From Cliona cf. orientalis (lineage: Eukaryota; Porifera; Demospongiae; Clionaida; Clionaidae): DNA of 64,000 bases. This document shows, in pieces, positions 1 to 64,000 of the stretch (position 1 is the first letter of the stretch; each line of letters starts with the position of its first letter). The translations under genes were made by a program, and so were the position numbers. The notes under the pieces were generated by a model. It did not search any database. It worked only from the letters and a program-made list of their open reading frames with translations, and had not been told where the DNA came from. Where the stretch lies: the NCBI GenBank assembly GCA_963930775.1, contig OZ005698.1, positions 4,780,501-4,844,500 of the forward strand. Direction: 5' to 3'.

Positions 1-146
1 AGTAACCACGGTCTAACTATTATAAAGGTAGTAAATATAAGGCTATACATATCTGCTGGAGGGACTTTACCACCTAAAAACGAGCATACAATGTATTTTC
101 CAGGGTTTGAGCGCAGCGAATTAGACAGAAAATAAGCTATTACATA
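1..146. other. Left edge, no gene seen
   Basis: AT-rich sequence without a convincing exon. It should belong to a downstream intron of the minus-strand LIM-homeobox gene, whose later exons lie beyond the left edge; this is inferred from the gene's direction. Confidence 0.4.
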
Positions 147-665
147 TACCGTACCCTTGTGAAAGAGGGCCCACTACGGAATGTCGGCCCACCCCCCACT
201 TTGGGCTCAAGTTCCTGCTAAGGTCTAGTGTTTACTAGAATATGCGCCCATGTGTAGCTGCCCTTGAAAACGCAGCTCAAATGGCTGGTTTATGCAGGAC
301 TAAACTTCGAATAGTCTATGTAAGATCGATAAATAACGTGCCAAACAGCCCTAAAAAACTAACTTTATGCCACGTTTCAGAAATAAACGATCGTAGCCAC
401 GCCCACTTAATACGGCTGCACTCAACGACACACGGTGAAGTATCACGGCCGCCCTTGCTCTGGATTGGGTAACCGCGCTTGAATAAGGCTGAAATCAATG
501 GTAGCCGCTGCTATTATTCGAATTATGAAGCTAGCGTGGGTAACTTACCTGGGCGCTCTTTGGCGTATAAATGCGATACTGATACCTCGAATATCGGCCC
601 ATCCCCCAATCTTGGCCCAATGTAAGGTGCACCGCCCATGGGCCCTCTTTCGCAAGGGTACGGTA
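147..665. mobile_element. MITE with TACCGTACCCTTG ends
   Basis: The two ends are inverted repeats of about 30 bp: TACCGTACCCTTGTGAAAGA on the left and its near-perfect complement ending AAGGGTACGGTA on the right. The outer TA on each side fits a Tc1/mariner-like TA target duplication. No coding region is credible inside. Fragments of the same family (the AAAGARGGCCCATGG part) recur near 44653 and 46999. Confidence 0.75.
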
Positions 666-735
666 CATGTATGTACTATAGCTGCATGCATATTATAGTG
701 TGCATGTGCATAATGTACACAAGTGTGTGATCATG

Positions 736-987
736 AGCCCCGTTTACACATACCAAACCAGTTTAAACTGAATCAGTTTAAACTGTGTTTACACACACAC
801 GCTTGACCCGAGTTAAAATATTCATAGCCCACTACTATGCACATAACCCACTTCTAATCCACATCAGGATGTGGGTTACAACCCGGGTTAACTAATTCGG
901 TTTACAAGTGGATTAGCGTGTTTATACATAAGCGAGTTAGTTTAATGCGGATCCTGATCCGAGTTAAGCCCTACGTGTAAATGGGCT
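736..987. mobile_element. Short MITE with AGCCCCGTTTACAC ends
   Basis: The left end AGCCCCGTTTACACA pairs with the right end GTGTAAATGGGCT. Inside lie direct and palindromic copies of CAGTTTAAACTG near 758-784. No clear target duplication was found, so the superfamily is open. Confidence 0.55.
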
Positions 988-1010
988 ATAGATATTATAA
1001 ACTAGTAAAC

Positions 1011-1040
1011 GGGATTGGAAACTGCTCACATGAGCAATAG
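1011..1040. repeat. Dispersed GATTGGAAACTGCTCACATG motif
   Basis: A conserved block of about 28 bp containing a TGCTCAC(A/G)TGAGCA palindrome. Related copies occur at 9468-9492, 17090-17118 and, inverted, 10420-10450. At 9.4-10.5 kb it sits inside the inverted ends of an element, so here and at 17 kb it is probably a stranded transposon end. Confidence 0.5.
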
Positions 1041-1179
1041 AACGTACGTGTACGTGTATACGCACTCCGTGTTATGGTTTGCATTCTTGGATACACCCGT
1101 TGCTATGACAATTTGAGCAAAAAAAGGCCTAAAACGGGGACTGCAGTGCACTTATCGACTAATAGCAGCGAAATAACAG

Positions 1180-1598
1180 TAGTTTCTAACTTGAACAAGG
1201 CTTATTCCAGTGAAGGAGTCCCTACTCTAAATGTGGCCAGCAAAGTTGAATTTCCGAAGTCTCTCTGATCTATGCTACAGTCCCACAAAGTCCAAGAAGC
1301 AAAAATGGCCGATTTTTTGGCCCTTTTCACAGCCTGCTCACTCACAGAAGACAGCACATCAAGTGTCACAACTGTCACAAATAAGACAGCGCATCCCAAA
1401 ATGGTGGAAAGGGCAAAGCCACTGCACCGACACACTGAAATAAACAGATTTCAACAGTTCTTAATCAGCCATTTTTGCTTCTTGGACTTTGTGGGACTGT
1501 AGCATAGACCAGAGAGACTTCGGAAATTCAACTTTGCCGGCCACATTTAGAGTAGGGACTCCTTCACTGGAATAAGCCTTGTTCAAGTTCGAAACTAG
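1180..1598. mobile_element. Foldback element, arms about 135 bp
   Basis: Sequence 1181-1319 reappears in inverse complement at about 1460-1596 with very few differences, leaving a loop of about 140 bp. The ends read AGTTTCTAACTTGAACAAGG and its near complement. Open frames in both arms mirror each other and are not genes. Confidence 0.75.
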
Positions 1599-2075
1599 AG
1601 CTCATAGAGCACATACCCCGCATGCCATGGCAATATCACCCATGGCCATGCCTCTTCTTAGAGGCCTCTACTCTTTGAAGCTTAATCTCTTGCTACTCAC
1701 TAACATTTTCGTTCCCTCATACATGTAAATGACATTTTGTGCTAGAAGCATGTTGTAGAAAGGCTCGAGCATGCGCAGAAGACTCCAGAAGCTCGAGCAT
1801 GCGCAATAGACTTCATAAGGTAATAGGTGGGCGTGTCCAATGTAGGCGTGGTCGACATATTTGCACGATTTGTAGCTTCCCTGGGCACTGCCTAGGGTTA
1901 TGAACGAGACGGAAGGTGTTTTTTCGCTGTATTACACCATTTTATCTCATTTATTGACCCTACTTTCGCTTAAATCTTGAGATTTGCAGATTTTTATGCT
2001 GACAGATGACAGACGACAGACAAACCGATTGCTTTACCCCTTGCTGCGCATGCGCGCACGCAGGGTAACTACTGT
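1597..2075. mobile_element. Dispersed element, AGAGCACATACCCC family
   Basis: The left end reads GAGCACATACCCCGCATGC and the right end contains CGATTGCTTTACCCCTTG followed by a GCGCATGCGC core. The same two ends, in the same order, bound a copy at about 59278-59875. Single ends or inner parts occur near 32750, 45700, 46360-46833, 51235, 52786 and 55505. The ends are not perfect inverted repeats and the class is unknown. Confidence 0.6.
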
Positions 2076-2610
2076 TATTTCACTGCTATTAGTCAATACA
2101 CATGTAAGTACACTGCGGTCGCCATTTTCGGCCATTGTTCGCTCAAACTGTCATAGCAACGGGTCTATCCAAGAATGCAAACCACAACACAGTGTACATG
2201 TACACATTCTATTGCTGCAGTTTCTAATTCCATTTACGTAGTCTATAATATCTATGGTATGATGTATAGCAGGTGATGTCTACCAATTAGTCTTGTCATT
2301 GCAGAGATAAGCTAGATCCTGCCCAGAGCCAGAGTATTGGCATAAAACGGGCTTGCAGGGCTGAAAATAGCCACTCCTGACCATTGCTGTCCAGCAATTG
2401 CGGCATGCATAGAACGTCAAGATGCTTATCTGCCAGTGTGCTACGATCAGTAATGAGCCTGCCATCTTATTGGTTTCTATGGCTAATTAACCATACATAC
2501 ATGTACTCTTCGAGTTGAGCTACGTAGGTAAAGGGCTTGCTTTCAAAACAATGTAGTAGTTCATGCTCAACACATACATGTACATCCTCCATAGAAGTAT
2601 ATGCACACAC
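2076..2610. other. Intron sequence, no feature seen
   Basis: Sequence downstream (on the minus strand) of LIM-homeobox exon 2. I looked for the rest of the LIM2 domain or a homeobox here and did not find it. Confidence 0.5.
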
Positions 2611-2764
2611 CTGTATCAGAAATAGTTGTTCACCAGCTGCAAGCTCTTTCTTGCACACTGAGCATACAAAGCACTGTACATGATACACCTTGTTGACGGC
2701 TCTCCGTACCAAATCTTCAGGGCAAAGTCCAGTGTTACATCCAGCACACTTAGTGCCATAACAC
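2611..2764 (-). CDS. lhx1/5-like: LIM-homeobox gene (Lhx1/5-like), exon 2, start of LIM2 domain
   Basis: This 154 nt exon encodes 51 whole codons after one base that completes a lysine codon from exon 1 (phase 2 join). The protein runs FK-CYGTKCAGC and ends EQLFLIQ. Zinc ligands of a second LIM domain are visible: Cys66, Cys69, His88, Cys91, Cys94, Cys97 (numbered from the start codon at 11426). The stretch LVRRAVNKVYHVQCF closely resembles LIM2 of vertebrate LHX1/LHX5. The acceptor is ...TGTAG|GTGTTATGG and the donor CAG|GTGTGT, phase 0. LIM domains bind partner proteins such as LDB1 and modulate a nuclear DNA-binding homeodomain protein. The last LIM2 ligands and the homeobox must lie left of the window. 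Confidence 0.88.
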
Positions 2765-2860
2765 CTACATGTACATACACATGACAGTATAATAAAGAAA
2801 AGGTCACACTTACATTGTATGGTACAGCCGATGGGGGATGCTAGCTAGCCTTGCTCTTAT

Positions 2861-3296
2861 TACCGTATTTTCCCGCTATTAAGCGCATGTGCTTATATCT
2901 CCACAGGAAGAAAACCTGCGCTTAATAGTGGAGTGCGCCTAATAGCGAGATGCGCCTAACTAAAAATATCTACCTCAAGAACGCATGTGCGTTCGCGATA
3001 TCATTTAAGGGGCGTGGCCAATCGATCAATCGCAGATCGTTCACGTTGTTGCATTCTGCCCGGATCGAAATGGCGTTCATTGCTGGAAGAACCTGAGGAT
3101 CGACAGTAGCCATCGTGATTTCAACTAACTTGAAAAGGCTGGAACCCTGGGCAAGCTAGCAAGCGTGCAGATATCGAGGTCAAGGGTCACATAACATGCG
3201 CTTATACGTGAAATGCGCCTAAATAGCAAGTGTTTAGGCCAACAAAACAGCATGCGCTTATAAGCAAAATGCGCCTAATAACGAGTAAATACGGTA
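2861..3296. mobile_element. MITE, TACCGTATTTTCCCGC family, copy 1
   Basis: Ends TACCGTATTTTCCCGCTATT and its complement form terminal inverted repeats rich in TTAAGCGCATG/GCGCCTAATA motifs. A second, clearly homologous copy lies at 63415-63797 in intron/downstream sequence of the dehydrogenase gene. TA at the ends suggests a Tc1/mariner-type target duplication. No gene inside. Confidence 0.8.
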
Positions 3297-3733
3297 ATGG
3301 TCAACTTGGTAGTAATGAAAGTTTTTATCCACAATCGTTACTAGAGGACCTGCACACTACACACACAGACATGTAGGTTGTGGGAGTGTGGTCAGGGGAT
3401 TGAGAGGTGGCAGTAGTACCTGCAATCTCAGTCAATAGTATACATGTACTTTTCCTTCACTATTAATTTGGTACAAAAATGACACTGTGAATGCGAGATC
3501 ACCATGGATGGATTTTAATTGATAATTGTCAAGTCAGGCCAAACTACAATGGATAATCCCCTACAGTACTACCATATAACGGAAATCTTCAAGGGGTCCA
3601 ATTTGCAAGTACGATTGTGCAATGTATAATGGCATGATCGCGCACATCCGCAAAAAATTGAACTACGTAAACTTTGAAGACTGGCCTGTTAAAATTGGAT
3701 GCCGTGAAATTTCCTGCTATTATTATGGTACCA
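3297..3733. other. Intron sequence, no feature seen
   Basis: Unique-looking AT-rich sequence within LIM-homeobox intron 1. Confidence 0.5.
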
Positions 3734-4145
3734 TAGAGTCAGTAGACTCTATAAGTAGGGATGGCACGGATACTCCATATATGTAATACATTACAAAAAT
3801 CCAAATATCTCAAAACAGGTAACTTTGTGAAATTTCTAAGTGTCAAAATTAGAATCTATAGCAAATTGTCTATCTAACAAGACCAAGATCATCCATCAAC
3901 TCAATTGTATATGCCAGAACCAGATGGTAAAAAAATAGCCATTTGTCAATCTTTCTTTCTTTGTCATTTCCAGGGCTAACTCAAGACTCTCTGGACCTCT
4001 CACCTTAGTTCTCATATAAATCCACTCTATTTTGTAGCGCGCAGTGCAGTGGCACGCTAGTTTTGCGTTATCTCTACAGTCACATAATGGTGGGTGTGTA
4101 CGGCGCATTAAAGATAGGGTGTGTCCGATACGCCATTTTTATTAT
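3734..4145 (-). repeat. Dispersed repeat carrying a promoter-exon-like block, arm 1
   Basis: The block opens with a hairpin ATAGAGTCAGTAGACTCTAT and continues to a GTGTGTCCGATACGCC motif. It is repeated in inverse complement at about 5640-6035 and again at 31055-31470; a partial copy lies at 8290-8530. On the minus strand all copies contain a short exon-like run ending AAGGTGAG, a good splice donor. Confidence 0.65.
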
Positions 4146-5105
4146 ACAAGTGTAAAAATAATTGAATAAAATTGAAGGATAAAGTAGGGATGGCAATGCC
4201 AAAAAGTACACAAACAAGATTTTTAGGGATAAGAGATAATCACAACCAATATGCATCCCTACACTTGCTTTTCTTGATTATAATTACAGACCTATGTTGA
4301 TGTCGACTCGTGCTATCCTTGGAGTGTTCTTGACTTGCACGTGGGAGAAATTTTTATATTACCATAGTCTCCCGGGTAAGCACCCACTCCCGGGCAAGCG
4401 CCCAGGTAACTGTTTTGCCCAGTCGAATGGTAAGCGCCCACTCCCGGGTAAGCGCCCAGGTAGGCTGCGCCTAGATCAACATGGCAAGCGCCCATCAAGA
4501 AAAATTTGCAAGATCACTGCCTCTACATGGCAATATCAAACTCCAACGCAGTCGATGGGTCCGAAGAATCCTGAGGGATCTCAAGAACGGCGACGATGAA
4601 GCCGATCAGGAGGGTGCTGGCGAAGATGACGATGTCGACAATCTCGATCCCTTCTCTGATTCAGATGACTAGCTAACTTTCTCTGGCAGCTTGTGTAGTT
4701 TAAACTTTTCTCTCTATACATCTCATGATACATGCAGTCGCTTCCTATAAAAACACGCAAGCGTGCGCTCTATAAGCTTATAGAGCGCTTACCATAAGTC
4801 TAGCTTACTGCCACGCCCACAAAATTGGCCCTGCCTATATCAATTTTTGCACATAGTAAGCGCCCAGTACACCGGGTAAGCGCCCAGTATGGCGAAATCA
4901 GCGAGTTATGGTAGAGCGCCCATGGGCGCTTACCCGGGAGACTACGGTATTATCGATTATTTATGATCCCCATGCTACTCAAAAAGCAAGCGTAGGGATG
5001 TATATTGGTTGTGATTATCTCTTATCCCTAAAAATCTTGTTTGTGTAATTTTTGGCATTGCCATCCCTACTTCATCCTTCAATTTTATTCAATTGTTTTA
5101 CACTA
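4146..5105. mobile_element. MITE with 120 bp TIRs, split by a nested MITE
   Basis: Left arm 4146-4278 (TACAAGTGTAAAAATAATTG onward, with AAGTAGGGATGGCAATGCCA) pairs with right arm 4985-5105. Subtracting the nested element at 4361-4948 leaves about 372 bp, the size of the intact relatives at 6684-7100 and 32114-32478. Confidence 0.75.
4361..4948. mobile_element. Nested MITE with ACCRTAGTCTCCCGGGTAAG ends
   Basis: Both ends read ACC(A/G)TAGTCTCCCGGGTAAGC as inverted repeats, flanked by ATT on each side (probable 3 bp target duplication). Inside, CCCGGGTAAGCGCCC-type motifs repeat several times. A frame at 4481-4672 ends in a strongly acidic tail (GDDEADQEGAGEDDD), perhaps a relic of a captured or transposase C-terminus; this is speculative. 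A 90 bp relative lies at 29841-29930. Confidence 0.75.
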
Positions 5106-6539
5106 GTTTCTGTTCTTTTTTATTGCATGTAGGAGTGCAACTATCTACAGTTAGCATAGATGGGAGGTGCCGAAGTTCGCACGTGCGCGTAAAAGTAGTA
5201 GCCACGCCCCTCGTTAACTCGCCTAGGCGATAAAGCTGTTTCAGGCGGCCTAGTAGCGATGAGACTCTAGTACTAGTATAGCTATTATTAATTTTATCGA
5301 CTATTTTTGTCACTACTGAGCTGGCTGTTATACCGACTTCTGAGGGCCGTGCCACGCCCGTACGTTGAGGCCTCAACTGAGTCTCCATATCCCAGCGCAG
5401 TACCGTAGCGCTGCATGCACTAGCCTCTATAGCTAGGTTCACTTTATCACGCTCGCGCTCGCCTAGCTCGCGCGGGCCCGGGAGAGCCTGTATGGCTAGG
5501 CTAAGCTAGCTTGGTTCGAGGCGCTAGCTAGCTGGCTTGCTAGCGGCGGTGGCGCGCGCCACTGACTACAGTCACATGACTTCACCATGGCAACAAATTA
5601 TGAGCGTGCATTACATGACAAAAATGGCGTATCAGACACACGCTATCTAGCTTAAATGTGCCGTATATACCCACCATTACGTGACTGTAGAGATAACGCA
5701 AAACTAGCGTACCACTGCACTGCACGCTACAAAATAGAGTGGATTTATATGAGAACTAAGGTGAGAGGTCCAGAGAGTCTTGAGTTAGCCCTGGAAATGA
5801 GAAAGAAAGAAAGAAAGAAAGAAAGATTGACAAATGGCTATTTTTTTGAACATCTGGTTCTGGCAAATACAATTGAGTTGATAGATGATCTTGGTCTTAT
5901 TAATTTGCTGTAGATTCTGATTCTGACACTTAGAAATTTCATAAAGTTTCCTGTTTTGAGATATTTTGGAATTTGTAATGTATTACATATATGGAGTATC
6001 CGTGCCATCCCTACTTATAGAGTCTACCGACTCTATGATAATACACATGCTCATAATGCGTTGCCATGGTGAAGTCAGTGACTGTAGTCAGCGGCGCGCG
6101 ATACCGCCGCTAGCAAGCCGGGTAGCTAGCGCCTCGAACGAAGCTAGCTTAGCCTAGCCATAGCTAAACGCCAGGCTCTCCCGCATGAGCGCAATAAAGC
6201 GAACCTAGTTAGAGGCTAGCGCGCGCAGCGCTCAGAGTACTGCGCTGGGATATGAAGACTCGAGTCCTCAACGTACGGGCGCGGCACGGCCCTCAGCAGT
6301 CGGCATAACAGCCAGCTCAGTAGTGACAAAGATAGTCGATAAATCAATAATAGCTACACTAGTACTAGAGTCTCATCGCTACTTGGCCGCCTGAAACAGC
6401 TTTATCGCCTAGGTGAGTTAACGAGGGGCGTGGCTACTACTTTTACGCACACGCGCGAACTTCGGCACCTCCCATCTATACTTACTGTAATATAATATTA
6501 TTATAGTTGCACTCATGCAATAAAAAAGAACAGAAACAG
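5106..6539. mobile_element. Large foldback element with 480 bp arms
   Basis: Sequence 5107-5595 returns in inverse complement at about 6062-6539, including TTAACTCGCCTAGGCGATAA and GCTAGCTAGCGCC-type blocks. The centre (5600-6060) holds an inverted copy of the block at 3734-4145, with a (GAAA)n tract near 5806-5826. The element is flanked on both sides by ends of the 372 bp MITE, so the cluster 3734-6683 is symmetrical at several scales. Confidence 0.65.
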
Positions 6540-6683
6540 TGTAAAAACAATTGAATAAAATTGAAGGATGAAGTAGGGATGGCAATGCCAAAAAGTACAC
6601 AAACAAGATTTTTAGGGATAAGAGATAATCACAACCGCTATACATCCCTATGCTTGCTTTTTGAGTAGCATGAATCAATAATA
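6540..6683 (+). mobile_element. Truncated end of the 372 bp MITE family
   Basis: About 125 bp match the left arm of the MITE at 4146 (TGTAAAAACAATTGAATAAA through CATCCCTATGCTTGC). It stops where the next MITE begins, so it was probably cut by later rearrangement. Confidence 0.6.
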
Positions 6684-7100
6684 ATACAAGTATAAAAACC
6701 AATGAAATTGAAGGATGAAGTAGGGATGGCAGGGTCAAAAAGTACACAAACAAGATTTGTAGTGATAATCACATTCACTATACATCCCTACACTTGCTTT
6801 TTTCGATTATCATGCACCTGTTGATGGTGACCCATTGGTGATAAATCCTTAGTTTGAATGATCCTATGCATGTGGGAGAAATTCATCTTATCCACTATGC
6901 TCATAGAGGGGTGGGGGGTTAATCAGCTTCTATCGTCACATTACTGCCTGCATGGTTAGTTAATTCCTGCACCTACTCAAAAAGTAAGCGTAGGGATGTA
7001 TAGTGAATGTGATTATCACTACAAATCTTGTTTGTGTACTTTTTGACCCTGCCATCCCTACTTCATCCTTCAATTTCATTGGTTTTTATACTTGTTCCTG
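6684..7100. mobile_element. Intact MITE, AAGTAGGGATGGCAGGGTC variant
   Basis: Arms 6686-6808 and about 6968-7098 are near-perfect inverted complements, starting TACAAGTATAAAAACCAATG and ending with its complement. Length about 415 bp. No coding content. Confidence 0.78.
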
Positions 7101-7270
7101 TTCCTTTTTTTATTCCTCTTTAGGATAATTCATCTATGCTATCTGACATCATTAAATTTTACGTGTCATGTATTCATGATAGCAGCAGTAATTTTTTTTC
7201 ACCCTCGTCCGGTAATGATATGCACCATTGTCCGCTCTCTACCTCCAGAACCAGCATGCAATACTTGCAC

Positions 7271-7818
7271 TAGTCTCGTGCCCAGCCCCCTTGCGTGAAA
7301 GCATAGATAAAAGAGAGGGGGGAAGAGGGATTGGAAACGGTACTTTAGGCGTGTTTCTATTTATTCATGCACTGGTGTACCTCTAGTAAACTTGTTATGC
7401 AAAATTATCACTTGGCTGATGTTTCTGGATATACCTACGTAGTTCGAGAATGCAACTGCATGGTCCAGAGCACCCAAAATGGTTCTGAGTAAGCATGCAT
7501 ACCATATATCTCCTACCGAAGTAAAAATCAGCAATATAACAATAGTTAACTTTGGTGTACCTCTAATTAGTATCCAATTTTAAGTTTAGCATTAATTAAA
7601 TAGTTCATAGTGATCATCAGCACACAAGCTATGCAACCATATCAATGATGACATGAGATGAATAACTTAAGAGTTAAGTTTACCAGAAAAAGTGATGTAA
7701 AACTTGTGCTAGAGAAACGCGCCTATCTCTACAAGTTTACATATATATGCATAGTGCATTTCCAGTCCATCTCCCCCCCTTGTTAGTCTATGGTGAAAGG
7801 GGGCTGGGCACGAGACTA
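7271..7818. mobile_element. TAGTCTCG-family element, 548 bp, 9 bp TSD
   Basis: Ends TAGTCTCGTGCCCAGCCCCC and its complement (GGGCTGGGCACGAGACTA). Flanks TACTTGCAC and TACTTACAC form a 9 bp target duplication with one change, as expected for a Mutator-like (MULE) element. No transposase gene inside, so it is non-autonomous. Confidence 0.8.
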
Positions 7819-7827
7819 TACTTACAC

Positions 7828-8770
7828 CCTGCACAATTGGAGGTGGGTGGAGCCACATGCAGGTAGACTACTTGCTGCATATTCGCGATCTAGTGCTGTT
7901 CGTTTTGTTACTGATATAGCACTATCTTTCCTTAGCTGTTCGAAATATGCCAACTCCACTCTATCTTGATTCCAGGAAGAGGTAACAGTCTTAGCCACGC
8001 CCCTCATTAGTTCGTCGTTTAAACGTAGCCTTACCGCGGCCCCTCAGCTCTAGAACAGTCAGCTCTGACAGTGACTGTCTTCGTCCCCAGGTCCAGAGAA
8101 GTTACTATCAACAATAAACTTACTGGCTTCTAAGATTTGCTCCCTAAACAGAAATTTTTCACGGCCTAGTGCGAGCACCTTCTGTCAGCTCTGCTCACGC
8201 ACACACAATCGATATGCGATGCAGTCGCGCGCGCGCGGCGCCATGCCAGCGACTCCTGTCACATGACTTCACCATGGTTACTAACACAATATGAGCATGC
8301 GCATTATATGACAAAATGGCGAATCAGACACACCCACTCGCAAAATGGGCTGAACACACCCACGATTGAATTGCTGTCCTGATAACACTAAACTAGCGTG
8401 CCACAGACGTGCGCGCTATAAAATGGAGCGGATTTATACTCGAATCAAGGTGAGTGGTCCAGGGAGTCTTGAGTTAGCCCTGGAGAATAAAACATTGAAA
8501 AATTGCACTTTTTTTATCCCTACTTATAGAGTCAAAAATTACTGACAGGGAGAACATAAATTTCTCCCACATGCAAGTCAAGAATACTACAAGGATAGCA
8601 TTCCTTGAATAAGTTGATATCAATAGGTTTATAATTATAATCAAGAAAAGCAAGCGTAGGGATGTATAGCGGTTGTGATTATCTCTTATCCCTAAAAATC
8701 TTGTTTGTGTACTTTTTGGCATTGCCATCCCTACTTCATCCTTCAATTTTATTCAATTGTTTTTACACTT
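7828..8770. mobile_element. Composite repeat: promoter-exon block plus MITE end
   Basis: 8270-8530 is an inverse copy of the block at 31290-31540, and 8540-8770 matches (inverted) the left half of the MITE at 4146-4360, including GTGGGAGAAATTT and the CATCCCTACTTCATCCTTC end. At 8417-8449 a TATAAAA box overlaps a short frame reading MERIYTRIK that runs into the splice donor AAG|GTGAGT. Confidence 0.6.
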
Positions 8771-8845
8771 GTATAATATGTATGTTCACGTTTGCAAATC
8801 TATTGTGGTAATGACAAAATGTAAGAAAAACTCACAATTCTTAAT

Positions 8846-9014
8846 TACCGTATAGCCGGAAATATTGGCGGGAATTAAATTTGGCGGTTCAGTACAGGAT
8901 CGCCATACGTATATATGCGAGTAGGAAATTTTGGCGGCTTTTAATTTGGCGGTTGTAACATAGACCGCCAAACCACCAAATTTAATTCCCTGCCAAATTT
9001 TCCGGCTATACGGT
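8846..9014. mobile_element. 169 bp MITE with TACCGTATAGCCGG ends
   Basis: The ends TACCGTATAGCCGGAAATAT and its complement continue into arms with AATTAAATTTGGCGG. TA lies at both ends. A solo related end (TACCGTATAGCGGGTAATTT) is at about 24636. Confidence 0.8.
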
Positions 9015-9435
9015 AATACATATTGTAGACAAAAACTGTAAATGTGATCCTTTCTACATGTGTACCATATTATTCGGGGGTAGGTGCCCATGGGCGCTTA
9101 AATTGAACCTGTAATTTTGGCTCACATGGTTGCTAGTCTTGTTTCCAGGCGCTTGAGGAGGGAGTACCACTAGCATGGATGCTGCTTACAAATTGCACAC
9201 ATCTGTGTGTAAGCCATTACCCCTTGAAATGTTGTAGCTAGAGCAGGACTTCAACAATCAAGAAATCTGTCAAATGTCACAAGAACCATTCCCTGCGTGG
9301 GGATTGGGAACTGGGTATGAGACTATGCTCAGACCCTCTCTCTCTTGGTGTGGTTCACAAGAATTAATTAATGAGTGGTCACTTTAATAATATTATGAAC
9401 CAAACACTGTAGCGTCTTATACAGATCACTTGAAT
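9015..9435. other. Intron sequence with a fragment near 9080
   Basis: Contains GTGCCCATGGGCGCTTA at about 9087, a stranded piece of the family at 29841 and 40430. Otherwise nothing recognised. Confidence 0.4.
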
Positions 9436-10480
9436 CATAGATCATATAGACTACGTAACCGAGATTGGTAATAGGTCACATGAGCAATAGAGTTAATGCA
9501 AGCCATGGAAGGCACTCAGTGTCGTCCTAGACTGAGGTAACTGAACGAGGCTCTACTGCAGGCTGTGTTAGTGTGTTAGTGCTATAGCTAAGTGGAGGCA
9601 ACAAAAGTTGCCACTTTTTGAAGGACATACTGCTACCACTGAGCCAAAGACACTAAGAACAACGCCATTTTGAAGTCCCCTCGTTGTTGGGACTTTAACC
9701 TTAATCATCGTTAGCTATAAATCACCATACGCTAGTATTGTTAGTATTGTACAGTTATAGATTTGGTGGGATGGCATGCGCAATTTCCTCGGATGCCTGT
9801 GGCCGCAACACGCCGATATCCGCACCTTCCGACTTGCAAATTTCCCTCATATGGACAGGTGCGAGGGGGTATGGTCAGGTGGGATGCCACGCCCACTGAC
9901 ACATCGGCCCGCCATCCAAGCTAGTTATATGCACACGCCATGTCAATACTGAGAGACTCAGTGGAGAAAATGAAAATAAAAAGAAAAGAGGGTGGGTTGG
10001 TGGGATCAAAACTTTTGGTAGCACAGATATACCATGTTGAAGTGGCTAGCTGGTTTTTGTGACAGAACAACTGATCCTTTTCATCCCAGACCCACCGTTT
10101 TATAACTAGATTGTTGTGTCCTCCCACGTACGCGCGTGCCATTAATCGGGTGGTGTGCATGCGTACGCACTATGCGTACCAGCCCGTAAATCCCCTCCTC
10201 CATGCTAACTGTGTTTAACTTTCAGTTAAACTTCATAGAACATCTCGGATACTGAACCTCATCACTACACAGTTCCTTGTCCACAAGGATAGCCAAGTTA
10301 CATGTATAAGTTTCTAAGTATTTCTGTTTAGTAGCTATTATCAAAAGTTATTTGAAAAATGTGGATTTTTTTCACAATTTTTGTAGTTTCCAGGCGACAA
10401 CGGATTGTCCTAATTGACTGTATTGCTCACGTGAGCTGTTTCCAATACTGGTTATATACATGTAGTCTATATGATCTATG
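9436..10480. mobile_element. 1.05 kb element with imperfect 55 bp TIRs
   Basis: The left end CATAGATCATATAGACTACG pairs with the right end (TAGTCTATATGATCTATG), followed inward by the GATTGG...CACATGAGCAATA block and its inverse. No coding region is convincing inside, although ORFs of up to 79 codons exist. Confidence 0.55.
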
Positions 10481-10786
10481 CTTTAATACGTCACTTCTGC
10501 ATTCAGTAGCCTATTGTGTGTAGTCTGGGGTACCAGCCCCTTCACAAGATTAAGAGAGAGGAAGGATCTGGAAACAACGCTATACTACTCTTGTGCAAGT
10601 GAAACGTTGTGACCAAATCATCACGCATGTGCCCATGATCATAGCACTACGTACTGGCGTGACTCAAAGCCGATCACGCATAGTGCAAGCAAATATGCAC
10701 ATGGCAGTCACGTGCTAGACCATGCACACTGTGATCGGATATTGGCCATGTCCACATTTCAGATATGAGCACAACACAGGTATGGC

Positions 10787-11091
10787 TAGCCTTGTACCCA
10801 GGCCCTTTGATCGAGGGGGAGGAAAAAGGGCCTGGTACCTATTGCACGCGCATGCACCAACTACCCCAAGAAAACCTGGGGTGCCGCGAACGACTGTACG
10901 CTTTTTCGCTCTCCTATCGTGCCTAGGGTACGAAGCGATGTCATACCGGTATAGCCTCGTACCCTAGGCCGCTGGAGGAGGGCGAAAAAAACGTACAGTA
11001 GTTCGCGGCACCCCTGGGGTAGTTGGCGCATGCACGTGCAATAGGTACCAGGCCCTCTTTTCTCCTCCTTCCGGGCCTGGGTACGAGGCTA
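10787..11091. mobile_element. TAGCCTTG/TAGCCTCG foldback, 305 bp, 9 bp TSD
   Basis: The left arm begins TAGCCTTGTACCCAGGCCCT and the right arm ends GGGCCTGGGTACGAGGCTA; the arms are inverse complements over nearly the whole length. Flanks AGGTATGGC and GGGTATGGC give a 9 bp target duplication with one change. Same superfamily as 15939-15984 and 40879-41513. Confidence 0.82.
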
Positions 11092-11247
11092 GGGTATGGC
11101 AATGTTACCAGACCCTTCCCCTCTCTTATGATCGGGCTGGAATTTTTACATCTCCACTTATTCCCGAAAATCATAGTTCAATTATAATAAGGTCAAAATT
11201 TAATTTCAGGAATCCCAACAAGGTTCCTATAAGATATGGGGACTTAC

Positions 11248-11426
11248 TTAAAGAAATCTTTTCTGCAGTAAAGCTTACTATCCCTTGAGAAGCACTTTTC
11301 GTTCAGTAAACACTGACACTCGGAACACTTCACACACTGCATATGCCACGATTTGTCAAGAACTTTCATAAGATATCGTTCCATGATCGGCTGATCACAG
11401 CCCCGACAAATAAATGGAGTCATCAT
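11248..11426 (-). CDS. lhx1/5-like: LIM-homeobox gene (Lhx1/5-like), exon 1, LIM1 domain
   Basis: The exon encodes 59 codons plus two bases and ends at a strong donor (TTTAA|GTAAGT, phase 2). The protein starts MMTPFICRGCDQPI and contains a full LIM zinc-binding domain: Cys7, Cys10, His28, Cys31, Cys34, Cys37, Cys54, Asp57. The length before the first Cys and the phrases VLDKSWHMQCVKC and YCRKDFFK closely resemble LIM1 of vertebrate LHX1/LHX5. Two adjacent ATGs (11426 and 11423) are possible starts; the first is chosen. In this family LIM domains recruit co-factors to a nuclear transcription factor with roles in cell-type specification. The next exon is 8.48 kb away at 2764. Assignment to Lhx1/5 rather than Lhx3/4 is by recall of family sequences and should be confirmed by a tree. 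Confidence 0.92.
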
Positions 11427-11600
11427 TGTTGTACCCCCAAGATTTCATATACGAACAGAAGACAGAAGGCATGCACACACACAGCATTCCATTCAATGCG
11501 CACCTGCGTGGCGCGCGCGCTAATCTCGAGCTACAGATCTCGTGCGGGGGCCGGCCGGGGCCCACGGGTGTTTCAACGCGGACACTTAGTCTTTAATTAG
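11427..11600 (-). promoter_or_regulatory. CpG-rich region upstream of the LIM-homeobox start
   Basis: This stretch contains GCGCGCGCGC and GGGGCCGGCCGGGGCCC, standing out from AT-rich surroundings, and lies directly 5' of the start codon. It is a plausible 5' UTR/promoter, but no TATA box or initiator can be fixed. Confidence 0.35.
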
Positions 11601-12961
11601 AATTTACGGTACGGTTGTAAATTTCAATTACACGCATAGCAACGCGAACTCATTAGCGACCTCAGTGGTTGCTATATATACCACCAGAGCCTTTTGCCAT
11701 AGAAGGCAATAAAAACAGTCTTAAAATAGCAAACTAAGTCTCCTGATTCACCCAAGACCCAGTGCGCAAATATAGAACGCTTTATACTGTTGTGCGCATA
11801 GGTACAACGGTTGCCACCCTGAACAAGATTTTTACAATGGTCATGTTTGACAGCCTATAGTGCATCTCCTGAAGTTTTCCTGGCTTCTGCTCCACTTCTA
11901 GCAGATAGCTGAAGGCCTAACAAATCCAGACATACCATGAGTCACTTGTTACTATTTTTTTTACACATGGATATCAAGGTCCAAAAATTTACGAATAATT
12001 GCTAATAAATACACTGAAACAAGCTAATCTACAGATCCAGCAGCATCATGAGACACCAGTGGAGTTCCCTGAGACTCAGTAAAGGTGTTGTGGAATGAAG
12101 TCTTGCCTAGCCAGGCCTAATAGTCCTGCTGAGTGTGTGTAAATGTATGATAGTACTGAAATATGCAATGTTGTAATATATTGTACACAAAATGCTTATT
12201 GTACATGGCATGAGAGAGTAAGAGGCAAAGGCAGAAGGTGAAAAGATAGAGAAAGAGAGGGAGTGAAGGATAGGGGGGATAGAGAGAGAGAGTAGATAGG
12301 ACATGAGAGATGTACCCTTGCATGTTCACTGTACATATTGACTTAATAGGCCTATACGAACATATGGAGTGTACTAACCCCCACAATATCCTCCCAAGAA
12401 CTGAAATACACAGCTTTTGAATGTTACCTGAGGCTGTTTTATCAACTAACTGCCCCTTCACAACAAAACTACGTTCATTCTGGGCTTACCATTCTCACAA
12501 ACGGCCAGGAACCATAGTCAGAGCTTGAAAATTTCAATAATTTTCCATCGCGTAAAACACCAACTAAAAAAATAAGTAACAACTCATACTATGGCTTACA
12601 GGTACCTTCAGTCATAGCACAAGGCTACTCAAAAACTCACCTTGGCAGGAAAACTTCACAAGAGCCAACATAGGCTGTCAAAGAGACCCATCACAAAAAG
12701 ATTAGTGTGCGCGCGGAGCCATAACTCGATGTAGGAATGTCGTAGAAGAGTCAACCTTGGACCACTAAAGCCAGCTTGAGTTGCTCCATCTTGCTATGCT
12801 GTGGATAGCCACGTGTTTTTAACGATATTCACAGCATACCAGTGCAAAGTGCATAGAGTGGTTGCTAGGAAAGTGCATCCCTCGTTGCTAGGTGTAGGAA
12901 AAAATTATGCGTGGGCGACTAAGTTGCCGCATGCGTATTGCGCTGAAACACCCGTGGGCCG
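11601..12961. other. Intergenic, no gene seen
   Basis: Contains a purine/pyrimidine-biased tract at about 12220-12310 and otherwise no supported feature. Short ORFs here lack family signatures. Confidence 0.4.
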
Positions 12962-13021
12962 GGCTCACGTAGTCTCGTGCCCAGACCCCACCCCCAAAAG
13001 GAGGGAGAGGGTCTGGCGCAC

Positions 13022-13398
13022 CAGAGGAGGTAGGACAGGCTTGACCTTTGGCTAATAGTTCACTAATTAAATCGCAAGTAGAGGCTTTCGTGAAGATTTT
13101 TAGAGGATATCGTTGCGATTTTCGAACTTAGCGCTATTGATTTAGTGGGGGAGCCCCTCTTAGTTAGCACTGTAGAGCAATTTTTATGCCTTTGGAATGT
13201 TAATCAAAGCGGCTAATTGACATTCCAGAGACCAAAAAATTGCTCTACAGTGCTAACAAAGAGGGGCTCCCCCACTAAATCAATAGCGCTGAGTTCAAAA
13301 ATCCCAACGAAATCCTCTAAAAATCTTCACGAAAGCCTCTACTAGCAATTTAATTAGTGAACTATTAGCCAAAGGTCAAGCCTGTCCTACCTCCTCTG
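13022..13398. mobile_element. Nested foldback, 377 bp, perfect 9 bp TSD
   Basis: The ends CAGAGGAGGTAGGACAGGC and its complement close a near-perfect hairpin whose inner part includes AGTGGGGGAGCCCCTCTT. The perfect duplication CTGGCGCAC lies at 13013-13021 and 13399-13407. The opposite arm of the host element (13949-13972) shows the uninterrupted site, proving insertion. Confidence 0.88.
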
Positions 13399-13489
13399 CT
13401 GGCGCACTTCGAGCCATTTCTTGTATTTGCTGACTCTGCAGGTCAGGTGATTTTGGAATGTTGATCACGTGCGCAAAGCAGAATTCCAA

Positions 13490-13749
13490 TTAAAAAAGCC
13501 GCTAAACAGGTGGGAATTTGTCGAATACTAAAGAAACGCAAGTAAAACACAGAGTCTGACTTTTGCCACTCCCGGTGGGCGAGATCGCGACCACTTACAA
13601 ACTTCTGAAGAACCTCTGCTTGATCATCAGTCGGTTGATCGTATCCAAGTTCTTTAACGCTCTGGGCTGAACTGAAACAAGGGTCACAGCAAGCTTCAAA
13701 CGACAACGAGGAACAAATACAGTCGCGACGTCCTCCACCTGATTCATCT
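13490..13749 (-). pseudogene. Captured RecQ-type helicase N-terminal fragment
   Basis: On the minus strand from an ATG at 13747 (MNQVEDVA) a coding-like run continues after a one-base frame change into SVKELGYDQPTDDQAEVLQK and FVSGRD. In RecQ-like helicases this segment (Q-motif region) leads directly into the Walker A motif. Here a few codons after GRD are missing, and the Walker A codons (PTGSGKS, about 13565-13578) appear in another frame. The piece therefore starts at a natural N-terminus and ends just past ATPase motif I. It lies wholly inside the MULE-like element, so it is most likely a transduplicated host gene fragment, now non-functional. RecQ identity rests on the LGY..PTDDQ / GRD / TGSGKS order. 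Confidence 0.65.
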
Positions 13750-14019
13750 TCGCTAGCGCGCTACACGCAAGTGCTCTAGTTAGCTTCGTGCATACGCCTA
13801 TCATGTATACGTATATTATTTGTCATTAAAATTATTATTATTAATATTAATTATTTACGTTAGTCTACAAGTCACATGACAAAATCACATGCCTGTAATC
13901 TGATTGGTAGTCCAGGATCCTGGACTGTCGAGTCAGCAAATACAAGAAATGGCTCGAAGTGCGCCAGACCCTCTCCCTCCTTTTGGGGGTGGGGTCTGGG
14001 CACGAGACTAGGCTCACGA

Positions 14020-15129
14020 GGTTGGTGTAAAACCTGGACTCTGAACTCTGGACTGGACTGTGGACTGGACTATGGACTGAGATTTGGACTGACGCGTTTG
14101 ATTTTGACGACCATTTCCAATCAACCTTTACTAGGATCGTAGGATCGACTGAACCATAGATAATAGATAATAGATATTATCTATGACTGAACGAAGGGCA
14201 GTAAATCTATCACTTCTGTTGGAGCATAGGGATGGAGTGGTGTCTGGGGTAACAGAAATGGAAAACAATAAGCTTACTTCCTTATGAAGTCACGGTGGGA
14301 TCAAGAACTAAGCATGCAGTGTATTTGTCATTAAGCCAACATGTCAGTGCTTCTGATTCACTAGTATCAAACCTCTGGGCCGCCTCAGCTAATGTTTATA
14401 GTCTTCAAATATAAGTTTGTGATGCAAATGACTGTTGAGTTACTTAAAATGATATTGGACTCAAATCGTTTGACATCTTGATCATACATACATACTAGCC
14501 TATAGCTGTGGCACCTGAGCAGAAATTTGGATCTTACTAGCACATACATGTATCACAACACAGAGTGCATTTCAATCTTGTCACCTTGATTCCACATGGT
14601 AAATATTCACACTGAAGTTGCAACACTGGTAATCATGAATCAAAACACAGTGCTATTAGATTGCACAAAAAACAAAAACAAACAGTTCACACAAAAACCA
14701 AACATAAGCTGCAGATATTCTGTGTTGCTGTCAAGGAGGTTATGATATCCCGGAGAACAGTTAAGACTTCATGGTGTAAGCTTAAAGAAGGGAAATGCAG
14801 CCTGAACACAAGCAGTCTGGCTCATGAAGCACTGACAAACACTAATTCAGGCTTACTGATAACACAGCATGCTGATTTCTTGATCCCACCGTGACTTTAT
14901 GAGAAAGTAAGCCTATTGTTTTCCATTTCTATTAGCTAAGGCACCTCTCCAACCCCATGCTCCAACAGAAGTGATAGATTTACTGCCCTTTGTTCAGTCG
15001 ATCCTAGTGAGGTTGATTGGAAATGGTCGTCAAAATCTAACGCGTCAGTCCAAACTCCAGTCCAAATCTCAGTCCATAGTCCAGTCCACAGTCCAGTCCA
15101 GAGTCCAGAGTCCAGGTTTTACACCAACC
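14020..15129. mobile_element. 1.1 kb element with long TIRs made of TGGACT repeats
   Basis: The ends GGTTGGTGTAAAACCTGGAC and its complement lead into 60-70 bp of TGGACT/TGGACTG short tandem repeats in each arm, then unique sequence; the arms match out to about 14310 and from about 14870. The central 550 bp shows no gene. It abuts the target duplication of the preceding element. Confidence 0.72.
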
Positions 15130-15938
15130 CGGCTCAGGGGCGCGGCCGGGGGGGGGGAGCACGTGACATGATGTTCTCGTTCAAAATTTGAATTTACGCA
15201 TGCTTTGCTGCGAGCCAGAGATGGAGGACTGTGACATGATCCACGTTGCAACCAGGAGCTCTGATATAAATACTGAGAATCTGCCATCACTTTTAAAAAG
15301 GTAGTGGATAACTTTAATACTATCTGTTGGTGTTTTGTATAGTGCCAGCTGTTCAGTGATCACATGTGCAGCAGATTTTTATATCCCTTGTACATTATAG
15401 TATCAATTATTAAACGGTGTCGCAGTATGATTGGACCCCCCCGCTACTGGACCCCGGGTCCAATAGTACTAGGATGATTGGACCCCCTCGGTCCAATCAT
15501 CCTAAGACTCCGTGGACCCCTCCCTGGAAGAATGGACCCCCATTCGAATCGAAGTTCGCATACTACCCCTGGCCTCGATCTCCTTCCCAACCTATTAAAT
15601 AATACTTAGAGATTGAGTCCAAGGGCTTTACGCTTTTTAAGCCCGAGCATAGATAGTAGAAAGGGTATATATAATACTATTTTACCCTTTATACTATCTA
15701 TGGAGTATGGCCCGAGGCTAGCGGCGCTGTAGCATCCCGACCACAGCGAGGGTGCTACTAAGGGCCTGAGAACTTGTAGAGACCTCTGAGTGACCAATCA
15801 GACCACAGTAGCTATTTGTAATAATATTATTATTATTCTAAATAAAATTAATAGTCTTAGACTAGTGAATCATTTCAACTTTTGCTTTGATTTTCTCCAT
15901 AATCGCATTGAATTTCTTTCACCCGGCGTGTAGGTTGA

Positions 15939-15984
15939 TAGCCTCGTACCCAGGCCTTCCTCAAAGGGCCTGGGTACGAGGCTA
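15939..15984. mobile_element. 46 bp foldback element with perfect 9 bp TSD
   Basis: The whole element is two inverted ends, TAGCCTCGTACCCAGGCC and GGCCTGGGTACGAGGCTA, joined by a loop of about 10 bp. It is flanked by a perfect direct repeat GTAGGTTGA at 15930-15938 and 15985-15993. These are the termini of the family at 10787-11091 with almost no interior. Confidence 0.88.
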
Positions 15985-16137
15985 GTAGGTTGACAGCTAG
16001 CGCTATTGCGACTTTGGATCCAATCCAGCACCTCCGCTAAGCATAGATAGCTAGATAGATAGATTTTTATGTCACGCATCAGAAGACGATGCATAAAGAC
16101 AGACTCTGACAAATAATATTAGCTACTATTGTGATAT

Positions 16138-16210
16138 TGCCGTCTTTAGATAACCGTTCGGGATATGTACCACTTTCTAGATAGGTATAAAGTTCGTCAT
16201 ACTCATCCAT
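16138..16210 (-). pseudogene. Short integrase-associated protein N-terminus-like fragment
   Basis: The minus-strand frame starts MDEYDELYTYLESGTYPERL, which resembles the first residues of integrase-derived proteins common in invertebrate genomes. Only about 24 residues are present, inside the 15417-16424 element. It is a fossil fragment and the family call is weak. Confidence 0.3.
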
Positions 16211-16424
16211 TTTGTGTGACAGCAACAAGCAAGCAGCCTGACTAACAGCAACGCACACTGGGGTTCGCGCGCGCGCGCGAGCTTGGAGACTCGAGAGGGG
16301 GGTCATTCTATCCATAGGGGGGTCCATTCATGCCTCGTTACAAATGGACCGGGGGTCCAAATATCCTTGGGGCTTTGGACCCCGGGGTCCAAGTATCCGG
16401 GGGGTCCAACTATACTCCGACAAC

Positions 16425-17405
16425 GGCACTGTACAGTGTGATAGAGTGCTAAGCTGATGGAAGTACTGTTCGCGGATCCCTATTCACTGGTCAGTGGTCC
16501 CAAATTTCATATACACGATGCTACATGTACCTCCTGGGTGTTTACCACATACAAGCATCATTATACACTGATTATAGTTGTCAGTGCGTGCATGCATGTG
16601 TGTGTACGGAGGTGACCGGAAGCAATTTGACATGAGCTAAAACATTTATTTCTAGGCATCACTGGACTTGGGGGCAATAAAACAGATAGCCCACGACACG
16701 GCTAGGTATGGTCCCAACAGCGATTCGACTGAAGTGAGCTGCTTCAAAAAACGCCAGGGCATAATTAGACTGAACTGTACCACTTACAATGGCAGCCTGG
16801 AGAATGCAAAGGGGTGACACTCTGGAGTCAACGTTGCCCATAGGTGCTTTTCAGAAGGAGGCAATTCTATTTGAAGCATCTTCTCCTGGGAGCCCTTGTG
16901 AACGAAGCTGCAAGACAACTAACAAATTTCTTGAGCTAGCTAATTGACAAAGTCATATGATCAGACAGGATATGCACGTGTGCTATGCGCACAAATACGT
17001 AGGTAGAGGTCATCGACGGCACACGCACAATAATATGTGGCACAGAGATAAAGGATCATTGCTTGTGTAACTTATAGATGTGTTAACAGGATTGGAAACT
17101 GCTCATGTGAGCAATACATTTCCATTGAACAATGGCTGTGTACTGGTAAATGATCATTGATTTAGTGCGTACACCATCTACATTCGATACCTCAATTGCA
17201 GAGATGTAGTTGACGGCGTCTGAGACTGACTCTTGACCTTGATAGTGACAAATCTGGCTGCTTTAATCACAGAGATGAGCTCAACAAGAAGTGAAGAAGG
17301 CAGCAGTGGTCAGCAAATGTTATTTTGAACAAAGCATTTTCAACAAAATCCACACAATGAATATTTATAAGCTATCATAAAAAGCCTAATGGCACCTTGT
17401 TTTTA
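16425..17405. other. Intergenic, with two dispersed repeat pieces
   Basis: 17090-17118 is the GATTGGAAACTGCTCA block. 17165-17300 matches (CTCAATTGCAGAGATG, TCTGAGACTGACTCT) the dispersed repeats at 29330, 39065 and 48325. No gene supported. Confidence 0.45.
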
Positions 17406-17944
17406 AGGTTACGGGATAGTATTCGACGCGCAATTTATAAATGATTGTGCACGGACTGAATTCACGTATGTTTCAATGCGGTTTAGTCAGAAACGTGAAC
17501 GAATGTCGACCATTTCCAGAAGTAAACAAAAGTCCGAATTTCTGCGTCAAGTTTTGAAGACCAGAGACTCGAACGAACTGACTTCGCTGTTCACGCTAGT
17601 CCATCGATCGGAGCAGGGCCAAGTATAGAGCTTTTTCGAAAACTCTAAGATGGTGAGTCGTTAGACAAGGTTTTGTCCTGGAGGGCCGCCATTAAGCGAG
17701 TCACATGGCAGCTGAGCAGTAAGTTTTTATGTTCGCTTTCTGTTCATGTAACTCGACGGAGTTCAAACACTATACTTGGCTCTGTACAGGAATTTTCAGG
17801 TCCGTTATCAGCAATGCTTACACGCATGCGCGATATACACATGCCCTTTTTCCTTGTTTATTACCTATCTATGAGGTTGACAACGGCCAGAATGGCAAAT
17901 CAATCGAAAGAGAGTGGAGGCACTTACGTGCATTTGATATCTGA

Positions 17945-18951
17945 TCCCACTCAGTGACAGTAAACAACGGATCTGGAATGACACTAGGTGGCTCAAGCGT
18001 TTTGCCAACTGTTGCTGGACGTGTAGTTGTGACCCCACTGACCTCTAGACCAGGTCCAACTCCTATCAACGCACCAGTACGTCCTCAGCTGATCAGTAAA
18101 GTCCTTGTTAAAGCGTTCACCAAAGGGAGTAAGAAAGATCCTAAGATATTTACCCAAAGAAATATAAATCCGGATGAGGTTTCCAGTGTGCACAAGCTCG
18201 AGCGTGTCATTAGAGATCAGTTGTTTGATGAGATATCTCGGAGCACTTTTGATATTGGTTACATACAAGGTAGTCATACAGTAACCATAAGGAGTAAAGA
18301 GGACCTCCTGGAAGTGTGGTCTAATTTAAAAAAGGTGGCAACATCATTCTTTGGTGCGATGGCTTGAAGAGGTCGACAAATAAAAAAGGAGCAATGTCAA
18401 ATGATAGCTCGGAAGATGATGATGAAGAGGACGTCCAAGAGACAGTTAAGAAGAAAAGGAAGAGGGCAAAAAAGGTAGATGAAGAAGAGGTTGGAGAGCC
18501 TATTAAGAAAAGGAAGAAAGGGGAAGATAAGGACAAAAAGGTACAAACAACAATCGACCAGCTCACTGGAAAGCATGGTGATAAGTCCTATACTCCTATG
18601 CAATATCGTGTGTGGGCAGAGGTGTACCTCGGTGGTGTTCACCCTAGCCTTGATACTCCTCCAACTTCCACTATGTTTAATCAAGCTGGTGGTGGTGGTT
18701 CTGTAAAGAGAAAGGTGGGTCAGGAGGTTGTCTCGGCAATTAGTGACTTGACCTCGGCTCTTACTCCTAAGCTCATCCCTTCAAGCAGTGGTAGCTCCAC
18801 AAGTAGCCCAACGAAAATGATTGACAACCACACTAAATGCTACAAGCAGCTGGCTGACCTCAAGAACTTATTTGAAAATAGTGTGCTGTCCAAAGAAGAA
18901 TATGATGCAGAGAGATCAGTGATTCTTGGAGTACTCAAGAAATTAGTGTGA
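17945..18951 (+). pseudogene. Transposon passenger gene: ubiquitin/PB1-like domain plus charged tail, one frameshift
   Basis: An open frame from 17945 (first in-frame ATG 17978, GMTLGGSSVLP) runs to 18367, and a second frame from 18325 to 18951. They overlap at an A/G-rich run (18325-18335), and the second frame restores a conserved-looking LWCDG motif just after EDLLEVWSNLKK. I read this as one gene with a single one-base indel. The N-terminal part ends in a compact domain (VIRDQLFDEISRSTFDIGY onward) that resembles ubiquitin-like/PB1 folds. Then come an acidic-basic segment (SSEDDDEEDVQ, KKKRKRAKK; a likely nuclear signal), a middle part with YTPMQYRVWAEVYLGG, and a C-terminal helix pair (YKQLADLKNLFENSVLSKEE). 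Function is unknown. Position inside a transposon suggests a helper role in transposition, which is inference. An upstream exon is possible: ATG|GTGAGT occurs at about 17650. Confidence 0.7.
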
Positions 18952-19852
18952 CCTTCAAGAGAGCCCTTGATGCTGAGCATACTTGAAATAGTTGATCATT
19001 CTGTTTCATGATGCTCTTTATCTGGCTAAATACCCCTTCAGCTGGATTGAGATCAGGTGAGTACGGTGGTAGAAAACACAGTTTGGCTCCAGCCTGTCTC
19101 TCAATAAGGTCAACAACCTGATCCACATGGTGGATAGAGGCATTGTCCATGATGACAACTGATCTGGGATTGACACCATTAAAGGGGTTTAGATGTGGCA
19201 ACAAGACATTTCTCACAAACATGGTGAAACGTTCTCCATTCATAGTTCCTTCAGCTATGAATACATCATGGATACCATCCATAGATATCACAGGTATTGC
19301 TGTGTATCTGGTGCCTCTGATTAGAATCCTCTGATCACAGATTGGTATGCCCCTCACACTGTAACCGTACTTTCTAGTAGAATGACGATGGTCACAGCCT
19401 GTTTCATCAAGCCACACAAACATACGCGGATCATAAACTGATATTTCAGCCATGAAACGTGCTCTTAGAGCATCTGGTCTCTGTAGTGCTACTCGATGCA
19501 TTGCTTGCCTGGTGCAGCCCATGCGCTTCAATGTCCTACAGATAGTAGGCACACTGACTAAAACACCAAAAATGGCCAATAGACGATCCTGTAGCTCATC
19601 TAAGTATATCCCAGGATTTTCCAGGATGAGTCTGAGCAGCGTTATTTGTTCAAAATCTCCCATCAACATTCTCGGACCATTCCTTCTCTTTTGAGGCTGA
19701 ACATCACCAGTACGGTTGAACAAAGAAATGTAGCGCCATACTGTACGCTCTGATACGCTCATCAGTTGCGCAATTCTGGCAGGAGCGTAGTTAGTTGACA
19801 AGTGGAGCCATACGACTCACCACCGAAGATCAAGAGAGAATGGAGTTGGCAT
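18935..19852 (-). pseudogene. Tc1/mariner-IS630 superfamily transposase, DD35E, one in-frame stop
   Basis: The frame starts at an ATG at 19852 (MPTPFSLDLRW), has a TGA at 19819-19817 where relatives of this family carry Arg (CGA to TGA decay is the simple reading), and then stays open to 18935. Residues about 20-60 form a helix-turn-helix (APARIAQLMSVSERTVWRY). Catalytic residues are clear: Asp149 in VWLDETG, Asp236 in VIMDNASIHH, Glu272 in LPPYSPDLNPAEGVFSQ, with 35 residues between the second Asp and Glu. The protein cuts and pastes the element at TA sites. The C-terminus (ALLKVTLIS) seems about 15-20 residues shorter than relatives I recall, and it overlaps the end of the passenger gene. 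Damage is slight, so active copies may exist elsewhere in the genome. Confidence 0.9.
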
Positions 19853-20244
19853 GCTTGCGCTCGACGATCGAAGTTTGAAATACCCGCCTGGTGCTCAATA
19901 TGCATGCGCATACAATGACGACCATTACGCGTATCCATACTGACAACGGACCTGAAATTCCCTATAGAGACTCGTAAGCTATCGTTTCATTTGTATGTCA
20001 ATACATAGAGGCTGTTTACCTTGGTAAAAACTGATGCAGAAAATTGCAATACTTACCCGCGCTTGCAGACAGACAGTGGCAGGTTTGTTTTTCGTTTTTG
20101 TGGACCATGGGGCAGGCATCAGGAGAGCTACTTACCTGTGCCTTGACTGTGCAAAGAACGTGGACAAAAACTGGAATATAACTGTCTCATTTATTATTCA
20201 TGTGAACTTTGACCATGCGTGGACGGAACACTATCCCATAACCT

Positions 20245-21659
20245 TACATATATGTAACAGCTACCGTGGTAATAGACACACACACACAATTGCAAGGAGT
20301 ACTGTACCCTTGCATATGTGCAGAGGGTTAATAATGATAATAATGACCAAAACAGGCGGCCTCCTAAAAAGCATGCGGGCGGGTGACCAGAAATACGTTC
20401 TCTATTAATACTGGCCTAATTGATAGTATGTCATACTATATAATATATATTATAGCGCGCATGCTTGTCATTCTATGCGCGCATCATAATTGGTTTGTAC
20501 TGTACTATTGAGCTCTCAATTGTTGAAAGAGACAGCAACTGCTTCGTTTCAAGAAGATTGGTGTGTAGATCTAGCGATAATTCTTTAGTAGGCTATCAAC
20601 TATGCTTCTTGGCTTTGTGCTAAATCTGCTGATCTGGCATGCATGTGGTACTACCGGGGGTATTACGTAATACTGTGCAGTCGGTATTAGTGTATTTTTA
20701 TGGTTATTCTCTACAGCACAGCTAACAGCTAGCACAGTATTGCTGGCAAATTTGCAACATGTAGACTAGCTATACTTCATCACTACTATTCATTTTCTTA
20801 TTGCTCCCAGCGCCAAGGATTTGACACCATCATTTGGCACTGTGCATGCTCAGTTCAATTAGCAAGATTAATGACAGCCTCCTTTCTGTGGTTTGTCCAG
20901 GAAATATTCGAATTGTACAGGATATGTTGAGGTAAAATCATGGAATAATATTAACCGCCTGCCACATGCTTATAACGGCCAGTGGAGCTCTGACCAGAAA
21001 TGCTTACTACTAACATTGACCTTATAGTGGCTATACCTTACGTCAGTCCAGAAAATTTACTGAGTTACAACGGTGGCACTTTTAAAGTATTCGGTGGATA
21101 AATGTGTAACTCAATCTATAGATACTTTAGCGAATTTTTAGGCATCAAAAGGGCTTTGTTGAGGCCTTGAATTTTCCCAGTCAATCCGCCAATGTATGCA
21201 TTGTCGTATACTTGTATTAAAATTTATTTGCACTCTCTAATTATCCGAATTGATGCACATTTCAGCGCGAAATCAATGGTGGTTTTTTTGCAGAAACTAT
21301 CGGGCAGCTGCATAGCGATATAATGTTTAATAACTGAACGCACCAACATTAGCACAAGATTAAGCTATCCAGTTGCTATTCAACCACTTACCTTCCGTTA
21401 TTCGGACGAATGAGGTCAAAATGAAGAGCAGCTCCACCCATCACCAGAAAGGTGTGGTTAATTTAACCGTATCCAAATATAATTCTTATCTTATAATCGC
21501 GTTAAATTTTATACTTTGTATGCATATTATTAACACATTAAATCAGTGTACAAAAAGTAATAGCAACCGTGTGGTTGATTACTAATCTGGAGTACAGAGC
21601 ATCAAAATTGCCTAATAATTTATGCCTTCATGAACTTGGCTTGACTTCTACTGAATGCT
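20245..21659. other. Intergenic, no feature seen
   Basis: AT-rich, with short ORFs lacking any recognised signature. Confidence 0.4.
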
Positions 21660-21679
21660 GTGATGTGTGTGTATGTGTA

Positions 21680-21699
21680 GAGAGAGAGAGAGAGAGAGA
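21680..21699. repeat. (GA)n microsatellite
   Basis: About ten GA units. Confidence 0.9.
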
Positions 21700-21711
21700 T
21701 GGGAGATTAAA

Positions 21712-21864
21712 GATAAATCGAACTGTAGAATTATATTACATGTACTCAGCTTTGTCAAATGATCGATAGAGTAATGTTTATTCATATACTTACCATGCCT
21801 GGCTGTCAGATAAATAAATTGAACTGTATAATTTATGTAGTCAGCTTTATCAAATGATCGACAT
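21712..21864 (+). repeat. Local direct duplication, 55 bp units about 97 bp apart
   Basis: GATAAATCGAACTGTAGAAT...CAAATGATCGATA at 21712-21768 is repeated with about 85 percent identity at 21809-21864. It is probably a local tandem duplication. Confidence 0.6.
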
Positions 21865-21983
21865 AAATGTGGCCCACGTCCGCTTTGCAGTCGGACGTCC
21901 ACCCGCTATTTCCACACAGACAGTTGGGATAGTGACAAGGATACCTTTCATTTCTGAGGCTTGTTGGAACTGCTTACTTTCTT

Positions 21984-22661
21984 ATGTACAGTGCTACATA
22001 TGACAGTACTAAATCTCCGGTACATTTATTTCACTCATGCAAATCAACATCCTCACTAGAACAGGACATTATGTGGCTAAATAAGATCAGGGAGCATGTA
22101 TGGGTGCACACTCATAAAGAAAAAAATTTGCTACCATCTCATACAGTACTAAAATTCCAATGGTTAAGAGCCCTCTGGGTGGTGCACTTGTGGTCACAAG
22201 CAGGCTCACAACACACTGAGATACTACCACCTACCCATCATGGATGGAAAAAAATTGAAGACGTTTGTACATTCCACTGGGATAGTGACAAGACCATTAT
22301 GACTATCAGGAAGAGAGTCGATAAACTGACAAAGGGATGTCGATGCTAAAAGAACATGTGCATGACACAACAATGTGGATGTAGGCAGAAGGGACTTGCA
22401 TGTGGTCCAGGATGCCTACATGTGGTCCCGGATGCCAATGTTTAAACTGTGCAAATATCCAACCACAAGCACCACCTGTACCCACAGAAACATCTTCACA
22501 CACACTGTATTTCAAGAATGAAATGGAACAGTCACTGTTAATAGGAGAAGAAGTAGAACTAAAAATGATTCAGAGAGCAGTGATACAGATATCGATACTA
22601 GTACTGATAGTGATACCGACACCGTCAGCAGTACTAATAGCGATTCAGCTGATGATATGTA
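21984..22661 (+). pseudogene. Decayed transposon-derived coding fragment with Cys-rich and acidic tail
   Basis: A frame with LPSHTVLKFQWLRALWVVHL and PTHHGWK, then a Cys-rich stretch (CGCRQKGLACGPGC, CLNCANIQP) and a Ser/Asp-rich end (DSESSDTDIDTSTDSDTD) to a stop at about 22661. This order matches the C-terminal part of repeat-associated proteins common in cnidarian and sponge genomes. It is broken, with a few interruptions; the element class is not clear. Treated as a fossil. Confidence 0.5.
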
Positions 22662-23305
22662 ATACAATTCATCTCAGAAGTCTACCCTATCATGCATAAA
22701 TTGCGCTGCTGTCCGAAATATAATTCTTATGCTCCATATATCTTGACACGCACCCTGCTAATACTACAGTTAATACTTGTTTACCTGGCGTAGGGATCTT
22801 TCGTGCTGCTCCTGTGTCAGCATTGATACAGGCATCTTGAAGGATGGCCATAACCTCGCTAAAGATCAAGGTTGACCATTATTAAATGCGGAACAATACA
22901 AAACTTACATGTAGTAGACACTTACAAAACTTACTTAGTTTGTGAAAAGGACCCTCTGCTCGTCATCTTTTACTGCATTTAGGAGGTAAGGGAGCTTTAG
23001 CTAGTTCCAAAAAGCATCTTGAACAACTTGTCTTCTTTGAAACTCACATGGCGACACACTTGACATCATGTGACATTAGGAGTGCAATTAAATATTTACA
23101 GTCGGTGCTATTGGCGGATTGGCTTTTCCTATCATTATGATATAAGTTACCTCATTATGATAATAACTGTGGAAAAGTATATTGTTACTGGGGATATAAT
23201 TATGGTAGCAGCTAAGTATTTAGTGTGGTACTTATATCCCTTGCAGGAATACAAAGCCAAAGCGCCGTTCCTCTGTAAGTTGTCCATTCATATTTAGATT
23301 CTACA
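22662..23305. other. Intergenic, no feature seen
   Basis: Nothing recognised. Confidence 0.4.
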
Positions 23306-23625
23306 GTGATAAGGAAGGAGAGTATCTTACTACACTATGGGCCTGTATCATAACCATTTACGGGGTCATGACCTTTGTAACATTCGATATTCACAGGCTT
23401 GAGTCCTCAGTAAGTTCGGTCCTAGCCGCTTGTGGGCATGTAGCTAAACTTCATGTACTGTAGAGCACTAATGCAGGTTGATGCAGCTCCTACTCATGTT
23501 GTAGGACAATCTCTTTGTATGTGAATATCATTATAAAGGTCATGACCCCCGTAAAGGGGGCCCATAGTAAAGTACATATAAGATACTCTCCCTCTCTGTC
23601 TATTATATACTCTTGAGTACATGAT
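23306..23625. mobile_element. MITE related to the foldback at 53996
   Basis: GGAGAGTATCTTAC...ACTATGGGCC...TACGGGGTCATGACCTTT on the left pairs with AAAGGTCATGACCCCCGTAA...GGCCCATAGT...GATACTCTCC on the right, arms about 90-110 bp. The right end TATTATATACTCTTGA matches the end of the foldback at 53996-54311. Confidence 0.6.
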
Positions 23626-24236
23626 ATTATATCTGTTCTAGATACAGTTGGGGGTTTCTACATGATTTAGAAGCCCTCGGGGCACATAGAGGAGGCTGGT
23701 TTTGAGAAGCAGGGTTTGATCAATCTACATGATTATGGCCAAGAGGGGGAATTCTCCCCCCCCCCTTCCCCCAACCTTTCAAAGTTTGAATGCTGCATAT
23801 ACGTAAATGAATGTAGTCAAGCGGCCAACATCCATGATTTTTAAACTAATCCCACAATACTGATAATTTGTAAGGTCTATAATAGGGTGACTTTCAATCG
23901 ATTTCCCCCTCTAGATCTTCGGAAAAAAAAACAGTTCAGATTCTCTATCCCAGTAGTCTAATACATAAGCGAAACCCATTTTGCAATGTTGTAACTCTCA
24001 TCAGCTAGTATCACAGAAAGCTCATATTAATTCTTTTGTTATGTATACCAGATTTGGCCTTGTACTAGGATAATGTGACTTGACTATAGCTTGTGTAGAG
24101 TATAATATATTATTATCCATCTCTGAAAATTGCGAGCTTGATAATGACACACGCTTCGCTGGGTGAACCATAGATGCTAGAAGTATTCTAGACTGAGAGC
24201 GAGCGTAGCTATCTACGTCCCCAGACCCCGCCTTTG
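23626..24236. other. Intergenic with one MITE fragment
   Basis: 23640-23695 (GGGTTTCTACATGATTTAGA) is a piece of the family at 41633-41949. A C-rich run lies at 23755-23770. No gene. Confidence 0.4.
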
Positions 24237-24557
24237 TAACCCTCGCGCGCGCATGCGTATAATGGGCCTATGCCGTATATAGCGCGAGACACATAACGTT
24301 CTATTTACACATGTATACGTAAAGTCATAGCAGAGCGCTGGGCAGAGGAAGTCAAGAAGCTTAGAATCAGCAAATGATGCCAAAACTGACCAACGAAGCG
24401 TTTTCTACGAAATCCACACAAATCATGCGTTTGGAATGCCATAAGGAATGTTATAACATCGCAGTTTGGACTCGCAAACGAGGTATGTAGCAGTTAGCGT
24501 GGTAACAGATAGACACACAGAACGACTACAGTAACCCTCGCGCATGCGCCGAGAGTT
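24237..24557 (-). repeat. TAACCCTCGCGCATGCGC repeat, copy A
   Basis: About 320 bp bounded at both ends by TAACCCTCGCGC(GC)ATGCG. It is the inverse counterpart of copy B (24824-25096). Shared inner blocks include GATTCTAAGCTTCTTGACTT and TTCCAAACGCATGATTTGTG. Confidence 0.7.
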
Positions 24558-24823
24558 AATTATATTGTCTACCAGACCTGTGACTGCCATAACATAATTA
24601 TTGACTGCACATACATGTACATTATACAATGTACATACCGTATAGCGGGTAATTTTTAGGGTTATAAATTTTCGTGAATAGTAAGATTTAGCCTCCAGAA
24701 TTGATTTGTGTTCTACATATAAATTTCGTGGCTTGACAATTGCACTTGCCACACCCTGTTCACCATCATCAAGCAAATCTATCGATGATTATCATCGAAG
24801 TGACAGAAACAGAGATTTTCTAG

Positions 24824-25096
24824 TTAACCCTCGGCGCATGCGCGAGGGTTATGGTAGTTGGTTTGTCTGTCTGTCTGTCTGTTACCACTCTAGCTGCTAC
24901 ATACCTTGTTTGTGAGTCCAATTTGTGGTATTGTAAGGTTCCTTATGGCGTTCCAAACGCATGATTTGTGTCATTTGCCGATTCTAAGCTTCTTGACTTT
25001 GCCCGAGCTAGCGATAGCATAACTTAACGTATAAATAGGTTGCGCGCTATATACGGTATGTACGTCTATAACCCTCAGCGCATGCGCGGTTGCATG
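24824..25096 (+). repeat. TAACCCTCGCGCATGCGC repeat, copy B, with (GTCT)n
   Basis: Starts with a 27 bp palindrome TAACCCTCGGCGCATGCGCG..., followed by a (GTCT) tract at 24878-24892, and ends ATAACCCTCAGCGCATGCGC. It lies head to head with copy A, 270 bp apart. Confidence 0.7.
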
Positions 25097-26394
25097 AATC
25101 CACCAGGGAGCTTTTGACGATCGTGGCTTCTTTTCAATTCTAAGGCTTAGCTGCCTGTATTCTTGTGGTACCCTTTGACTCTCTGGCTTGTATATGCATG
25201 CATGGAATTACAGTGCTTGAAACCAAGTGAGTTGCGATAATATTGGACATGCAATATTGCTCAGTGTACTTCAGTCTTGTGCCAAGGCTTTGCATCGTAG
25301 TCCTTCAAGTTAAGATGTAGCTAGCTAAGTCCCCAAGAATTGGAGTTTGGGCTACAGTGAGGGAGGTCGAGTTGACGTCGACACCACAGGGGTGTTGCTG
25401 CTATGAGCTGTTGAACTGTCTTGATGATAACACTGCTGTGCAAGTATAACATCAGCCTCATCCCTGTCTCGCCCTGGCCCCAGCCCTTTAGCTACCCCCT
25501 TTTCTGCATGCAACTGTTGAATCATGTAGCTAATGCCATGCAGCGCGCAGAGGGTTTTGTGCTCGAGAGAGCTCCAGTTTCATACTGTGTTTCGGATACT
25601 CAACAGAATAAACGAGGAAACAAGTTTAGACTGCGATAGTTTAGCTAAAATACAATAACTTCTTGGTTCAAAGCCTTCGCACTGGCTTTGTTGACACGTA
25701 GCGTCGACTGCAGTTGACCAGCTGTTTTGTCCGCCATGTTAGAATTCACCTATACAAATCCCCATTGTGTAAATGTAACTTCTGCATGCATGATTCACTT
25801 CCGCGTGCATAGGAGAATTGGGGGTCTTCGTGCAGACTGTAATGAGAAAATGAAGGAGTCAAAGAAGTATATTTTGCTGGAGCACATTGAATAGTGGAAT
25901 CATGGATTCTACATGCAACTCTAGTCTACAAGCAGAGGGCTCTAGATCTCCTCACTTGCCCCCGTATTGATAAATTAATTAAAAGATTGTGCAATTGAAA
26001 ATGTATGCATGCTAAAGGCTGAACTAATTGAAAAGATCGATGAAGTCCGAATATCCACAGAGTGGCCACAAAAATGTAGTAACTTTGGCGGCCTAGTTTG
26101 ATAGACCTTTTATGCACAATGATGAGGCCAGAGGAAGTACGAAAGCGTCACATGCCCAAGGCAAACTGCTGAGTCATCACTTTTATCCCCATAGACTTTA
26201 CATAGTAAACATTGTTGGTGATTTTCAAGGGTGAACCCCACGATATGAATGGGACAAGCGATTGAAACTACAGTGGTTGAGCTAGTGAACCCTCAAGGAT
26301 CCCACTATTTTTAGCTTAAGCATGTAGCTGCAGGCCGGTACATAAATTTGTACACTTTATCCAAGAAGCTACCTATAGTGTTCATGCCTGTAGC
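25097..26394. other. Intergenic, no feature seen
   Basis: No exon or repeat could be supported. Confidence 0.4.
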
Positions 26395-26770
26395 TAGTGC
26401 CACAACTAGGGACACACACATTATGCTTTTTAAAGTTCCTATTATGCTATGCTCTAATTCCCAACACCAAGCCAATTATGCTCATTGTTTTGTACCTATT
26501 ATGCTCTCGGTCCTCTCAATTTTTAGTATTTTGATACTAATCTCATTCGGAAACTTGTACCTCATGAAAGCTTTACTTCATAGAAAAGACAAGCTATGGC
26601 CATACTAGACTACCTTACTCACTAAACGTTGAAAAGTACTATGTACTTGGTCGATTACCTGACTGCCTTATAATTTAACCCTATTATGCCAGCATTATGC
26701 TGGCACAACAAAACCACCTATTATGCCCAAAGCAATGCCAGCATATTGTGCTTGTCTCTAGCCACAACTA
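26395..26770. mobile_element. Element with repeated CTATTATGC motifs
   Basis: The left end CTAGGGACACACACATTATG and right end (CATATTGTGCTTGTCTCTAG) are imperfect inverted repeats. The interior carries at least six (A/T)ATTATGC units on the same strand, and CCAGCATTATGCTGG forms a perfect small palindrome. Class unknown. Confidence 0.45.
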
Positions 26771-28833
26771 TCACGTTCACAGTGATCACCTTTAATTATA
26801 ATTTAGTCCTAGTTCTAGCTTCTAATGCTCAATGGTTAGGGACTGATAGTTGAATCCAGCAATGGGGTATGTAAGAGTCGCCAGTGTTTTATTTAGAGGT
26901 GGGTGCCCTGGGATTTCCCTTCTCCCTAAAATAGTGTATACAAAAATCAAAGATTTATATAATTAAGTTAAGGTAGAAGTTTGTTCGACTACTTAAAAAT
27001 GTTGAATATTGCATTGAATCACAACTCTTTCAGCACTAATTTTTGGTTAAAATAGTGATCCAGTGGTCTTAAAATTTTTTTTCTGTGGGGCATGCCCGCA
27101 TACCCCCACAGATGGCCATGCTTCAATGAAGCACAAACATAATTATTATGGTTTCCCCTCCTAACAAGAAAATCCAATATATAATGGGCTATATACAACA
27201 TGTAGGGGACTACAACCAATGTTTCTTGGATGGTGTATAACATGCACAGTAGATGATGGCAGCAATTACATATATATGTATTTGTAGATACTCAAAACCA
27301 CCAAGCCACTTGAGGAACTCCAAAATATTTCAAGCAGGGATGACAGGTAGAATATAATCTGTATTGCTTAAAATTGAATATGCACAAAAGTTTATTCGAA
27401 TGTTTCAGATTATCAAAAGATCGCCGTGTGAGTTTTGCCAACACAATTAAAATAAAGTAAGTCTGGGCTATTGTAGTGCTACATCTTTTATTATTATATA
27501 TGCGCATCTCATTCATCAGGGAATTTCTGCCAAACAAGGCCAGCAAAGAAGGTTAGCTTACTCTGCTAAATGGTCCAATGGTCCTTCAGTACAGAATCTT
27601 TTATGGAACCCCAGACTTGAATCACTAAGATCTTAAATTGTTATAGTGCATTTTCATGTTGCAGAAAATGGCCTGGGACTTGAAGGTGGGGAATGTGATG
27701 ATGAAATTACCACAGTAAGCCCCCATAGTATACCATAATATTTCGTATAGTGAAAAATTTGTATGGTTCATGTTTAAAATTGAATATTTGAAATTTTGCG
27801 TACCTTAGGGTGATAATTATTTGTGGGTACATTTCTGTGATTTGGCTTAAAGGCACTGTATCAGTATATAGCGGATAAAATAGAAACCGTGACATTTTTG
27901 TATTTTTCTGGGCCAGGAAAATGGGAACATCCATATATGCACTCCGCGTATTGTGGTTTTGTGACGTCGGGATCATGCCACTTACCCATGCTTGACCAGC
28001 TGATGTAGCACTGCGCCTGCGATTGGGCAAGAGAGCTAGTGAAATCGACATCGCCAGGATAGTGAGCGGTGCAGAAGTGTCAGTTTGTTTCTTCTTTTGA
28101 TATTTAGTCTTCATTTTTGTACTTTCCTGCCATCTAAGGTGCGTAAGGCTCGATCGAATGACAGCTGTGTGTGTGGTAGATGCCATGCGGCCAGCAATAC
28201 TGCCTGCACTTGCGCGCGCCTGATGTCACGTGTGGTTGATTTCCAATATTTCTGAAAATAGTAACACGCGGCCCTTTAAAACACACTTTGCAAGTACTAA
28301 ACTCTGTGATTTGTAGGCAAAAATGGTACAGGGTCAACAAGTTATAATGCACATAATATTATATACATGTACTAATGCAAAATTTTGTGTTTTTCGACCA
28401 ATCTGCAGAAATATCGAACGTTAGCAGTGTTGTAGCCAGCTTATATTTCAAAGGGGGTGGTGGTTAAAAGATCAAGCATTATTCTGGTTTTAAAAACTAC
28501 AACCAACAAAACTGAGGTCGGAGGGGGTGGCCACCTACAACCCTGGTTAGTACCTGCAAAAGATGGTCACCCTAAGATAAATCTAGTGTTTTATTAATTC
28601 TTTGAATGGCCTACTTGGACATCTATTAGCTTCAGCTATATAGTCCTCAATGACCACCAGTAGCTGCCTACCTTAAGGACAGGTTAAATTATGAGTACTT
28701 ACTTTTGCAATTTGCTCACATTTAGCTGGTACTAATAATTGCGGAATTGCAAAAAATCAACCACACCCACTAATTATACAGTTAATATTCTTCAACAATA
28801 GTATTGTTGTACATGTATAACTTAATAAGATAA
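26771..28833. other. Intergenic, with a possible 430 bp element
   Basis: TTAAAGGCACTGTATCAG at about 27848 and GCGGCCCTTTAAA at about 28270 could be inverted ends of one element, but the match is only about 9 bp. A transposon-like GGGGCATGCCCGCATACCCC motif lies near 27088. No gene supported. Confidence 0.3.
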
Positions 28834-29300
28834 TACCATAGAATCCCAATATTACGCCCCCCCCCCCTTTGTGCATGCTAGGATTGGGCAAAAGTGGGGA
28901 GGGGGCTTATACGCGGGACAGTTACATTTCTGTGCGATGACCATTACCGACCGTCGAATATAATGTGGGCGCGCGATCTGTTCTCTCTCTGGCTGTTTGG
29001 TGGGCAAAACTCGAGAAAAACGATAAAGTAAGCATAATATGACACAAATATCTAGTTTGCTAGCTGTAGCTGCTGTTTTTATTGGCTTATGGACTCTATT
29101 TACCAGTCAGGGAGGGGAGCGTAAACGTGGCTACGGTAGCCAGATGACTGTGGAGAAGATACAGACGCGAACTCTGTAGAACATGCGTATTTAATCGAAT
29201 TTCAAAATTACGTTCATAAAATATTTTATATTCGCGGGTATTAAGTATTGCGATTTTGACATGAATTGCAAAATTCGCAATTAATAGTACCCGTTATTAA
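28834..29300. mobile_element. TACCATAGAATCC family copy
   Basis: Starts TACCATAGAATCCCAATATT followed by GCCCCCC and GGGGGCTTATACGCGG. An inner block GGCTGTTTGGTGGGCAAAAC and TATTGGCTTATGGACTCTA recurs at about 60178-60275, which also ends with a GCGTAAT...GGATTATACGGTA terminus. The right end here is unclear. A short deletion form is at 38947-39031. Confidence 0.5.
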
Positions 29301-29329
29301 ACCTATCCCTAAGGTATATAGTTTTAATG

Positions 29330-29570
29330 GTGCATACGGTACAAGGTCGTCAATATAGTGTGTGCACAGTCTACAAGCCAGATGGATGCCGGCGCCTCAA
29401 TCACAGAGATGGCGTCTGAGATCAACTCTCGACCTCGACAGTGATAAGTTTCAATGCTTCGATCGCAGGAGATGAACTCAACAGCACAGTACAGCTTCCA
29501 AACTTGAGATTGCTTGTGGCATGGCACGCTGCATGCATGATGCTATACATAGCACAAGGCTAGCTTTATC
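29330..29570. repeat. Dispersed repeat (GGTCGTCA...CTCGACAGTGA family)
   Basis: Shares GGTCGTCA(A/G)TATAGT, CTCGACAGTGA and ATGATGCTATA blocks, in order, with 39065-39310, and weaker blocks with 48325-48560 and 17165-17300. Class unknown, no inverted ends seen. Confidence 0.55.
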
Positions 29571-29840
29571 CACTGGATTTTGTCAGCCAAGAGAATGCAT
29601 GAACTGCAACATTTAATTTCACAGACAGATCAGCTGCCGGAGAATAAAAACTACAAACTTTGAATGTACATGTAGTGCCTAGCTTACATGTTAGTTAATA
29701 GTATTAATTAGTTGACGGTTTGTTTGGTCTCATCAGAGTGCTGGTACATGTAGGTACATGTAGGTAGTACTGTAGTGTCCTGGGCAAGTGCCCTTGTACC
29801 ACATTTCAAGAGGTCAATGTAGCAGCTCTATACAAATGTA

Positions 29841-29930
29841 TACCATTTACATCCTGGGTAAAGCGCCCATGTGAGCCAAATCGCAAGTTCTGTCAAAGTG
29901 CCCATGGGCACTGAACCTGAGACTATGGTA
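29841..29930. mobile_element. 90 bp MITE with TACCAT...ATGGTA ends
   Basis: TACCATTTACATCCTGGGTA pairs with TGAACCTGAGACTATGGTA around a core of GCGCCCATG and GTGCCCATGGGCAC. It is a very short relative of the element at 4361-4948. Confidence 0.6.
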
Positions 29931-31054
29931 TACCAGTAAGTTGTGTATTATACTAAAAGCAAAGGCACCCCTGCACCTACTCCCAAAATATCCCCTTGCA
30001 TGGATTTTCCGTTGGAATGAAGTTACAGTAGCAATGTTGTATGGGGTATGTCCTCTAGGAACCTTTAGTTTATAATACAACATTGTAGCTCTAAATAAGT
30101 CACCATATGTGCAAAACGTTACCCACTTCTGGTGCTCAGCAGCTGCTATTAATGTTCACACACATAATTATGTAGGTAAATCTACAAGATGGCAAGGAGA
30201 CCACAATACAAATTTCTACTCCAAAGGGGAAAAAGTGCCGGAGAATCTCTGTCAACACTGGATCAAAAATGGAACGTTTCTCTTTGATTCCCAAACTAGA
30301 TCGATCTTTCTCTTATTGTGAATCTGATGAAGACTTTGAGGTACATGTATGTTACTCTTACATACTGGCCATATTGACCATTTGCTGCTGTATCCTTCAC
30401 TTTGGCTACTAGTTCCTGGATTAAGTAGCCATTTTTATCATTGTTTCCTTCACAACCAGTCTATGCTAAGGTGACTGGAAGGCTATCAGTAATTTTGTAT
30501 TACGTATGGAAGTTGATAATATGCAAGCCGCATACGTGGTGGTAAAATTGTAGTTACACTGTTCAGCTTGTAACTTTTGTTGTGAACAAGCTATGACCTT
30601 TCTCTATTGTACAATGTATACAGTGATGGCATTTCAGTAGTTCTACATGGCTAGTTGGTATGTTTGATGTACATGTACATGTATGCACTGTTAGCCTAAC
30701 ATAACCATCTTTGTTTTTGGCGTGAGTATTTCAATTGAACTCAGACCCATAACCTTTATTTCAATAATTGAGCATGTAGGTGTATATTACAGAGGGCTAA
30801 AGAGTGCCACAAGCTTGTTGAAAATTTACTCACTTTTGGATTATTGTAATTAAAAGTTTAGTGCAGTATACCATCATACTGAAACTCATTGTTCTAATTG
30901 AAAATACATATACAATTGCAAATCAAAGCAGTTATATCGCTGATTTTATTTCTGAGTGCCTTAGCATGATACTATCGACATAGTCTCATCATGTGTTGTA
31001 TGCATGTATGTGTATGTGAGTTTAAATTTTGCCTCTATCTGTGGAAACCATGTA
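29931..31054. other. Intergenic, no feature seen
   Basis: Short ORFs only; nothing recognised. Confidence 0.4.
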
Positions 31055-31760
31055 TCATAGAGTCGGTAGACTCTATAAGTAGGGATGGCACGGATACTCC
31101 ATATATGTAATACATTACAAATATCAAAATATCTCGAAACAGGTAATGTTGTGAGATTTCTAAGTGTCAAAATCAGAATCTACAGCAAATTATCGATCTA
31201 ATAAGACCAAGATCATTTATCAATTCCATTGTATATGCCAGAACCAGATGTTCAAAAAATAGCCATTTTCTCAATCTTTCTTTCTTTCTTTCTGTTTTCC
31301 TAGGCTAACTCAAGACTACCATGAACGCTCACCTTAGTTCGAGTATAAATCCACTCCATTTTGGAGCGCACACGTCTGTGGCACGCTCGTTTTGTGTTAT
31401 CAGGACAGCGATTTAATTGTGGGTGTGTACAGCGCATTTTGCGAGTGGGTGTGTCTAATTAGCCATTTTGTCATATAATGCGCATGCTCATACGGTGTTG
31501 CCATGGTGAAGTCATGTGACCGATGTCAGTGGTGCGCATGCGCCGGGACATGCTCGAGTGCTCAAGCGCTCAGCTGATCGATCAGCTCAGTGAACTAAAG
31601 ATTATGGTGGCTGCTACCAACAGTAAACTTACTGGCCTATAGAATACGCTCCCGAAACAGAAGATTTTCGTCGCTATTTAGTTCTAAACGGCCTTCTTTC
31701 AAGTTCGCCGGTCAGCCAGCTTCCGGAACGAGATAACGAGGCCCGGGGCGTGGCTTCATT
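31055..31760 (-). repeat. Promoter-exon-like dispersed block, longest copy
   Basis: Starts with the ATAGAGTCGGTAGACTCTAT hairpin and matches 3734-4130 throughout, then extends through TTGCCATGGTGAAGTCATGT and beyond. On the minus strand an ATG at about 31360 (MEWIYTRTK) runs into AAG|GTGAGC. CATATAATGCGCATGCTCA lies upstream in that direction. Confidence 0.6.
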
Positions 31761-32113
31761 CGCAGGTCGAGAATCCCACTGATGTATGTTAGTGTGTGAT
31801 GCAAAAGAAGACGTCCTAGCTAGCTATCAAACGACTGCCTGGGATTTGCACTTACAGGAATATTCAAGTTTGAAATCACGGTGTGTTGCGGTTCCATAGC
31901 TCAGGCCTACCTTGGTCCAGAAAAAAAGAAGTTGTAGCTATTTCTAAGCATTTATAAATAACAATGAATAGGCAAATCATAATATCAGGTCACCATGGTA
32001 TGTATAATTTCATGCCCGGCCTCTGTCCCCACGAAATTAGTCAACTAGGTGGCATTGATGAAATTAATGACAATCATGAGCTACCCCGAGGGCTCTAAAA
32101 AAAGAACACTAAC

Positions 32114-32478
32114 AAGTACAAAAACAATTGAATAAAATTGAAGGATGAAGTAGGGATGGTAGTGCCAAAAAATACACAAACAAGAATTGTAGGGATAACG
32201 TATCACACCCACTATACATCCCTACGCTTGCTTTTTGAGTAGCCGTGCACACATAATATTATGATGATATATGGGGCACATGCAGGAATGGAAAATCAAT
32301 ACCGTAAACCCATGGATAGCGATACTTTACATACTAAATCAGAAGTGTATGATATTAATTATCAAGAAAAGCATGCATAGGGATGTATAGTGGGTGTGAT
32401 ACGTTATCCCTACAACTCTTGTTTGTGTATTTTTTGGCACTACCATCCCTACTTCATCCTTCAATTGTTTTTGTACTT
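32114..32478. mobile_element. Intact 365 bp MITE, AAGTAGGGATGG family
   Basis: Arms 32114-32245 and 32353-32478 are inverse complements, ends ACAAGTACAAAAACAATTGA. It follows the promoter-exon block by about 350 bp, the same association seen at 3.7-4.3 kb and 8.3-8.8 kb. Confidence 0.78.
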
Positions 32479-33781
32479 GTGTACATATGATTATAGCTGA
32501 TTTGTGGATTCAGTAGGGTGAAGTAAAATGAAGTGCTTGCTTCCACCTGCCTGCAGGGTTTCATAGAGCAGTATGTTAATTCCCCCCCTCAAGGGAGGAG
32601 GCTACATAGTGTTATTGCATGTGATTGTCACAAAACCTGTTAAGCATTTGTAATCATGGTATAAAGGATAATGCATTACTAATACCAGATTTGGCCAAAA
32701 TGGGTCTAAATGCTCTCTAAGAGGTCTAAAACTTCCAAAAGCTGCCATGGGCATGCACACAGATCCCCAGAGATGGCAGTGTTTATTACCCCACGTCCAT
32801 GCGCAAAGGGTAAAGCAATGTCAAGTTTTAGGCATCTGTGTGTGCTGTAAGCACAACGAATTGGTAGATATCGGTGAAAAACTGGTTTCTATGCACTTCG
32901 AATTGTTGAAATGGCTTACTAGCGCTATAAATCGTGCATTTTCTGTTCTGCATGCCTGTTGATTATCGACCACACCCACTATACCAGAGCAGATGATAAT
33001 TATGATACTACATATGTCAATGTTGGCCGGACATGATCTGATATCAAGTTATATGGCCCCATTTAGCTATATACAAAACTATCTGTCTAACAATAATAAT
33101 GGTAATAATAAAATTAAAGACTAAGTAGACATAAATCCTATTAAATTACTGAGATATTCCCATGATGATGTTGTTGTGAAATCTCAAATTAATGCAATGA
33201 AATTCGCGTCATGGCATAGTACAGGGATTTTCATAGGCCATGATATTGCTATAATTTATAGTTATGAGTGTAGTATACATTTCATAGGCTTTGAAAATCA
33301 TATGATTTTGTAAGCAGGTATGAAATTTCATGATTTGACTGAGTTGATATTTCACATGCTGTGAAAATCCTATGATTTATCCTAATAGCAGGTGAACATA
33401 AATCATAGGCTCCCTTGCAATTGCCTATGATTTAAGTTTAATGCACAAAATGTAAGACTGTATGCATTTAATGGATTCTCCAGCACACGCATTTCACATG
33501 CATGCAAGAAAGGAGCCAATCAGATGCATTCAGTATGATAAAAAGCAGCTGATATCGATGCTATAGTATAGTTTTAAGCCAGGCTAAATTTTTGAAGATG
33601 GCTGTTTAGTTGCCCATAAGTGAACAGCAATTTAAGGTATTAAGCCAATTTTGGGAATACTCAGAGCATCAAAGAAGATCAACCTGCAGCTGGATCAGGT
33701 GAGTGCTATGTCTGCATGGTCCAAGTCTGTGCAGCTGCTCACAAAAGAAGAAAAACAGCAAATTTACTGAAGCCCAGGAAG
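32479..33781. other. Intergenic, with CATAGG/CCTATGA-rich stretch
   Basis: 32740-32830 resembles an inverted end of the family at 1597-2075. 33228-33440 repeats TCATAGG or CCTATGA at least six times on both strands. No gene. Confidence 0.4.
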
Positions 33782-33894
33782 TACCATAGAAACTGATTGT
33801 TAAGCGCTGCTCGCTGTTAAGCGCATAGTTTTCAGCTTTACCGCTCTTTGTTAGGCGCATATGCCCAGCAAGCCAGCTGAACGACAAGCGATCA

Positions 33895-34388
33895 CAGGGT
33901 TTCATTTAGGGGGGGGCGGGAGGGGTCACTCGCCCCCCCTTGGAAGCTGGCTGCCCCCCCTTGAGAGTAGCCACCATCCATACATGCAATACATTGCATA
34001 AGTAAAAGATTTAAACGGTGAAAGTGTCCAAAGCGGCAGTTTTGCTCATTTTAAAGCCATAATTTAGCTAAAGTTTCGCGCTATGCGCGGTAGGAGACAT
34101 ATCCCACATCCTTGCAATATTTGACTTGAAATAGAGGGGAACCAGTGGATATTATTGACAGACATTCCCCATCTGAGTGCTCAGAAGCCACCAGAAACAG
34201 TCTCAGAGGTTGAAACATTAAAAAATTTTCCTGGGGGAGCATACCCCCAGACCCCCCCAATATAATGAAGTTAATGAGCACAACATCATTCTTCACGGAT
34301 GGAAAAACATACTATAGTCTTTGCCCCCCCTTAACTCTGAAATTGTCGCGTTTGCCCCCCCTTGACGAAAATCCTAAATGAAACCCTG
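33895..34388. mobile_element. CAGGGTTTCATTTAGG element, copy 1, 5 bp TSD
   Basis: The ends CAGGGTTTCATTTAGG and CCTAAATGAAACCCTG are perfect inverted repeats, flanked by GATCA on both sides. G/C-homopolymer-rich subterminal sequence. The interior matches the copy at 47571-48307 closely. The terminus looks hAT-like, but the 5 bp duplication leaves the class open. Confidence 0.82.
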
Positions 34389-34587
34389 GATCAGTTACAT
34401 GAGCCCAGAAAGAAGGCTAGAAGTAGGCTGGAGAAGAAAACGTCGAGAATTACGCTCTCTGGTCGCTTCTTGGCCACCGTTGTAGGCCTTTCTACCCTCG
34501 ACACGTTCTTTATACACGCCCCACCTACCGTGTGTTAGCACTGTTAATTAAGCGCATGCTTCCTGTTAAGCGCATACTTTTTGTTAA

Positions 34588-37174
34588 GGTACCATTTAAT
34601 TGCGTGGGCGTGAGCGTCAGGAATGGCTAATTCAATTAGCGAATCGTGAAGGGGCGTGGCCGAAGAGGCCATACGAGTGCTTTTGGTCGAAGGTGGGCGT
34701 GTCCAGAATCGGCCAGGGATGATTATGCGCGTGTAATTAGCGACCGGAAGTGGCCCCTGAAGAAAAGGCCGGTAATTGCCCACATCAAAGCAAGATCAAA
34801 GCATTCTTGCTTAACTATTAACCGCAACGACTTAATTAAACACTAAGTAGAAAAAAAAAAAAGATTTCTGCAATAAATAATGTTTGGGGGAACTGGGAGC
34901 ACTTGGGGAGATAATTTTTATACGGGCACGCAGAATGGATCGAAATATAAGATTTGATGACAGATTTTTTTTATTCACACCTTAGAATTAAAGTTATGGC
35001 CCTTTGAAGTTTCCCCATATGTTTGTATAGGGAAGCCATGCGTTTGCAATGTTTTCCGCCCACGCGCTACGTGAAAAACGGGGAATACCCGTGGTGTGCG
35101 TTATTTAGAAACTTTCTCAAAATTGCAGTATAGGTTGTTTGCTTGCTTTGTATGGCTCTACTGTGCATCCTAGGTGTATTATGTGGTTTTCTGGACAATT
35201 TTTTTTCTGCTTAGTGTTCTGGTCGCCTTGTTACACACTAAGTAGAAAAAAAAAAAGAATTTAAAGTAAAGTAATGTTTGAGACTCTGGGGAAACATTCA
35301 CGACAAATAATTGATATGAGCATGCAGAATGGGTCTTAACTAGAAGTTTCTAGGAAGCGGAATTTTGATTCACACCTTAGAATTAAAGTTACGGCCCTTT
35401 AAAGTTTTCCCATATGTTTATATAGGGAAGCCATACGTTTGCAATGTTTTCCGCCCACGCGCTACGTGAAAAACGGGGAATACCCGTGGTGTGCGTTATT
35501 TAGAAACTTTCTCAAAATTGCAGTATAGGTTGTTTGCTTGCTTTGTATGGCTCTACTGTGCATCCTAGGTGTATTATGTGGTTTTCTGGACAATTTTTTT
35601 TCTGCTTAGTGTTCTGGTCGCCTTGTTACACACTAAGTAGAGAAAAAAAAAAGAATTTAAAGTAAAGTAATGTTTGAGACTCTGGGGAAACATTCACGAC
35701 AAATAATTGATATGAGCATGCAGAATGGGTCTTAACTAGAAGTTTCTAGGAAGCGGAATTTTGATTCACACCTTAGAATTAAAGTTACGGCCCTTTAAAG
35801 TTTTCCCATATGTTTATATAGGGAAGCCATACGTTTGCAATGTTTTCCGCCCACGCGCTACGTGAAAAACGGGGAATACCCGTGGTGTGCATTATTTAGA
35901 AATTTTCTCAAAATTGGAGTATAGGCTGTTTGCTTGCTCTGTATGGCTCTACTGTGCATCCTAGGTGTATTATATGGTTTTCTGGACAATTTTTTTTCTG
36001 CTTAGTGTGCACGCTAGCTTGTTATACACTAAGTAGAAAAAAAAAAAAGATCTAAGAACCGAAAAAAGATTAGAGCACTAGGAAGCATTTCAGGCCATAA
36101 TTTTGATATGGGCACGCAGAATGGATCGAAACAAGAAGTTTAATCTTTTTGGATTTTTGATTCACACCTTTATATTAAAGATACACCCCCTACAGTGTTC
36201 CCATATGTTTGTATAGGAAGCCATGCACTTGCAATGTTTGCCCATAAAAAAAATTACGGGCGCGCGGGGTACGTTGACGACCCTTTACCGAACATTGTGT
36301 ATATTGCTGTTTGGGTGCCTGCTTGCATTGTATGGCTCTACTATGCATCCAGCTCGACTGTGTGGTGGTTTTCAGACCATTTTTTTCTGCTTAGTGTGTG
36401 GTCCCCTTGAAAAAAAAAAAAAAAAAAAAAGCTAATTAGGCCTAATTAAGCATGTGGGCGTGTTCCTGGCACTGTGTGGAGTGTGTGCGTGTGCGTTAAT
36501 GCAGGTTTTATTGCTTCCGATTGGGCGTGGCTTCACAGGCCAGTGCTTGGACATCGGGACCGGGGACTTGGCTGCGGCGATAGGTGGGCGTGTCCCGGAT
36601 GCGGTGGTGACCTTTGAACCCGTCCAGGAGGCTTTGGGGGCGTGGCAGGAGGTCAAAGGTGAGGCCGTGTCTGTTAATGAGGCACTGTACGGCGGTGCGA
36701 TCGAGGGGCCTGTACGGCTGGACGGAAGCTGACGATGGTTTGAAGCGGATGTGGTTGCGATGACGTGTTGTTACTCCGCCCACACAGGAAATGAGGTGAG
36801 CTCTTGTGTGGGCGGTGTGGCAGAACGGCCTCCAAGTGTTTGTGTGTGTTTTGGCCTTGAGGAAGCTGTGTGTTTTAATTGGGATTGATTGTGGGCTTCC
36901 GGTGGACATCCGGTGGTTAGTAGGCACTTGATTGAGAATGGTGGTCCTTGGGGAACAGGGTGGGGCTGTTTTGGGCGTGGCCTGGCCCCTCCCTTCCGGC
37001 TCGGCTTCCAGTCCATGGAGGATATTAAATGAACACTTCCGGCTCTAGCAGCCACACCCCTGAGACCTGTGCAATTAAAAGGGCGTGGTTACACAACATG
37101 CACCTCACTAATGACTTTGATGTGGTTTAGGTGTCATATCCCCCACCTCACGCCCACGCAATTTAATGGTACCT
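34588..37174. mobile_element. GGTACCATT element (TTAA-flanked), copy 1
   Basis: The ends GGTACCATTTAATTGCGTGG and its complement are flanked by TTAA (34584-34587 and 37175-37178). The interior is rich in GGGCGTGG/CCACGCCC and matches the copies at 53021-53995 and 54325-55339 (which are in opposite orientation). A 1.6 kb tandem array is inserted in its A-rich centre. Long frames on both strands in GC-rich parts are not treated as genes. Confidence 0.8.
34841..36430. repeat. Tandem array of a 395 bp inverted-ended element, four units, then poly-A
   Basis: Units start at 34841, 35236, 35631 and 36027 (periods 395, 395, 396). Each unit opens ACACTAAGTAGAAAAAAA and closes with the complement TTTTTTTCTGCTTAGTGT, so each has the inverted ends of a MITE, with a linker such as TCTGGTCGCCTTGTTA between units. 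Units 2 and 3 are nearly identical; units 1 and 4 differ more. An A-run of about 21 bp follows at 36410-36430. Confidence 0.88.
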
Positions 37175-37240
37175 TAAGTGCATATATTCTTGCTGCCGCG
37201 TGTTATAAGCGCATGCACTTAACAACCAGTTTCTACGGTA

Positions 37241-38247
37241 TTTCAGGTAAGGACTTGTGGGCTATGCTAATCTTCATAGCTAGATTGAATTGGCTTAATC
37301 ACTTTGGTACATGTATGGGGTAGTCTGGCCAGTTAGTCCCCTCCCCCCCCCCCCCCCACCCCTTTCCAGGTTATTATTAATTTTTGAGTTATACCTGAGC
37401 ATATAATGGCAGTGTGTGGGAGGCGAGGATCGACATCTAGCAGCAAACTGATTATCCACTGGTACTCTTTAGGAGCTAAAGGACTTGTATGCCAGTTAGT
37501 GACTGTCTTGTAACTCTTCTCCATCACAAGTATCAAAGGATTTTCAAAGAAACATGACCTCTTAAATGTTAGCTAAGCTCTGTTTATATCCTGTTGCTAT
37601 GTGCTATATTAGCCATATTGCACTGGTAACTATGCAATATGAGTAGCCTCAGGTAAATTTACTGTGCAATATTAAATACTGCAGGCCTTGAACAATAAAC
37701 ATGTTGGTAGCAACAAAAGTAAAACTATCAATGGAGCGTCTCACGAGACTAAATGGAATGTATGGTGGGAAAGGTAGCGGGAGATCGCCAGTTCAAAGAG
37801 ATGGGCGGAGTCGTCGATTGATCGATCGATCGCGAGTCAACACTAGTCTCGCGGAGCCAGACCCTTACGCGCGGGGAGAGGGTCTGGTGACTTGAACACA
37901 ATGTACGTGTATCCAGGTAAGCTTACTGCGTAGGCATCTAGCCTTGTTTTTAGGATAGTCAACAGCTCGAGCTTCGTTTCTTGGCTTCTGAGCTCGACGT
38001 TGCAGGTTACGCTAACGATGGTAGTTCATTATCAAGAATCGGATGGCTGTAGCACCTAGCATGGGCAAGCTGTGTGGGTTAGACCACACCCCTCGATCAC
38101 GCGACGTTCAGAAGTCGATTGAAGTTCGAGAACTGGATTCAGAGAGTGGCTTTGTGTGTCCGTTTTGAGTAAGATAGCTTTGCCTTTTCTTTCTTTTTTA
38201 GTGTTCTATGCGTATCTATGGTAGCTATGCCCACGGGATATAAACTA
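37241..38247. other. Intergenic with one short TAGTCTCG relic
   Basis: 37843-37893 begins TAGTCTCGCGGAGCCAGACC and folds with GAGAGGGTCTGG, probably a decayed small member of the TAGTCTCG family. A 17 bp C-run lies near 37342. No gene. Confidence 0.45.
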
Positions 38248-38339
38248 GTTATATCACACGCACTCGGGATGCATGGCATTTATTGCCCTCGTGCTTCGGT
38301 GCAATAAATGCCATACATCCCTCGCGCCCGTGATATAAC
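38248..38339. mobile_element. 92 bp foldback with GTTATATCAC ends
   Basis: GTTATATCACACGCACTCGG pairs with CGCCCGTGATATAAC. Inner arms GCATTTATTGC and GCAATAAATGCC are also paired. CTA on both sides suggests a short target duplication. Confidence 0.75.
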
Positions 38340-38684
38340 TATTACGTAAGGTATCTGCGGAAAGTCACGCGCCAGGAATTCAAAAATTGACCAATGAGAG
38401 TGCTCGATTCAAATGGGGTGTAACCTCGAGTGCAAGCAAACACAAGTGCAATTTCAACTGAAAATGCTAGCAGATAACAATATAAAACGAGCATTCATAA
38501 AGATTTTAGCACAAAACTCACGAAAAAGCTCCTCTATTTTTCACAATCTTGCAAAAACCAAGTATTTAGCCCCTAGGGCTAGTCACGTGCGCAAGGCGGG
38601 AAGTCACGTTACTCAACGCAAACATGTTGTAAGGAGCATATAGTGCATTGGACACTCTTCTTTCTCTTTATTATGTACTCTTGC

Positions 38685-38745
38685 CCCTACTAGTGCTGTA
38701 TGGAATATAATGCAGAGTCCATTATTCCATACAGCACTAGTAGGG
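38685..38745. repeat. Perfect 23 bp inverted repeat
   Basis: CCCTACTAGTGCTGTATGGA... (38685-38707) pairs with 38723-38745, spacer 15 bp. Origin unknown, perhaps a tiny foldback. Confidence 0.8.
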
Positions 38746-38946
38746 TGTGTTAACTGGCCTGGTTTGTATCCCCACTGTTGTAATAGCGCTACAGGTGTGG
38801 TATCTGAGTCTGACCACTGGGCCAGGTACCTGTAGTAGTCAGCTGTACCACCTGTGATTATGCCTCCCCCACCCCGTTTTTTTTCTTGACTTTTGCCCAC
38901 CAAATAGCCAGAGAAAGGACTGGTTGTCACACAGAAACGTTAGGAT

Positions 38947-39031
38947 ACCGCATATAAGCCCCCTCCCCGCTTTTGCCCAATGCTAGCATGCACAAATGGG
39001 GAGGGGGGCGTAATGGCAGGATTCTATGGTA
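38947..39031. mobile_element. 85 bp MITE, TACCGCATATAAGCCCCC...GGATTCTATGGTA
   Basis: The two ends resemble the ends of the longer family at 28834 and about 60100-60425, joined with almost no interior. An internally deleted form. Confidence 0.6.
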
Positions 39032-39064
39032 TTGTTATTATGAAAAACTGGACTGCATCCCATA

Positions 39065-39310
39065 GTTCTAACGGTGCACATGGTAAAGGTCGTCAGTATA
39101 GTACAGAGATGGAGTCTGGAACCTACTTTCAACCTCGACAGTGACACGTTTCGATGCTTCAATCACAGGAGACGAACTCGACAGCACCGTACAGCTTCCC
39201 GGTGAACTTCAGATAGGCAAGCGTGCATGATGCTATATATAGCGCAAGGCTAGCTTTATTTATCTGCGGGATTACGTCTGCCAAGAGAATGCGTGAAATT
39301 CAGCCAGTAG
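39065..39310. repeat. Dispersed repeat, second copy of the 29330 family
   Basis: Shares GGTGCACATGGTAAAGGTCG, CCTCGACAGTGACA and GCATGATGCTATATATAGCG with the copy at 29330-29570. Confidence 0.55.
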
Positions 39311-39592
39311 CACTTATTGGAGAAAGTAGTAATCAGCTTTAAATGTATTTGCTGGATACAGGCGTCAGATACTCTACATACTTACTGATTTTTAAGTCTC
39401 TAAAGGCTTCATTAAGGCCCTGATTTTTTCTCGTAATTACCTCATAGGTTTCATCATAATTACCATAATTATCTCATAACCATAGAAAAGTAAATGGCTA
39501 CTGGGGATGTAATTGTTATAACATATTATTATTAATTTAATTATTATTATTATTACTATTTATTATTTTAATTTAATTCTAGATATTTAATT

Positions 39593-40190
39593 GGGGTGAG
39601 CCTGAGCAAGCCCCACATAAACGGGAATGAACTGCGCGAATGATATATATATATATATATGGTACATCGGTCTCTTCCTTAGTTACGCCCCACCCAATGT
39701 CGGTCATTCCGGATTCCGTATTATATTATGCTGTTCTAATTCAGCAGCTTGCAAATTTACACTTGTGTCTGGCGCAGCGATCGAGTGCGAGACAGAGCTT
39801 GTTCAGTATCAGTCAGAGTCAGCTCAACAGAGCAAGGAACGGCTAAGAAGGCAAAGAGCAGAGTGTTGAACAGAGGCAGCTATCCTTGCAGTGAAAGCGT
39901 ATTAAATGGACTTACATGTAGGCTGACTCGAAATGAGGCTCAGAGCAGCATTTACTTTAGCCGGTCGGCAGAGAGAGAGGCACAGGCTACGAGACTGACT
40001 TGAGTGCACATCAATACAATTGATAGAAGTAGAAGTGAGGCCAGGCTAAGTAATGAGTGCACGTTGACATGAGAGAATCAGCTATGATCAAACGGAACAC
40101 TACTTAGCAACACACGCAGAATTGTGAATCCTGCTCTAGCCTTTTTGGGGCTACATAAACATCTGTCACTTGCTCAGGCTCGCCCCACAA
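39593..40190. mobile_element. 600 bp element with GGGGTGAGCCTGAGCAAG ends
   Basis: GGGGTGAGCCTGAGCAAGCC at the left pairs with CTTGCTCAGGCTCGCCCC at the right. A (TA)n run lies at 39642-39660. No gene recognised; ORFs near 39627-40003 have no family signature. Confidence 0.6.
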
Positions 40191-40878
40191 TGCTGTGCAT
40201 TTCCCTAGCTAGTTTAGTCTGATTCAGTCTGGCTATGTACATTTATTGTGAACGGACATACAGAAGATTAATTGTGACCTTTTGACCCAGAAAACAGCCG
40301 ATGGCCGACCGTTATAATCTGCTCTAGATCTGATATACTAGGATATACTGATGGGACTAAGCATGCTCAAGCTCAGTACAGTGTAGGAAAGGGTCGTCGA
40401 GTAGCAGCGGGCCAAAACAGTGAGTTATGTTCAAGTGCCCATGGGCACTTTTCCTGGACAATACGGTATTATGGCAACTCCCAGGGGCATAGCCAGGATA
40501 TTCTGAGGGAATTTTGCATGTGCAAAAAATCACGCTCTCTAATTAACGATCGCCGTTTCAGTAAGATTTTGCTAGATTCTCGAGATTTTAGCAAAGAAAT
40601 ACAAGGAAAAGCACAAAAGGGGGAGATCTAGTGGCTGCACATAGAAGTTGGAAACCAAGGGGGTTTCCTGACTGCTAAATCATACCAAGATCTGTATACT
40701 GAATTGACTACCGGGGGGGGATTCTATGTAACAAAGAAATAACTAAGCTACACCACTGCCCCCCCCCCCCCCCAAAAACCAAAAATCCTGACCTATAGTC
40801 TGTAAACAGCATCAAACCATGTAGTGACAGTGAGGTAGGTTGTGATCATGTAGAAAGGCTGAAGTTGGCCCCATCCTG
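40191..40878. other. Intergenic with a MITE end and C-run
   Basis: 40432-40467 (AAGTGCCCATGGGCACTTTT to ACAATACGGTA) is a stranded MITE end. A C-run occurs at 40759-40775. Confidence 0.4.
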
Positions 40879-41513
40879 TAGCCTCGTCCCCAGGCTCTCC
40901 CCCTCCTCTTTATTTTATACGCGCGATTTTATTTACGCGAAATTAAATTATTGTGCACAGAGAAGGGAGGGGGAGAGCCTGGGAGGCTTTGATCACGTGC
41001 GGACACTGATGACGCGTTCAGTGTCCATTGTGTCCACGTATGAGAGTCCAAAAGAACGAGAAAGAAGCCCGGATCAGCGTGCTAGTAGGCTTTTTGGAGT
41101 GCTCTACAGATGGCTCGATCGATGGACAAGACTGCCAGCCAACTTTTTGACGCCTCGCGCTCTTGAATCTCAGAGAACGATCATCACTGGATCATGGTAG
41201 CCAACTCACTGGCACTGTACGAGATTCAAGAGCGCGAGGCGTCAAAAAGTTGGCTGGCAGTCTTGTCCATCGATCGAGCCATCTGTAGAGCATTCCAAAA
41301 AGCCTACTAGCACGCTGATCCGGGCTTCTTTCTCGTTCTTTTGGACTCTCATACGTGGACACAATGGACACTGAACGCGTCATCAGTGTCCGCACGTGAT
41401 CAAAGCCTCCCAGGCTCTCCCCCTCCCTTCTCTGTGCACAATAATTTAATTTCGCGTAAATAAAATCGCGCGTATAAAATAAAGAGGAGGGGGAGAGCCT
41501 GGGGACGAGGCTA
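40879..41513. mobile_element. 635 bp near-perfect palindrome, TAGCCTCG family, 9 bp TSD
   Basis: Arms of about 310 bp are almost identical inverse complements, starting TAGCCTCGTCCCCAGGCTCT. The perfect direct repeat CCCATCCTG flanks it (40870-40878 and 41514-41522). Each arm encodes the same mirrored 100-codon frame, which I take as a by-product of symmetry, not a gene. Confidence 0.9.
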
Positions 41514-41632
41514 CCCATCCTGATCACTCCAGTTTTGAGCTGGTGGACATGTGCACTGGCTCAGTTGAGGATTTTTCATTCAGTATAATATTGCTTCTAT
41601 CCAGGACAGCAGAATTATTATACTTTAATTGT

Positions 41633-41949
41633 AACAAATACTGTGATCTGATTGGTTAGGAGCAGGTTATTAAGCTATTTTCCATATAAACTTGTAAAAA
41701 GCTCGTAAAATTTCCATATAAACCTGTAAAAAATTGTTGCCTATGGGTAGGATTGTTGCTATGCAGCAGTTTATATGTCAAGCCTATGGGCATTATTGCT
41801 AGGATCTAAAGTTGTTAGATACTGTTTAGTCGGTTTCTACGTGATTTAGAAGACCAAAGGGCTCTATGTAGAATCCCGAGTGAAGCAAGGGTTCTACTGA
41901 GCCCTGAGGTCTTCTAAATCACATAGAAACCTCCTAAACAGTGCCTAAC
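41633..41949 (+). mobile_element. MITE with inner GGGTTCTACTGAGCCC hairpin, copy 1
   Basis: Includes GATCTGATTGGTTAGGAGC at one end and CACTGTTTAGGAGGTTTCTA (inverse) at the other, with a strong inner hairpin AGGGCTCTATGTAGAA...TTCTACTGAGCCCT. The second copy, inverted, is at 50036-50342; a fragment is at 23640. Confidence 0.68.
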
Positions 41950-42592
41950 TATTATATATACAACGAAATTTATTTTTCTTATAATAGTACGTGTCATTAC
42001 ATGGGGGCATGGATGCGCGTCTTGGATGCTCCCGGTTGCTATGAACACGTGGTAGAGGTGGAGAGAAAGTTCGCACTACAAGGCTCAGGATTGGTCAGAA
42101 CTGTAGGGCCATGTGCACAAAGAAGATCAGTGGCTTTAATGCTTCGGGCCATAGAGATGCGTTGTCAAACCATTGGCGCAAAAGCGCTGCACGTTTCGGG
42201 AGGCCTGCTGAGCAGGCGCTGGCGCTAACCACCGAGACTTAAGTGAAGCGAGAGGTAAGGTCTGTTCTTTGTCATACCTATCAATGGTTTGGTAGCAATG
42301 TTTGAGCAGAGTGAGAACGTCACCATTGCCTACTTAGTTGCAGCCAGAGCAGCTGCTTGCAGTGAGGGGTGTGGCCTCTGCAATAACAGGTACAGGTTCA
42401 AAGTTCATGCTGCTTCCATCTGCACGTGCGCACGGTACTAATGGGCACTCTTGATACTGTTTGTGCATAGCGTCTCAGCATGATATACTATTAGATGATC
42501 ATACATACTAGCTACATTATCCCATGATTGTGACATTAAACATACTTGTACAGTATTATGACAATATTGTGCCGCTTTGCATGTACATGTAG

Positions 42593-45500
42593 ATATTTGA
42601 GGAGGACTCCAAAGCATCTGTAGCTGCACTGGCTTCAACAGTGCTTGCTGAAGTGCCTCTAGAGCCATCGTTAGACCACACACTTGGTGGGTTTTTGAGT
42701 GTATGATTATCAAAATGTGCATTTAACTGTAATTTTCAATTAGGGCTTACATTAACCGAGAATGACTTTGGTGTTGATGTTACCAGGAATGATTATATAT
42801 CACCGTCGGCTAATACCACACATCAGGTGTCCCATCTAGTCAAAGAAAATGAAGTCAGCGATATGGAACTCACTAACTGTGAAACAACTGTTCATGCCAG
42901 CGGTGATTCTCCTCGAGCATCCCTTTGTCTTTGTTCACCTGAGAGTCTTCTCAAGCCTTTGAGAGCACGTGAAACAACAGTGCTGCATCCTAGTGAACAT
43001 GAGCACTTGGCTACAAATGAAACCTTATCAAATCCTACAGCATGTTCACATCTCACCAGTCTTCCTGATGAAGATCACAGCAGGCTCACTAATGTTACAA
43101 TGGAATTTACTTGTCAACATACTGCACAGTTAAGCATAAACGCTAACGTTCATTCAGAGTGTGAAGTAACATCATTTAGAAGCACCACGCATCCACCCAA
43201 TACCAATAACAAAAGCAAGGATGACCATTCCAGTTGTAATTTAGATATGAATATTCCAGTGAACATTCACACACCAAGCCAGTCGATTATTTCTTCTGAT
43301 CAGTGCGTCACAAGGGTCCCTCCACACCCTTTAAAACTGAAGCAAACTCCATCAAAAACAATGTTACTTTTGGCATCTCCTTACTCTGAAACACCACACC
43401 GTGAGGGGATTGTGCATGTTGATACTCCTCTAGCTGATGGTGATATGCACTGTGGTAATACCACTGCTGATATGTGTTCAAATAAGTCTTTGGTACCAAG
43501 CTATGACAGTCAGCACATTCTTATCAATCAAGAAAATATTTTGCAGAAATGTAAGGAAGATGAAGCTATCTCCCTCCAAAACTCGGATATCGAACATGAG
43601 CCTTGCCATGATCACTCTTCACCTGTTGTGTTGAATGATGATCACCACAACTGGCTTCAAAATACCAATCACAGTGGCTTTGCTCTAGTACCTGTGAGCT
43701 GCAGTCCAGCACCACTGACACCTGCTAGTACAGTCAGTCAGTCCAATCCTGAAATTCGCTTCGATGTAACGTCTACTGATCAGCTATTCGCTTTGCCCCT
43801 ACCACCTGCTTCACTAGTTGATGAGTTGACAGCTGCTTCCACAACTGAAGCTGTCACTAGTGATGAAACATTAGTAATTAACTCACCACAAGTGATTCCA
43901 GTTAAATATGGTATGGAGCCCAATGTATCTGGTGACATTCACTCTCTTAGTTTCATTGGTGACTTATCTACCTCCCTAGTCCGTCAGAGTCTTGGGATGT
44001 CCCCATCTATTTTCTCCAAGTTTCTGACAAAACTTGATTGTGACAAGTCAATTCCTGTGGATAAATCTGACATCATCAATGAGAATGCTTCTGATACTGT
44101 CAGTATGTTGAGTTCATCACTAGCTACTACTCATATTACGGACTCAAGCGATCGCGTGAACAGTGATGAAGACAAAGATTCTTCGATGACTAGTCCCGGT
44201 ACAATTGGTACCTTTTCAGCTCTTCTTGAGAAACTGACTAAAAGGTATACATCATGTGTATCCAGGAGGTATGCATGAGAATATCTATACATATTTACGT
44301 GTAAGTTTTTCTGGTTAATTCTATGATTGAACCCAGGGTATACAGGGCCGTAGGAGCTGGTCAGGCCATGGCCTGGCCACTTGTTGATTGATTTTTAGGA
44401 AAGATCGTCATAACTTCCTTGTGCGCATGCGCAGTAGCTTTTCCCATCAAATCTTGACTATTTTGTAAGTGATTTTGATTCTTGTCTTCCACCAAACTCC
44501 TTGTACTATCTACTTCATCTAATTCTCTCATCATCATACGTAGATTATGAGCCTGACCACTACATTTTTGCTTCCTACGGCCCTGGTGAAACTGTAATAT
44601 TTACAATCTATACGTCATGGTTCTTATGATAATACTGTACATGTATGTGGTCTTGCAAAAGAGGGCCCATGGCAATTATCCATCCACCCTAGCTTGATGG
44701 TCTGCCTAGGTGCCACAAACTGCCTGTTTACGCACATTACATGGTACTGCAGAGCAATTTTCAAAAAAGGTGACATACTGTAAACTCTGGTTATTAAGCG
44801 CATGCTCTCTTCTCACCAATAGGTATATTATTGTTTAAGCACTTTCGTCGCTTAATAGGAGTGGCGTTCTACCTTAGCTGGAAAGTGAAAGAATAAGTGA
44901 TGGCTGCGAGCGTCCAGCAGACACTATAGTGACTAGGTGGACTACTGAAAAGAAGAGCTACATGTACACCAGGGAGTTTAAGCGCTAGCGGCAGCTGTAA
45001 TGCTAACACACTTGATTGATCAAGCTGGCTAGCTAGTTAGCCTTGCATCGCATGCCTAAATATTTGTGGGCGTGGTTATGCACCATATAAGCGCATACCG
45101 TTCCGTTTACTACTATAAGCACATGTGCTTATTAACCAGAGTATACGGTAATTGGTTTGAGCACTTGGCACATTAATTTTGAAGTATTAATAACACAGTT
45201 GTCAGCCCAATTGGAGCACAAGATCTGTAGGTACACCATCCATAGGCCATTCTTTCGCAAGCCCATGATAATTATATTACCAGCTGTATGGGTAAAATAT
45301 TTGTTTGCATATGCTTATGTTTATCTGACTAGAATCTCATTTGCTCTGCATCTGATACAACTAAGGCTCAACAACAAGGAATATCTGCAAGCTCATACCA
45401 ATATTCAGCCATGCTTGAGGAGACTTTTGACTGCAATTAACAGATGTAAGGGACAAGATCATCTAACAACTAGAGCTCTTCAGAGCATGATATTATATCC

Positions 45501-48500
45501 TACACGTGTGCATCCTGCCCTTTGATGACCTTTACCTACACATTGTAGCAGAAATAAGTAGTGTTGATAGGTGTGGTCAACCAAAATGCAGCATTTGTAA
45601 TCCTCGTAGGCCTTGCCAAAGGTATGCATAATGAAGCCAGTTTATCAGTGATTTGACAAATTCGTTGTGCTTACAAGTCACTGAGATGCATAGATCTCCA
45701 GATCTGGCAGTGCAGAGGACAACATACAAAACCGATTGCTTTACCCCTTACAATTGTGCATGCGCATGGAGTAAAATTTTGTGCTGCATCCATGTACATG
45801 TACGTACGTATCTCTATCTATAGGCTTCTGTGCACTGAACATTCTCCGCAAGTTTGGAATACTTTCTGGCCTCTCTAGTGCGCCATTTGACCTGTCCATC
45901 TTGAAGTTGATGTCAGAAGTTGACAAATCAGGTAGTGACCTACGTGGTGACAGCCAGACCAAAGCTAAATGGATTCTTAACATGGTAACTTTTAAACACT
46001 TTTCATTATTCAAGGGGCCATAATTGTGTCGTAATATCAGCAGAATCTGATGTGCTCTGTTAGGTGTAGCCAATAAAAATGTGATTGATAGTACTAGTGT
46101 ACTGTGGAATCACTCTAATCCTACCCCGTGAAATGTGGACACCTTGCTAATGCAATTGCTCAAAGTCAGGCACTGATTGTACTATCGATGCAAGCTGTGT
46201 ACTTTAAATGTGGATACCTTGCTATTCCATAAATGGACACTTGGCTCAGCCCCAACAGCATCACTGCCCATACGAACTCGGCATGTTGGCAACAAATTTG
46301 TAGGCATATTGAACAACAACAACAAAAAAGAACTAGAGGCTAAGACAAGTGATTCTCTCTCTGCACCAAATCTGGACTAGGAAGATATGAACTGCTACTA
46401 CCTACATTTTATTGTATTAATATAGCAGTCTTACTGTCAGATTCGGTTCAGACTTCTTCACATAATTTTCAGTCAGTGGATAGCAGTCAAGCAGCGTAGT
46501 CATGAGCATTATTTAGAACATGTCGACGATCTTTACCTGTTTGCTAAGACTTGGGCCACTTAGTTGTGCACGAGCAGAAAGCCCAATGTCACATATTATA
46601 CATTGAGTGGGCACTGTCCATAGGCGTGGCTACAATGGCTAACAAAAGGCACTATTTCTGATGCTTGTGGACCGTGTTCCTTGATTTGAAACATGCTAAA
46701 GCCAGTTCTTTGCCAAATTAGGTGGATTCGAGATGCATCGCTCAGATGCCTAGGTCTTGATATATGGCAATTTTTGCTCTCACGACAACAACAATACAAC
46801 CAATTACTTTACCTCTTGCACATGCGCATGGGGTAATCGTGCATAATAATATTGTTATACCATTCACACACACATTAACCATTATCACCTGCCAAAAGTG
46901 CATAAACTTATTTTATACTTATAGCATCATCATTTGCAAAGAAGTGTATATCCTACTGTGGAGTTTGTTCTTCGTCAAGCTGCAAGGTAGTATAACATTG
47001 AATCAATCTTGTGAAAGAAGGCCCATGGGTGGTGTGGTGCACCTTGCTTACCTACCCCTCAGACAAGGGTAGAGGGCTGACATCTTGAGAGAGCAGCATG
47101 CTGCTGTGCCATGCCCCATTGGTGATTAACCCACTTACAGTACTACATTGTTGGGGGTGTTTAGACCATGGCAATACATAGCCTGGATGGGCACTGGTAC
47201 CTCAGCAGGAATTACAGAACTATAGGGAGTGAATGAAAGACTACACAGTACAGAATATTATGATAATACCATTGTTGCGATATATAGAATATTTCCATGG
47301 CATATTGATACGTGGACTGAGACAGCAATGGAAATCATCTGCCATGATCGCTGCCAGCTGAGGTTTGATTTGAGTAAACCAAACCATGGTAAGTACTATC
47401 TTGACTTTGCTTTCTGTGTTGCTCAATAAATATCTGCCTTTCTGAAGGAGCAGGTTCAATGTGCATTGATGAAGTTCGTGTTTCAACAGTACAAGGTATA
47501 TGTACGTGCAATGATAGTGTGTCCACATTGCTTGCTGTTGTGAATGAAACACTTGACCATGGTGCATGTGCAGGGTTTCATTTAGGGGGGGGTGGGAGGC
47601 ACTCGCCCCTCCCCCCTTAAGAGTAGCCACCATCCATACATGTACAAGTAAAAGGTTTAAAGTGTCCAAAGTGGCAGTTTTGCTCATTTTTAACCCATAG
47701 TTGTCAAGAGACACATTGCACATCCTTGCAATATTTGACTTGAAATAGAGGGGAACCAGTGAATAATACTGATAGACTTTCCCCATCCGAGTGCTCAGAA
47801 GCCACCAGAAACAGTCTTAGTCTCGCGTGCCACACCCCCCAATCCGAGGGAAAGAGGGCGTGCATACAACGAGTTGTTCCGGCGACAGGATTTGGTCGCG
47901 TCCAATCAGATTCGAGATTTGAATTTATTGCTTGGCAATGCTTTACTGGAGGCGCGCGCACAATGCAATCAGCCTCGCGTTGTTTGTGGTTACCCGTGAT
48001 GTTTTTGTAATTATTGCATTCCAACGGAATAACTGGCTGTACGCATGGTCACCAGACCCTCTTTCTCTTGAGATTGAAGGGTGTAGCTAACGAGACTAAA
48101 ACAGTCTCAGAGGTTGAAACATTAAAAAATTTTCCTGGGGGAGCATACCCCCCGACCCCCCTAATATAATCAAGTTAATGAGCACAACGTCATTCTTCAC
48201 AGATGGAGAAATATACTATAGTCTTTGCTCCCCCTTAGCTGCAATTGTTGCGTTTGCCACCGCCCCCCCCCCCCCCCCCCTTGATGAAAATCTTAAATGA
48301 AACCCTGATGTGCTATGTGGTAAGAGGTCAATATCGTGTGTACATTGGTACCAGTGCCTCAATCGCAGAGATGGAGTCTGAGACAGGTTCTCGGCCTCAA
48401 TAGTGACAAGCTTCAATCACCAACAACTAAATTTCAGATCCGATTGGTCATGGCATGGCACGGCTACATGCCTACATGGGGGCCGGAGCATGCTGCATGC

Positions 48501-48856
48501 TCTATTGTATGTATTTATCCACGGGATTACGTAAGCCATGAAAATGAGTGAAGTTTGGCCAGTGGTACTTGTCAGAGAAGATAACACGCAGCTTGTAAGG
48601 GATGCATGTGTAAGATTCTCATCGATTTTCGGGTCCCAGAAAGGCTCCAATGAGGCCCTGAATTTTCTCATAATTACCTCATACATGTAGATTACACTAT
48701 AGGTTTCATCATAGATTATGCCATAATTACCATTCATAACCACACCAAGTAAATTGCTACTGGGGATATTATAATCTAGTTATTTAAAATTAATCTGCAG
48801 GAATTCTTGTAAATGAACGAGATTTAATTTGTTCCACTACCAATGATATACCTAAG
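42593..48856 (+). CDS. Unrecognised multi-exon gene (Ser/Thr-rich then helical)
   Basis: Exons supported by matching phases: 42593-42686 (phase 1 out), 42744-44244 (phase 2), 45333-45445 (phase 1), 45824-45984 (phase 0), probably 47322-47388 (phase 1), 48801-48856 (phase 0). The joined protein goes from IFEEDSKASVAALASTVLAE through a 500-residue Ser/Thr/His-rich, likely disordered part to a helical region (ISFALHLIQLRLNNKEYLQA, CFCALNILRKFGILSGLSSA, FDLSILKLMSEVDKSGSD) and MEIICHDRCQLRFDLSKPNH then GILVNERDLICSTTNDIPK. A frame at about 42299-42411 (MFEQSENVTIAYLVAARAAA) may be an upstream exon, but its phase does not fit. I do not recognise the family and give no function. Start and end of the gene are not fixed. 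Confidence 0.62.
42744..44244 (+). CDS. Large exon of the unrecognised gene
   Basis: 1501 nt with no stop, by far the longest non-transposon open frame in the window. The acceptor is TTTTCAATTAG|GG and the donor AAAAG|GTATAC; the frame itself stays open to 44278. Composition is rich in Ser, Thr, His, Pro and Asn with repeated SP/TP sites (for example HTPSQS, SPYSETPH), typical of a disordered, phosphorylatable region. Near the end, SLSFIGDLSTSLVRQSLG and SPSIFSKFLTKLD may be short conserved motifs. Confidence 0.7.
44343..44585. mobile_element. 243 bp hAT-like MITE, CAGGGCCGTAGGA ends
   Basis: CAGGGCCGTAGGAGCTGGTC at the left pairs with GACC...CTTCCTACGGCCCTG at the right. The CAGGG start is typical of hAT elements. 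No 8 bp duplication could be seen. It lies in intron 3 of the gene model. Confidence 0.65.
44776..45150. mobile_element. 375 bp MITE, TACNGTANACTCTGGTTA ends
   Basis: TACTGTAAACTCTGGTTATT pairs with TTAACCAGAGTATACGGTA. The inner TTAAGCGCATG motifs link it to 2861-3296 and to 33782-37240. It lies just upstream of exon 45333-45445. Confidence 0.78.
45660..45780 (+). repeat. Right end of the 1597-2075 repeat family
   Basis: Contains CACTGAGATGCATAGATCTC and AACCGATTGCTTTACCCCTT followed by GCGCATGGAGTAAA. Intronic. Confidence 0.5.
46360..46833 (+). repeat. Copy of the 59278-59875 dispersed repeat
   Basis: From CTCTCTCTGCACCAAATCTGG to CATGCGCATGGGGTAA it runs parallel to 59452-59875 with moderate divergence (shared GGCTAACAAAA..GCACTATTT, CTTTACC..TTGCRCATGC). 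Intronic. Confidence 0.55.
47571..48307. mobile_element. CAGGGTTTCATTTAGG element, copy 2, with insertion
   Basis: Same ends as 33895-34388, flanked by ATGTG on both sides (47566-47570 and 48308-48312), so a 5 bp duplication is seen in both copies. Removing the insertion at 47818-48098 leaves about 447 bp that aligns with copy 1. Confidence 0.85.
47818..48098. mobile_element. TAGTCTCG element, 281 bp, perfect 9 bp TSD, inside copy 2
   Basis: The ends TAGTCTCGCG and CGAGACTA are flanked by AAACAGTCT on both sides (47809-47817 and 48099-48107). Copy 1 of the host element (34193-34215) has the single, uninterrupted AAACAGTCT. Confidence 0.9.
48325..48560 (+). repeat. Dispersed repeat, 29330 family
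   Basis: Shares GCCTCAATCGCAGAGATGG, CTCAATAGTGACAAGCTTCA and GGGATTACGTAAGCCA blocks with the copies at 29330 and 39065. Confidence 0.5.
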
Positions 48857-48875
48857 GTAAGATAGTCATTAGTAT

Positions 48876-49025
48876 AGTGGGAAACATTCAAGGGAGAAAC
48901 TTTTGCAGACAAGTAGGAAGTGAGCACTTTCGCAGAGAAAAACTTGTAGAATGCTAAATCAATCGACTTTGTGGCTCTCAAACTATGAAATTTGTGAAAG
49001 TTTTCTCCCTTGAAAGTTTCCTTCA
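48876..49025. mobile_element. 150 bp MITE, AAACWTTCAAGGGAGAAA ends, copy 1
   Basis: GAAACATTCAAGGGAGAAAC pairs with TTTTCTCCCTTGAAAGTTTC. The homologous copy is at 58571-58714. Confidence 0.68.
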
Positions 49026-49331
49026 ATGATTTATACCCAAGATTATGATTCATAGGCGCATATTCTTTAGCTTGTGGCAATATTCAAACTATTGAAATGC
49101 TACCTTGGAGTCATGGTAATATAATGTGGTCAAGCTATGAATAGAAGCTGCACCCAAATACAGTGGTTGCTGTATTGCTTATATTACTCACATACATTCC
49201 CACTATGGCTGTATCACATAGAGCTTAGTTGTATAATAATTACATGTATGTGACCGTCCACGAGAAAACCATGCATAATGTGCTGGATATCAATCTGATA
49301 TACTGGCCAAAATAGTCGCCTATGGTTATAA

Positions 49332-49497
49332 CTACCGTAGTTAATCGAATACAATGCATGATCCAATTTAACGCAATAAATTAGCATTTTACGAACTCTC
49401 ATATATGGAGCGATTGACGACCTTTACCAGATAAACGCTAGTTTTTCAATATTGAAATTATTTTTTTCCATGCGTAGTATTAGATTAAGTACGGTAT
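49332..49497. mobile_element. 166 bp MITE, TACCGTAGTTAATCGAATAC ends, copy 1
   Basis: Near-complete inverse copy of 61233-61405, sharing GATTGACGACCTTTACCAG and CCATGCGTAGTATTAGATTA. Half of the element also occurs at 50628-50683. Confidence 0.72.
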
Positions 49498-49504
49498 CGA
49501 TTTT

Positions 49505-49968
49505 GGAACCCCACTTAATGGACACCCCTCAACGGCGGACACCAGCTGCTATATAACAGACAATTCTGAATGTCCGGATTGTATTTCCATAGACTTCAAT
49601 ATAATAATATTCAAACCCTCTCAACAGTGACACCCTGCTATTCCGTATAACAGACACTTTAGTCCTGTTCAAACCTGCACATAGTGAACAACCTCACTTA
49701 ACGGACAGTTAGCCACACCCACCATTAAAATCGATCAGTTTCAGCAACCAGTAGCTACAGTAAAGCCTACAAATTCCTGCTTAGAAGCTGTCAGTTGGCA
49801 GATCTCTCATCAATATTATGGTCTTTTTCGTCATCCAAAGTAGTGCTTTATCATAGCTGGCCGCGATTGTAGGATGGGCGTGGTCAACCACTAACCTCTG
49901 AGATAAGGACACCTCGCTACAGCAGACAAAATTTTTGGTTCCAATGGTGTCCGCTTTAGAGGGGTTCC
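49505..49968. mobile_element. MITE with GGAACCCC..GGACACC ends (pogo-like look)
   Basis: GGAACCCCACTTAATGGACA pairs with GGTGTCCGCTTTAGAGGGGTTCC. Several more NNCGGACA/TGTCCGG units lie inside. The style resembles pogo/Tigger-derived MITEs; class by inference. Confidence 0.6.
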
Positions 49969-50035
49969 ATCTCGCAAGCCACACCCCCAATCCGCAGATT
50001 GGGGGTGTGGCTTATTTTAGCGCTTACACTTCTTA

Positions 50036-50342
50036 GTTAGACACTGTTTAGGAGGTTTCTACGTGATTTAAAAGACCGAAGGGCTCTGTGTAGAATCCCG
50101 AGTGAAGCAAGGGTTCTACTGAGCCCTGAAGTCTTCTAAATCGTGTAGAAACCGATTGAAACATGTTTAGATCCTAGCAACAATGCCCAAAAGCTTGACA
50201 AAAGCTTGACACATAAGCTGCTGCCTAGCAACAATCCTAACCATAGGCAAGAAAATTTACATAATTTTCTATAGAGCTTTACATGATTTTCTATGAAGAA
50301 TAGATACTTTAGTTTAACCAATCAGATCACAGTATTTGTTGC
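50036..50342 (-). mobile_element. MITE with GGGTTCTACTGAGCCC hairpin, copy 2
   Basis: Inverse copy of 41633-41949, including CCAATCAGATCACAGTATTT at its right end. Confidence 0.68.
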
Positions 50343-50757
50343 AAGCAGGATCTAAGTTTCGATAGACCACTACCATGTGTGCAAGTACAAGCGTGCGGTT
50401 ATATGCTGCAAGACGTTTGTGGTAAGATTGTGTAACTTGACCTCTGTCTCTGTACTTGGCAAAGAGTGTTTGCATACAGCAATAGGAAATACAATACTCT
50501 CTCCTCTTGTATACTCTTGTCGAGACCTATATAGGCACCTGAGTGACTTATAAGCACAACGAATCAATTGATTTTGGTGAAAAATTGGCTTTAGTGTGCT
50601 TCAAATCAAAGGATGCACTTCAAAATTGAAATTATTTTTCTTCCATGCGTAGTATTAGATTAAGTACGGTAGCTATCCGCTGACAGAAATGTGATGCTCT
50701 ATATATGGAACCGAATCAGAATGTAAGATTGCTAAAATTTATTAAACAATGTAGGTA

Positions 50758-51129
50758 CAGTCCAACGTCAATTATCCGAACTCTCGATTATCTGAACTCG
50801 AGATGCAAAGAAAATTCAGGGTCAAAGTACACATTGTGACCACGTGGCTGGATTGCGCATGCGCAGTAAACCTACGCCGCGTCGTTGCCATGCGAGAACC
50901 AGCTGCTGCACTGCTATCAAATCTAGTTTTTACGCTCAAAGAAGTAAAAGAAACGCATGGTAAGCGTTCTATCAATCGAGGATGGGATTGAAATCGTCAA
51001 AATGCTTGATAAATCTGTCAATGATACGTTTTTTCATGCATGATCGGTCTAGTGGGTGTGGTCAACGTTATCCGAACGGTTCCAAATTTCCCCTTGGCCA
51101 AAGGGGTTCGGATAATCGAGGTTGGACAG
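50758..51129. mobile_element. Pogo-like MITE, 372 bp, TA target
   Basis: CAGTCCAACGTCAATTATCC pairs with GGATAATCGAGGTTGGACAG, with TA on both sides (50756-50757 and 51130-51131). CAGTCCAACCTC.ATTATCCGAA is a typical pogo-type terminus. No transposase; the 50803-50991 frame is not recognised. Confidence 0.78.
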
Positions 51130-52035
51130 TAGCATCAGTTCGTGTCTTCGTAGTCTAGGTCTGGGGCAGAGAGAGAATCCATGATTCCATGTACACAGAA
51201 GTTATTGCACAATGTGCGCACAGGGTATGTGCTCTACAGAGCTCTAGTATTATAAGTTTCTGTCAAGCTTAAATGTGGTACGCTTCTCATCCATATTATT
51301 ATGAATGTTCTGATTTCAGATGCTACAGAAAATATGCTTTCAAGAATAATGTACATTGAAAGTAGAATAATTATTACTATTTTGCTGATGTTTTATGTGT
51401 ACTTGCCCAGTTTAGTCTTATTTAGCTTTTATTATTACCCGGTATTATTACTATCTGCAAAGTATTGAATTTTCAAATCTCGTAACGATGTTACTCAGGG
51501 GTTTATCTGCATAGAGCCCAGCAGCAAGAGTAGATAATATCTACTCTTGCCCAGCAGGGTGTGTCCCCCCCCCCCCAAATTAATTAAAATTCATGAGATT
51601 TCACAATTAAATGCATACAGCTCTTGTTTTAATTGTACTCCATATTATGTCCATTATTTGCTCTAAGTAGGTGTTAACCAAGAGCAAGTGTACTTAGTGA
51701 ATGTGCATGACTATCTGAATAATAATAATATCACCTGGACTAATTATGTTGAAATGTTATGTAGGTGCCTTTATGGGAACATTATATTAATTATACTTTA
51801 GCTTCCTGCGCTTCGTGTGGGAGGGGCACATCCCCCTTCCGCACCCCTTGGGCAGCCAATTGCAAGGCGGCCCATTACTTCAACTTCTCCCATGTTTCCC
51901 CCCTTAATAGTATACTTGTACTTTGATGTGTACAAATCTTGTATACCAATTACAAGTATTACAAGTGAAATAGGCACCTGAGTTTGAAATACCCTTCTGA
52001 GTTGAAATACCCATCTGACTTTGTGTATGTATACT
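51130..52035. other. No gene; small palindrome and repeat ends
   Basis: 51232-51250 is an inverted left end of the 1597 family. 51526-51552 is a GCAAGAGTAGAT palindrome. A C-run lies near 51566. Confidence 0.45.
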
Positions 52036-52207
52036 ATTAGCCTGTGATAGTGAGGTTGTATGTTGAATTTGGATAAATAGCACTCCGAAATAGGCATTTG
52101 GTTCATCAAATTGTACTCGCTATCGCTCGTACAATTTTTGAACCAAATACCTATTTCAGAGTGCTATTTTACCCAAATTCAACATACAACCTCACTATTA
52201 CCTATAC
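52036..52207. mobile_element. 172 bp foldback
   Basis: Arms 52036-52110 and about 52138-52207 pair (GTGAGGTTGTATGTTGAATT; TATTTCAGAGTGCTATTTTA), loop TCAAATTGTACTCGCTATCG. Confidence 0.72.
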
Positions 52208-52972
52208 AAATTTTGGGCCAGATAAATTAAACCCTGTTACTGGTGCACATGATTATTCTTAATTGCAAATGCTGCAGTCATTCGTCCATGCCCACTCCAA
52301 TGCTGAACTGGTGGGACATGCACCATGAGATGAGAAAGAAATACTTCTACTTCATCTTCTTTTGTCCTCTGAGGTGGAAAGCAAAGGATAGCTAAAATTT
52401 TCCTAATTAACCTCGAATTAAAAAACAATTGGCGCTGCATGCGAATAGAGGTGTTCAATATTTCCTAAGGGGTTCCATTAAATCCTAAGGATATGTGGCA
52501 CGGGGGGAGCGAATTATCATAGGATATCTTGCATGGGGGGTACCAAAAAGGGAGAATGTCAGAACTACTGTGGTACCTGTCATATAGCTAGTCTCAAACC
52601 CAGACCCCTCCCTTTTCCGCAGCGCTGCATCACCAGCACGCAGGGGGTCTGGATTCGTGAGTATCATAATTATAGCCTACTGGTCTAGACTTAGCATAAT
52701 TGCCGTACCTCTGATTCAAGAAATTGGCAACTAATGGATCATATCTTGGAAAGAAGTGGCCTAAAACAGTAATCCATATTACTACTAGAGCACATACCCC
52801 ATGCGCACATTGTGCAATTTATAGGTTTACTTCGGTGCATGGCTATAATTTTGTGAACTTGAGAGAAAAAGTGGAAATGCTGCTTAGTTGCTGGGGGTCC
52901 CGGTGACACTTGAAAAGCGCTTTCTGCACCCAGACAGGCACTTTTACCTATATTTTGTTTGTAATATTATTA
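52208..52972. other. No gene; two repeat relics
   Basis: 52590-52663 resembles a decayed short TAGTCTC element (TAGTCTCAAACCCAGACCCC with GGGGGTCTGG near its other end). 52786-52850 is a left end of the 1597 family. Confidence 0.45.
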
Positions 52973-53020
52973 TTAAGCTTTTTACTATGCCATATACTGT
53001 GTACAGTAGATAAGTTTTAA
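52973..53020 (+). repeat. 48 bp direct repeat, left copy
   Basis: Starts TTAAGCTTTTTACTATGCC and ends AGATAAGTTTTAA. Identical to 55340-55387. Both begin and end with TTAA and bracket the two tandem GGTACCATT elements. Confidence 0.92.
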
Positions 53021-53995
53021 GGTACCATTAAATTGCGTGGGCGTGAGGTGGGGGATATGACACCTAAACCACATCAAAGTCATTAGTGAGGTGCATGCTG
53101 TGTAACCACGCCCTTTTAATTGCACAGGTCTCAGGGGTGTGGCTGCTAGAGCCGGAAGTGTTCATTTAATATCCTCCATGGACCGGAAGGGAGGGGCCAG
53201 GCCACGCCCAAAATAGCCCCACCCTGTTCCCCAAGGACCACCATTCTCAATCAAGTGCCTACTAACCACCGGAAGCCCACAATCAATCCCAATTAAAACA
53301 CACAGCTTCCTCAAGGCCAAAACACACACAAACACTTGGAGGCCGTTCTGCCACACCGCCCACACAAGAGCTCACCTCATTTCCTGTGTGGGCGGAGTAA
53401 CAACACGTCATCGCAACCACATCCGCTTCAAACCATCGTCAGCTTCCGTCCGGCCGTACAGGCCCCTCGATCGCACCGCCGTACAGTGCCTCATTAACAG
53501 ACATGGCCTCACCTTTGACCTCCTGTCACGCCCCCAAAGCCTCCTGGACGGGTTCAAAGGTCACCACCGCATCCGGGACACGCCCACCTATCGCCGTAGC
53601 CAAGTCCCCGGCCCCGATGTCCAAGCACTGGCCCGTGAAGCCACGCCCAATCGGAAGCAATAAAACCTGCATTAACGCACACACACACACTCCACACAGT
53701 GCCAGGAACACGCCCACATGCTTAATTAGGCCTAACTAGCTTTTTTTTTTTTTTTTTTATAAGTCGTTGCGGTTAATAGTTAAGCAAGAATGCTTTGATG
53801 TGGGCAATTACCGGCCTTTTCTTCAGGGGCCACTTCCGGTCGCTAATTACACGCGCATAATCATCCCTGGCCGATTCTGGACACGCCCACCTTCGACCAA
53901 AAGCACTCGTATGGCCTCTTCGGCCACGCCCCTTCACGATTCGCTAATTGAATTAGCCATTCCTGACGCTCACGCCCACGCAATTAAATGGTACC
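53021..53995 (-). mobile_element. GGTACCATT element, copy 2
   Basis: The ends GGTACCATTAAATTGCGTGG and its complement; a T-run at 53741-53759 is where copy 1 carries its tandem array. TTAA precedes it; the following TTAA is displaced by the foldback at 53996-54311. Confidence 0.82.
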
Positions 53996-54311
53996 AAGAG
54001 TATATAATAGGAAGAGAAGGGAGAGTATCCTACTCCATATACTACTGTGCAAACGCACTGCGGATAATTAAATTTGAGGTGGTTGACTCAAACAAACTGT
54101 GAAACCCACCAGTACTGGTGAGTACCATAGCTGGGTAGTACCCAGGTGGGCTGTCCTAGACCAATTATTGGCCAACACTCACTTGACTACAAGATGATAT
54201 GTGGAGTATACTACAGTTTACAAGGATATACGGATTTAATTATCCGCAGTGCGTTTGCACAGCAGTATACAGAGTAGGATACTCTCCCTTCTCTTCCTAT
54301 TATATACTCTT
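53996..54311. mobile_element. Foldback AAGAGTATATAATAGGAAGA, 316 bp
   Basis: Arms of about 80 bp (GCAAACGCACTGCGGATAAT on both sides, inverted). Flanks AATGGTACC and GATGGTACG suggest a 7-9 bp target duplication. It was inserted at the junction between two GGTACCATT elements. Confidence 0.75.
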
Positions 54312-54324
54312 GATGGTACGTTAA

Positions 54325-55063
54325 GGTACCATTAAATTGCGTGGGCGTGAGGTGGGGATATGACACCTAAACCACATCAAAGTCATTAGTGAGGTGCATG
54401 TTGTGTAACCACGCCCTTTTAATTGCACAGGTCTCAGGGGTGTGGCTGCTAGAGCCGGAAGTGTTCATTTAATATCCTCCATGGACCGGAAGCCGAGCCG
54501 GAAGGGAGGGGCCAGGCCACGCCCAAAACAGCCCCACCCTGTTCCCCAAGGACCACCATTCTCAATCAAGTGCCTACTAACCACCGGATGTCCACCGGAA
54601 GCCCACAATCAATCCCAATTAAAACACACAGCTTCCTCAAGGCCAAAACACACACAAACACTTGGAGGCCGTTCTGCCACACCGCCCACGCAAGAGCTCA
54701 CCTCGTATCCTGTGTGGGCGGAGTAACAACACGTCATCGCAACCACATCCGCTTCAAACCATCGTCAGCTTCCGTCCGGCCGTACAGGCCCCTCGATCGC
54801 ACCGCCGTACAGTGCCTCATTAACAGACATGGCCTCACCTTTGACCTCCTGCCACGCCCCCAAAGCCTCCTCGCGGGGTTCAAAGGTCACCACCGCTTCC
54901 GGGACACGCCCACCTATCGCCGAGGCCAAGTCCCAGGCGCCGATGTCCAAGCACTGGCCTGTGAGGCCACGCCCAATCGGAAGCAATAAAACCTGCATTA
55001 ACGCACACGCACACACTCCACACAGTGCCAGGAACACGCCCACATGCTTAATTAGGCCTAATA

Positions 55064-55094
<31 letters not shown>

Positions 55095-55339
55095 TGTCGT
55101 TGCGGTTAATAGTTAAGAAAGAATGCTTTGATCTTGCTTTGATGTGGGCAATTACCGGTGTTTTCTTCAGGGGCCACTTCCGGTCACTAATTACACGCGC
55201 ATAATCATCCCTGGCCGATTCTGGACACGCCCACCTTCGACCAAAAGCACTCGTATGGCCTCTTCGGCCACGCCCCTTCACGATTCGCTAATTGAATTAG
55301 CCATTCCTGACGCTCACGCCCACGCAATTAAATGGTACC
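54325..55339 (-). mobile_element. GGTACCATT element, copy 3
   Basis: TTAA at 54321-54324 and 55340-55343. Very similar to copy 2, with a longer T-run (about 55067-55095). Confidence 0.85.
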
Positions 55340-55387
55340 TTAAGCTTTTTACTATGCCATATACTGTGTACAGTAGATAAGTTTTAA
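55340..55387 (+). repeat. 48 bp direct repeat, right copy
   Basis: Identical in all 48 positions to 52973-53020. Confidence 0.92.
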
Positions 55388-55577
55388 ACTAGCTATCTGA
55401 TTGGTTCCATTCCATAGGGCTTCAAATTTCAGTCACGACTATCTTTACCAGACGCACACTGAAGCTTGATTCGTTGTACTTACGAGTCGCTTTGACGCCT
55501 ACATCTCAAGATATGGCGATTTTTGTGCTAACGACAAGGTGCGCTAGGCTGGAGCGCTCGACAATAATATTATTGAT

Positions 55578-55604
55578 CACGTGGCAATCAATTGCGCATG
55601 CGCA
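55578..55604 (+). promoter_or_regulatory. Candidate DHRS11 promoter sites: E-box and NRF1-like palindrome
   Basis: CACGTG at 55578-55583 and TGCGCATGCGCA at 55593-55604, only 9 bp before the start codon. The latter matches the known NRF1 site. Caution: the same GCGCATGCGC core is common in repeat ends in this window. Confidence 0.4.
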
Positions 55605-55613
55605 TAATCGAGA

Positions 55614-55745
55614 ATGGAGAGATGGCAAGGGAAAGTTGCTCTCATCACCGGAGCATCGGCCGGCATTGGCTATGTACTTGCTAAACAACTCATAGAGTTT
55701 GGCATGAATGTTGTGGGTTGCGCAAGAAATACAGCTGCTATTGAG
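55614..55745 (+). CDS. DHRS11-like: DHRS11-like exon 1
   Basis: 44 codons, start to AAIE; donor GAG|GTGAGA, phase 0. Holds the N-terminal Rossmann glycine motif and the ARN stretch that usually selects NADP(H). Confidence 0.92.
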
Positions 55746-58700
55746 GTGAGAACCAAAAGGGCAGTCTCTCATTCAGTGGACTGGAATACTGGACTCACCT
55801 TTGACCCCAAAATACTAATTTAAATGGGCGTTTTTAGCCCTAAAATTAAATGCAGTTATAATCTTATAATTATGTACATGTGGGCTTCCTAATTATTATA
55901 TTGGATCATCAGTTTCAGTCAGCTTAGCATGGCTTAGCCTAGCATAGTCTATCTTAAGCAATTAACTCAAACTAGTGAATTCTTCATTGCTCTCCCTGGG
56001 CTGGTCACATTATTATCCAATCATAAATTGAATGATTAAAATTAAGGGTAGATATAATACTGCACATGCTAACTTGTGCCCCCTACCCCCACCCAAACTC
56101 CCGGCATCTTCCTCCGCCGATGAGAATAAAAAAAATGATATCTAGCCAGTGGTCCAGTCCAGTGAATAGATACTGCCACCTCACTGGACTGGAATATTCA
56201 TACTGGACTACCCCAAAAATAGCACACAAAATGCTCAATTTAGTCTTCTGTAGCTTGGTGGGGCAAGTGCTACTTAATGTTGTGTCATTCCTGACCTATT
56301 TCAGTATCCTGGTAGCCTCAGCTGCAGGTGCCTATGCTACATGTATGCCTTAGTGATCAATAATAGTAGAAGGGTTTAGGTTCGGGTTTGGTGTAACTTA
56401 ACACCAAATTTCAGTGGATAGTTGCCACTATTAAAGTATAGTTGTGACAAATCCAGTCTCTAGTAACGTTTATTATTAGCTCAGTCTAGATGCTTGAATG
56501 TGGACAACAGTCGTGTAGTGTGAGATAGCTTAGCTATAAAAAGTGAAGTGACAAACTGCAGGAAAAATGATCCCAGTATTAGTCTATAGATAATGAAGAG
56601 GGCAGGTGTGGGTAGGGCCGTATTTCTTCTAAAAATTCGGCATGAAAATAATAATACAGTGGACTCTCCGAATAATGGACACCTTGGTACATAGGTTTCT
56701 GTCCTTTATTCGGGGTATGTCCTTTATTGGGGTGTTTTACTTTGGTCACCCCCCACTTCATCTAATATTAATTTTATAGCCAGAAATTCATGACATGCAT
56801 ACTCAAGTGTTTACATGCATGACATTGTTCAGTCTGTTTCAAAGAAGTGATCGAGTGTCAATTGCGTCATGCCATTTGGCAAGTAAAGCAGTGGTTGATA
56901 CTTGTAGCTATATATGGACCTCAGCCATACATTGAAAGAATTCAAGAAATAGTACAGTCATTACTAGACAAAGGACAACTTTAGTGTGTCTCCATGTATT
57001 GCCGTCTTATTATTTTTGTACAGATTGTTAATGGGCGGGGTTAGTCACACCCACCTCCGTCCATTAGTCGGAACGTTTTTTGTATAGTACTGTATTACTT
57101 CATGCAAGCTGCTGTGTCCGTTATCCGGAATTCGGAGGTTGTCCGCTATTTAGGTGCTGCTACTGTATTAAACATATGGAGATATCGGTTGGTACATATA
57201 GCAGTGTCCGTTATTGGGTAGAGGTCCATTATTGGGAGTGTCCGTTAATAGAGAGTCCACTGTATTGCTTTAGCTTCGCTGATTTTTTTAGAGGTTAATA
57301 TTCAACATTCTGCCTGCGTGCACATTCTATTCCCGTTTATAGCATATAGGCGTGACGATCTTTGCCAAAAATTATAGACTATTTTCAATCATTTGGTAAA
57401 GGGTGCCGAATAATTAGAAGGGCCGAATTTTAGGTACTCAAGATATCAAACAGTTGTGGTCATAGTATTGATAGCATGTATTTGCATGGCTTCAGTGGCT
57501 CTGGAAGGGGGGGGGGCACATGCCCCTACTTCCGCTACCTATGATTCGGGCATGTAACCACAACCCTAGTTGAGCTTGCATGATAGTAGTGCTACAAAAT
57601 TAGCTAATAGATACCATGCAGGCTGAGTCATTTGCTGTCTAGTCAATGTGCATGCCTGCAAGTATATTGCACTGCCCATCTTTATAAGAGGGTATTCTGT
57701 GAAAATAGGGACCCAGGGGTCCCTGAAATAATATTATTATGGAAATAGGGACCCGGGTCCCCATTTTTCTATGCAAATGGGCACCTGGGATCCCCTATTT
57801 GGGGGGTTATAGCTTCATTACTGATCTATCTATAAAATACAGTTTAATATCCATGTACTGATGGTGAGAGGGTGGCCTTCGATGTCCAGAGGGACTGCTT
57901 TTGGCAAGCAAGGTGCTGCTGCATTATCCATGCACTGATTGTGAGAGGGGGGACCTTCAATATCCAGAGGGACTGCTTGCGGCAGGCATAGATCTAGCCA
58001 GCCTCGTCCCCAGAACCTTCTGGGGACAAGGTTAGCACAGATGGCGCTGCATTATCTATGCACTGTCAGATGTTGAGAGGGGAGGCAGTGAGTAGTGCAT
58101 AGAGCGTATATATCCCATTTGAAAATTGTGTGTTTACTACTACTCACAGATTGGCTGACAATCTGCCCACTCTTTGAACGTGTCAAACTGACAACCTAGC
58201 TAAAACTTGGACTTACTGTGTGGGTGGAATATTGCATCTGTGGACTTATTCGCACAGTCCCTTTGTCAACTCCTTCACAAGCACTGGAGAGACAGCCAAA
58301 CATCTACAGAACGCAAGGATTTAAGCACCGTCTGACTCGTATTGATGCAAACTTGCCCCGCCCTAGCCTCAGCCTCATGCTTTGGCATGTGCCAAAGCAT
58401 GAGGCTGGCCCCACCCAGCCTGGATGCCTGCACCTAGCACTAGCGCCTAAGCCTATGGTGCCGGTGCAACACTAAATCCTGTACTGTACATGTCCTTTAG
58501 CCAATTGGCTTGTGTGCTGAGCAAGGAAATTTCTGCACTCACATGCGTCCCTAGTATAATACTGTATATATAGCGAGAAACTTTCAAGGGAGAAAAATTT
58601 CGCAAATCAGTAGGAAGGGAGTATTTCACTCTGAAATAATGGGTATGGCATGCCTAAAAGTTCATATTTTTGCGAATGGCTGTAAAATTGTGAAGTTTTC

Positions 58701-61700
58701 AAGTTTCCTGCTAGATGGTAGCCTCATACCCAGGCTCTAGGGAGAGGATGTCCTGTTTATGCATAAATACATTTTCCCTTATACCCATAGTATATAATTA
58801 ATATTTGACCACCAGTAGGCATGTGCACACCTATGATTCATACTCCTTAATGGGATAACATTCACGTCTATTAAAGTTGCCTCTATAGCAGTGTTTTATG
58901 AAAAGTGGGTGTGACCCAAGAATTTTTTAATTGGATATGATGCTAGAAAGAACCTGCAGTAGTATAATATATGGATGGTAGCTTTCGTGGTGTGCTATAC
59001 TATCATAATTTGGCAGTCACTAAAATTTTCACCCACTAAGATCAGTGCCTCCAGGCTGCTCTCCTATCTTTCAGTATAAATCTTCCCATTTTTCAGTATT
59101 TTTCATGCATTTTCAGTATTACATTTTTTTCAAAGAGTTCCATATGTGATGTATGTACTAAATTCCCCCAATTTTCTGTATTTTAAAAATTTATCAGTAT
59201 TTTATGGTCAGAATGCAGTAAAAATACTGACAAATCTGTATACTTTGAGGCACTGTAAGATTAATTCCTACAGTAACTAGAGCTCTGTAGAGCACATACC
59301 CCACGCGCACATTGCGCCATCTGTAGATCTACTTTAGTGTGTACAGGGAAAAATACTGAGTAGAAATGCTATTTGATTGTATCAAGGGCTTATAGACCAC
59401 ATAAGCCCTTGGTTGTATATAGGGTTCCTAGTGATATCAGCCAATAAAACCACTGACTCTCTCTGCACCAGATCTAGACTAGGTAACTAGTATAGGTATC
59501 TTACATTCTGATTTGATAGAGCTGTACATTCCAGTCTGCGGATAGCTAGCAGCAAACATATGCCACTAGCACTATTGACGACCTTTACCAGTTCATAATA
59601 TTTGTTGTGCGCATGAGCAGAAAACACAAGGCCTGCATGCATAGGTGTGGTTATGAAGGCTAACAAAAAAAGCACTATTTGTGACGCTCGTGGACCATGT
59701 CCCTCAATTCGAAGCACACTAAAGCCCGTTGTTCGCCAAATGCGACTGATTCACTAGTCGCTCAGGTACCTAGACCTCGAGATGTGACGATTTTTGTGCT
59801 AATGACAATGACAACAATAACGACGACAACACGACCGATTACTTTACACCTTGCGCATGCATGTGGGGTAATAATATGGCATGGCCAAAAATGTTGTGAA
59901 AGGCTGGAAACACCAGTGGTGTATCGAGGCGGGGTGCTCAAGCATCCCCTAAGGCTCAGAGGCGTGCAGTGAATTAGTGAGTAGTGCTAGATAAAAATTT
60001 ATTGTGTACAGGCTCTTGTAGACAATGGCTATTAAACTGAAAGCACCAAACAGCCAAACATTCTCACTTTGCAACTCTCAGTACAGTCAATCTTGGTGAA
60101 ACCATTCACTGCATCATAATGCAGCGAGATTGATTTCTAAGCAAGATTTCTTTCATTGCGGACCCCTCGACTTTCTCTGGCTGTTTGGTGGGCACAACTC
60201 GAGAAAAAATGATAAAGTAAGACATAATATGACTCAAATAGTGTGGCTACTATCTTTATTGGCTTATGGACTCTAGTATCTACATTTTACTGTCAGAGAG
60301 ACAAGAGACAAAACTACCTGTACAGGAACCTTAGCTAAAAATGTAAGGGGGCTTATGTGTGTGTGTGTGGGGGGGGGGGGGGGGGGGGGGGGAGGGGGGG
60401 CGTAATCGCAGGATTATACGGTACAAAAAGTAAATTTTGTCCAAGTCAGTGACAAAAGAAATAGATTCAGGTGTGGGTATGCAGTGGAATCGATAATTAG
60501 GCAAGGCAAACTAAATTCACAGTTTATCATCACAAGACTTCGATTTTGCATGCACGCGGGCGTCATATTTCAAACTAGTAAACGAGTGCGAGAAACTTTA
60601 TGTTTGAACTCACGATTGCTGAGGCCACGCCCTTCAATTGCAGTGCTGAGGGGCGGGGCCAAAGTGCCATATAGTTGCTGTATATCCATGCGGGCAGTTA
60701 CGATAAACTGCGAATTCAGTTTGCCTGGCCTTAGTACCGTATGATAATTTCTGTGGGGTGCTAATTGTCATGGTTGACTTTGCAATCATGAAAATTTCAT
60801 AGGCTCCAACTTCCTAAACTGCTCCAGGGATCTAGACCACACCCACTAGATCCGTCTTTTATTAATTAAACACCCACCCACACCCAATATGATTGAATTT
60901 GATGACCACAATGCCTAGAATAACGTGGACTTGCAGGCTGAGTAGACCGTCTGTAGTATTGTTATTGTAAAAACCAAAGTTTGTAAGACACTACCACAAG
61001 CAGCTTATTATTTTACCACCAAGAGGTGGTTAGTTATAGTACTGCACTGATGTTTATGGACCTCTTCTGGGACCAATAATGCAATTGTAGTAGAATATTC
61101 CAGACCAGGACAGTTGCTAAAAATCTGGGACTGTCCCAGAGATTCAGGGACAGTTGGAGCCTATGTTTCTACCCATGAAAACCAGAGTAATAACATATGG
61201 AAGCAGAGTTGTCATGAAAGCTATATTATACCGTACTTGATCTAATACTACGCATGGAAAAAAAAATAATTTCAATTTTGAAAAATGCGCGTTTTTCTGG
61301 TAAAGGTCGTCAATCGCCCCATATATAAACGTTATGAGAATTCGTAAAATGCTAATTTATTGCGTTAAATTGGATCATGCTTAGTATTCGATTAACTTCG
61401 GTACTTATGAAACCAGTTAAAATATTGATAATAATAGTGCTACATTCATGTATAGACTTAGACCACCAAATTTATTGCACTACCATGCTATGAAACTTTA
61501 TGTAGGAACTAGCCCGCGAGCAATCTAGTAGGGGTGCAGCTAAGTTTGGCAAACTGTTGGCAGTCAAATGTGATGTAGCTAAGGAGGATGAGGTTAAAGC
61601 AATGTTCGCTGCAGCCAAGGCACAGTTTGGAGGTATAGATGTATGTGTTAACAATGCTGGTCTGGCTCATGATGCTCCACTTCTCTCTGGGTCCACTGAT

Positions 61701-63306
61701 GACTGGAGAAATATGCTTGAGGTGAGTATGATTGCACTCTAGGTATATATACATATATTTCTATGTGACACATTTATTTCACTGTGCATTATGGAGGGAA
61801 CTGGACTTACATGTATGACATGCGTAAATGTATAGCTAAATTCTGAGCTCATGTTAGGCTTATATTTCTGAAATTATTACACATAGTGCACATAATTATC
61901 ACGTACCATGAGACAAATTTTGATTGTGTGGATTAACATTTTAGATTAATTAGGCCAAAATTTACTACTGTAGTAAATTCAGTTCAACAAGCCATTAATC
62001 TCTAATTTTCGTTCTTGAGCTATAATTGAGCAGATTCTAACAGATAACTCCACACATGTTGCCACACACTTTCATTCAATAGCGCTAGTAATTACATTTA
62101 AATAGCAAAAATGTGTATTGCAAGGGGGCTTGGTGGAATTTTGAAGATTTTTCATAATACTGGTAATTTGAGTACATATATTATAGTACGGTGTCAAAAG
62201 TGTACTTGTGTTTTGCTATAGGTGAATATTCTTGGTTTGTGTGTATGCACACGGGAGTTTGTGACTCAGCTTAATGAGAGAGGAATAAATGAAGGGCACA
62301 TTTTTCTCCTAAATAGGTAAGTTTAGAGTGCATGTAAGCCTTAGGGCCCCTCCTCCACTTGAAATTAGAGTTCTTCAGATGTGCTTGTGGCACTGATAGG
62401 GCTGAAAGTACATGGCCTGCAGTGCATGTGGATAGTCCACTCTGGATTATTATAATAATATTATAACATGTACATGTATATCTATCTACCTATACAATGT
62501 ACTGGTCCTCGTGTGGTACAAAACTGGTCGAGTAGATTGTCATCACCAATTTGCAGTAGCTAACTTTTAAATAATATTATTTCTAAATATGTAGAGTGTT
62601 CTCCTCCTTGAGTTTTTTTTTTTTTTTGGCCAAACATGTACATACATACTTCAGCGATAACTCAACACATCATTCTTATATTATAAGAATACAGCCATGC
62701 CTAGCTTCCACTGAAGTTAATATGATTTTCAATATCCTATGTACTACTTGGCACAAGAAAGTGAATGGCAGTAGGAAAACGTATCGGTACCTTTGAAGTG
62801 AAATTTCTCGTAGAATAGTGATTTAGAAACAACAATAATATTATTGGAATCTTCAGTCTTCTGATTCCATTTACATGTAAGTATAAAATATGGTTGGAGT
62901 ACATGTAAGTGCCTGCAAACTTACTATTACAAATTGCCAATTTTGAAAGTCCAGAATCATGCACAATGATGGACCTGTTACCAATAGGTAACACTTTGTA
63001 AGTACCAAGTGCCATAGAGAACAAGTTATGCATAACCATCAGCCCCTTCCCCAGTCTAGGCTATCTACTGACTTATTTTGGGGAGGGGGGGGGGTGAGGG
63101 AGATATTTTTTGACAGGATTTTTCTTCTTCTCATATGCTTTATATCTTTGGATGCATATTTTTATCAATCTAGTATGTCAGGCCATCGACTAATCTCTAC
63201 CCAGCCTAATACTTTCTTCTATGGTGCTACTAAGTTTGCAGTAACTGCTCTAACTGAGGGTATTCGCCAAGAACTTCGAGAAATGAAATCCAATGTCAAA
63301 GTTACA
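55614..63306 (+). CDS. DHRS11-like: DHRS11-like short-chain dehydrogenase/reductase, exons 1-4 (3' end missing)
   Basis: Four exons: 55614-55745, 61506-61721, 62222-62316, 63174-63306, with introns of 5.76 kb, 500 bp and 857 bp and consistent phases (0, 0, 2, 0). They give 192 residues starting MERWQGKVALITGASAGIGY. The cofactor motif TGASAGIG is at 12-19, CD at 66-67, NNAG at 93-96, the Ser region NSMSG at 147-151, and the catalytic YGATK (Tyr164, Lys168) in exon 4. Phrases VVGCARN, LLSGSTDDW, FAVTALTEGIRQELRE match vertebrate DHRS11 (about 260 residues), a cytosolic NADPH-dependent reductase acting on steroids and other carbonyls. About 65-70 C-terminal residues lie right of the window. ATG 55614 is chosen because family members start MERW here. 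Substrate in this species is unknown. Confidence 0.93.
55746..56656. other. DHRS11-like intron 1, no feature
   Basis: Nothing recognised beyond short TCCAGTCCAGTG-like repeats near 56150. Confidence 0.45.
56657..57262. mobile_element. 606 bp MITE, CAGTGGACTCTCCGAATAAT ends, TA target
   Basis: CAGTGGACTCTCCGAATAAT pairs with ATTAATGGACAC-type sequence ending GAGAGTCCACTG; TA on both sides. Inner TGTCCGTTATT units repeat. Pogo/Tigger-like style. In intron 1. Confidence 0.75.
57690..57790. repeat. Cluster of GGGACCC palindromes
   Basis: AGGGACCCAGGGGTCCCT, AGGGACCCGGGTCCCC and GCACCTGGGATCCCC lie within 100 bp, separated by ATAATATTATTAT. It resembles the ends of the 15417 element but no partner was found. 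Confidence 0.6.
57851..58080 (+). repeat. Imperfect tandem repeat of about 77 bp, about 2.5 units
   Basis: Units share ATCCATG(T/C)ACTGAT, GAGAGG, TCCAGAGGGACTGCTT and GCTGCATTAT. The second unit is interrupted by the 40 bp element at 57995-58034. Confidence 0.7.
57995..58034. mobile_element. 40 bp TAGCC foldback in the tandem repeat
   Basis: TAGCCAGCCTCGTCCCCAGA and TCTGGGGACAAGGTTA are the inverted ends with almost no loop. Comparison with the neighbouring repeat unit shows it is extra sequence; flanks GCATAGATC and GCACAGATG match at 7 of 9 positions. Confidence 0.68.
58370..58407. repeat. Perfect 18 bp-arm hairpin
   Basis: CAGCCTCATGCTTTGGCA, 2 bp loop, then its exact complement. Could be another minimal foldback; its end AGCCTC resembles the TAGCCTCG family. 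Confidence 0.75.
58571..58714. mobile_element. MITE, AAACTTTCAAGGGAGAAA ends, copy 2
   Basis: GAGAAACTTTCAAGGGAGAA at the left pairs imperfectly with TTTTCAAGTTTCCTGCTA at the right. Homologous to 48876-49025. Confidence 0.55.
58715..59277. other. Intron 1 sequence
   Basis: A solo TAGCCTCATACCCAGGCTCT end occurs at 58719. Repeated TTTTCAGTATT phrases at 59070-59240. No gene. Confidence 0.4.
59278..59875 (+). mobile_element. Dispersed element, AGAGCACATACCCC family, fullest copy
   Basis: Starts AGAGCTCTGTAGAGCACATA and ends GCGCATGCATGTGGGGTAAT. The right two thirds parallel 46360-46833. In intron 1. Confidence 0.6.
60100..60425. mobile_element. TACCATAGAATCC-family copy with (GT)n and G-run
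   Basis: Inner blocks GGCTGTTTGGTGGGCACAAC and TATTGGCTTATGGACTCTA match 28990-29100; the right end GGGCGTAATCGCAGGATTAT then ACGGTA matches 39010-39031. A (GT)n/(G)n run is at 60357-60400. Confidence 0.5.
60497..60732. mobile_element. 236 bp MITE, GGCAAACTAAATTCACAG ends
   Basis: AGGCAAGGCAAACTAAATTC...AGTTTATC pairs with GATAAACTGCGAATTCAGTT...GCCTGG. Imperfect inverted ends of about 33 bp. Confidence 0.62.
60733..61232. other. Intron 1 sequence, no feature
   Basis: Nothing recognised. Confidence 0.4.
61233..61405. mobile_element. MITE, TACCGTACTTGATCTAATAC ends, copy 2
   Basis: Inverse copy of 49332-49497 (GGTAAAGGTCGTCAATCG, ATTCGATTAACTTCGGTA). It lies 100 bp upstream of DHRS11-like exon 2. 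Confidence 0.72.
61506..61721 (+). CDS. DHRS11-like: DHRS11-like exon 2
   Basis: 72 codons from ELAREQSS to WRNMLE; acceptor TTATGTAG|GAACT, donor GAG|GTGAGT, phase 0 on both sides. Carries NNAG. Confidence 0.92.
62222..62316 (+). CDS. DHRS11-like: DHRS11-like exon 3
   Basis: 31 codons plus 2 nt, VNILGLCVCTREFVTQLNER to HIFLLN; acceptor GCTATAG|GTGAAT, donor AATAG|GTAAGT, phase 2. Confidence 0.9.
62317..63173. other. DHRS11-like intron 3, no feature
   Basis: A T-run at 62612-62627 and a G-run near 63080; no repeat identified. Confidence 0.45.
63174..63306 (+). CDS. DHRS11-like: DHRS11-like exon 4 with YxxxK active site
   Basis: One base completes Ser148, then 44 codons MSGHRLISTQ to SNVKVT; acceptor ATCTAG|TATGTC, donor ACA|GTAAGT, phase 0. 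Confidence 0.92.
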
Positions 63307-63414
63307 GTAAGTTAACTCTCAACTAATGCACATTCGTTGAACCCCATCCTCAATGATTGGATGATCGTAGCATAGTACTGTGACGTAACAGACAGGAGAC
63401 AATCCATAAATAGA

Positions 63415-63797
63415 TACCGTATTTTCCTGCTATTAAGCGCATGCGCTTATATCTCCACAGGAAGAAAACCTGCGCTTAATAGCGATGTGCACCTAATAGC
63501 GAGATGCGCCTAACAAAGAATAGCTGCATCCAAGAACGCATGCGCGCTCGCGGTATCATTTAGGGGTGTGGCCAATCGATCGATCGCACAATCATTTGTA
63601 TTGCTGAATCGATAGTAGCCATCGTGATTTCGAGTAACTAGATACGGCTGGAACCTTGGACTAGCAAGAAAGCATGCAGATTATCGAGGTCAAGGCGCTT
63701 ATACACAAAATGCACCTAACAGCGAGTGCTTAGTATGCGCTTAATAACGAATATGCGCTTATAAGCGAGATGCGCCTAATAATGAGAAAATACGGTA
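63415..63797. mobile_element. MITE, TACCGTATTTTCC family, copy 2
   Basis: TACCGTATTTTCCTGCTATT pairs with its complement ending GAAAATACGGTA. Homologous to 2861-3296 (shared TTATATCTCCACAGGAAGAA and AACGCATG.GCG blocks) but about 50 bp shorter. Confidence 0.82.
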
Positions 63798-64000
63798 CTG
63801 CATTAAAAATCTTGATTACAACCAAGATAGAAACAAACGATTCTGTCTATGGACAACTTAACTATCCAGTAAACTTACTGATGGTTCAACTAGATGCTTT
63901 AGTCATCCTTAGTGCAAAAGTGACTAGAGCATCTAGTCAAAATGAGGCAAGCTTACCATTGTTCATAGCAAATCTCTATTTGTTTCTATGCAGATAGCGA

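Follow-up and report, generated by a model that had tools for sequence, protein, structure and literature searches.

The stretch from 17,406 to 20,244 of the window (the whole 64,000-nucleotide piece of Cliona cf. orientalis DNA analysed here) is a nest: a MITE-like repeat with TTAA flanks has received, at a TA, the insertion of a two-gene element. The inner, Tc1/mariner-like element measures 2,178 bp from TA to TA (17,787–19,964; locus L048) and is absent from other copies of the outer repeat. Its terminal inverted repeats, at 17,787–17,811 on the plus strand and 19,940–19,964 on the minus strand, agree at 21 of 25 positions, the left one carrying a motif common to relatives, and the TA duplications on either side (17,785–17,786 and 19,965–19,966) are placed by comparison with uninterrupted copies of the repeat. 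Inside lies a DD35E transposase on the minus strand (18,935–19,801), where the open part of a degenerate frame encodes 288 amino acids matching DDE_3 (E 5.7e-28) and HTH_23 (E 2.4e-6); there is a stop near the N-terminus, and the C-terminus diverges from those of relatives. Facing it on the plus strand are two frames of a second, passenger gene: an N-terminal frame (17,954–18,367) with a variable N-terminus and a PB1-like region (E 0.012), the last stretch of which falls by alignment in the next frame, and a C-terminal frame (18,364–18,951) that holds an acidic/basic segment, the motif YTPMQYRxW...SLDxPP and a SHOCT-like end (E 2.6e-4). The tail-to-tail arrangement of the two genes on opposite strands, proposed in a sequence-only reading of this DNA, is thereby confirmed. 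In the window copy both genes are disrupted, and intact relatives are found elsewhere in the genome.

That same reading took 17,406 and 20,244 for the TA-duplicated boundaries of the element, and this part of it does not hold. The ends found there are those of an outer repeat of about 660 bp, whose left part (17,407–17,786) is interrupted at the TA and whose right part resumes at 19,967–20,243, both recognized by their match to other copies. Among the 40 of 509 candidate copies that were scored, 38 places other than the window match the outer parts alone (query positions ~1–384 and ~2,555–2,839), with 93–96% identity over the left part, and in all 38 the left and right matches abut, with the insert absent. 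The ten copies that were fetched are uninterrupted, have a TTAA at each end and measure 663–671 bp with two bases of each TTAA counted in; across the insertion point they read CTG-TA-GAGACTCG. In the window the left TTAA duplication is intact (17,403–17,406), and the right flank reads TTAC (20,244–20,247), by comparison with those ten copies presumably a mutated TTAA. In its TTAA duplications and short inverted ends the outer repeat resembles piggyBac-type MITEs. There is accordingly next to no chance that a single 2.84 kb, TA-flanked transposon with 19 bp ends carries both genes: although the outer ends do form inverted repeats enclosing them (19 of 26 positions), the genes are missing from every other scored copy, the fetched copies are uninterrupted between TTAA flanks, and the inner element has terminal inverted repeats and a TA duplication of its own.

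The inner element, on the other hand, behaves as a unit. Three copies on three contigs (L078, L079 and L080) are 99.0–99.8% identical from TA to TA, with both frames open and with unrelated flanks, so that in this one family of copies passenger and transposase move together. Within one genome, the view that the second gene is integral to a Tc1/mariner-type element withstood the tests that were to refute it. Both this trio and the comparison of the window copy with uninterrupted repeats identify TA as the duplicated target site. Across the 30 passenger loci that were read, TA-flanked inverted ends matching at 20 or more of 26 positions are present in 20 (and in 0 of 90 shuffles; the test is also passed by 7 of the 35 pieces of window sequence used as controls, where other inverted repeats lie), and in 10 of the 30 inverted ends are missing even at 18 of 26. 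Both genes are open, at the lengths required, in 14 of the 30.

Among the transposases, DDE_3 is found in 12 of 12 members of set A2 and HTH_23 in 11 of 12 (E ≤0.001), and among 18 sequences examined the spacing between the second D and the E is 35 residues in 16 of the 17 that show both motifs, and 34 in the other. A search of solved structures with the transposase returned PAX-6 (E 0.03), GerE (E 0.038) and Sleeping Beauty SB100X (E 0.04). Related transposases, mostly 30–38% identical, also occur on IMG/VR contigs, and we read these as bacterial IS630.

Pairing of the two genes is usual in this genome. We list 145 passenger loci, and for 88 of them a listed transposase lies no more than 2.5 kb away, in 86 cases tail to tail (random mean 0.83); when a match to either passenger half is counted, 93 of 135 transposases have one within 2.5 kb, and 91 of these are convergent. 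Transposases of no more than ~40% identity still have this gene beside them, oriented in the same way. Lone transposases, a finding that would have counted against the sequence-only reading, are not routine: all 23 transposases closest to that of the window have a passenger, and a diverged passenger faces 19 of the 20 apparently unpaired transposases that were read, out of 47. Nor do the closest passengers look like ordinary host genes. Each of the 30 closest passenger loci, the window's included, adjoins a transposase match, facing it in 29, and therefore none of those 30 resembled a free-standing host gene; 7 of the 57 nominally unpaired passengers belong to this set, all with an adjoining transposase match. 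As a control, 17 of 23 HTH_Tnp_Tc3_2 matches lie outside the transposase list, and 2 of the 17 have a passenger match within 2.5 kb, one of them convergent. This control with other Tc1-like transposases is thin, because in the one such locus that was read (L152; no passenger, best E 0.66) a retroelement-like frame occupies the place of the passenger. No passenger match appears in the rest of the window or in the 51 IMG/VR loci whose transposases are related; 36 pattern matches in viral contigs and 27 in prokaryotic genomes yielded no confirmed passenger.

In the window the break between the two passenger frames falls at a run of A, and for this reason programmed frameshifting was considered. 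A single passenger frame of at least 320 codons is present in 18 of the 30 loci read (these frames span 330–466 codons), and a lesion of the window copy is therefore the simpler account; frameshifting was rejected. L133 contains a GTAAGT and an ACAG whose joining, like the removal of an intron from a nuclear gene, would link its passenger frames and continue them into the conserved motif; the intron is predicted for the L132–L134 group.

The sequence-only reading had assigned the passenger protein a ubiquitin/PB1-like domain, a charged nuclear-type segment and a C-terminal helix pair. The charged segment stands in the family alignment, as does conservation of the YTPMQYRxW...SLDxPP region. The motif K[KR]x[KR] occurs in 18 of 18 passengers as against 2 of 18 transposases, in sets that include near-identical copies and with the proviso that lysine-rich motifs arise easily in low-complexity sequence. 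SHOCT is matched in 10 of 15 and in 15 of 27 passenger sequences (E ≤0.1; best 3.4e-6 and 2.2e-6, respectively), the two sets overlapping by two loci. Against the cut-off of 27 bits for this family (PF09851), L049 reaches 27.1 and L147 27.7, and the other members individually examined fall below it or are unmatched. The C-terminal part is conserved in the family alignment, and it may be helical, as suggested by the SHOCT match and a low-confidence model. Single-sequence models of the two window halves, with pLDDT of 40 and 60, are uninformative.

The PB1-like domain is suggestive, and the support for it is weak. PB1 is matched in 6 of 15 passenger sequences in one set and in 2 of 27 in the other (E ≤0.1), several of the 27 being fragments; a genome-wide scan with PF00564 gives seven matches above cut-off, two of which are passengers (28.3 and 23.7 bits), and profile-profile comparison returns an E of 9e-4 with a probability of 22%. 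After the 2 of 27 and the 22%, we gave up treating the domain as certain. Searches of solved structures gave no convincing match for the passenger (best E 0.92; 0.56 for the PB1-like part). Pfam families matched among the 15 passengers include DTHCT, in 3 (best 0.0011), and TFIIF_alpha, in 1; in passengers examined singly these matches fall in the charged segment, below cut-off, and no convincing chromatin domain emerges from the 15 sequences. The link to host chromatin or ubiquitin pathways that the sequence-only reading put forward is, for the present, a conjecture.

The evolutionary record of the two genes is consistent with a shared history. The one diverged comparison, of L058 with L063, gives a low dN/dS, 0.10 for the passenger and 0.07 for the transposase, at a dS of 1.9–2.7 that is near saturation, with the passenger changing faster (dN 0.28 vs 0.14). 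In close pairs the ratios run from 0.19 to 0.62 for the passenger and from 0.10 to 0.76 for the transposase, values compatible with decay after insertion. The divergence of the two proteins is correlated, with a Mantel r of 0.87 in one comparison (11 pairs) and 0.73 in another (10 pairs), p being 0.0001 in both.

Taken together, these results lead us to regard the feature as probably a degenerate copy of an IS630-Tc1-mariner (ITm) element from a large DD35E lineage in which a convergent second gene is a standing component and serves as a helper. That the passenger is an accessory protein of transposition, of whatever kind, is the likely reading. A narrower role in nuclear delivery or complex assembly can be put forward only tentatively, at somewhat less than even chances. 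On such a scheme, lysine-rich segments would carry the passenger into the nucleus, its SHOCT-like C-terminus might mediate self-association, and its PB1-like region could bind a partner, be it the transposase, a host protein or a further passenger; in this way the passenger would bring the transposase to the nucleus, to the transposon ends or to the target. It is conceivable, though again we would not wager on it, that these elements make up a separate, old and diverse ITm superfamily whose transposition would require two proteins, an IS630-like DD35E transposase mostly without a nuclear signal of its own and an obligate partner, encoded convergently and composed of PB1-like, nuclear-type and SHOCT-like parts, that would assemble the transposition complex or deliver it.

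The strongest competitor casts the passenger not as a reaction factor but as an anti-silencing or host-interaction factor that shields the element, or else as a damper of transposition. Its faster evolution relative to the transposase would fit such a role, as would its acidic and lysine-rich segments and possible protein-interaction domain; yet helper proteins are also expected to change fast, and the sparse DTHCT and TFIIF_alpha matches provide no convincing chromatin domain. We consider this account rather unlikely, if worth keeping in mind. Far less probable is a passenger that does nothing for the transposon and is carried along as selfish cargo or as a hitchhiking host gene. Its function is, after all, something we infer, and some Mariner elements do carry captured Fanzor1, endonuclease or methyltransferase genes (PMC3627910); but those captured genes vary between related elements, whereas here a single gene in a single orientation persists down to ~40% transposase identity, adjoins a transposase match in all 30 of the closest passenger loci and diverges in step with its partner. 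It is on this pairing and correlated divergence that a captured host gene was judged unlikely. Finally, the split window gene might be taken for a frame that arose by chance, or on the antisense strand, in a transposon now dead; this reading can be set aside in view of the 145 loci with a related protein, the long single frames and the low dN/dS of the one diverged comparison.

The helper reading matters for how Tc1/mariner elements are understood. Their transposases are the usual example of an enzyme that works without further transposon proteins, and their use in gene delivery is owed in part to this. A deep lineage in which almost all of the transposases examined have a second gene next to them would show that the Tc1/mariner group can evolve a standing partner, and it would offer natural systems in which to ask how a transposase benefits from a helper. 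The passengers would supply a new protein family in which nuclear delivery, the choice of target or escape from silencing could be tested; for annotators, the proteins of the 145 listed loci are easily taken for host genes. Were the two-protein superfamily to prove real, it would, as far as our searches show, have no precedent in animals as a Tc1/mariner-type lineage dependent on a second gene. None of the literature matches listed describes a Tc1/mariner lineage that carries such a convergent gene, though earlier Repbase entries may exist.

Among known systems, Tc1/mariner elements, DD35E/Traveler and bacterial DD35E IS630 share with the present element TA target sites, short terminal inverted repeats, HTH and DDE_3 domains and DD35E spacing, a designation also used for IS630 (PMC7386202). 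The likeness to Traveler lies in the 35 residues between the second D and the E. ITm transposons, DD35E/Traveler included, are described as typically coding for transposase alone (PMC12242761), whereas here a convergent second gene is usual. The TBE and Tec elements of ciliates likewise combine a Tc1/mariner transposase with accessory proteins, zinc-finger and kinase proteins in TBE, said to be under purifying selection, and a recombinase in Tec, but have three ORFs and terminal inverted repeats of ~700 bp (PMC12242761, PMC7325037) as opposed to two genes and, in the window copy, ~25 bp of matching ends. The Pfam families listed for the passengers (15 and 27 sequences, E ≤0.1) include no zinc-finger, kinase or recombinase family. 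The Mariner elements with Fanzor1, endonuclease or methyltransferase genes, several of which are virus-borne, are TA-flanked and carry extra genes as here, yet their extra genes are reported to differ where transposase regions are ~78% identical (PMC3627910), while one gene family spans the deep transposase clade of the sponge. Fanzor/TnpB, nuclease and methyltransferase families are likewise missing from those listed for the same 15 and 27 passengers (E ≤0.1).

Also comparable are PIF/Harbinger and MuDR, whose transposases belong to other superfamilies than Tc1/mariner. The ORF1 product of PIF/Harbinger is Myb-like and aids nuclear import; no Myb domain is among the Pfam families listed for the two passenger sets. 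In MuDR, mudrA and mudrB are arranged tail to tail. The mudrB gene of maize is described as apparently required for activity, its function being undetermined, and as restricted to Zea, with related elements lacking it (PMC2725143, PMC3276141); the two-protein mobilisation of MuDR is perhaps similar to that proposed here. Mobilisation of PIF/Harbinger needs two element-encoded proteins (PMC2836001), and in this it resembles the scheme that we propose for the sponge elements.

The interval 17406-20244, which the sequence-only reading took for a single 2.84 kb unit bounded by TA duplications, is two mobile elements, one nested in the other. When this interval was used to query the window's own genome (216.8 Mb, 149 contigs), at least 38 other places matched the outer parts only, at 91–97% identity; since 40 of 509 candidates were scored, copy counts for the outer repeat are lower bounds, and the remaining matches among those scored were the window itself and one partial relative of the insert. 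At all 38 other scored places the left and right outer matches are contiguous, without the insert. The ten copies retrieved measure 663–671 bp (counting two bases of each flanking TTAA), carry TTAA at both flanks in every case, and run uninterrupted (CTG-TA-GAGACTCG) through the point at which the window copy is broken. The window copy is therefore a member of a high-copy, TTAA-flanked MITE-like repeat of ~660 bp into which a second element has inserted at TA. The two parts of the repeat are 17407-17786 and 19967-20243 (17407-20243 overall), and the tetranucleotide on its right is now TTAC instead of TTAA. The inner, two-gene element (17787-19964; 2,178 bp) has its own TA duplication and 25 bp inverted ends that match at 21 of 25 positions. 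The ends earlier placed at 17406 and 20244 thus belong to the TTAA-flanked repeat. The right part of this repeat also occurs in an inverted duplicate at one place on contig C7 (9118662-9119610).

The gene content proposed for the element, a DD35E-type transposase and a passenger meeting it tail to tail from the opposite strand, is borne out. The transposase frame (18935-19801, minus strand) matches DDE_3 (E 5.7e-28) and HTH_23 (E 2.4e-6), and 17 of 18 family transposases inspected retain both catalytic motifs, with D-35-E spacing in 16 and a spacing of 34 in one. TIR binding, cleavage and insertion at TA would be expected of this enzyme, as of other members of the ITm family. Both window genes are damaged: the transposase has a stop near its N-terminus and a C-terminus that diverges from its relatives, and the passenger is split across two open frames on the plus strand (17954-18367 and 18364-18951). 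Among 30 passenger loci extracted, an undivided passenger frame of at least 320 codons is present in 18, a transposase frame of at least 280 codons in 18, and both in 14.

The two genes move as one unit. Three copies on different contigs (L078, L079 and L080, on C14, C19 and C1) are 99.0–99.8% identical, all with passenger frames of 348 codons and transposase frames of 332; their identity begins and stops at TA, and their flanks differ. TA-flanked inverted ends with at least 20 of 26 matches were found at 20 of 30 passenger loci versus 0 of 90 first-order shuffles; 7 of 35 chunks taken as controls from the window, where other large inverted repeats are present, also reached this threshold. In most passenger loci with such ends, these resemble TTTTCAGGTTNGTTGTC. 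Two loci, L071 (812-3484) and L077 (868-3236), have perfect 26/26 inverted ends that lie beyond the usual end motif or differ from it; some lineages may have longer TIRs, or these elements may sit inside another repeat.

Elsewhere in the window, imperfect inverted repeats that are large and nested (3742-6027 and 4140-8778) contain GATGGCA..AAAAAGTACACAAACAAGAT motifs and are probably another repeat family; similar sequence lies at 32112-32480 and also forms L071's outer ends. Two adjacent inverted-repeat units of ~1.0–1.1 kb each (12970-14010 and 14020-15129) are possibly MITEs or foldback elements, and a foldback-like long inverted repeat with arms of ~275 bp or more occupies 40878-41514.

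Within this genome, from which the pairing counts come, pairing of transposase and passenger is the rule in the lineage. The C-terminal passenger half gave 151 matches (150 listed) and the N-terminal half 74, and 135 transposases were scored among 556 candidates; the matches listed merge to 145 passenger loci and 135 transposases. A listed transposase lies within 2.5 kb of 88 passenger loci (86 convergent, 2 on the same strand), versus a mean of 0.83 pairs expected for randomly placed transposases, and 57 passenger loci have none among the matches listed. Conversely, 93 of 135 transposases (91 convergent) have a passenger match to either half within 2.5 kb. Among the matches listed, the window's transposase and its nearest relatives, 23 in total, all have a passenger nearby, the first without one being rank 24, at 49% identity. 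Loci lacking a listed partner were read for 20 of 47 transposases (1.8 kb downstream) and 7 of 57 passengers. A profile built from 15 passengers detects a diverged passenger beside 19 of these 20 seemingly unpaired transposases, always on the facing strand; at the sole miss, L135, the adjoining transposase match stops at residue 225 of 288. Nor did any of the 30 closest passenger loci resemble a free-standing host gene: a transposase profile matches all of them (the window's and the seven just mentioned included), facing in 29. In the other, L068, the main match lies upstream on the same strand, a putative rearranged copy or different gene arrangement. Neither the rest of the window nor 51 IMG/VR loci that carry related transposases gave a match to the passenger profile. 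In a limited comparison with other Tc1-like transposases, 2 of 17 matches outside the transposase list have a passenger match nearby by coordinates, and the single such locus read, L152 (C14:4981700-4983700), has no passenger. At L152 a frame with a Tc1-like helix-turn-helix match adjoins what appears by eye to be a gag-like frame with zinc knuckles, perhaps a retroelement beside a Tc1-like remnant.

The genes have also diverged together. Passenger and transposase protein distances are correlated (Mantel r 0.87, 11 pairs, p 0.0001; r 0.73 after dropping L078, p 0.0001). In the one diverged comparison giving finite distances for both genes, L058 versus L063 and its near-copies, the passenger has a dN/dS of 0.10 and the transposase one of 0.07, but at near-saturated dS (2.7 and ~1.9); close pairs, which include some broken copies, range from 0.19 to 0.62 and from 0.10 to 0.76, respectively. 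In four diverged loci (L132, L133, L134 and L136) the passenger frame stops at about one common position. A GTAAGT donor and ACAG acceptor in L133 would connect the conserved GGSWK and SLDEPP stretches, and GTGAGT stands at the corresponding place in L132 and L134, L136 being without a donor; the shared frame end and the plausible GT-AG borders in L133 suggest a putative spliceosomal intron, possibly conserved in this group.

From N to C, the passenger alignment comprises a variable N-terminus, a KVLxKA...KTFTLRN...FDVGY...EDLxEVW...LWCDGL region, a charged segment that is first acidic and then basic, and two conserved parts, one around YTPMQYRIWxE..GG.H.SLD.PP..MF and the other at the C-terminus. 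The charged segment of the sequence-only reading is seen here; the helix pair that it placed at the C-terminus is putative, and its ubiquitin/PB1-like domain is PB1-like in an unproven sense. In two Pfam sets of 15 and 27 passenger sequences (the 15 including the two halves of the window's passenger, the 27 several fragments, with L052 and L077 present in both sets), PB1 appears at E ≤0.1 in 6 (best 1.2e-5) and 2 (best 0.042), and SHOCT in 10 and 15, above cut-off in L049 and L147. Two of seven above-cut-off places in a whole-genome PB1 scan are passengers (L055 and L051), and profile-profile comparison with four other PB1 matches of the genome aligns 51 columns (E 9e-4, probability 22%). Structures predicted for the two halves of the window's passenger were of too low quality for use. 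K[KR]x[KR], a frequent core of nuclear signals, occurs in 18/18 passengers versus 2/18 transposases, and runs of at least four K/R in 14/18 versus 4/18, near-identical copies being present in both sets.

That the passenger is almost always present, keeps a fixed tail-to-tail order, moves jointly with the transposase and diverges in correlation with it speaks for a role in the element's life, and it is most likely a helper of the transposon. The nuclear-type segments, mostly absent from the transposase, suggest that the passenger may deliver the enzyme or assemble its complex. An anti-silencing or regulatory factor is a rival reading of such a role; mere cargo, given the same constancy, is much less likely.

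None of the papers listed in the literature search, which excluded Repbase and most subscription papers, describes such a lineage. Tc1/mariner elements typically code for transposase alone, for which reason the accessory genes of ciliate TBE elements are termed surprising (PMC12242761; cf. PMC7325037), and the ITm group comprises several superfamilies thought to derive from different IS630 clades (PMC7386202). Transposon-derived MUGB proteins are reported to contain a PB1 domain (PMC8616336). A second element-encoded gene, as in the Cliona two-gene lineage, is found in PIF/Harbinger, where mobilization by two proteins is known (PMC2836001), and in MuDR, where the second gene's function is undetermined (PMC2725143, PMC3276141). 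Certain Mariner elements, including several that are virus-borne, carry Fanzor1, nucleases or methyltransferases (PMC3627910); as portrayed there, these extra genes vary between related elements, whereas the same passenger recurs across the Cliona lineage.
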